Assembly: GCA_030041135.1 (NCBI GenBank)
Contig: JASHOL010000182.1
Location: 1-32,139 of the forward strand
DNA: 32,139 bases
Source: Streptosporangiaceae bacterium
GTDB lineage: Bacteria; Actinomycetota; Actinomycetes; Streptosporangiales; Streptosporangiaceae
Direction of reading: 5' to 3'
Shown: positions 1-32,139 of the stretch, piece after piece
How the letters are laid out: every line of letters starts with the position of its first letter
How positions within the stretch are numbered: the stretch's first letter is position 1
The notes under the pieces: model-generated
Told to the model about the DNA's origin: nothing
The model's database searches: none
Seen by the model: the letters and a program-made list of their open reading frames with translations, nothing else
Position numbers and translations under genes: made by a program

Positions 1-15
1 TGTGGGCTCTTCCGG

Positions 16-140
16 CGCCGCGAACGACGTGGTGCACTTGCTGGCGGAGTTGGCGGAGAACGCGACATCCTCAGGGTAGGCCAGGAGAACTCCGGCTCGT
101 CATCGTGTCGGCGTCCGTGGCAGTCATGCCAGGGACGGCC
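16..140. repeat. Mosaic of three gene fragments
   Basis: Three abutting pieces match genes elsewhere in this window. Bases 16-71 match the cvnA N-box region (reverse complement of 5106-5161) at about 53 of 56 positions, and translate to NDVVHLLAELAENATS before running into a stop. Bases 69-99 match 13857-13887, the start of the alpha/beta hydrolase gene, at 29 of 31 positions (VGQENSGS). Bases 111-140 match 2784-2813, inside the 5' part of cvnD, at 30 of 30; an 8-base match at 98-105 precedes it. Neighbouring pieces share 2-3 bases at their joints. None is a working gene. They may have been copied from these loci or from paralogues elsewhere in the genome. Confidence 0.75.
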
Positions 141-620
141 TAGCCAGGCATGGAATCAGCACGGGAAAGTGCAGGGAGTCGATGCCGAGCGGGCGGCGGT
201 CGCCGCGGTCGTGTCCGTGGCGACGCGCTCTATGCGCCGTCCGGCGAGAATGGATCAGTCGCGTGGCCGTTCAGGATCTCCGGCTTCTTTCGCAGACGGA
301 GGTGTTTCGCGGCCGGCCGCGCCAGGCGGAGAATCCGAGCGCAGCAACCCATCGGGTGACTCGTAGCGGGAAACGCCTTCCCCCCAGGACGGGGGGTAGC
401 CGATCTCCTTGTTGAAGGAGCGGAAACCGTCAAGTATCCGTCGCAGCCATGCCATCAGACATCTCTTGAGCCAGGGCGCGATTTCCCGGCACATCACGCA
501 TCGTAGCAGCGACCCTGCAGAACTGCCTGTGTAGCTTAGATTCGGCGCGCTCGGAAGGAGTTGAAACCCGGTGGAACCGCGGAACCTTGCCCGGTCCTTT
601 GAGAGAATCACAACGGTAGG
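141..620. other. Gene-poor stretch, no convincing gene
   Basis: No reading frame here has the codon bias of the neighbouring genes, a ribosome binding site and a recognisable product together. One open frame on the minus strand (255-641) is long enough to be noticed but resembles nothing known to me. A small GC hairpin lies at 380-396 (six C, five-base loop, six G) without a following T run. The stretch probably consists of remnants, like the mosaic to its left. Confidence 0.5.
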
Positions 621-661
621 GCAGGTGCGGCTTGAACCCACGACCGGCGGACTATGAGTCC
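621..661 (-). repeat. Degenerate copy of tRNA 3' half (att-like)
   Basis: This 41-base stretch matches 2085-2125 inside the intact tRNA gene at 37 of 41 positions, in the same orientation. It covers the T arm, variable loop and the 3' side of the anticodon arm, and lacks the 5' half. Tyrosine integrases that use tRNA genes leave exactly this kind of displaced 3' half at the far end of the inserted element. It is read here as the distal attachment-site remnant of an element lying between 661 and 2081. The four mismatches suggest an old event. Confidence 0.65.
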
Positions 662-737
662 AGGCTGCCAGCGATCGTTACTGGGGCATCTGACCTGGGC
701 AGACACCGCCTGTAAGGATCTTGGCGGCCGCCCTTTA

Positions 738-752
738 GGCACGTATTTGGCA
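738..752 (+). repeat. 15-bp direct repeat, copy 1 of 3
   Basis: GGCACGTATTTGGCA, found identically at 1713-1727 and 1947-1961. This copy lies just inside the left att-like remnant. Short direct repeats near attachment sites are typical of integrase arm-binding sites; this role is inferred from position only. Confidence 0.65.
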
Positions 753-858
753 TGATCTTGGCAGGCTCCTGTCCTGCGCAGCAGGCCGAGGCTCTCTGCG
801 GACGCGGCGTGGCACCGACTACTCATGCGAGAATTGATGAGTCAGGGAGGGAGTGATC

Positions 859-1059
859 ATGGCGCCTGAGCATCCGGAGTCTGCCTCGGAGCAGTCCCCC
901 GCTGATGAGATCTCGATGGAGGAGCTAGCTCGCCAGCAAGGTGTGCGGCCCGTCGAGTCCGTTGATGACATGGCCCGGCCGGACCTGTTCGACTCTGAAG
1001 AGGAGTGGGAAGAGTTCCTGGCCGACCTATACGCTTCCCGGCGTTCCGGCCTGGCATGA
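859..1059 (+). CDS. Putative antitoxin of a VapBC-like pair
   Basis: A 66-residue acidic protein directly upstream of, and overlapping, a PIN-domain toxin gene. The Shine-Dalgarno AGGGAGG (844-850) is well spaced for the ATG at 859; the GTG at 853 in the same frame is too close. The N-terminal half is rich in E, S and D. The C-terminal half carries an EEEWEEFLADLYASRR segment that fits the toxin-wrapping helix seen in small actinobacterial antitoxins. No ribbon-helix-helix, AbrB or HTH DNA-binding domain is recognisable, so autoregulation cannot be inferred. Function is assigned mainly from gene order. The pair sits inside the att-bounded relic, where it could have acted as a stabilisation module. 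Confidence 0.65.
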   Translation: MAPEHPESASEQSPADEISMEELARQQGVRPVESVDDMARPDLFDSEEEWEEFLADLYASRRSGLA

Positions 1060-1466
1060 GCCTGGTCGTATTAGACACCGACGTCGCGTCAGCGAGCCTT
1101 CGCGGCCGTTTGGCGGACCCACTGCGAACGCGGCTGACCGGCGAGACGTGGTGCATTTCGTTTGTGACCCTCGGCGAACTGACCAAGTGGACCGTGCTGC
1201 GCAGCTGGGGACCACACAAGCTGGCCGAGCTCGCCAATTGGCGGCAGCACGTGCTGCTGCTTCCCTACTCAGATCGCGTGGCTGTGCGCTGGGGCGAACT
1301 GCAGGCCCGTGCTGAGCGCCGCGGGCGTGCTCGCCCGGTCAATGACACCTGGATCGCCGCTTGCTGCCTGGTCCGGAACCTGCCGCTAGCCACCTTCAAC
1401 TTGAAGGACTTCGAGGACTTTGCGGAGCATGACGGCCTGCGAATTATCGGCATCAACGACCGCTGA
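1056..1466 (+). CDS. PIN-domain ribonuclease toxin, VapC-like
   Basis: This 136-residue protein has the acidic residues expected of a PIN-domain nuclease: D7 in VVLDTD, E41 in LGEL, D97 in PVNDTWIAA and D118 near FNLKDFEDF. The family cleaves RNA (often tRNA or rRNA) with Mg2+ when its antitoxin is degraded. The ATG at 1056 overlaps the antitoxin stop by the classic ATGA arrangement, so the two are translationally coupled. The length is normal for VapC and the frame is intact, so the toxin may still be functional although its surroundings are decayed. The RNA target cannot be told from sequence. Confidence 0.82.
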   Translation: MSLVVLDTDVASASLRGRLADPLRTRLTGETWCISFVTLGELTKWTVLRSWGPHKLAELANWRQHVLLLPYSDRVAVRWGELQARAERRGRARPVNDTWIAACCLVRNLPLATFNLKDFEDFAEHDGLRIIGINDR

Positions 1467-1548
1467 CCGTGGGATGGACAGGCACCGAACCCGGCTATGT
1501 CGATCACTGGCGCGTTCGATCCCCACGCCAACGGCCATCACATCAGTT

Positions 1549-1670
1549 CCGCCTAAGCACACGTCCCCGCGCCCGCGCACGGGAATGATCACGCCGCGCT
1601 CGCGCAGGATCGCCATCGCGTGGCGCACGGTCACATAGGCCGAACAGCTTGCCGCTGCAAGGGTCTGAGC
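1549..1670 (-). pseudogene. GntR-type winged-helix fragment
   Basis: The minus strand encodes YVTVRHAMAILRERGVI followed by IPVRGRGD, the recognition helix and wing of a GntR-family DNA-binding domain, preceded by QTLAAAS. No upstream half of the domain, no effector domain and no plausible start are present. The frame runs on past the normal end of the wing. It looks like a decayed regulator gene. Integrated actinomycete elements commonly carry GntR regulators of the KorSA type, which fits the position between att-like sequences. Confidence 0.6.
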
Positions 1671-1712
1671 TGGGTAAACCACCAAGAGTGTGATCACGTT
1701 CAACGCTAGTTA

Positions 1713-1727
1713 GGCACGTATTTGGCA
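1713..1727 (+). repeat. 15-bp direct repeat, copy 2 of 3
   Basis: Identical to 738-752 (GGCACGTATTTGGCA). It lies between the two GntR fragments. The flanking bases TTAG before and TC after are shared with copy 1, so the similarity extends beyond the 15-base core. Confidence 0.65.
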
Positions 1728-1751
1728 TCATCAAGCGAGGAATCTGGCCGC

Positions 1752-1890
1752 CTAGACCACGAACGTTCCACGCCCTTGGACGCGCACCACCAGGCCTTCC
1801 TCTTCGAGTGCGTCTATCGCCTTGCGCACCGTCCCGCGCGCCAGCCCGTGCGTCGTCGGCCAGGACGAGCTCGCCAAACGCCGCATCAGT
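1752..1890 (-). pseudogene. Second GntR-type winged-helix fragment
   Basis: The minus strand encodes GLARGTVRKAIDALEEEGLV then RVQGRGTFVV and a stop at 1752-1754. This is the C-terminal half of a GntR DNA-binding domain ending as stand-alone domains do. Upstream, the expected first helices appear in a different frame (a fragment reading AFGELVLADD), so a frameshift or small deletion has broken the gene. It runs in the same direction as the fragment at 1549-1670 and is separated from it by repeat copy 2. Confidence 0.6.
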
Positions 1891-1946
1891 GACGCGCTAC
1901 GGCAGGACTAACACGAGTGCTGTTCGTATAAACGATCTTGGACTTT

Positions 1947-1961
1947 GGCACGTATTTGGCA
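1947..1961 (+). repeat. 15-bp direct repeat, copy 3 of 3
   Basis: Identical to 738-752 and 1713-1727. It lies 120 bases from the 3' end of the intact tRNA gene, that is, just inside the proximal attachment site. Confidence 0.65.
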
Positions 1962-2080
1962 CAGCGAGCCGCATCCGGCGGCCTGAGACCGCATTCAGCT
2001 GCACACGGCCGTCACGAACAAGATCACGGATGGCCAGAGTTTGCCCAGGTCAGGAGCCCGGTACCAGCGACTTCGAACAG

Positions 2081-2154
2081 TGGGGCGGGTGGGGCTCGAA
2101 CCCACGACCGGCGGATTATGAGTCCGCTGCTCTGACCAGCTGAGCTACCGCCCC
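2081..2154 (-). tRNA. tRNA with CAU anticodon (Met, possibly Ile2)
   Basis: The reverse complement folds into a complete cloverleaf: a 7-bp acceptor stem GGGGCGG/CCGCCCC, D stem GCTC/GAGC, anticodon stem GCGGA/TCCGC with loop CTCATAA, five-base variable loop, and T stem GTGGG/CCCAC with loop TTCGAGC. The discriminator is A and no CCA is encoded. The anticodon is CAU, so it is elongator tRNA-Met or the lysidine-modified tRNA-Ile2; Met is preferred. Its 3' end faces the relic element on the left, as expected for an integration target. Confidence 0.9.
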
Positions 2155-2230
2155 GTGTGCGTGACCAATTACAGCAAACTTTAGGCCCGGACAGGCGCGC
2201 TCGTGCTGCCCTGGCCTCCTGAGGGCTGGC

Positions 2231-2833
2231 CTAGCGGCTGCTCAGCTGCATCTCCATCGCGTGCTCCACCAGCGCGATCAACGTGGCCTTGGTGGAACTG
2301 CGGCCGCGGGCGTCGCATTGCATGATCGGCACGCGCGGACTGATCGACAGCGCCTCCTGGACGTCTGAGATCGCATGCGGGAAGTCGCCATGGAAGCCGT
2401 TTATCGCCACGATGAACGGCAGGCCCGCCGACTCGAAATAGTCGACGGCAGGGAAGGAGTCGGCCAGCCTGCGGGTGTCCACGAGCACGACGGCACCGAT
2501 CGCTCCCTGGATCAGGTCGTCCCACATGAACCAGAACCGGTTCTGCCCTGGCGTGCCGAACAGATAGAGGATCAGTCCAGCGTCAAGGGTCACTCGGCCG
2601 AAGTCCATGGCGACGGTCGTCGTGGTCTTGTCAGGGGTGTGGCTCAGGTCGTCCAGCCCGTCGCTGGCCGTGGTCATGACTGCCTCGGTGGTGAGCGGAG
2701 TGATCTCCGACACCGATCCCACGAAGGTGGTCTTGCCGACGCCGAAGCCACCAGCGACGACGATCTTTACCGACGTCATCGCAGCGTCCGTGGCAGTCAT
2801 GCCAGGGACGGCCCTAGAGCTTGCGTAGTCCAC
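2231..2833 (-). CDS. cvnD: Conservon GTPase CvnD
   Basis: A 200-residue small GTP-binding protein of the actinobacterial conservon family, which works with the kinase-like CvnA at the membrane. The P-loop GGFGVGKT lies at about 28-35, switch II as LFGTPGQNRF, and the G5-like CDAR near the C terminus. The usual NKxD base-specificity motif reads NGFH, so its Asp is absent. The GTG at 2833 (VDYASS) gives the 20-base overlap with cvnC typical of this operon. The frame stays open upstream to 2860, but that would lengthen the overlap. The next feature downstream is the tRNA gene; no P450 follows. Confidence 0.9.
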   Translation of the reverse strand: MDYASSRAVPGMTATDAAMTSVKIVVAGGFGVGKTTFVGSVSEITPLTTEAVMTTASDGLDDLSHTPDKTTTTVAMDFGRVTLDAGLILYLFGTPGQNRFWFMWDDLIQGAIGAVVLVDTRRLADSFPAVDYFESAGLPFIVAINGFHGDFPHAISDVQEALSISPRVPIMQCDARGRSSTKATLIALVEHAMEMQLSSR

Positions 2834-3311
2834 TGAGCACCCTTTCAAGCAGGTTGACATCCGGGCGACCCTGCGCGTGGTCGATCTGGTGCACCCGGAC
2901 CAGTCCTTCCATAGCCATGTCCGCGATCAGCACCCTGGCGACGCCCAGGGGCATCCTGAGCACCGCCGAGATCTCGGCCACCGATCGCCAGTCACGGCAG
3001 AACCCGAGTATCGCCTGACACTCGGGGCTGAGCACAGACAGGTCACGGGCCTCGTAATGGGACGCCGCGACCATAGCTTCTATCTGCAGCTGGTACCTGG
3101 GTTTGGTGCGCCCTCCGGTTACTGCATATGGCCGTACCAGCGAACTGCCAACGTCTTGGTCGGTATCGCCGCGCCCGCCGAACTGACCAGGGGCCAGTGA
3201 CCCGTGGTCAAGCTCGGCCGCGTAATCAAACTCAGGTCTGGCGTAGTCCTCCTGATCGCCAGCGTAAAGGCGTTCGCCCGCGTCCCACTCATCGCGGCCA
3301 ACGCCGAACAA
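2814..3311 (-). CDS. cvnC: Conservon DUF742 protein CvnC
   Basis: A 165-residue protein with the DUF742 core: SSLVRPYAVTGGRTKP, then a winged-helix-like region with LSPECQAIL, SVAEISAVLRMPLGVARVL and GLVRVH, ending in LLERVLSGLRKL. The N-terminal 50 residues are acidic and low in complexity. In characterised conservons this protein binds CvnA and CvnB partners rather than DNA. The start is TTG at 3311, supported by AGGAGG five bases upstream. There is a 15-base gap after the cvnB stop, so it is clearly co-transcribed. Confidence 0.9.
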   Translation of the reverse strand: MFGVGRDEWDAGERLYAGDQEDYARPEFDYAAELDHGSLAPGQFGGRGDTDQDVGSSLVRPYAVTGGRTKPRYQLQIEAMVAASHYEARDLSVLSPECQAILGFCRDWRSVAEISAVLRMPLGVARVLIADMAMEGLVRVHQIDHAQGRPDVNLLERVLSGLRKL

Positions 3312-3326
3312 GGCAGCCTCCTGTCA

Positions 3327-3755
3327 CTATCTGCCGCCCTCGCCCCAGCCTGGGGACATGCCTCGAACCTCAGGCGTCAGGGCACTACCGACCCGCTCGA
3401 CCAGAAGGGCCATCTCATAGGCGACCAAGCCCATGTCGCAATCGGACGCCGCGAGCACGGCCAGGCTCGAACCATCGCTGATCGCCATGATGATCAGCAG
3501 GCCGCGCTGCATCTCCACGACTGTCTGGGTGACGGCACCGCCCTCAAAGACCCGCGCTGCCCCCTGCGTCAGGCTGGTGAGGCCAGACGTGACCGCTGCA
3601 AGCTGGTCAACCCTGTCAGCCGGGAACCCGTGCGAGAACGCCATCGGCAGACCATCGGACGAGACCACGATCGCGTGCGCCACGGACGGCACCCGCTCGA
3701 CGAAGTTCGTGATCAGCCAGTTGAGGTCCTGCGCGGGACGCACAAGCGGACTCAC
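3327..3755 (-). CDS. cvnB: Conservon Roadblock/LC7 protein CvnB
   Basis: A 142-residue Roadblock/LC7 protein, beginning SPLVRPAQDLNWLITNFVER and containing AIVVSSDGLPMAFS and GLLIIMAISDGSSLAVLA, which form the sheet of the fold. In conservons it is the likely regulator or GAP-like partner of CvnD. The GTG at 3755 is chosen because AAGGAG lies five bases before it; the TTG at 3779 in the same frame has no comparable site. The 133-base gap to cvnA upstream is the longest in the operon and could hold a second promoter, though none is obvious. Confidence 0.9.
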   Translation of the reverse strand: MSPLVRPAQDLNWLITNFVERVPSVAHAIVVSSDGLPMAFSHGFPADRVDQLAAVTSGLTSLTQGAARVFEGGAVTQTVVEMQRGLLIIMAISDGSSLAVLAASDCDMGLVAYEMALLVERVGSALTPEVRGMSPGWGEGGR

Positions 3756-3888
3756 AGGCGCTCCTTCCTCTCGCGGCAAGCTTCCCGGCCAACTGGCCCT
3801 AGTGAATCAACAATTGCACTCGCACCAGCCTGCTGGCTGAGCCGCGATCCGAAACTAAGCATGACGATCCCAGCAGGTCGTGTCAGCC

Positions 3889-6800
3889 TCATCGAGAACT
3901 GTCTTCCTCATCCGGCCAGTTATCCCCGCTGGCGGCAGCCGCCCGGCCTTCCCGGCTCCCCCGCTGGAAGTTGGCGAACCGATCCCGCGTCGCGGCCGCA
4001 GACCTCGTAGGCGCCGGTGGCGGCGCCACGTTGTCTGATGCCCCGGCGGCTCCCGGCACCAGATTCGCCTGCGGGACGCGCTTGGGCAGTCCCGCCCCGG
4101 TCGTACCGCCCGTCGACGGCGAGGCGACAGCCGCGGCGGCCTCCCATCCCTGGTCGGACGGAGTTGCCCAGCTGACCTCTGGAATCGGCGTAGCGCCCGA
4201 CGGCGAGGATCCGCCGTCCTGCGGGCCCGGCCACCCGCCCAGACCGCTGCGGCCGCGGCGGAACCAGTCCGACTCGACCGCCTCGAAGATGGGCAGCCGG
4301 TTCTGCGCGGCCACGTGCTCGGCGGGCGGCACGACGACGTCGCCGTTCGCGCTGCCGTCAATCCCAAAGCTGCCGACGCCCGGCCGCGACAGGCCGCCGC
4401 CAGCAGGGGCACCGGACGTGGCGGCGGGAAGAGCGCCGAACTCGGGCGCCGGCCCATTCGCGTCGATGGCCGGCAGCGGGCTGGTGCCGAAGGCCTGGAC
4501 GCCATCACCGTCGGCCTCAGAGTCCGAGTCCGGCCCAGCCGACTGCGGGCTTGACCGGAACGCCGCCATCGGGCCGGTGCTGGAGGGTGCCCAATCCGGG
4601 CTGCCACCAGGCCGGGGTCCCGCACCAGGCACTCGGCGGGCGCCAAGCTTGCCGTTGCCCTCCTCCGCCTGGAGCGGCGCGAACTTCGGTGCCCGCGCGG
4701 CGTTGATCTCCTGCTCCGTTTCTGACACGACGTCTTCCACGGTCCCGGCAGCGGGCACAGTGGCCATCGCCGCCTCGGGCGCGTCGAACCGGCGCAGGAT
4801 AGGCGAGCTCGGTCCGGCGGTGTGGCTGATGACCTCGTCCGGCAGCCAGACCAGAGCGGTCAGCCCACCGGTCGGAGCCGGGCGGAGCCGCACTCTGATC
4901 CCATGCCGCGCGGCCAGCCGGGCAACCACGAACAGCCCCATACGCCGGGAAACCGCCACGTCTACGACCGGCGGGTTGTCCAGCCGCCAGTTGGCGTGTG
5001 CCATCTCCTCGGCGCCCATTCCGACACCCTGGTCGGTGATATCGAGCAGCACACCCCCGCTGCTCAGCAGGTGCCCGGCGACGACCACGGGCGTCTCGGC
5101 CGATGAGAAGGACGTCGCGTTCTCCGCCAACTCGGCCAGCAAGTGCACCACGTCGTTCACGGCGTGGCCGCGCACCGAGATGCCGGGCTGCACGTTGAGC
5201 GTGACCCGCTCGTACTGCTCGATCTCGGATACGGCGGCGCGCAGCACGTCAACGAGCGCGACCGGCTGGTTCCACCGCCTCGTCGCCTCGTGACCGGCCA
5301 GAACCAGGAGGTTTTCCGAGTTGCGCCGCATACGGGTCGCCAGGTGGTCCATCTGGAACAGGCTCGAGAGCCGGTCGGGCTCTTGCTCGCCCTGCTCGAG
5401 GTCGTCGATGAGCTTGATCTGCCGCTCGACCAGCGACTGGCTGCGGCGCGACAGGTTGACGAACATGGCGTTGACGTTGCCGCGCAGCGCGGCCTCGTTG
5501 GCTGCCAGCCGGATGGCCTCGCGGTGGACCTGGTCAAATGCCCGCGCCACTTCACCGATCTCGTCGGTCGAGTCGACGTCTATGGCCTCCACGTCGAGCG
5601 CCGCGCCCGCCGCCCCGTCGGAGTCGCTCATCTGGCGCACCGTCTCCGGCAGCCGTACGCCCGCGACCTCCAGGGCACCGGACCGCAGTCGCCGCAGCGG
5701 CCGGACCATGGACCGGCCGATCACCGTGGTCAGCAGCAGCGCCAGCAGCAAGACGATGAGCACCGCGCCGCCGACCGCGGCCGCCTTGACGATGGCATCC
5801 TGGCGCAGCGCGGAGGCCCGGTCGATGGTCTGCGTCACGAGACCCTGCTCGAGCGTGGCCAGCAACGCGTCGTCGCCGGAGCTGAAGGCCGAATAGACCT
5901 CGGTGGCGTCGAAGGGGGCCGGGACCAGCAGCTCGTGATCCGTGCCAAGGTCGATGGCCGTCGCCTCGTACTGCTGCGCGAAGTCGACCAGGCTGCCGAC
6001 GACAGTATTGCGGTACTCGGCAAGCTGCTGCGGCGACGCCTCGACGTCAAACTCGCCCTGGTTCGCCGCTTGGTCCGCCTCGGCGGCTTCGATCGCTGGG
6101 AGGACGCCGGGCGTGAATTTCTCGATCTGGTAGGTGTAGGTAAGCAGGGAACTCTGCTCGGCGACCTCGGCCCGGATCCGGGAGATCAGGCCAAGGGCGC
6201 GGACGTCGGTGGTGAGCTGCTGGTCGCCGCTGCTCAACGCGATGTTGTCGTCGATCGCGAGCAGGTCGTCGATATAGGTCGTGTAGCTGTTTACTACCGC
6301 GAGCACCGGCAGCTCGGTGCCCCGTGCCTGCTCGCGCAATGCAGGCAGTGCGTTGAGCACGGCGACGATGTCCTGGGCGTCGGTCTCAACCTGTGTCGGG
6401 TACCCGGAGCCGAGAGCCGCGATCTGCGACCTCAGATCGTTCTCCCACACAACGCTCTCGCTTTGCGGGACCAGAATGTTATGCAGGTTGGGGGACGCGT
6501 CTACCGCGGGCGACCCACGGCCACCGTTACTTGGCGGCCCCTGGCCAAGGGCGATGTAATAGGCCGTGAACAGCTGCTCGCTCTCCAGGTCCCCAGCCAG
6601 CTGAGTGACGGACTGGCTAATGTTCGCCAGCTGCTCGACTTGCTGGTCGGCCAGCGCTGCCTGGACCGATGTGACGATGCTGATGGCACCAAGCACCACG
6701 GCCGCCAGCGTCGGGATGATGGTCAGCACGAGCAGCCGCGACCGGACGCGCCAGTTCTTGAGCCCCCGGCGGGATGCCTGGGCCGCCGGTTTTGCGGCCT

Positions 6801-6912
6801 GCGCGTCCCCGCCTGTGACCGGCAGGGCCAGGGCAGAGTCCGCTGGGCGACCAGCGGCCGCGCGTACGACCTTCTGCGCCCGAGGGCGCGCCTTCTTGTC
6901 TCGGGAGAGCAC
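3889..6912 (-). CDS. cvnA: Conservon sensor-kinase-like protein CvnA
   Basis: A protein of about 1007 residues. A basic N-terminal tail leads to a first membrane segment (about 60-83, LLVLTIIPTLAAVVLGAISI). An extracytoplasmic nitrate/nitrite-sensing (NIT) type domain spans about 85-370, followed by a second membrane segment (about 375-400) and a HAMP region. An H-box-like helix (MDHLATRMRRNSENLLVL, about 520-537) precedes a HATPase domain with the N-box LLAELAENATSFSS near 590 and the G-box DQGVGMG. The last 300 residues are a Gly/Pro/Ala-rich, probably disordered tail. The start at GTG 6912 has a GAGGGG about ten bases upstream; in-frame GTGs at 6930 and 6954 are possible. Phosphotransfer is not established for this family. 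Confidence 0.9.
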   Translation of the reverse strand: MLSRDKKARPRAQKVVRAAAGRPADSALALPVTGGDAQAAKPAAQASRRGLKNWRVRSRLLVLTIIPTLAAVVLGAISIVTSVQAALADQQVEQLANISQSVTQLAGDLESEQLFTAYYIALGQGPPSNGGRGSPAVDASPNLHNILVPQSESVVWENDLRSQIAALGSGYPTQVETDAQDIVAVLNALPALREQARGTELPVLAVVNSYTTYIDDLLAIDDNIALSSGDQQLTTDVRALGLISRIRAEVAEQSSLLTYTYQIEKFTPGVLPAIEAAEADQAANQGEFDVEASPQQLAEYRNTVVGSLVDFAQQYEATAIDLGTDHELLVPAPFDATEVYSAFSSGDDALLATLEQGLVTQTIDRASALRQDAIVKAAAVGGAVLIVLLLALLLTTVIGRSMVRPLRRLRSGALEVAGVRLPETVRQMSDSDGAAGAALDVEAIDVDSTDEIGEVARAFDQVHREAIRLAANEAALRGNVNAMFVNLSRRSQSLVERQIKLIDDLEQGEQEPDRLSSLFQMDHLATRMRRNSENLLVLAGHEATRRWNQPVALVDVLRAAVSEIEQYERVTLNVQPGISVRGHAVNDVVHLLAELAENATSFSSAETPVVVAGHLLSSGGVLLDITDQGVGMGAEEMAHANWRLDNPPVVDVAVSRRMGLFVVARLAARHGIRVRLRPAPTGGLTALVWLPDEVISHTAGPSSPILRRFDAPEAAMATVPAAGTVEDVVSETEQEINAARAPKFAPLQAEEGNGKLGARRVPGAGPRPGGSPDWAPSSTGPMAAFRSSPQSAGPDSDSEADGDGVQAFGTSPLPAIDANGPAPEFGALPAATSGAPAGGGLSRPGVGSFGIDGSANGDVVVPPAEHVAAQNRLPIFEAVESDWFRRGRSGLGGWPGPQDGGSSPSGATPIPEVSWATPSDQGWEAAAAVASPSTGGTTGAGLPKRVPQANLVPGAAGASDNVAPPPAPTRSAAATRDRFANFQRGSREGRAAAASGDNWPDEEDSSR

Positions 6913-7230
6913 GGTCTCTGAACCCCTCACCTGGTGGCCGCGACGCGGGCGCACGCCGGGCCGGTACGGGACACTACCGACACGGGCGAACCTCCCAGAT
7001 CACGACTCTGCGTCGGGTGCAGTCACGGAGCCAGCGCAACTCTAGCCTCTAACCGGCTAACGTGCGCTAATACGTGCACGAAGCGGAAAAACCGTTGTAA
7101 CGTGACGTTTGCCCTGTCACCTGGCAGCATTAGGGTACTCTCAGCCGCATAGTCCATGCTCAGAAACTGTCCGGATGGCCTCCGGAAACGCCGGACGATG
7201 CCGCGAAAGCCCAGCGCCCGAGGAGAATGC
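6913..7230. other. Divergent intergenic region, cvnA / lipoprotein gene
   Basis: This 318-base region separates two divergent genes and has an AT-richer core at about 7040-7140, where promoters for both sides are expected. On the plus strand a possible -35 TTGCCC (7109-7114) and -10 TAGGGT (7131-7136) are 16 bases apart, which would give a leader of about 90 bases for the lipoprotein gene. On the minus strand TAGAGT within 7040-7046 is a possible -10 for cvnA. No RNA gene is recognised. Confidence 0.4.
7109..7136 (+). promoter_or_regulatory. Possible vegetative promoter of lipoprotein gene
   Basis: TTGCCC and TAGGGT separated by 16 bases, in the AT-richer core of the divergent region and correctly oriented for the gene at 7231. 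The match to consensus is only partial. Confidence 0.3.
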
Positions 7231-8334
7231 ATGACGCCTAACCCCGCTGGCAGCTCCATGCCCAAGCAGCGGCGGCCTGCACGGACCCGGCTCCTCCTCA
7301 CCGCCACGGCCGGCGTAGCCCTCCTGCTGGCGGCTGGATGCTCGGGCGGCAGCGGCGGCACCAGCCCAGTCTCCGGCACCATCACGATTGCCGCGGTTCC
7401 GAGCGTCGACGACGCGCCGCTCTGGCTAGCCAAGGACCGGGGCCTCTTCTCCGCGGCTGGGCTGAATGTGCAGATCAACAGCGTCAGCAGCGATGCCGCC
7501 GCGGTGGCCGAGGTCGCGAACGGCCAGGCGCAGATTGCCGCCAGCGATTACGGCAACATCCTGGCCTACCAGGCCGCTCCGACCACAACCCGGAAGCTTT
7601 ATTTGCTGGCCGACGGCTACGACGCGGGCACGGGGAACGTGGAGATCATGGTCAACCCGAACGTGAAACACCCGATCACCAGCCCGTCTCAGCTGGCGGG
7701 CGACACCATCGGTATCCCGAGTCAGCTGACCATCGACGCCAATCCTGCGCCCGCCACCGATGGCTCGCCGACAACGACAGTCCCGACCGGTTTCCCCAGC
7801 AGCCTCGACGCAGTCGCGGCCTCTGAGGAGATCTCCGACTTCCTGCTGAACGTCTCCCTGGCCGTTACCTGGCAGCCGATGTCGGAGCAGCAGGAAATGA
7901 CTGAGCTCGGGAACGGAACGCTGAAGGCGGTCGTGCTGACCCAGCCGTATGCGTACGAGGCGGAGGCCAAAGACGGTGACATCGAGCTAACCGACGTCTT
8001 CAGCGGCCAGACCGCGAACCTGCCGCTGTCGGGGTATGTCGCCGCGGACTCATGGGCCGAGGGCAACTCGCAGGCTGTCGCCGACTTCAGGTCGGCCCTC
8101 GACAACGCCCAGGCCCAGGCCTCGATGATGGGGCCGGTCCAGCAGACGCTGCACAGCACGCTCGGCATAACCCTGGCCTACGCCGACATGACCAGCCTCG
8201 GGACCTACCCAACGACCATCAGCAACGCGCAGATATCGCGCGTGGCGACGCTGCTCCAGAATGCCCGCGTCGTCACGATCGACACGCCAAGCTTCCTGAG
8301 CGGCCTGCTGAACCTGCCCGCCTCGAAGTCCTGA
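7231..8334 (+). CDS. ABC substrate-binding lipoprotein, SsuA/THI5-like
   Basis: A 367-residue exported protein. A basic N terminus and hydrophobic stretch end in the lipobox LAAGC (33-37), giving a lipid-anchored cell-surface protein. The core SVDDAPLWLAKDRGLFSAAG, the AEVANGQAQIAASDYGNILAYQA stretch and later segments are typical of the NMT1/THI5 and SsuA family, which binds thiamine precursors, sulfonates, nitrate or related small molecules. AGGAG (7221-7225) supports the ATG at 7231. No permease or ATPase gene lies nearby: the next gene converges from the other strand. It is therefore an orphan binding protein, or its transporter is encoded elsewhere. The ligand cannot be predicted. Confidence 0.85.
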   Translation: MTPNPAGSSMPKQRRPARTRLLLTATAGVALLLAAGCSGGSGGTSPVSGTITIAAVPSVDDAPLWLAKDRGLFSAAGLNVQINSVSSDAAAVAEVANGQAQIAASDYGNILAYQAAPTTTRKLYLLADGYDAGTGNVEIMVNPNVKHPITSPSQLAGDTIGIPSQLTIDANPAPATDGSPTTTVPTGFPSSLDAVAASEEISDFLLNVSLAVTWQPMSEQQEMTELGNGTLKAVVLTQPYAYEAEAKDGDIELTDVFSGQTANLPLSGYVAADSWAEGNSQAVADFRSALDNAQAQASMMGPVQQTLHSTLGITLAYADMTSLGTYPTTISNAQISRVATLLQNARVVTIDTPSFLSGLLNLPASKS

Positions 8335-8364
8335 CCGGGCGGCTGACTGCGGTCAGCTCGGGCG

Positions 8365-9522
8365 TCAGGCCGTCAGCCCGAGCTGGCGCGCGATCACCAT
8401 CCGCTGTACCTCGGAGGTGCCTTCGCCGATCTCGAGCACCTTGGCGTCCCGGTAGAACCTGGCCACAGGGAACTCGTTCATGAACCCGTAGCCGCCGAAG
8501 ATCTGCGTCGCGTCCCTGGCATTGTCCATCGCCGCGTTCGAGGAGGTCAGCTTCGCGATCGCGGCCTGCTTCTTGAACGGCCCGCCTGCCATCAGCCTGG
8601 CCACCGCGTCGTACCAGGCCAGGCGGGCCGTGGACGCCCGCGTCTCCATGTCTGCGATCTTGAACTGAATCGCCTGGTAGTGGGCCAGCTCGTGGCCGAA
8701 CGCCGACCGCTCGTGCACGTAGCGCAGGCACTCATCCACGCAGCCCTGGGCCAGGCCGGCCGCGAGCGCCGCGATGGCGATCCGGCCCTCATCGAGCGTC
8801 TGCAGAAACTGCGCGTAACCGCGGCCAAGCTCACCCAGCAGGTGGTCGGCGGGCACCCGGCAGGAGGAGAACGACAGCTCCCTGGTGTCGGAGGCGCACC
8901 AGCCGACCTTGGAGTACTCGGGGGCCACGGTGAACCCTGGCGTCCCGGCCGGGATCATGATCGCCGATATCTGCGCCCGATCGTCATGGCGACCCGTGAT
9001 GGCCAGCGCCGTGACCACCGAGGTGATCGAGGTTCCGGAGTTCGTGATGAACGACTTCGAGCCGTCGATCACCCACTCCTCGCCGTCCAGCCGGGCCGTG
9101 GTGCGCATCCCGCCGGGGATATCGGAGCCGCCGCCCGGCTCGGTCAGGCCGAAGGCCGCCAGCCTCTCCCCCTGGCACAACTCAGGAAGCCAGCGGTCGC
9201 GCTGCGAGTCCGTCCCGAACCGGAAGATCGGCATGGCGCCCAGCGCGACCCCGGCCTCCAGGGTGATCGCGACCGAGGAATCCACTCTGGCCAGTTCGTG
9301 CAGGGCCAGGCAGAACGCCAGGTAGTCGCCGCCCATCCCGCCGTACTCCTCGGGGAAGGGCAGGCCGAACAGGCCCAGCTTGCCCATCTTGGCGACGATC
9401 TCGTAAGGGAACTCGCCTCGCTGGTAGTGGCCGCCGATGACCGGGGCGATGACCTCGCGGGCAAACTCCTCGACTGTCCTGCGGAGCGCCTCGTGCTCCT
9501 CATCGAGCGTGAAGCCGAACAT
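8365..9522 (-). CDS. Acyl-CoA dehydrogenase
   Basis: A 385-residue FAD flavoprotein of normal length that oxidises acyl-CoA thioesters to 2-enoyl-CoA. It has the N-terminal helical domain (FTLDEEHEALRRTVEEFARE) and the FAD/substrate motifs LTEPGGGSD and WVIDGSKSFITNSG in the middle beta domain. The C-terminal helices carry FGGYGFMNEFPVARFYRD, and the catalytic Glu is expected at about position 367 in IGEGTSEVQR. The chain length or branching of the substrate cannot be read from sequence. It starts with ATG at 9522. It stands alone and converges on the lipoprotein gene with a 30-base gap. No ETF, CoA ligase or transferase gene is adjacent. Confidence 0.93.
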   Translation of the reverse strand: MFGFTLDEEHEALRRTVEEFAREVIAPVIGGHYQRGEFPYEIVAKMGKLGLFGLPFPEEYGGMGGDYLAFCLALHELARVDSSVAITLEAGVALGAMPIFRFGTDSQRDRWLPELCQGERLAAFGLTEPGGGSDIPGGMRTTARLDGEEWVIDGSKSFITNSGTSITSVVTALAITGRHDDRAQISAIMIPAGTPGFTVAPEYSKVGWCASDTRELSFSSCRVPADHLLGELGRGYAQFLQTLDEGRIAIAALAAGLAQGCVDECLRYVHERSAFGHELAHYQAIQFKIADMETRASTARLAWYDAVARLMAGGPFKKQAAIAKLTSSNAAMDNARDATQIFGGYGFMNEFPVARFYRDAKVLEIGEGTSEVQRMVIARQLGLTA

Positions 9523-9764
9523 ACGCCGATGCTACCGGCCGCAGCCCAAGTCGGTGGCGGTCGTGACACCGGCCCCCGACCGGTCAGGCGGCGGCCATGC
9601 TGCCGACGGAAACCCAGGTCAGGCGGCTGCCGCAATCGAGCCCCGGTCGCGGCGGCTGGCCGTGGTCATGGCCCTGGCACCATGACCCCTATCCGGCACG
9701 TTACAGTCTCGTGCGGACGGTCAGCAGATCCCAGCCCGGCAACACCGGCCCACGGGAGGACGTG

Positions 9765-10292
9765 ATGGCAACGCTAACCTGCCCCAACTGCGCGGCCCAG
9801 GTGAAGCCCGACGACCTGATCTGCTTCACCTGCGGGACTAACCTGCCCAGCGCGGGCTCGCGCGACGACACACCCGCGCCCACCACCGTGATGCAGGAAT
9901 ACCTCAGGGCTGAGCGTCGTAACAGGAACATCTCGGCCGCCGTGCTCAGGCTCGCTTTTCCAACCGGGAACGTGGAGGTACCGGCGGGAACTTCTCTGCT
10001 GCTTGGCCGTGATCCGGCGGAATCCCTCGTAGCGGCCGCGTTCTCACGGTACGAGAACGTCTCAAGGCGGCATGCCACGGTGATTGTGGACGACGCCGGG
10101 CACGCCAGCATCCGCGACGAGAACTCCACCAACGGAACGTTCGTGAATGGCGACCGGGTCCTGCCGGGCGTAGCCGTTCGCCTGGCCGATGGTGATGTCG
10201 TCAGGCTCGCTGCCGACGTCTCCGCGGACGTCCTGCTGCCCCGGCAGCAGCCCGACCCGGCCTCTTTCAGCCGTCCGGACCAGGACCGCTAG
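9765..10292 (+). CDS. Zinc-ribbon and FHA-domain protein
   Basis: A 175-residue cytoplasmic protein. The N terminus is a zinc ribbon (CPNC at 6-9 and CFTC at 20-23). After a linker comes a forkhead-associated domain with LLLGRDP, VSRRHATV and ENSTNGTFVNGDRV, the canonical phosphothreonine-binding loops (G, R, SxxH, NG). FHA proteins of this kind read Ser/Thr kinase output; no kinase gene is in the window. The ATG at 9765 follows GGGAGGA by four bases. A TACAGT near 9700 could be a -10 element. The 3' end overlaps the convergent gene at 10267 by 26 bases. Confidence 0.88.
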   Translation: MATLTCPNCAAQVKPDDLICFTCGTNLPSAGSRDDTPAPTTVMQEYLRAERRNRNISAAVLRLAFPTGNVEVPAGTSLLLGRDPAESLVAAAFSRYENVSRRHATVIVDDAGHASIRDENSTNGTFVNGDRVLPGVAVRLADGDVVRLAADVSADVLLPRQQPDPASFSRPDQDR

Positions 10293-10800
10293 GCCGGTCC
10301 GGCTCGCTCGCGAACCAGGGCTCCGGCACCTCGCCGACGGTGAACCACGGACGGTAGGGCCCGCGGCTCGCCCACGGCTCAGCAGCTGCCCCGGGCGAAC
10401 GCTCCGCTGCGGGCCGGCCGATGCCTGGCGCGCCGCCACCGGGCTGCCCGCCCGTGTCGGCCCGCGGCTCAGGTTCGCCGGCATCGTCGGCCGCGTTTCC
10501 GGGCTCTGGCGGGCTCTCGCGGCGCACCCAGTCGTCGGGCCACGGGAGGTGACTGACCGCCTCCTCCGGATCGCGCTCGTCCGGATGGCCGTCTGCCGGA
10601 TCGCCATCGGCCGCGGCCGGCGCGGCGTCCGCACCCGACGGGTGCCCGGCTGGCAGGCGTAGCAGGCGCTCCGCGAGTCCCGCCGGATCGCGGCCGTCCG
10701 CGCGGCGGCGAATGTCATCGCTCGAGGCGTCAGCGTCAGGCCTGTCGGGGAAGCGCATGAGGAGATTGTCCAGCAAACGGCGCAGCCGCAATGCGGGCAA
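10267..10800 (-). CDS. Proline/aspartate-rich hypothetical protein
   Basis: A 177-residue protein with no family I recognise. Codon third positions are strongly G/C biased in this frame, which argues that it is real. The N-terminal part has a short basic amphipathic segment and an ADASSDDIRRRADGRDPAGL region, with the motif WPDDWVRRE in the middle. A long Pro/Gly/Ala/Glu-rich, probably disordered region ends in RGPYRPWFTVGEVPEPWF, where regularly spaced Trp residues suggest a short binding motif. The start is uncertain: TTG at 10800, or ATG at 10758 without a clear ribosome site. It overlaps the 3' end of the FHA gene by 26 bases. Confidence 0.55.
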   Translation of the reverse strand: MPALRLRRLLDNLLMRFPDRPDADASSDDIRRRADGRDPAGLAERLLRLPAGHPSGADAAPAAADGDPADGHPDERDPEEAVSHLPWPDDWVRRESPPEPGNAADDAGEPEPRADTGGQPGGGAPGIGRPAAERSPGAAAEPWASRGPYRPWFTVGEVPEPWFASEPDRPSGPGPDG

Positions 10801-10900
10801 CGCCTATCCCGGAGTCACCTGACGGACATCTCACCGTTACCTTGTCTTCCGTGGGGATTGGCGCAAGGAGGAAATACGCGGCCGGGTCCGGGCGAACCAC

Positions 10901-11839
10901 GTGATCAACCTGGACCTGAGCTGGCCGCAGGCGGCGGTGGCCGCGGCCGCGCTTGGCGGCGCTTCCATGGCCCTGCGCCGCTCCGGGCGCCCGCGCCTGG
11001 CTGGTGCCGCCGTGTTCACGCAGGAGGCCGGACTGCTGCTAGGCCTCTTCGCCATGTGGGATCTCGCCGGCTCGTTCACCGTGATGGGGCCAGGCGGCGC
11101 GCTTTCCAGGTCCCGGTGGATCTGGCACTTCGAGCGCGTGATCGGGCTGCCGAGCGAGGCGTCGCTCCAGCGGGTGTTCCTCCCGCATCCGCTGCTCGTC
11201 CAGTTCTTCAACCTCTACTACGACTCGCTGCACTTTCCCGTGCTGCTTTCGTGCCTGGCCTGGTTGTTTGTCTGGCACAGGGACAGTTACCGCCGGTGGC
11301 GCACGACGCTCGTCGCGCTCACCGGGCTCTGCCTGCTGATCCAGCTCGTGCCGGTCGCTCCGCCGCGGATGCTGCCGCAGGCCGGCATGGTCGACACCGC
11401 CGTCCTTTACCACGAGTCGGTGTACACGAACGTGGCCGGGTTCAACGCCGACCAGCTGTCGGCGATGCCGTCCGTCCACGTCGGCTGGGCCATCCTCATC
11501 GCCGCCGCCGTCATCAGCACGGCCCGCACCAAGTGGCGATGGCTGGCTGTGCTCTACCCGATGATGACGACCCTCGCGGTGGTGGTGACCGCGAACCACT
11601 TCTGGCTCGACGGCATCGTGGCCGGGCTGCTGCTGGTCATCGTGCTGGCCGTGCAGGCGGGCGTGCGGCGGCTCGGCCTTCGGGTCAGCAGATTCCGTGA
11701 CCGGACCGTGCCGGGCTCGGCCGAGCCGGAGCTCGACCTGGCCGTCGACCTGGCCGTCGACCTGGCCGCGGCAAGCCGCGGCCAGGTCGAGCTTGAGTGC
11801 CAGCCCAGGGGGACGACCCCCCGTGCCCCCGGCAACTAA
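10901..11839 (+). CDS. PAP2/Aur1-type membrane phosphatase or transferase
   Basis: A 312-residue polytopic membrane protein of the PAP2 superfamily, closest in pattern to the Aur1/Ipt1 inositolphosphotransferase-like branch. Motifs are VAPPRM (about 152-157), SAMPSVHVGW (187-196, first active-site His) and NHFWLDGI (231-238, second active-site His and Asp). Five or six hydrophobic segments surround them. The substrate is probably a lipid phosphate or phospho-inositol lipid. The C-terminal tail is hydrophilic with a tandem DLAVDLAVDLA repeat. The first usual start is GTG at 10901, but it lacks a nearby ribosome site. A near-perfect AAGGAGGAA (10865-10873) sits 30 bases upstream, just before an in-frame ATA. 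Confidence 0.85.
   Translation: MINLDLSWPQAAVAAAALGGASMALRRSGRPRLAGAAVFTQEAGLLLGLFAMWDLAGSFTVMGPGGALSRSRWIWHFERVIGLPSEASLQRVFLPHPLLVQFFNLYYDSLHFPVLLSCLAWLFVWHRDSYRRWRTTLVALTGLCLLIQLVPVAPPRMLPQAGMVDTAVLYHESVYTNVAGFNADQLSAMPSVHVGWAILIAAAVISTARTKWRWLAVLYPMMTTLAVVVTANHFWLDGIVAGLLLVIVLAVQAGVRRLGLRVSRFRDRTVPGSAEPELDLAVDLAVDLAAASRGQVELECQPRGTTPRAPGN
11757..11790. repeat. 34-bp palindrome inside PAP2 gene 3' end
   Basis: TCGACCTGGCCGCGGC and its exact reverse complement are separated only by AA, giving 16-bp arms. Two further copies of the 12-base unit GTCGACCTGGCC precede it in tandem (from about 11733), so the right arm could pair with any of them. It lies 50 bases before the stop codon and close to the convergent pentapeptide gene. 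It could work as a bidirectional terminator, but no T run follows. Confidence 0.8.
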
Positions 11840-12486
11840 TCGTCGCGGACGACCAGGCCCATGCTCTCGGCCAGCACGGGCGCGAGGACGACGAGCTGAG
11901 CGGTGCTGATGATCGCGCCGCGCAGCGACTGCGAGTCGACGATCATGCCCAGCTCGGCCCCGCGCAGGTCGGTGCCGTCCATCCGGGCCCGGCAGAAGTC
12001 GGTGCGGCTGAGCTGCGAGCCGGCGAAGGCGCACTGAGTCAGCGCGGCATCGGCGAAGTCGACGTCCCGCAGCACGCACGAATCGAAGGTGACCTCGGTC
12101 AGGCTCGTCCCGCGGAAGTTGACCGAGTCGAGCTTGCAGCCGCTAAACACCACGCGCCGCAGTTCGGCGCCGAACACCTCCGTTCCGGCCAGCGCCGACA
12201 GCGCGACGGTGACGTCCAGCCAGTTGCTCTCGGCGAAGTTCGTGCCGGTCAGCCGGACGTCGCGCATCCACACGTCGCGAAGATTTGCCCGCTGGAGCCG
12301 ACCGCCGGCCATCGACACCTGGCTGAACGCGCACTCGATGAACTTCGCGCTCGGCGCGTTCGGCTCGGTCACGTCGAGCCCCTCGAACAGGACCGTGTCG
12401 TAGGTCTCGCGCGCGCACAGGTCCCCCTCGTGCACGCTGAGGTGCGCGGCGTATGGCAGGTCGGCTAGCTCGGGCAGGTCACGCAC
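11836..12486 (-). CDS. Pentapeptide-repeat protein
   Basis: A 216-residue protein made largely of A(D/N)LXX-type pentapeptides, for example LQRANLRDVWM, LTGTNFAESNW, LDSVNFRGTSL, LRDVDFADAAL, LSRTDFCRARM and GTDLRGAEL. These should form a right-handed quadrilateral beta-helix, probably cytoplasmic as there is no signal peptide. Some family members protect DNA gyrase from quinolones, but most have unknown roles, and nothing here (no dimerisation module is visible) favours that. The start is GTG at 12486 with AGGAAG about ten bases upstream. The stop overlaps the stop of the PAP2 gene tail to tail. Confidence 0.85.
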   Translation of the reverse strand: MRDLPELADLPYAAHLSVHEGDLCARETYDTVLFEGLDVTEPNAPSAKFIECAFSQVSMAGGRLQRANLRDVWMRDVRLTGTNFAESNWLDVTVALSALAGTEVFGAELRRVVFSGCKLDSVNFRGTSLTEVTFDSCVLRDVDFADAALTQCAFAGSQLSRTDFCRARMDGTDLRGAELGMIVDSQSLRGAIISTAQLVVLAPVLAESMGLVVRDD

Positions 12487-12528
12487 TGGCGTTCCGCTTC
12501 CTGTCGGGATCTTGTCACCGGTCCGCCA

Positions 12529-13623
12529 TCACTCGGCTTCCAGCTCGGGCTCGGCGGCGAGGAACCGCTGGACGTCTTCCGCTTCGGCCTCGAGCCCGGC
12601 CTCGGCCGCGGCTGGCAGGCCCGCGAACGGGTTGAGCACCACCCGACCCGCCGACCAGGACCACATGCCCGCCGCCCGGCCGCCCACCAGGGCGAAGGGC
12701 CGGAACAGGCCGTTTACCGTCACGATCTGCTGATGCGGTCCCAGGATCGGCTCGCGCGAGGCCCAGCCGAGCAGGACCGGATCATAGGCACCGAGCAGCC
12801 GCGGCTCGGGCAGGTCTCCCGATTCCGGCGCGCCGGCCAGTTCGGCCAGTCCGTCCGCGCGGTCGCGCAGTAGCGGCGCGACCGCGGCCAGCCCGCGGCG
12901 CACCTGGCCGAGCGGCAGGCCGGCCCACTTGGCCAGGTCCCGATCGGAGGCCGGGCCATGACCGGCCAGGTAGCGGCGGGCCAGTTCGGCCAGGTCAGCG
13001 TCGAGGTCACGGCGCGGCGGCGCCTGCCCGAGCCAGTCCCGGACCAGCACGTATGCGTGCTGACCGCCGACCATGGGCCCGCGAACGGCCCAGCCTCGCT
13101 GGCAGGCAAGCACGAGCAGGTGCAGCGCGGCGTTGCCGTCACGGGGGATGCCGATCCCGGCCAGTCGGTCGCGTAGCTGGAGCCGGGTCAGCGGCCCGTC
13201 CGAGGCCAGCGCCTTCGTGATCACCTCGACCGCGTTGTCGGCCTCGCCGGGACTCACGGCTGACCTGGCGAGCACTCGCTGGCACTGCAGTTCGTGCTGC
13301 GGCCTGACCATCAGCCGGTGCAGCAGCCAGTAGTCCTCGCTGCGGATCAGGTGCAGGGTGCCGCGGTTGAGCCAGGTGATCAGCAGCGAGCGGTCGGCGG
13401 TCAGCGCCTTGTCCACGTCCGCGGCCGTGAGCCCCGTGCTGCGAGCGCGGACGGCCAGCCGGGCGCCGCGAGGATCCTGGCCCTGGACCGCCAGCAGCCG
13501 CCCGGCCACGTCGACCGCGGTGGCGGCTCGTTCCCCCGACAGCAGCTGGGCAGCGAACCGCCTGCTCATGACGTCCGGCGTCGCCGGACCGGCACCGGGG
13601 CGGCCGTTGCTCGCGCTAGTCAT
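12529..13623 (-). CDS. YcaQ/AlkX-like winged-helix protein (HTH_42)
   Basis: A 364-residue protein of the winged-helix HTH_42 superfamily. Landmarks are AVQGQDPRGARLAVRAR (about 45-61), ITWLNRGTLHLIRSEDYWLL, PLTRLQLRDRL, LGAYDPVLLGW and IVTVNGLFRPFALVGGRAAGMW near the end. Characterised members (YcaQ, AlkX) are DNA glycosylases for alkylated bases or interstrand crosslinks, with catalytic residues in a QxD or QxQ motif. The QGQ at 47-49 lies where that motif is expected, but glycosylase activity is an inference. The start is ATG at 13623; the in-frame TTG at 13650 is less likely. It ends 42 bases from the start of the pentapeptide gene, so the two could be co-transcribed. Confidence 0.82.
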   Translation of the reverse strand: MTSASNGRPGAGPATPDVMSRRFAAQLLSGERAATAVDVAGRLLAVQGQDPRGARLAVRARSTGLTAADVDKALTADRSLLITWLNRGTLHLIRSEDYWLLHRLMVRPQHELQCQRVLARSAVSPGEADNAVEVITKALASDGPLTRLQLRDRLAGIGIPRDGNAALHLLVLACQRGWAVRGPMVGGQHAYVLVRDWLGQAPPRRDLDADLAELARRYLAGHGPASDRDLAKWAGLPLGQVRRGLAAVAPLLRDRADGLAELAGAPESGDLPEPRLLGAYDPVLLGWASREPILGPHQQIVTVNGLFRPFALVGGRAAGMWSWSAGRVVLNPFAGLPAAAEAGLEAEAEDVQRFLAAEPELEAE

Positions 13624-13848
13624 CGGCCGTGTCTGCGAGCCGGTTCGCAAGCGGAACGATCACGCACGTCATCATGACATGTCGGACCGTTTAGGCCAGG
13701 CCGCACCGGGAACGCCGCAGGGTGCGGAGTCAGGGGCGGATGCTCCGCTGACGGGGGTCGCGCACCCTGACGTCCCAGGTCAGCTGGTCCAGGTTCGCCG
13801 GCAGGCGGGGCGGTTCCGCCCTTCACCTCACCGACGATCGGGGGAATC

Positions 13849-14679
13849 ATGCCTTACCTCAAGGTAGGCCAGGAGAACTCGGGCTCGATCGACTTGTACT
13901 TCGAGGACCACGGCTCAGGTCAGCCCGTCGTGCTGATCCACGGGTACCCGCTCAGTGGCCGTGCCTGGGACAAGCAGGTCCCGGCACTGCTGGAGGACGG
14001 CCGCCGGGTCATCAACTACGACCGGCGCGGGTTCGGCCGCTCCAGCCAGCCCACCACCGGCTACAACTACGACACGTTCGCCGCCGACCTGCGCGTCCTG
14101 CTGGACACTCTGGACCTGCGCGACGTCACCCTGGTCGGCCACTCGATGGGCACAGGAGAGGTCACCCGATTCCTGGGCTCTTATGGCTCCTCCCGCATCG
14201 ACCGGGGCGTGCTGGTCTCGCCCATCCCGCCGTTCCTGCTGCAGGCGCCTGACAACCCGGAGGGCCTGGCCGGCAGCGTGTTCGACGGCTTCATGCAGTC
14301 CGCCCGCGACGACGGCCCGGCCTGGATGAGGAGCTTCCTCGACACGTTCTTCAACATCGACAAGCTCCGGGGCACCCTGGTCAGTGATGCTTACTACGAG
14401 GCCTGCTGGAACATCGCAGTCTCCGCGTCGGCGACCGCGGCGGTCGCGTGCATCCCGACCTGGGAGACGGACTTCCGCGGCGACGTGGCCAAGATCGACA
14501 TCCCGATGCTGGTCATCCAGGGCGACGAAGACAACGTGCTGCCCTACCCCAAGACCGGCCAGCGACTGCCCGGAATGATCAAGAACCTGCAGATGGACGT
14601 CATCGAAGGCGGGCCGCACGCCATCTGCTGGACCCACGCGGACCAGGTCAACGCGGCCCTGCTCAAGTTCATGGCCTGA
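13849..14679 (+). CDS. Alpha/beta hydrolase, chloroperoxidase/arylesterase-like
   Basis: A 276-residue alpha/beta hydrolase close to the cofactor-free haloperoxidase (perhydrolase/esterase) group. The catalytic triad is visible: S99 in GHSMG, D228 in QGDEDNVLP and H257 in GGPHAI. The oxyanion HG dipeptide is in LIHGYPLSG, and INYDRRGFGRSS is characteristic of this group. The length is normal, with no signal peptide. GGGGGA just before the ATG at 13849 is the ribosome site. The first 31 bases after codon 2 recur at 69-99. The gene stands alone and ends in a strong hairpin. Confidence 0.9.
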   Translation: MPYLKVGQENSGSIDLYFEDHGSGQPVVLIHGYPLSGRAWDKQVPALLEDGRRVINYDRRGFGRSSQPTTGYNYDTFAADLRVLLDTLDLRDVTLVGHSMGTGEVTRFLGSYGSSRIDRGVLVSPIPPFLLQAPDNPEGLAGSVFDGFMQSARDDGPAWMRSFLDTFFNIDKLRGTLVSDAYYEACWNIAVSASATAAVACIPTWETDFRGDVAKIDIPMLVIQGDEDNVLPYPKTGQRLPGMIKNLQMDVIEGGPHAICWTHADQVNAALLKFMA

Positions 14680-14685
14680 CCTTGA

Positions 14686-14725
14686 GCGGCTGGCGCGGCC
14701 TGGCCCGGCCGGGCGCGCCAGCCGC
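14686..14725 (+). terminator. Strong GC hairpin after hydrolase gene
   Basis: Perfect 12-bp arms GCGGCTGGCGCG (14686-14697) and CGCGCCAGCCGC (14714-14725) enclose a 16-base GC-rich loop, starting seven bases after the hydrolase stop. No T tract follows, as is usual for hairpin terminators in high-GC actinomycetes. It could also stop transcripts from the convergent propeller gene. Confidence 0.65.
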
Positions 14726-14781
14726 ACCCCGGCCTAGCGGGCCGCACCCCGGCCTAGCAGAGCCGCACCCGGCCTAGCGGA
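14721..14781. repeat. Three tandem copies of a 20-bp unit
   Basis: The unit GCCGCACCCCGGCCTAGCGG occurs at 14721-14740 and 14741-14760 (one change). A third copy at 14762-14781 has one C fewer, and a decayed fourth start follows. The first copy begins in the right arm of the terminator hairpin. It appears to be a slippage-type array between convergent genes. Confidence 0.75.
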
Positions 14782-14804
14782 GCCGCTCCCGCGACGCGGG
14801 CCGC

Positions 14805-16007
14805 TCACGCACCAGTCGCGACGTTGATCGCCTTGCCGGCCTTGTTTGTGGCCGTGTTGATCGGCACGACCGTGGTCGAGAAGTCGTCGTAGACGTACGC
14901 GGTCTTGCCGTTCGGCGTGATCGCGATGTAGATCGGATTGTCACCGGCCTTGATCGGCTTGCCGACCGTGCCGGTGGCGAGGCGGATGGGCACGACGGTG
15001 TCACCGCTCTCGTCATCGGCTCCGCCGATCGTGACGTAGGCCGTCTTGCCGTTCGGTGTGATCACGATGCAGTCCGGGTTGGTTCCCACCCTGATCGGCT
15101 TGCCCGCCTTGTCGGTAGCCAGGCTGATCGGCGTCACCACGTGGCTGTTGTCCTGGTAGAGACCCTCGCTCGCGACGTAGGCGGTCTTCCCGTTCGGCGT
15201 GATCGCGATCCAGTTAGGACCTGGGCCTACCTTGATCGGCTTCCCGGCCTTGTTCGTCGCCAGGTTGATCGGGGTCACGGTGTCTCCGCCAGTGTTGGCG
15301 ACGAGAGCGGTCTTCCCGTTCGGGGTGATGGCGATATAGAACGGCGTCGCACCGGTCTTGATCGGCTTCCCAGCCTTGTTGGTGGCCGTGTTGATCGGGG
15401 TGACCGTGCCGTTGAAATCGGTGACGTAGGCGGTCTTGCCGTTCGGGGTGATCGCGATGGCCAACGGGTTGAAGAACTCGGCCCTGATCGCGCGGCCCGT
15501 CGCGTTGGTGGCCAAATTGATCGGCACGACCTGCGAGTTCCTGGTCGCCGAGACGTAGGCCTTCTTCCCGTTCGGAGTGATCGCGATCTCGGTGAGGTAG
15601 CTGCCGTAGCCGCCGAGCGAGATCTCCTTTTCCGCATGGTTGGTCGCGATGTTGATCGGATCCACGACCCCGAGGTAGTCATCGACGACGTAGGCCGTCT
15701 TGCCGTTCGGCGCGATCTCCATGGCCCAGGGCACGCCGCCCGAGATGGGGATCGCCTTACCGGTGGCGTTGGTCGTGGTGTTCACCGGCCGTACATAGCC
15801 GCTCTCGACCACGTAGGCCGTCTTGCCGTTGGCCGTTATCGCGATCGGGCCCGGCTCGGGCACGACGCCGATGGGCGGTGCGCCGGCGTGCGCCGCGGTC
15901 GCGGTGGCCGAGTCGGCGGGCGCGGACGGCCCGAGCACCATCATGCCGCACGCGATACCGATCGCGGCCGGGCCAGCCAGCCGCCGGAACAGGATCAGAG
16001 TGTCCAC
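14805..16007 (-). CDS. Secreted YVTN-type beta-propeller protein
   Basis: A 400-residue exported protein. The N-terminal 35 residues have a hydrophobic core (IGIACGMMVLG) and an ADSATA cleavage-like end without a lipobox Cys. The rest is eight repeats of 41-47 residues, each with a strand reading IAITPNGKTAYV and a second reading VTPINTATNKAGKPI; the NGK motifs fall near 60, 101, 146, 189, 230, 272, 319 and 366. This is the YVTN/YncE propeller pattern of surface or secreted proteins, which mediate binding rather than catalysis. The start is GTG at 16007 with GAGGGGG seven bases upstream. No enzyme domain is attached, and it is transcribed alone. Confidence 0.9.
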   Translation of the reverse strand: MDTLILFRRLAGPAAIGIACGMMVLGPSAPADSATATAAHAGAPPIGVVPEPGPIAITANGKTAYVVESGYVRPVNTTTNATGKAIPISGGVPWAMEIAPNGKTAYVVDDYLGVVDPINIATNHAEKEISLGGYGSYLTEIAITPNGKKAYVSATRNSQVVPINLATNATGRAIRAEFFNPLAIAITPNGKTAYVTDFNGTVTPINTATNKAGKPIKTGATPFYIAITPNGKTALVANTGGDTVTPINLATNKAGKPIKVGPGPNWIAITPNGKTAYVASEGLYQDNSHVVTPISLATDKAGKPIRVGTNPDCIVITPNGKTAYVTIGGADDESGDTVVPIRLATGTVGKPIKAGDNPIYIAITPNGKTAYVYDDFSTTVVPINTATNKAGKAINVATGA

Positions 16008-16248
16008 CCGTGCCCCCTCGGGAGTGATATTCAGTTATCTAATAGGACGCGCGACCAATGATGGTGGTTTACGGGTGTTCGGCACCGCCATTGGCGGCGA
16101 ATGGATGGGACATTGGTACGGCTGAAGGCGCTCGGCCGGCATACCTACTCCGCGTCCATGAACGGCTGGCTCCTGGCAGGCGCCCAGGCCCCGATCCGGA
16201 CGACCGCGGCGCCGGTGACCCGAGTACGCGGGAGCTGACTTCGTTCCC

Positions 16249-17241
16249 CTATGGTTTCTCGCTGTCCAGGGACGCCATGCCGTGCCTGTCGTAACGGTCG
16301 CCCGCGACCTGGTCGGCCGGCACCGCAGCCTCGATCGCGGCCAGCTCGCCGGGCGTGAGCTCCAGCGCGAGCGCGCCCAGAGCCTCGGCCAGCCGGTCGC
16401 GGCGCTTGGTGCCGATCAGCGGGATGATGTCGCTCCCGCGGGAGATGACCCACGCGATCGCAAGCTGCGCGGTGGTGACGCCGCGACCATCCGCGATCTG
16501 CTCGAGCGCGGCGAGCAGGGCCAGGTTGCGCTGGAAGTTCTCGCCCTGGAACCGCGGGAACCGCGATCGCGGGTCGTCGTCGCCGATTGCGCGGGCACTG
16601 CTGGTGGACAGCAGGCCGCGGGACATGATCCCGTACGCCGTGACGCCTATGCCCAGCTCGCGCACGGCCGGCAGGATCTCCGCCTCGATCCCCCGGCTCA
16701 TCAGCGAGTACTCGATCTGCAAGCCGGCGACCGCGTGCACCGCGGCCGCGCGCCTGATCGTGTCCGCGCCCATCTCCGACAGGCCCAGGTACCGCACATA
16801 ACCGGCCTGGATCATTTCCGCGATCGCGCCGACTGTTTCTTCGATGGGAACGAGGGGGTCCAGCCTGGCTGGCTGGTACAGGTCGACGTAATCCGTACCG
16901 AGCCTGGTGAGCGAGTAGGCCAGGAAATTCTTGACCGCGACGGGCCTCGCGTCATGCCCGGTGAAAGACCCGCGCGGATCACGCATGCCGCCGAACTTGA
17001 CCTGAATGAACACGCTGGAGCGGTCCACGCCGCGGAGCGCATCGCGCAGCAGCAGCTCGTTGTGGCCGTTGCCGTAGAAGTCGCCGGTGTCCAGCAGCGT
17101 TATCCCGGCGTCAAGCGCGGCCCTGATCGTGGCCTTGCTTTCGTCGTCGTCGGCCCGACCGTAGATCCCTGACATCCCCATCAGGCCGAGGCCAGCTCGC
17201 GAGACCTCAGGGCCGCCGCGGCCGAGCGTCGTCATCTGCAT
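16249..17241 (-). CDS. Aldo/keto reductase
   Basis: A 330-residue NADPH-dependent (alpha/beta)8 reductase of the large aldo/keto reductase family. Visible are D51 and Y56 in LLDTGDFYG and K82 in FIQVKFGG. The cofactor region IGVTAYGIMSRGLL and the C-terminal IIPLIGTKRRDRLAEAL are also present. The usual fourth tetrad His is missing: the segment reads DLYQPARLDP, with Ala at about 125. The same PARLDP form occurs in a subgroup of the family, so activity may persist with altered preference. The start at ATG 17241 (MQMTTLGRGG) lies 13 bases after the amidohydrolase stop. It is the last gene of the operon. Confidence 0.9.
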   Translation of the reverse strand: MQMTTLGRGGPEVSRAGLGLMGMSGIYGRADDDESKATIRAALDAGITLLDTGDFYGNGHNELLLRDALRGVDRSSVFIQVKFGGMRDPRGSFTGHDARPVAVKNFLAYSLTRLGTDYVDLYQPARLDPLVPIEETVGAIAEMIQAGYVRYLGLSEMGADTIRRAAAVHAVAGLQIEYSLMSRGIEAEILPAVRELGIGVTAYGIMSRGLLSTSSARAIGDDDPRSRFPRFQGENFQRNLALLAALEQIADGRGVTTAQLAIAWVISRGSDIIPLIGTKRRDRLAEALGALALELTPGELAAIEAAVPADQVAGDRYDRHGMASLDSEKP

Positions 17242-17254
17242 GCCGGCCAGTCTC

Positions 17255-18970
17255 TCAGTCCTGGCCGCGCGACCCGCCGTCGGCCGACCGGTAGACCGCC
17301 TCCCCCTGGACATAGGTCGCCAGGACGCGGGCGCTGCCGATCTCCGACGACGGCACCGCGAATGGGTCGCGGTCGAGCACGAGCACGTCGGCGAGCTTGC
17401 CCGGCTCGATCGTGCCCGTCTCGTCGTCCAGGTGGTTCACGTAGGCCGACCCGATCGTGTAAGCGGCGAGTGCTTCGCCGAGGGACAGGCTCTGGCTGGG
17501 CAGGAACGGCTCGGCGTCCTCGCCGGTCGCGCCTTGCAGCGAGCGGTTAACCGCGACATGAATCGCCCGCATCGGGTTGGCGCTGCTCACCGCCCAGTCA
17601 CTGCCCGCCGCGAGGCGAGCGCCGGAGCGCAGGAGATCGCCAAAGACGTATTGCCGCCCGGCGCGCTCCGGCCCGATGAACGGGATCGTCAGCTGGTCCA
17701 TCTGGGGCTCGTGCGCGGCCCAGAGCGCCTGCATGTTCGCGGTCACGTCGAGCGCAGCGAACCGCGGCACGTCGTCTGGGTGCACGACCTGCAGGTGCGC
17801 AACGTGATGCCGGTTGTCGTTGAATCCGTTGGCCGTTCTGGCCGCCTCGATCGCGTTCAGCGCCTCCCGGACCGCGCGGTCACCGATCGCGTGCAGGTGC
17901 ACCTGGAACCCGGCCGCGTCAAGCTGGGTGACGTAGCCGAGCAGCGCGACCGGGTCGACGTACGACAGCCCGGCCCCGTGCTGCTGGCAGCCGGTCGGGT
18001 CGAGGTAGGGCTCCAGCATCCCGGCGGTGAAGTTCTCCGCGACGCCGTCCTGCATGATCTTCACGGTGGCGGCGCGGAACCGCGGTCCGTGCCCGCGCTC
18101 GCGCCTGGCCAGGATGTCGGGCAGTTGCTCACCGCCCCTTGTCCTGTCCCACCAGAGCGCGCCCTCGACCCTGGCCGTGAGCTGGCCGCTGGCCGCCGCG
18201 GCCAGGTACACCGGCAGCGGATCGAGGCTGCCGAGGTAGTCGCCGACGATCGCGTCCTGCCAGGCGGTGATCCCCCGCGCGTGCAGATGCTGCTGGGCCA
18301 TCAGCAGGCCCGCTAGCCGTTCGTCGAACGTCAGCTCAGGCACGAGGTTTCCGACCAGGTTCGCGGCGCCCTCGTGCAGGGTGCCCTGCGGGCTGCCGTC
18401 AGCCGTCCGCTCGACCCGGCCGTCGGCCGGATCCGGGGTGTGCCGGTCGACGTGCGCCAGTTCCAGTGCCCGGCTGTTGGCCCAGGCCCCGTGGCCGTCC
18501 CGGTTCGACAGGTAGGCCGGGCGGCCGTCGGTGACCCAGTCGAGGGTCTCCCGGTCCGGCGTGCCGCCAGGGAACCATTCCATCCGCCAGCCCGAGCCGG
18601 CGATCCACTCGCGCTCGGGATACCGCCGGGCGTAGGCGCTGATCCGCGCCAGCGCCTCGTCCAGGCTGCCCGCGCCGATGAGGTTGCAGCAGACCATCGT
18701 GACCCCGGCGAAGGCCGGATGCACGTGGGCGTCCTGGAAGCCGGGCAGCAGCGCCCGCCCCCGCAGGTCGACGACCTCGGTGCCACGGCCGATCAGGTCG
18801 GCGAAGTCCCGGTCGCCGACGTCGCCGACAACCGCGATCCGGCCATCTTTCACCGCGGCGGCGGTGGCGGGGCGGCCGCCGGGTCCCGACGCGGGCGCCA
18901 TCTGCCGCCTGGTCGGGTCGGCGGTGTAGATCGCGCCGCCAGCGAAGACCAGGTCCGCCTGCTGCCCCAT
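17255..18970 (-). CDS. Amidohydrolase, YtcJ/formamide-deformylase-like
   Basis: A 571-residue metal-dependent hydrolase of the amidohydrolase-3 group (YtcJ, N-substituted formamide deformylase). Metal ligands are visible in order: H82 and H84 in GFQDAHVHP, a Lys in ATVKIMQDGV, His in VHLHAIGD and HHVAHLQ, and Asp in AAGSDWAVS. The small beta-domain is formed by the two ends (LVFAGGAIYTAD and PGKLADVLVLDRDPF). The likely reaction is hydrolysis of a C-N bond in a small amide, formamide or cyclic compound; the exact substrate is unknown. There is no signal peptide. It sits between the FAD monooxygenase (77-base gap) and the aldo/keto reductase (13-base gap), suggesting a shared pathway. Confidence 0.9.
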   Translation of the reverse strand: MGQQADLVFAGGAIYTADPTRRQMAPASGPGGRPATAAAVKDGRIAVVGDVGDRDFADLIGRGTEVVDLRGRALLPGFQDAHVHPAFAGVTMVCCNLIGAGSLDEALARISAYARRYPEREWIAGSGWRMEWFPGGTPDRETLDWVTDGRPAYLSNRDGHGAWANSRALELAHVDRHTPDPADGRVERTADGSPQGTLHEGAANLVGNLVPELTFDERLAGLLMAQQHLHARGITAWQDAIVGDYLGSLDPLPVYLAAAASGQLTARVEGALWWDRTRGGEQLPDILARRERGHGPRFRAATVKIMQDGVAENFTAGMLEPYLDPTGCQQHGAGLSYVDPVALLGYVTQLDAAGFQVHLHAIGDRAVREALNAIEAARTANGFNDNRHHVAHLQVVHPDDVPRFAALDVTANMQALWAAHEPQMDQLTIPFIGPERAGRQYVFGDLLRSGARLAAGSDWAVSSANPMRAIHVAVNRSLQGATGEDAEPFLPSQSLSLGEALAAYTIGSAYVNHLDDETGTIEPGKLADVLVLDRDPFAVPSSEIGSARVLATYVQGEAVYRSADGGSRGQD

Positions 18971-19047
18971 GGCCGTCCGCCCTTCACCTACGTCGGCACA
19001 ACCCTAGTCACGCTCCGCTGGTCGTGCCCGGCGGCGGTACTGCGCGT

Positions 19048-20277
19048 TCAGGCTTCAGGCAGCGTCAGAGGGAACATCGGGTGCACGGCTTTCATCCAGG
19101 CGTTCGCCTCGGCCGTGCTCATCGCCGACAGGTCCGGCGCCCCGAAGATGAGGGCACGCTCGAACAGCTCGGCAATCGGCATCAGCCCGTCGGTGATCGC
19201 GCGCTGGCTGTCGCTCCAGCGGGACAGGCCTTCCTCCAGCGTCGAGTTCGCGGCCAGCGCGTCCGCGAGCGAGGTGGCGTTGCCCATGGCCTTCAGCACT
19301 CCGCTGGCGATGAACGGCGGGAGCACGGTGCCCGCATCTCCCACCAGGCAGAGACCGTCACGCGCGTAGGCCGGGACCTGAACCGAGTAGATGGCCTGGA
19401 TCGAAGTGCTGGCCGTCCGCTCGATCAGGCCGAGAAAATATGGCGGGAGCGCTTCGGCCAGCCGCGACGTGAATCGCTCGCTCACCGACGGCGGGATCCG
19501 CCCGAACGGCACCGACCCGCTCGTCCGGCGACCTTCCTCGTCCACGAGAACGGAGTCCAGGCTCGCCGCCGGGACCTGAAGGTAGTAACCCCACATGACC
19601 ATGCGCCGCTGCGTGCTGGCATTGCCGTCGGTCTCCGGGATGAGATACGCCACCCCGTGTCCGCCGCTGTACACCACGCGGGTCATCGTGCCGGTCAGAA
19701 ACTCCCGATCAGCGTCGGTCTCTTCGGCAAGCCCTCGCCACAGCACGATGCCGCGATACGCGAGCTCGCTTCCCGGTGCGACCACCTCGCGCCCGGCCGA
19801 ACGGTAACCGTCGGCGCACACGACCGCGTCGAACCTCTCCGACTGGCCGTCGCTCGTGCGGATCACCGGGTCGGCCGCGTGCGCGGTATCAAACGCGCTG
19901 ACCGCGACGCCCGGCCGATAGGCTCCCTCGGGCACGCGGCGGCGCAGCTGCTCGAAGAAGTGGGCCCAGTTCACCCCGGCAAAGCTCAGCGGCAGGTCCC
20001 CGAGCCAGCGGCCGCGCGGCCGGTCACCGTCGCGGCAGAAATAGGGAGACCGGTCAACCCGACAGCGCGGGAAGTCCTGGTCGAGCAGGCCGCGGTCGAT
20101 CATGCCGTTCAGCACATCCGTCGGTGTCCCGATGCCCGCTCCGCGGCTGGCCAGCTCCGCGGGCGAGCGCTCGAACACGCTGACCTGGTGACCGGCTTTC
20201 GACAACTCGGCTGCTGCAGCGCAGCCGGCAATCGAGCCTCCGACGATTGCTATCCGCAAGCCGCCCGCCATCGCCAC
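19048..20277 (-). CDS. FAD-dependent aromatic monooxygenase-like protein
   Basis: About 409 residues with the class A flavoprotein hydroxylase layout. The Rossmann motif IAIVGGSIAG is at the N terminus with VSVFERSP at the end of strand 2. The DG motif is in VVCADGYRS, and GLCLVGDAGTVLPPFIASGV is the second FAD motif. The fold resembles 2,6-dihydroxypyridine or salicylate-type hydroxylases, which use NAD(P)H and O2 to hydroxylate electron-rich rings. GTG at 20277 is preferred because GGAGG lies six bases before it; ATG at 20271 is possible. It follows the MFS gene by 33 bases and precedes the amidohydrolase in the same operon. Confidence 0.88.
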   Translation of the reverse strand: MAMAGGLRIAIVGGSIAGCAAAAELSKAGHQVSVFERSPAELASRGAGIGTPTDVLNGMIDRGLLDQDFPRCRVDRSPYFCRDGDRPRGRWLGDLPLSFAGVNWAHFFEQLRRRVPEGAYRPGVAVSAFDTAHAADPVIRTSDGQSERFDAVVCADGYRSAGREVVAPGSELAYRGIVLWRGLAEETDADREFLTGTMTRVVYSGGHGVAYLIPETDGNASTQRRMVMWGYYLQVPAASLDSVLVDEEGRRTSGSVPFGRIPPSVSERFTSRLAEALPPYFLGLIERTASTSIQAIYSVQVPAYARDGLCLVGDAGTVLPPFIASGVLKAMGNATSLADALAANSTLEEGLSRWSDSQRAITDGLMPIAELFERALIFGAPDLSAMSTAEANAWMKAVHPMFPLTLPEA

Positions 20278-20310
20278 CGCCTGCCTCCCGGGCATCCGTC
20301 GCATCCGGCC

Positions 20311-21687
20311 TTAATGTACCGAGTCCACCCATCGGACCGCTCGGACGGCTGGGATGGCGAGGACGACGGCGGCGCTCAGGGTGGCATAGGCAGCGGCGAA
20401 GCCGAGCATCCTGGCGGGCCCGACGGTGTCAGCGATTGAGCCGATGACCACCCACGACATCGAGCCAAGCGCATACGAGCCGGTCAGCGTGAACGAAGTG
20501 ACGCGCCCCAGCATCTGAGCCGGGACCTGCTGCTGGGTGGCGGTACTGATGTAGGTGCTCGCCACAGCGCTTCCGGTTCCGCCCGCGAAGGCCCCGGCAG
20601 CCACGAGATAGAGCGCGGCGTGAGTGGCAAGCATGAGGCACGGAATCGGGTACCCGAACGTGCCGAGCGTCGCGACCAGCATCAGCCGGCGCGGCCGGCG
20701 GCCGACGAGGGCCAGGCCGGCCAGCACCGAGCCCGCCGCGTACGAGGCTGCGATGATCCCCCAGGCGCTCGCGCCGCCGAGGTACTGACGGGCCAGGATC
20801 GGCCCGAGCAGCAGGTAGGGGGCCCAGGTGAAGAGGTTAAACAGCGCGAACTGCAGTGTCGTGATCCAGAGCCAGGTCTGCGACCTGAAGACGGCCCAGC
20901 CGTCGGCGAGATCGCGAAACGCTGACTGACGCGCCGGGCTTGCCGCCGGGACTGCGAGCCGGGCCAGGCACGCTACGCTGACGCCGAAGCTGACCGCGTC
21001 GCAGGCGATGACCACGGCCGGACTCGACAGCGCGATCAGGCTTCCGGCCAGGGCCGGTCCGATGATGCCCGAGCCTGTCTGAACGACGCCGAGCAGCGCG
21101 TTGGCGTCGGGCAGCTTGTCGCGCGGAGCGATCTCGGCCCTCAGCCCGCCGAGGGCCGGGTTGAAGAAGCCCTCGCCGGTCCCGAGCAACCCGGCGAGCA
21201 GCGCGAACGACCAGATTGCCGGCCTGCCGGTGAACAGCAGCGCCGCCAGCGTGCCTTGCACCGCGAGCCGGATCGTGTCCGTGGTCAGCATGACGGGCCG
21301 CCGGCCGACACGGTCCGCCAGCACTCCGCCGCCAAGCATGACCGCCACCTGCGGCACGACGTCGGCCGCGAGGACGTAGCCGAGATCAGCCGGGCCGCCA
21401 CCGCTGTCCAGGACGGCGAACGTCAGCGCAACGGAGGCCATGGCCGAGCCGAGCATGGACGTCGAGTAACCGACAAGGAAGGCGCGGAAGTTGCGCTCGT
21501 CCAGTGGCCCGAGCCGCCGGCGCAGCCAGCCGCTTCGGCCCTGCGGTGGCCGCCGCGGCGGTGCCTGACCAGTGTCGATGACGGATAGGCGTCCGCCGCT
21601 GCCGCCCCGTGAATGCAAAATTGATTTACTGCGATTACCAGTCAGCGACTCGCGTGAATCTGGCACGAAATTAAGAATGTCACGCAT
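20311..21687 (-). CDS. MFS transporter
   Basis: About 458 residues with about 10-12 hydrophobic segments from residue 75 on. The MFS loop motif LADRVGRRPVML lies between segments 2 and 3, and FFNPALGGLRAEIAP marks it as the Enterobactin exporter/MFS_3-like group, often drug or siderophore exporters. It is first in the putative catabolic operon, so it may export or import the substrate. The start is uncertain. ATG at 21687 has no good ribosome site, and the first 35 codons are AT-rich and unlike the rest, so this part could be leader DNA with a true start further in. No later ATG precedes the first membrane segment. Confidence 0.87.
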   Translation of the reverse strand: MRDILNFVPDSRESLTGNRSKSILHSRGGSGGRLSVIDTGQAPPRRPPQGRSGWLRRRLGPLDERNFRAFLVGYSTSMLGSAMASVALTFAVLDSGGGPADLGYVLAADVVPQVAVMLGGGVLADRVGRRPVMLTTDTIRLAVQGTLAALLFTGRPAIWSFALLAGLLGTGEGFFNPALGGLRAEIAPRDKLPDANALLGVVQTGSGIIGPALAGSLIALSSPAVVIACDAVSFGVSVACLARLAVPAASPARQSAFRDLADGWAVFRSQTWLWITTLQFALFNLFTWAPYLLLGPILARQYLGGASAWGIIAASYAAGSVLAGLALVGRRPRRLMLVATLGTFGYPIPCLMLATHAALYLVAAGAFAGGTGSAVASTYISTATQQQVPAQMLGRVTSFTLTGSYALGSMSWVVIGSIADTVGPARMLGFAAAYATLSAAVVLAIPAVRAVRWVDSVH

Positions 21688-21763
21688 ATTATTTTCCGGC
21701 AACGCAACCGTGATACTTAAGTTGACGAACTAGCAGCACAGCGCATCGTTGTCGCAGTAAATC
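21623..21763. repeat. 12-bp inverted repeats in AT-rich control region
   Basis: TCGCAGTAAATC occurs at 21752-21763, and its exact reverse complement at 21623-21634. Both lie in an unusually AT-rich stretch between the MFS gene and the divergent integrase-like gene. Matching arms about 118 bases apart suit paired operator sites for one regulator. The left copy falls inside the doubtful 5' end of the MFS reading frame. Confidence 0.6.
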
Positions 21764-21825
21764 GCTAGGTGGCGGTCCTTTCTGCTGTGAGCTAGCATGA
21801 GGGCGAGCCACGGAGGTAATGCAGC

Positions 21826-22653
21826 GTGAATATCCTGTGCAAGGTAAACATTGTGCCGGTTGAGTACGCCGTGGCCGTGGACCGTTTTCTGGCCGAGTCC
21901 GACCTCGCCCCAGGATCTCGACGCGTGTATCGGATCTCCTTGACCAGCTGGACCTGGGCGCTCGTCGGCTCGGTGGCGCCCGCCGGTACTGGCCGCCGGA
22001 AGGCGAGCCCGCCGGTCGTCCCGCTGGCCATGCTCGACGATCCGAGCGCCCGGCCCAGGCTGGCGGCAGCCGTGGAACAACGGCGCCGGCAGGCTGGGAC
22101 GCGCACGGTCAACAGGGAGCTGTCCGCACTGCGCAGCGCAATCTCGTGGTGGCAGTTCAGGGACTGGGTGCGCACCGATCCCACTCTCGGGCTGCGCCAG
22201 CCGGCCAGCCCGCTGACGCCGCTGCAGCCGCTGAGCGACGTCCAGGTCGCTGCGCTCTTCCGGCTGCCCGCCGGACTGCGTGAGCAGGCCTTCTGGCATC
22301 TGCTGCGCGACAGCGGCGCCTCGGCACAGGCGGTTCTGGCGCTGAACGCCCACATGGTCGACGGCCGCAGTCGGCGCGCCAGGACGGACGCCGAGCCGAT
22401 CGCCTGGTCGGCGGGCACGTGGCAGTTGCTGAGCTGGCTGCTGGCCGGCCGACGCGACGGGCCCGTGTTCGTGACCGACCGCCGCGCCCCGGCGGGGACG
22501 AGCGCCAGCGACCGGTGCCCGCTGACCGGCCGCGGCCGGATGTCCTACCGCCGCGCAGCAGAGATCTTCACCGAGCACACGCGGCCGCTTGACCCGGCCG
22601 GTCGTGGCTGGATGCTGCACCAGTTGCGGTCAGGCCATGCCCTGACGGCCTGA
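21826..22653 (+). CDS. Truncated tyrosine-recombinase-like protein
   Basis: A 275-residue protein with the layout of a phage-type integrase. The N-terminal SAM-like DNA-binding helices (YAVAVDRFLAE, SRRVYRISLTSWTWALVG, TRTVNRELSALRSAISWW) come first, then part of the catalytic domain (FWHLLRDSGASAQAVLALN and LHQLRSGHALTA). The HxxR box is present (HQLR, 265-268). However, the first catalytic Arg appears replaced in DSGAS, and the protein stops right after the HxxR box, so the later His/Trp and Tyr nucleophile are missing. It cannot be a normal recombinase. The GTG at 21826 has GGAGG nine bases upstream. It is probably a decaying gene, just possibly a retained DNA-binding protein. Confidence 0.72.
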   Translation: MNILCKVNIVPVEYAVAVDRFLAESDLAPGSRRVYRISLTSWTWALVGSVAPAGTGRRKASPPVVPLAMLDDPSARPRLAAAVEQRRRQAGTRTVNRELSALRSAISWWQFRDWVRTDPTLGLRQPASPLTPLQPLSDVQVAALFRLPAGLREQAFWHLLRDSGASAQAVLALNAHMVDGRSRRARTDAEPIAWSAGTWQLLSWLLAGRRDGPVFVTDRRAPAGTSASDRCPLTGRGRMSYRRAAEIFTEHTRPLDPAGRGWMLHQLRSGHALTA

Positions 22654-22661
22654 CTTCGCCG

Positions 22662-22709
22662 TACAGGCCAAGACCCCGCCGCCAGTTACAGGCCAGACCC
22701 CGCCGCCAG
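22662..22709. repeat. Tandem duplication of a 23/24-bp segment
   Basis: TACAGGCCAAGACCCCGCCG plus CCAG (22662-22685) is repeated at 22687-22709 with one A fewer. The second copy encodes the last residues and stop of the minus-strand gene ending at 22686. The first copy is spare and lies nine bases from the premature stop of the integrase-like gene, suggesting a rearrangement scar. Confidence 0.75.
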
Positions 22710-23366
22710 CTCGAAGACGGTATACGGACGACGCGGCCCGACTTCCTCGGTCGTGACGACCGCGTCGGCAGGTCCCGCCTGCCGGATCTTGGCGGCGAAC
22801 TCCTCCGCCTGATCGGCGTTGTTCGCCCCGACGACCAGGAACCGCCAGCGGCGCACGACCGAGTAGTTCTCCGCCGCGAGCCGCTCCGCCAGCGCTACGG
22901 CCTCGTGATGCCTGGGCACCTGCACTCGTACCTCGAACAGGGCGACGCCGGACTTCAGCGATTCGGCCGTTTCCTCAGCATCCAGTGAGCTTCGTTCGGC
23001 GGCTACCCCGGCGGGGGTGTCCGGTAGCGGCTGGTCGGCCGGCTCCCACCGCTCGGCGACCGGATGCCAGCGCTCGATCGTGTAGTCGGCCTGGATGCCC
23101 TGGCTCGCGAGCAGCTCGCTGACCGACTGGCGAGCGGCGGCGGCGGCATCCCTGGCGTGGGTATACAGGTAAAGCTCGTCGCGGCCGTCGGTGCCGACGA
23201 CGACACGGCCGCCCAGGCGCTCGTGAACCTCGCGCTCGACTGTGTGGTTGCTGAGCGAGCCTGCCGCATGACCAGCCCGGCCCTTTTCGTGGAACCCGAC
23301 CGTCACCCGCCAGTCGTTGCTGTCTGTCTGCGTCCCGCCGCCTGCCACGGCACTCTCGTCAGTCAC
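22686..23366 (-). CDS. Hypothetical two-domain protein
   Basis: About 226 residues, cytoplasmic, of no family I can name. Two halves look alike. Each has a strand, an Ala-rich helix and a second strand: LYLYTHARDAAAAARQSVSE in the first half and FLVVGANNADQAEEFAAKIR in the second, joined by a linker rich in Pro, Asp and Glu. This suggests two ferredoxin-like beta-alpha-beta units. A Trp/Glu-rich stretch (RWHPVAERWEPAD) sits between them. The start is probably GTG at 23366 (TDESAVAGGG), with an AGGTAGAG about nine bases upstream; the frame is open to a GTG at 23405. Codon bias supports a real gene. It is divergent from the phosphotransferase gene, 84 bases apart. Confidence 0.72.
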   Translation of the reverse strand: MTDESAVAGGGTQTDSNDWRVTVGFHEKGRAGHAAGSLSNHTVEREVHERLGGRVVVGTDGRDELYLYTHARDAAAAARQSVSELLASQGIQADYTIERWHPVAERWEPADQPLPDTPAGVAAERSSLDAEETAESLKSGVALFEVRVQVPRHHEAVALAERLAAENYSVVRRWRFLVVGANNADQAEEFAAKIRQAGPADAVVTTEEVGPRRPYTVFELAAGSGL

Positions 23367-23450
23367 GGGCGTGACTCTACCTTGCCCGGGATCACCAGCA
23401 GCCACGGCCGGTCCTGGCGCACGCAGCGGCTGCTATGGCACAGTTCCCGC

Positions 23451-24341
23451 ATGGCGGGGCAAACTCCACCGCAGGCCGACGTCATGCTAACCGCCGATGA
23501 CCTGCTCGGGGCGTGCGAGCGGTTCCTCGGCCCGGTCACGCTGGTCTCGGACATGTCCTGGCAGCTCGGGGACAACAAGGTTGTCCAGTTGTCCGACCGC
23601 TACGGTCGCTCGTGGATCGCCAAGGCAGTCCGTTATCAGGAAGCTTACGAGCGCGAGCTGTACGCGCTGCGGCGCTGGGCGCCTGCGCTTGCGGCCGGCG
23701 CTCCGGCGCTGCTGGCGGCCGATGACCAGCTACGGCTCCTGATCCTGGCCAGCCGGCCAGGTCGCCTGGCCGAGGAGACCGGCGCCGAGACCGACCCAGG
23801 CGTGCACGAGCAGGCGGGCCTGCTCACCCGCCGCCTGCACGATGCCGAGCCGCCGGTTCTCGACGGCGACATCGCCGCCTCGGCCGTAAGGAGGCTGGAG
23901 GTCTGGATAGCCCGCGGCGCGCACCTGCTGAGCGATGAGGACATCGGCTTCAGCCGGGAGGAGGTCCGCCCGCTCGCCACGATCGGGCCGGTGCCGAAAG
24001 TGCCCTGTCATCTCGATAACCAGCCGCGGAACTGGCTGGTAGACGACGCGGGAACAGTCAGCCTGATCGACTTCGGCATGTGCAAGCAGGAGGTGTGGGT
24101 TAAGGACGTCCGGCGGCTGTGCGTCCAGCAGTGGGTCGGCCGGCCCGACTTGCGGGACGCGTTCTTTGCCGGGTACGGCCGGGGGCCGACCGTGGCTGAG
24201 CTGACCCTGCTGCGCTGTTACGTGGTCTACAGCGCGCTCAGCACGATCGTCTACGCCAGCGAGCACGCCGACGCGGGCTTCGAGGAGCAGGGCCGCCGCA
24301 CTCTCGCCGAGCTGCGGGCGGGCACCCTCACCGTGCCCTGA
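23451..24341 (+). CDS. Phosphotransferase, APH family
   Basis: A 296-residue kinase-fold protein of the aminoglycoside phosphotransferase (APH/choline kinase) family. A likely ATP-binding Lys is K58 in SWIAKAV. The Brenner motif is HLDNQPRNWLV (catalytic D189, N194) and the metal-binding motif is LIDFGMC (D207). Substrates in this family range from antibiotics to sugars and amino alcohols. Nothing in the neighbourhood identifies the substrate, and antibiotic resistance should not be assumed. The ATG at 23451 has no strong ribosome site, and MLTADDLL at 23484 is an alternative. It converges on the M20 peptidase gene with a 20-base gap. Confidence 0.85.
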   Translation: MAGQTPPQADVMLTADDLLGACERFLGPVTLVSDMSWQLGDNKVVQLSDRYGRSWIAKAVRYQEAYERELYALRRWAPALAAGAPALLAADDQLRLLILASRPGRLAEETGAETDPGVHEQAGLLTRRLHDAEPPVLDGDIAASAVRRLEVWIARGAHLLSDEDIGFSREEVRPLATIGPVPKVPCHLDNQPRNWLVDDAGTVSLIDFGMCKQEVWVKDVRRLCVQQWVGRPDLRDAFFAGYGRGPTVAELTLLRCYVVYSALSTIVYASEHADAGFEEQGRRTLAELRAGTLTVP

Positions 24342-24361
24342 TCGCGCCCCCGGCGAGCGCC

Positions 24362-25492
24362 TCAGCTCCCGGCGAGCAGGTCGGCGATGAGACCGGCGAC
24401 CAGAGCGGCCCGCCCCGGCAGCTCATCGACAAGCACGTGCTCGTCGTCCGCGTGGGCTCCCCCGCCGACGGCGCCGAGCCCGTCAAGCGTCGGCGTGCCG
24501 ATGCCCGCGGTGAAATTGCCATCGGACCCGCCGCCGACCGCGGCTTGGAGCGGCGGCGGGAGCCCGAGCCGCGTGGCCACGGCCACGGCACGATCGAAAA
24601 GTGCCGCGGAAGCGGCTGCGGGCAGCGGCGGCCGGTTCGCGCCGCCCGTGACCTCGACCACGGCTCCCGGCAGGCCGGGCCGCAGCGCGCGCATGGCGGC
24701 ATCTACCCGCTCCTGTTCGGCCGCGTCCGGCACGCGCGCATCAACAGCGAAGCTGCCCGCATCGGGAACGGTGTTGGCAGTAGTGCCGGCCGACATGAGA
24801 GTCGGGGTGACCGTGGTGCCCGTGCCGGCGTTGCCCAGCGTGCTGACCGCGAGCACCTGGCGGGCCAGTTCCAGGGTCGCGTTGACACCACGCTCCGGTT
24901 CCAGCCCGGCATGTGCCGCCTTGCCGCGAACGGACACACGGTAATGCGAGACTCCCTTCCGCTCGGTCTTCAAGGCTCCGCCGGCCGCGGACGCCTCGAG
25001 CACCAGGGCGGCGACACACGCGCCTGCCTCCGCCTCGATGAGCGGGCGGGAGCTGGGCGACCCCACTTCCTCATCACCGGTGACCAGAATCGTCACGCCG
25101 CCCGCGCCTGCCAGTTCCGCCGCCGCGTGCAGCGCGATCACCACGCCCGCCTTCATGTCGAAGCAGCCGGGCCCGCGCAGCATGCCGTCGGTCACCGCGA
25201 ACGGGTGCGCCGCCAGCGACCCGGCCGGCCATACCGTGTCGTGATGGCCGAGGAGCAGGACCCGCGCCGGGCCTTCTCCTAGCCGCCAGCGCAGGTGCGT
25301 CCGGCCGTCAAGGACGATCCGCTCGGGAGCCAGGCCGAGGCGCTGGGAGCCCACCCGCGCGACGACGTCCGCGCTGCCGGCGACCGCCGAAAGGTCGGCC
25401 GACGGCGACTCGCAGGTCACCATCGCCTCGGTGTCGGCGATCATCGACGGCAGCCGCGCCTCCATCCGGGTGACCAGGTTCGGCCAGTCCAC
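24362..25492 (-). CDS. M20 family metallopeptidase, CPG2-like
   Basis: A 376-residue di-zinc peptidase or amidase of the M20 family, closest in pattern to carboxypeptidase G2-type enzymes. Ligands are visible: H84 and D85 in LLGHHDTVWP, D112 in GCFDMKAG, E141 and E142 in TGDEEVGS, E166 in LVLEAS and H352 in HADDEHV. The lid domain begins near KGVSHYRVSVRGKAAHAG. There is no signal peptide, so it acts inside the cell. The likely reaction removes a C-terminal residue or acyl group from small peptides. The GTG at 25492 follows the stop of the S9/beta-lactamase fusion by one base, implying translational coupling. It is the last gene of the operon. Confidence 0.92.
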   Translation of the reverse strand: MDWPNLVTRMEARLPSMIADTEAMVTCESPSADLSAVAGSADVVARVGSQRLGLAPERIVLDGRTHLRWRLGEGPARVLLLGHHDTVWPAGSLAAHPFAVTDGMLRGPGCFDMKAGVVIALHAAAELAGAGGVTILVTGDEEVGSPSSRPLIEAEAGACVAALVLEASAAGGALKTERKGVSHYRVSVRGKAAHAGLEPERGVNATLELARQVLAVSTLGNAGTGTTVTPTLMSAGTTANTVPDAGSFAVDARVPDAAEQERVDAAMRALRPGLPGAVVEVTGGANRPPLPAAASAALFDRAVAVATRLGLPPPLQAAVGGGSDGNFTAGIGTPTLDGLGAVGGGAHADDEHVLVDELPGRAALVAGLIADLLAGS

Positions 25493-25493
25493 C

Positions 25494-28400
25494 TCAGCTC
25501 ACCTTCGGCGTGGCCCGGACACTGTAATGGAGGTACTTCTCGCCGGTGCGCAGTTCGTAGAACGTCACCGGAGTCCAGGTCTGTGACTGCGGCTCCCTCA
25601 CGACGAACAGTCCGGGCTCGACCGCCACCATCACGTATTCCTGCACGGGATCGGGCGTCAGCTCGGCCAGCGGCCCGGTGACCGTCGTCCGCAAGACCGG
25701 GCCGTCGCCGGAGACCAGCACCTCCAGGCGGGCACCGGCCCGTTCGTAAACGCCCGCGTAAGGCCGCGCGTCCACCTCGACGGCGGTCGCCGGCGGGCTG
25801 AGCGGCCTGGGCATGTCGACGTCGGCGAGCTGGGCGAAGATCTCCCGGTACAGATCCTGGTACAGGTCTTTGGTGCTGCCGCCGTTGGTCAGCAGCGTCA
25901 CCGCGAGACCTTCCCGTGGGAGCAGCCGGAGGAATGCTGACTGGCCGATCGTGTTCCCGTCATGTCCGATCAGCCGGCGCCCGTCCCATCCGAACCGGAT
26001 CCAGCCGAGGCCCCAGGAGTCGCCGAGCGTGTGCTTGTCAGGCAGGTCGGCGTGCATGCCGGCCATGGCGGCCGCGCTAGCCTCGCTCAGCAGCCTGGTG
26101 CCGTCGGGCGCAAGTCCGCCAGCAAGGTGCAGTCGCGCGAAGCTCAGCACGTCGGCAGGCGTCGAGCAGATAATCCCCGCCGGGCCCAGCGATCGCGGCA
26201 GGCTCCAGATCCCGGCCCTGGCCGGCTCGCCGGTGCCCTCGCTGACGTGCCCGACCGCGGCCCGGTGCAGGAGGGCTTCCTCCGGTAGCGTCACCGTGTG
26301 CTCAAGGCCCAGTGGGCTGAAGATCCGGTCGCGCATCGCCTTGTCCCACGTGCCACCGGTCAGCTTCTCGATGACCCGCCCCGCCAACGCGAACCCGGAG
26401 TTGCAGTACGACCACGTCGCGCCGAGCGGGTGGTTCTGCCCGGCCTCGCCGAGCCGGGCCACGTACTTCTCGACGCAGTCGTCGCCGCGCCCGGTGTCGG
26501 TGAATACGTCACCGTCAATGCCGCTGGTATGCGTCAGGAGGTGCCGCATCGTCACCTGCTTGGTGACATCAGGGTCGGCGAGCCGCAGCTCGGGCAGCAC
26601 GTCCGCGATAGGCGCGTCGAGGTCGAGCAGACCCTCGTCGACCAGCTGCATGACGACGGTCGCGGTCCAGGCCTTGGAGATCGACCCGACCTGGAACAGT
26701 GAGTCGCTAGTCACCTCGACGCCGGTTTCCTTGTTCAGCACGCCGTAGGCGAGCTCGACCAGCTCGTCGTCCCGGCCCTGGCTGACCCGCAGTATTCCGA
26801 GCGCGGCTCCAGGGACGCGGTGCCTGTCGGCCAGCACGGCCAGCCGCCGCTGCCAGTGGGCGGCATCGATGCTGGGCCGGCGCGGACCCGCGGCGTCGCC
26901 TGCATACTGCTCGACCCACTCCACGACGCGCCGGTTGACGTCGATGCGGTGCGACGGCTTCCCGTCGAGGATGAACAGGTGCGAGGCGTCCGGGTACAGG
27001 ACCAATTTGGTGGGCACGCCTCGCTCGTACAGCGCCGTGTGCCACTGCTCGGCCTGGCCGATCGGGCAGCGAACATCGGCGGCCCCGTGCAGGATCAGCG
27101 TCGGCGTCCGGACGTTCGTGACTTGTGCCATCGGGGACATGGCCGCGTAGGCGGCCTGCTCGGCCCAGGGCTGGCCGCCGAGCTCGAACTCACTGATGTG
27201 ATGGCCGCCATCCGAGGTGCCGGCCATGCTGACCAGGTCGCTGACTATGCCCCCGGCGACCGCGGCCGCAAACCGGTCGTCCCGGCTGGTCAGATAGCAG
27301 GTCATGAAGCCGCCGTAGCTGTAGCCCGTCACCGCGAGCCGTCCGGGGTCGGCCAGCCCTTCCGCCACGAGCGTGTCGATCGGCTCGAGGAAGTCCCTGG
27401 CGTCGGCCTGCCCCCACCCGCCGAGCGCGGCGTTGAAGAACCGTTCGCCGTACCCGTCGCTCGCCCTGGGGTTTACCAGCAGCACAGCCCAGCCACGGGC
27501 GGCAAGCTCCTGATGGTAGACGTGCACCGGGTCGGCCGCCCCGTTCCATGCATTGTGCGGCCCCCCGTGAACATCGAGCAGCAGCGGCTGCGGACGGGCC
27601 GCAGCCGGATCGCGGATCAGCCAGCCGTGCACGGTCGTGCCGTCCGAGATCTCGAACTCCCGCTCCTCGCGCGCGAAGAACTCCATGTCGTCAAGGCTCG
27701 CGCCGTGGCTGGTCCTGACGGTCTCCTCGCCCGTGCCCAGGTCGACCGTGACGATCTCGCCGTATGAGGTAGGCGTGGCCAGCACGACCGCCAGCGTGCC
27801 GCCCGCGACGGACAGGCCGCCGACAACGCGGCCGGATCCGGTGACCACGGGCCGGGGCGGTCCGTCCTTGGTCACCGCGTACGCATGGCTGCAGCCGTTA
27901 TCGCGTACGCAGAACACTACGGTCTGTCCGTCTCCGGCCAGCTGCGGCGGCGCCCCAGGGTACGCAGGGCCACCGGGCATGACGTTGCGGTCGAGCGGCC
28001 CGGCCAGGTTCGTGACCTGCCCGCCGTCGAGTGGAACGCGCAGCAGCCCGGAGTGACCCACCGGCCGGCCCACGGTGCCGACGACGAGAAGAGCCAGCCC
28101 GTCCGCGGTCCAGGTGGTGCGGCCGCCGGTGCCCTCGGGCAGGCCGACCAGCTCCGGCTGAGCCGCCGGGTCGGATACCTCGAGCACGTAGACCGGCGCG
28201 CCCATGGTCAGGTCAGAGTCGGGCGGCGTCGTCGCGGCGAACGCCAGCCGACTCGAGTCGGGCGACCAGGATGGCCGGGCGGCGTGCCAGTCACCGCTGG
28301 TGACCTGCCGGCACTGCCTCGTCGCCATGTCGACGACGTGCACGTGGTTGCGCACGGTGCGGAGCAGGCCCGCGCCGTCGGACTGGTAGTTCAGCCGATC

Positions 28401-28850
28401 GGCCACGATGGGCGCCGCCGCGCGCCGGGCCCTGGCCTTCTTGTCCTCCCCCGCTGCGGCGTCCATATCCGCCGGCGCGGTGAAGGCGATCCTCGAGCCG
28501 TCCGGGCTCCAAGCTGGTGGCCCCGCCCCGAGCGGCAGCGTCGTGAGCTGCTCCGGCTCGCCGCCGGCGGCCGGCAGCGCCCAGACCTGGGCCGGGCCGT
28601 CCTCAGCCCGCAAGAACGCTATCCGGGCCCCGTCGGGCGACCAGGCGGGCGCGGAGTCCGACTTGCCGCGCGTCAGCTGCGCGGGTTCTCCCGCCACCGC
28701 GCCGACCCGCCACAGCGTCCGCACGGTCCGGTCCGCGTCCGCATCGATGGTGGCGAGCACGTAGGCGATCTGGCTGCCGTCCGGGGCTACTGCAGGTTGT
28801 TCCGGCACGGCAAACGTGGTCAGGTCATCAATGCGCTGGCGTCGTGTCAC
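25494..28850 (-). CDS. S9 peptidase fused to beta-lactamase-fold hydrolase
   Basis: A 1118-residue protein with two serine hydrolases in one chain. Residues 1-400 form a TolB/WD40-like propeller (repeats such as SAPAWSPDGARIAFLRAEDG). Residues 420-660 are an S9 acylaminoacyl-peptidase-type domain with S511 in GYSYGG, D592 in GAADVRCP and H624 in DASHLF. After a short linker, residues 670-1118 are a class C beta-lactamase/esterase-like domain with S723 and K726 (SISK), Y815 and N817 (YCN) and GHDG, ending in a C-terminal barrel. No signal peptide is seen. The start is GTG at 28850 with GGAGG upstream. It lies 29 bases after its stand-alone paralogue. The frame is uninterrupted, so a sequencing-error fusion would need to have been in-frame. 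Confidence 0.9.
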   Translation of the reverse strand: MTRRQRIDDLTTFAVPEQPAVAPDGSQIAYVLATIDADADRTVRTLWRVGAVAGEPAQLTRGKSDSAPAWSPDGARIAFLRAEDGPAQVWALPAAGGEPEQLTTLPLGAGPPAWSPDGSRIAFTAPADMDAAAGEDKKARARRAAAPIVADRLNYQSDGAGLLRTVRNHVHVVDMATRQCRQVTSGDWHAARPSWSPDSSRLAFAATTPPDSDLTMGAPVYVLEVSDPAAQPELVGLPEGTGGRTTWTADGLALLVVGTVGRPVGHSGLLRVPLDGGQVTNLAGPLDRNVMPGGPAYPGAPPQLAGDGQTVVFCVRDNGCSHAYAVTKDGPPRPVVTGSGRVVGGLSVAGGTLAVVLATPTSYGEIVTVDLGTGEETVRTSHGASLDDMEFFAREEREFEISDGTTVHGWLIRDPAAARPQPLLLDVHGGPHNAWNGAADPVHVYHQELAARGWAVLLVNPRASDGYGERFFNAALGGWGQADARDFLEPIDTLVAEGLADPGRLAVTGYSYGGFMTCYLTSRDDRFAAAVAGGIVSDLVSMAGTSDGGHHISEFELGGQPWAEQAAYAAMSPMAQVTNVRTPTLILHGAADVRCPIGQAEQWHTALYERGVPTKLVLYPDASHLFILDGKPSHRIDVNRRVVEWVEQYAGDAAGPRRPSIDAAHWQRRLAVLADRHRVPGAALGILRVSQGRDDELVELAYGVLNKETGVEVTSDSLFQVGSISKAWTATVVMQLVDEGLLDLDAPIADVLPELRLADPDVTKQVTMRHLLTHTSGIDGDVFTDTGRGDDCVEKYVARLGEAGQNHPLGATWSYCNSGFALAGRVIEKLTGGTWDKAMRDRIFSPLGLEHTVTLPEEALLHRAAVGHVSEGTGEPARAGIWSLPRSLGPAGIICSTPADVLSFARLHLAGGLAPDGTRLLSEASAAAMAGMHADLPDKHTLGDSWGLGWIRFGWDGRRLIGHDGNTIGQSAFLRLLPREGLAVTLLTNGGSTKDLYQDLYREIFAQLADVDMPRPLSPPATAVEVDARPYAGVYERAGARLEVLVSGDGPVLRTTVTGPLAELTPDPVQEYVMVAVEPGLFVVREPQSQTWTPVTFYELRTGEKYLHYSVRATPKVS

Positions 28851-28879
28851 CGGGGCGTGCCTCCTCCGTCAGGGTGCTG

Positions 28880-30322
28880 CTAGTTATGGCCCGAGGTCGC
28901 GGCGTCGCTCGCGGCCGCCCCGCGGTCGGGCCAGGCGGCGTCGGCGCGCCGCGTTGCCCGCCCGCTGTGGATGTATAGCGCCCGCCCGGTCCCGTCGTCG
29001 CCAAGGAACACGCGCGTCTCGTGCCGTCCGTGCTCCGCCCGCACGGAAATGAGCGTGTCCGGCTCAAGCGGTACAAGCTCCTTGCGGGCGGCCTGACGCC
29101 CGAACTCGGCGGCGATGCCCTTGGGGGTCTCGTCCAGCCAGATCCGTCCCGACTCGTCCTGCGACACGGTCAGTTCGGTTATCTCGCTGGCGTAGGTGCC
29201 GAGGTAGCGGCGGGCGTCAACCTGCGCCGGCTCGGCAGGCGGGGTTGGCTGCGTTGGCAGCTCGACCCCGGCCAGCTCTCGCAGCAGGTCGCCGAAGATC
29301 TCGTCGTACACCGCCCCAGGGTTCCCGCCGTTGGTCAGCAAGGCAATGGCGACGTCTCGTTCCGGGACGACGCGCAGGAATGCGGACTGGCCGATGGTGT
29401 CGCCGTCGTGCCCGATGACGGTGCCACCAGGCAGGTCGTAGATCTCCCAGCCGAGCCCCCAAGCGATGGCCATCACGCCGGGCGCTGGCACCTTGACCTG
29501 TGGCTCGGCCATCGCCTTGACGCTGGCCGGACTCAGCACCACCGTACCGTCGGCCGCCTTGCCCCCGGCCACGTGCATGCGCGCGAACGTCAGCAGGTCG
29601 CGCGGCCGCATCGACAGGACCGACCCGGCGGGCGCGTTCGAGCGCATGAGCGCCCAGACCGGTGCGGGAACCGGGTCGGCGTCCGGCGCTGGCTGAATGT
29701 GCCCGACCGCGACCCGGTGCAGGATCGCCTCGTTCGCGCTCGTAGCGGCGTGCGTGAGCGCCAGTGGCTTGAAGAGATGATCTCTTAGGCAGGCATCAAA
29801 CGGCTTGCCGCGCAATACCTCCACGATCCGGCCGAGGACGCAGTACCCGGCGTTGTTGTACGAGAACATCGCACCGGGCGGGAACAACTGGGCGACGGTA
29901 GCCAGGGTCGCGACGTACTTCTCGACGCACTCGTCGCCGTCTCCCGTGTCGGTGAAAAGGTCGCCTTCAAAGCCGGCGGTGTGGCACATCAGCTGCCGTG
30001 TCGTGATCTGCGCCCCGGCGGACTCATCGGCGAGCCGTAGGTCAGGCACGTACCGGCGAACGGGAGCGTCGAGGTCAAGCTGGCCCGCCTCGACGAGCTG
30101 CATCAGCAGCGTCGCCGTCCAGACCTTGGTGATCGAGCCGACCTGGAAGAGCGAGTCAACGGTCGCTTCGACGCCGGTCGCCTTGCTCAGCAGGCCGGCC
30201 GCGTGTTCTCTTACCTGACCGCCGACCGATACCGCGAGGGCTGCGCCCGGCACCTGGTTCTCGGCGAGCAGGCTCGGGAGACGATCTTGCACACGCTGGC
30301 TGATCTCATCCAGATTCGGCAT
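28880..30322 (-). CDS. Beta-lactamase-fold serine hydrolase
   Basis: A 480-residue class C beta-lactamase/EstB/D-aminopeptidase-like hydrolase. S63 and K66 lie in VGSITKVWTA, Y155 and N157 in FSYNNAGY, and the third motif is GHDG. It shares uncommon stretches with the C-terminal half of the downstream fusion, such as FTDTG.GD.CVEKYVA and GHDG.TIGQSAFLR, so the two are paralogues. A C-terminal domain of about 130 residues follows the catalytic part. No signal peptide is visible, so periplasmic beta-lactamase action is unlikely; D-peptide, ester or amide hydrolysis fits better. The start ATG at 30322 is preferred over GTG 30340; neither has a strong ribosome site. It is the first gene of the three-gene operon. 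Confidence 0.9.
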   Translation of the reverse strand: MPNLDEISQRVQDRLPSLLAENQVPGAALAVSVGGQVREHAAGLLSKATGVEATVDSLFQVGSITKVWTATLLMQLVEAGQLDLDAPVRRYVPDLRLADESAGAQITTRQLMCHTAGFEGDLFTDTGDGDECVEKYVATLATVAQLFPPGAMFSYNNAGYCVLGRIVEVLRGKPFDACLRDHLFKPLALTHAATSANEAILHRVAVGHIQPAPDADPVPAPVWALMRSNAPAGSVLSMRPRDLLTFARMHVAGGKAADGTVVLSPASVKAMAEPQVKVPAPGVMAIAWGLGWEIYDLPGGTVIGHDGDTIGQSAFLRVVPERDVAIALLTNGGNPGAVYDEIFGDLLRELAGVELPTQPTPPAEPAQVDARRYLGTYASEITELTVSQDESGRIWLDETPKGIAAEFGRQAARKELVPLEPDTLISVRAEHGRHETRVFLGDDGTGRALYIHSGRATRRADAAWPDRGAAASDAATSGHN

Positions 30323-30391
30323 GTACCGACCATAGGCCACGACACGTCGGGAACCAGACGGCCAGTCGGCCTTCAGCGACGACTCGGCTGC

Positions 30392-31363
30392 CTACTGGCC
30401 GAACATCCAGAAGGTCTGGGCCTCATACCCGCTTGAGCTGGCGGAAGCTGGCGGAACGTACACCTGCTGGAACCCGGTTGGTATCGGGGCGGAGAGGTGG
30501 GCCAGGTTGGCCCTGGTCGGCGCCAGCAACCCGAACTGGGTGGTCGTCTGCCATCTCTGGCCGGGTTGCGACCAGGTGATCACCATGCGCGACGGCAGGT
30601 AAGTCGACGGGTTGACCAGAACGACTAGCGAAGCGAAGGCGTAGCCACCTCCACCCGACTGCACGAGCCGGACGAGGTCGGCCCGGCCGACTCGCTGATG
30701 GCCTGCGGCCGTGAGCAGCTTGCAGCCGACCAGCGCACGGATCGTGGCCGGCCAGTTGGTCAGGTCGTTCGGGTTCAGGTCCAACGTCGCCAGGACGCCT
30801 CGCGCATCGGAGCAGCCCAACTCAGCCTCGAAGCCCGTGAGCTCTTGGCGGATGACAGCCTGGTGCAGGTACTGGACCGTCAGCATCCGCAGGCCGCCAG
30901 GGACTCTGGCAGCCGTGAGGCTGAAGAACGGACGCCCCGAGCTGCTGTATTCAACCTCGTTGAACCGGTCGCGAGTGGCCCAGGCCAGGTCGGCGCGGTA
31001 GGGAAAGCTGGACGCAGCGGCCGGGCTGAGGCCGGTAAAGGTCGTGCGAATGAAAAAGATGTCATCGGCCCGGCTGGCCGCCGCGAGAGCGTCGTCGACG
31101 TGGGTGGCGACATAGCCAAGGTCTCGGACCTGCGCGCCGCCGAGGTCTTGGACCTGAGCGCCGGAGCCGTCGGCGACGTTCGTGAGCGCGACCGCCGCAC
31201 CCGCGATCACCCCCATGGCAGCGGCCGCAGCGGACACGCCTGCCCTGACCCGGCGCTTGCGCCACCGCAGGAACGATCTGCGCGCGAGCCCAGAAGGCAT
31301 TACCACGTGCTCGGCGAACTGCTCCATGCTGCTGCGAAGCTCGTCTGTGAACTGGGCGTTCAT
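30392..31363 (-). CDS. Membrane protein, putative anti-sigma partner
   Basis: A 323-residue protein. A cytoplasmic N-terminal segment (about 1-40, with a basic RRSFLRWRKRR patch) precedes a single membrane helix (about 41-61, AGVSAAAAAMGVIAGAAVAL) and a long extracytoplasmic domain. Its ATG overlaps the sigma-factor stop by ATGA, so it is translated with the sigma factor and probably controls it or carries its signal. The N-terminal part is short and lacks the zinc anti-sigma HxxxCxxC motif. The outer domain (about 95-320) resembles the CU044_5270-type proteins often found after SigE-family genes, but I cannot name it firmly. An extracellular cue is likely; its nature is unknown. Confidence 0.75.
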   Translation of the reverse strand: MNAQFTDELRSSMEQFAEHVVMPSGLARRSFLRWRKRRVRAGVSAAAAAMGVIAGAAVALTNVADGSGAQVQDLGGAQVRDLGYVATHVDDALAAASRADDIFFIRTTFTGLSPAAASSFPYRADLAWATRDRFNEVEYSSSGRPFFSLTAARVPGGLRMLTVQYLHQAVIRQELTGFEAELGCSDARGVLATLDLNPNDLTNWPATIRALVGCKLLTAAGHQRVGRADLVRLVQSGGGGYAFASLVVLVNPSTYLPSRMVITWSQPGQRWQTTTQFGLLAPTRANLAHLSAPIPTGFQQVYVPPASASSSGYEAQTFWMFGQ

Positions 31364-31893
31364 ACGGCGGTCCCCTGTCCGTGTGATGCGTCGGCCTCTG
31401 GTCGGGCGGCACTGAGCTGGCGCAGGCGGGCCAGTGCCCGCGCCGTCGTTGACTTGACTGTGCCGACAGTGCAGCCGAGGATGTCGGCGGCCTCGGCCTC
31501 GTTCAGCTGCTCCCAGTACCGCAGCACGATGACGGCACGCTGCCGCGGGGGCAGCTGAAGCAGCAGGCGGATGAGGGCGTCCCGCCGATCCACCTCGTCG
31601 GTCCGGTCCTGGACAACGGCGGGCTGCAATGGGCGTAGCAGGAGGTATTTCCTGCGGAAAAGTCCTTGCTGGCGCCAGCCGTCGGCGGCCAGATGGTAGA
31701 GCGTCTTGCGGAGGTAGGCCTCAGGGTCGCCCGTGATGCTCGCTCGGCGCCTGAACAGCCGCTCCAGTGCCGCCTGCAGAAGGTCTTCGCCGGCCTCCTG
31801 GCTACCGGTGAGCAGGACCGCCGCCCGCAGCAGCGGCTTGCCCCGCTGGGCCAGGAACAACTCCAGATCGTCGGCCGCGTGGGCACGGTCCAT
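31360..31893 (-). CDS. ECF RNA polymerase sigma factor, SigE family
   Basis: A 177-residue group 4 sigma factor. Region 2 spans about 8-75 (FLAQRGKPLLRAAVLLTGS, EDLLQAALERLF, PEAYLRKTLYHLAADGWR). Region 4 spans about 112-158 (LPPRQRAVIVLRYWEQLNEAEAADILGCTVGTVKSTTARALARLR). The pattern matches the actinobacterial SigE-like family. ATG 31893 is chosen because GGAGG lies seven bases before it, while the in-frame ATG at 31944 falls inside the predicted -10 element. The gene is followed by an overlapping membrane partner and preceded by an ECF-type promoter, so positive autoregulation is likely. Confidence 0.9.
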   Translation of the reverse strand: MDRAHAADDLELFLAQRGKPLLRAAVLLTGSQEAGEDLLQAALERLFRRRASITGDPEAYLRKTLYHLAADGWRQQGLFRRKYLLLRPLQPAVVQDRTDEVDRRDALIRLLLQLPPRQRAVIVLRYWEQLNEAEAADILGCTVGTVKSTTARALARLRQLSAARPEADASHGQGTAV

Positions 31894-31940
31894 GCGGCTG
31901 CCTCCGTCCTCCGGCGATGGCCATTCAAGCTTGTCGCCAT

Positions 31941-31972
31941 CCAAGTACGGGCGACCGTCGCAAAAGGTTGCC
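31941..31972 (-). promoter_or_regulatory. Candidate ECF promoter of the sigma operon
   Basis: On the minus strand GGCAACC (31966-31972) is followed after 16 bases by CGTACTTGG (31941-31949). The AAC-type -35 and CGT-type -10 are the usual signature of ECF promoters in actinomycetes. It lies about 50 bases before the sigma-factor start codon, which suggests autoregulation. Confidence 0.55.
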
Positions 31973-32139
31973 TCGGCAGCGCGGCGAATGCAGACAGGTC
32001 CTGACGGCCCGTCTTGACCGATGCGGCCAGCGACGGGGCAGTGGAGGGCACTCTGCTGCCGTATGGCAGCGTCCTGAACAGCATCAGAGGTAAACGTGCC
32101 GCCTCAAGACGGGTTGTTTCAGAATCGGCCGGCGCGGCT
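31973..32139. other. Upstream region, no gene seen
   Basis: The last 167 bases upstream of the sigma promoter contain no convincing reading frame with a start signal. A small inverted repeat CTGCCATACGGCAG sits at about 32056-32069. A gene beyond the edge may begin in this direction. Confidence 0.4.

Follow-up and report, generated by a model that had tools for sequence, protein, structure and literature searches.

We have identified, at the start of a contig of a Streptosporangiaceae bacterium, a patchwork of five abutting gene fragments that were copied from the bacterium's own genes and mostly from within 14 kb. The patchwork occupies positions 16-223 of the window, by which we mean the whole stretch of DNA that was analysed (32,139 nucleotides; G000:C149:1-32139). 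Its pieces are 30-56 bp long and of mixed orientation, as found by sequence comparison with the window and the whole genome. The patchwork is hypothesized, at a probability of roughly one half, to be a fossil left by a single mutagenic repair, during which chromosomal fragments were captured by Ku/LigD end joining.

Structure and sources of the patchwork

The window belongs to a fragmented assembly in 528 contigs that totals 6.58 Mb, with completeness at 91.9 and contamination at 7.9%; its lineage is one of the Streptosporangiaceae known from metagenomes, probably of soil. Because window position 1 is the true start of the contig, the patchwork may extend further left. No overlap was found between the contig start and contig C502, the match in this genome (G000) to the upstream flank of the nearest relative, G008. 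An intergenic region of contig C502 holds tandem repeats of about 84 bp (L227:10172-10355). The features at the left end of the window are listed below, with source positions in the window unless a contig is named.

1-15: contig-edge stretch; no match longer than 10 bp within the window; possibly the end of one further piece
16-71, minus strand: piece 1, from the interior of cvnA; source 5109-5164, minus strand; 53/56 identical; E 9e-18 against the whole genome
69-99, plus strand: piece 2, 5' end of an alpha/beta hydrolase gene; source 13857-13887; 29/31; E 1.4e-5
98-140, plus strand: piece 3, 5' part of cvnD, antisense strand; source 2774-2813; E 8e-9
141-142: two bases, TA, between pieces 3 and 4, seen on sequence comparison
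143-181, minus strand: piece 4, interior of a PAP2-superfamily gene, antisense strand; source 11221-11259; 35/39; E 3.4e-7
180-223, minus strand: piece 5, interior of a fabG-like SDR gene, antisense; source contig C468, 21348-21392; E 2.8e-8
224-233: 10-base filler between piece 5 and the 333-bp block; the same 10-mer stands at 20608-20617 (minus strand), where it may be a chance occurrence
231-563: 333-bp non-coding block, right boundary of the patchwork; 91% identical and ungapped against the nearest relative (G008:C428:7818-7486)

Together the five pieces cover 16-223, leaving over bases 141-142 and a small internal change at 106-110. The sequence-only reading had described segments of resident genes stitched together, which holds, and had counted three of them, which falls short of the at least five that are present; 143-181 and 180-223 had been missed. 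The three matches that it gave stand: 16-71 against 5164-5109 (minus), 69-99 against 13857-13887 (plus) and 111-140 against 2784-2813 (plus), the last being exact (30/30). The 8-base lead-in that it saw at 98-105 is also present (8/8 against 2774-2781) and belongs to the cvnD piece, within which TGTCG at 106-110 stands in place of CA, i.e. five bases for two. Piece 5 is about 89% identical to its source (about 40/45) and has one base deleted relative to it. With respect to their source genes, two pieces lie in sense and three in antisense orientation. The window comparison reported no repeats between the pieces, which adjoin directly.

Joint overlaps were set by exact extension of each match. 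The cvnA and hydrolase pieces have 3 bp in common (CCT, 69-71) and the hydrolase and cvnD pieces 2 bp (CG, 98-99), bearing out the overlaps of 2-3 bp proposed earlier for these joints. At the joint of the cvnD and PAP2 pieces, TA is either filler or, as the alignment would also allow, the end of piece 3 minus one base (source GGCCCTAG, here GGCCTAG), so that 0-1 bp is shared: either TA is unmatched or 1 bp is common if one C was lost. The PAP2 and fabG pieces again have 2 bp in common (CG, 180-181). Microhomology at the four joints (3, 2, 0-1 and 2 bp) is weakly above chance (P about 0.04-0.07).

Every piece traces to a single clear source across the 6.58-Mb genome (E 9e-18 to 1.4e-5). Four of the five sources lie within 14 kb, at 2.8, 5.1, 11.2 and 13.9 kb, and the fifth, the fabG-like gene, sits on the separate contig C468. 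In three relatives assembled in few contigs, the fabG-like orthologue lies about 517 kb (G029), 315 kb (G031) and 327 kb (G026) from the tRNA-Met match. The sequence-only reading had suggested a paralogous conservon as the origin of piece 1; against this, the resident cvnA is the sole strong match in the genome (next cvnA-like match, E 0.025), and the piece carries two bases that, among the compared orthologues, only the resident cvnA has. The pieces were likewise rejected as ordinary ends of longer, full-length paralogues, the source match stopping on both sides of each piece.

Chance origin of the matches is excluded. The patchwork has four matches of at least 44 bits in the rest of the window (48.8-91 bits), whereas any such match to the rest of the window was found in 0 of 2000 Markov shuffles of positions 1-240, and two such matches in 0 of 1079 real 240-mers drawn from this genome. 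The structure is also solitary where it was searched for. The 1.2 Mb of this genome that were scanned (about 18% of its sequence, with 658 non-coding stretches) held no second stretch with at least three strong gene fragments, and no other chain of at least three local pieces was found in 244 loci totalling 3.36 Mb, some of them duplicated. The search for other such mosaics that had been proposed thus gave none in the 1.2 Mb, and a recurrent repeat family or genome-wide habit was rejected since neither set held a further chain. In eight congeneric genomes the source genes were matched separately, and no strong match spanned the joints. No known plasmid record carries the patchwork, and an exact match to the joints is absent from viral contigs.

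Age and decay of the insert

Four bases are common to the pieces and the resident genes only: two in cvnA, one in cvnD and one in the hydrolase gene. The orthologues compared were those of G008, G006, G004 and G007 for cvnA, G008 and G006 for cvnD, and G008 and JOPF032 for the hydrolase. At the level of base comparison, the resident-only bases show that the pieces were copied from this lineage's own genes after its split from G008. At two further sites, in the PAP2 and fabG pieces, the mosaic has the base of G008 and not that of the resident gene.

Changes private to the mosaic comprise about 11 substitutions and three small indels, placing the pieces about 6% off their sources. Six of the substitutions fall at third codon positions and five at first or second positions, against 86:30 among the orthologues, a difference that is not significant (Fisher p = 0.17). 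Reading frames would be broken by the one-base losses and the five-for-two change, so that a coding copy derived from a co-existing strain is disfavored. The insert has decayed since its formation, drifting as non-coding DNA, and is likely without function.

The scarred tRNA-Met site and its surroundings

The patchwork adjoins a scarred integration site. A tRNA-Met gene lies at 2080-2154 on the minus strand, and its 3' part (2076-2125) is repeated with 88% identity at 612-661, 1.46 kb away; such a duplication typically marks the integration of an element at a tRNA, and a similar tRNA-Met duplicate is present in the nearest relative. Positions 1848-1912 match the C-terminal end of a longer tyrosine-recombinase-like ORF in this relative (L054:6705-7427, minus strand) and, by our reading of the translation, would be the end of a decayed integrase. 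Between the tRNA-Met copies, an ORF for a PIN-domain toxin is preceded by a small overlapping ORF at 859-1059 (overlap ATGA); the pair spans 859-1466 and looks like a VapBC-type toxin-antitoxin inside the tRNA scar. The sequence GGCACGTATTTGGCA occurs in three copies, at 735-757, 1710-1732 and 1947-1961, one of them just past the integrase remnant, and is possibly an integrase-associated site. An integrating element might conceivably have supplied the break.

On the right, the 333-bp block at 231-563 was found only here and in G008 and is absent from 119 other family genomes. Its context in G008 is different, being variable and near tRNA-like remnants, and the flank that it has in that relative is mostly absent from the present genome. 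No recognisable empty site was found in any relative, which leaves the break site beyond reconstruction, with the left edge lost at the contig end.

Further into the window, eight or nine degenerate repeats, about 123-141 bp apart, lie at 14824-15876 within a minus-strand ORF (14805-16007) whose product looks like a beta-propeller protein.

Origin of the patchwork and its meaning

In the repair event that we favor, the chromosome would have broken near the scarred tRNA-Met integration site and its ends would have been rejoined by Ku/LigD non-homologous end joining (NHEJ). Several chromosomal fragments of 30-56 bp would have been captured in tandem and in mixed orientation, with 0-3 bp common at the joints; four would have come from the DNA beside the break and one from elsewhere. 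Thereafter the insert would have drifted as non-coding DNA. We infer three points: that the chromosome broke, that there was one event and not several, and that the pieces were joined by ligation and not by copying. The genome encodes two Ku genes and four genes with LigD primase-polymerase domains, and the stretch combines with them short inserts from the same genome, mostly nearby sources, and joints with 0-3 bp of microhomology or small fillers, as in known NHEJ scars. Since the sources are intact in the genome, the fragments would have come from a sister copy or would have been copied.

The closest experimental precedent comes from another actinobacterium equipped with Ku and LigD, Streptomyces ambofaciens (Hoff et al. 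2018, PMC5869714). Where I-SceI breaks were joined in that species in a Ku/LigD-dependent manner, two inserts (42 and 83 bp) derived from DNA close to the cut and a third (30 bp) from a transposase gene far away in the terminal repeats; microhomology of 1-6 nt was seen in 50% of the scars and added nucleotides in 40% (PMC5869714). Our preference for NHEJ capture is based on this agreement in size (30-83 bp there), in locality, with sources mostly near and sometimes far, and in the microhomology or added bases at the joints. The S. ambofaciens scars carry one insert each (PMC5869714), whereas the present patchwork, which arose in nature and is old enough to have decayed, holds five or more in a row. 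We provisionally file the patchwork as a multi-piece variant of known NHEJ fragment capture. Points against this reading are the number of inserts, the intact sources, the lost left edge and the break site that no relative allows us to reconstruct, and the weak excess of microhomology at the joints, which would also suit template switching.

Serial replicative template switching (FoSTeS/MMBIR-like) is the main rival, and we regard it as possible but doubtful. Under it, the 3' end of a stalled or broken fork would prime on microhomologies of 2-3 bp at successive nearby templates, copying each for 30-56 bp before rejoining. Local templates used in series on both strands agree with this process, as do the joint overlaps (3, 2, 0-1 and 2 bp), weakly above chance as they are, and intact sources would require no debris. 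However, stronger microhomology is predicted than the unclear excess observed, the distant fabG source fits less well, and the literature that was searched gave no bacterial precedent for serial short switches. The polymerases of eukaryotic microhomology-mediated break-induced replication differ from bacterial ones. Insertions attributed to that process, for example in PMC8421209, resemble the patchwork in their short templated pieces and microhomology joints; they are eukaryotic, whereas the microhomology here is only weakly above chance. Template switching, to which the sequence-only reading had likened the joints, thus keeps a place behind end-joining capture, which is preferred for its direct Streptomyces precedent with equal piece sizes and locality. 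Tentatively, and with less confidence than we place in a repair fossil as such, bacteria might be suggested to make compound, chromoanasynthesis-like insertions, in which one repair event copies or captures at least five short, mostly local segments in series. The serial process would consist of repeated microhomology switching, perhaps with LigD-type polymerases, a serial form that would be new for bacteria.

A chimera of the assembly or library at the contig edge had been named as the main alternative, a standing that is weakened by the private mutations, the three small indels and the local sources. The patchwork does lie at a contig start in a fragmented and partly contaminated assembly (528 contigs, 7.9%), it is the single mosaic found, and its joints are absent from relatives. 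Nonetheless, no joint shares more than 3 bp, too little for k-mer overlap, and if fragments in a soil library were ligated at random, four of the five would not stem from one 14-kb region of a single genome. The divergence of about 6% from the sources and the frame-breaking indels are far beyond sequencing error, the adjoining 333 bp align ungapped at 91% to a relative, and the other scanned contig ends of this genome show no mosaics. Because of the private substitutions and indels, together with local sources in a soil metagenome, we consider an artefact unlikely.

Less likely still is the uptake of fragmented sibling DNA with stepwise short-patch illegitimate recombination at one site. Short-patch double illegitimate recombination reportedly involves, as a rule, a single short segment replacing recipient sequence, in contrast to the at least five tandem pieces here. 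Its product, as named in the title of Harms et al. 2016 (PNAS 113:15066, cited in PMC6321871), is similar in that short intragenomic segments are inserted elsewhere in bacteria. Uptake would nevertheless require five adjacent events and would leave the locality of the sources unexplained. Least probable is a selected element, either a multi-target antisense RNA gene or a spacer-like memory of resident genes: pieces 2 and 3 do lie near gene starts, yet two pieces are sense and three antisense, inter-piece repeats are lacking, the indels are private, the structure is absent from the eight congeneric genomes and positions 1-2079 have no Rfam match. An antisense gene and a CRISPR-like array were accordingly rejected on the mixed orientation, the missing repeats and the directly abutting pieces.

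If the reading of NHEJ fragment capture is true, the patchwork would be a natural, roughly datable case of multi-fragment capture in bacterial break repair. It would connect laboratory-made single-insert scars with the way in which genomes of NHEJ-bearing actinobacteria evolve, and it would provide a signature that can be searched for in complete genomes, namely abutting pieces of 30-60 bp from nearby genes in intergenic DNA.
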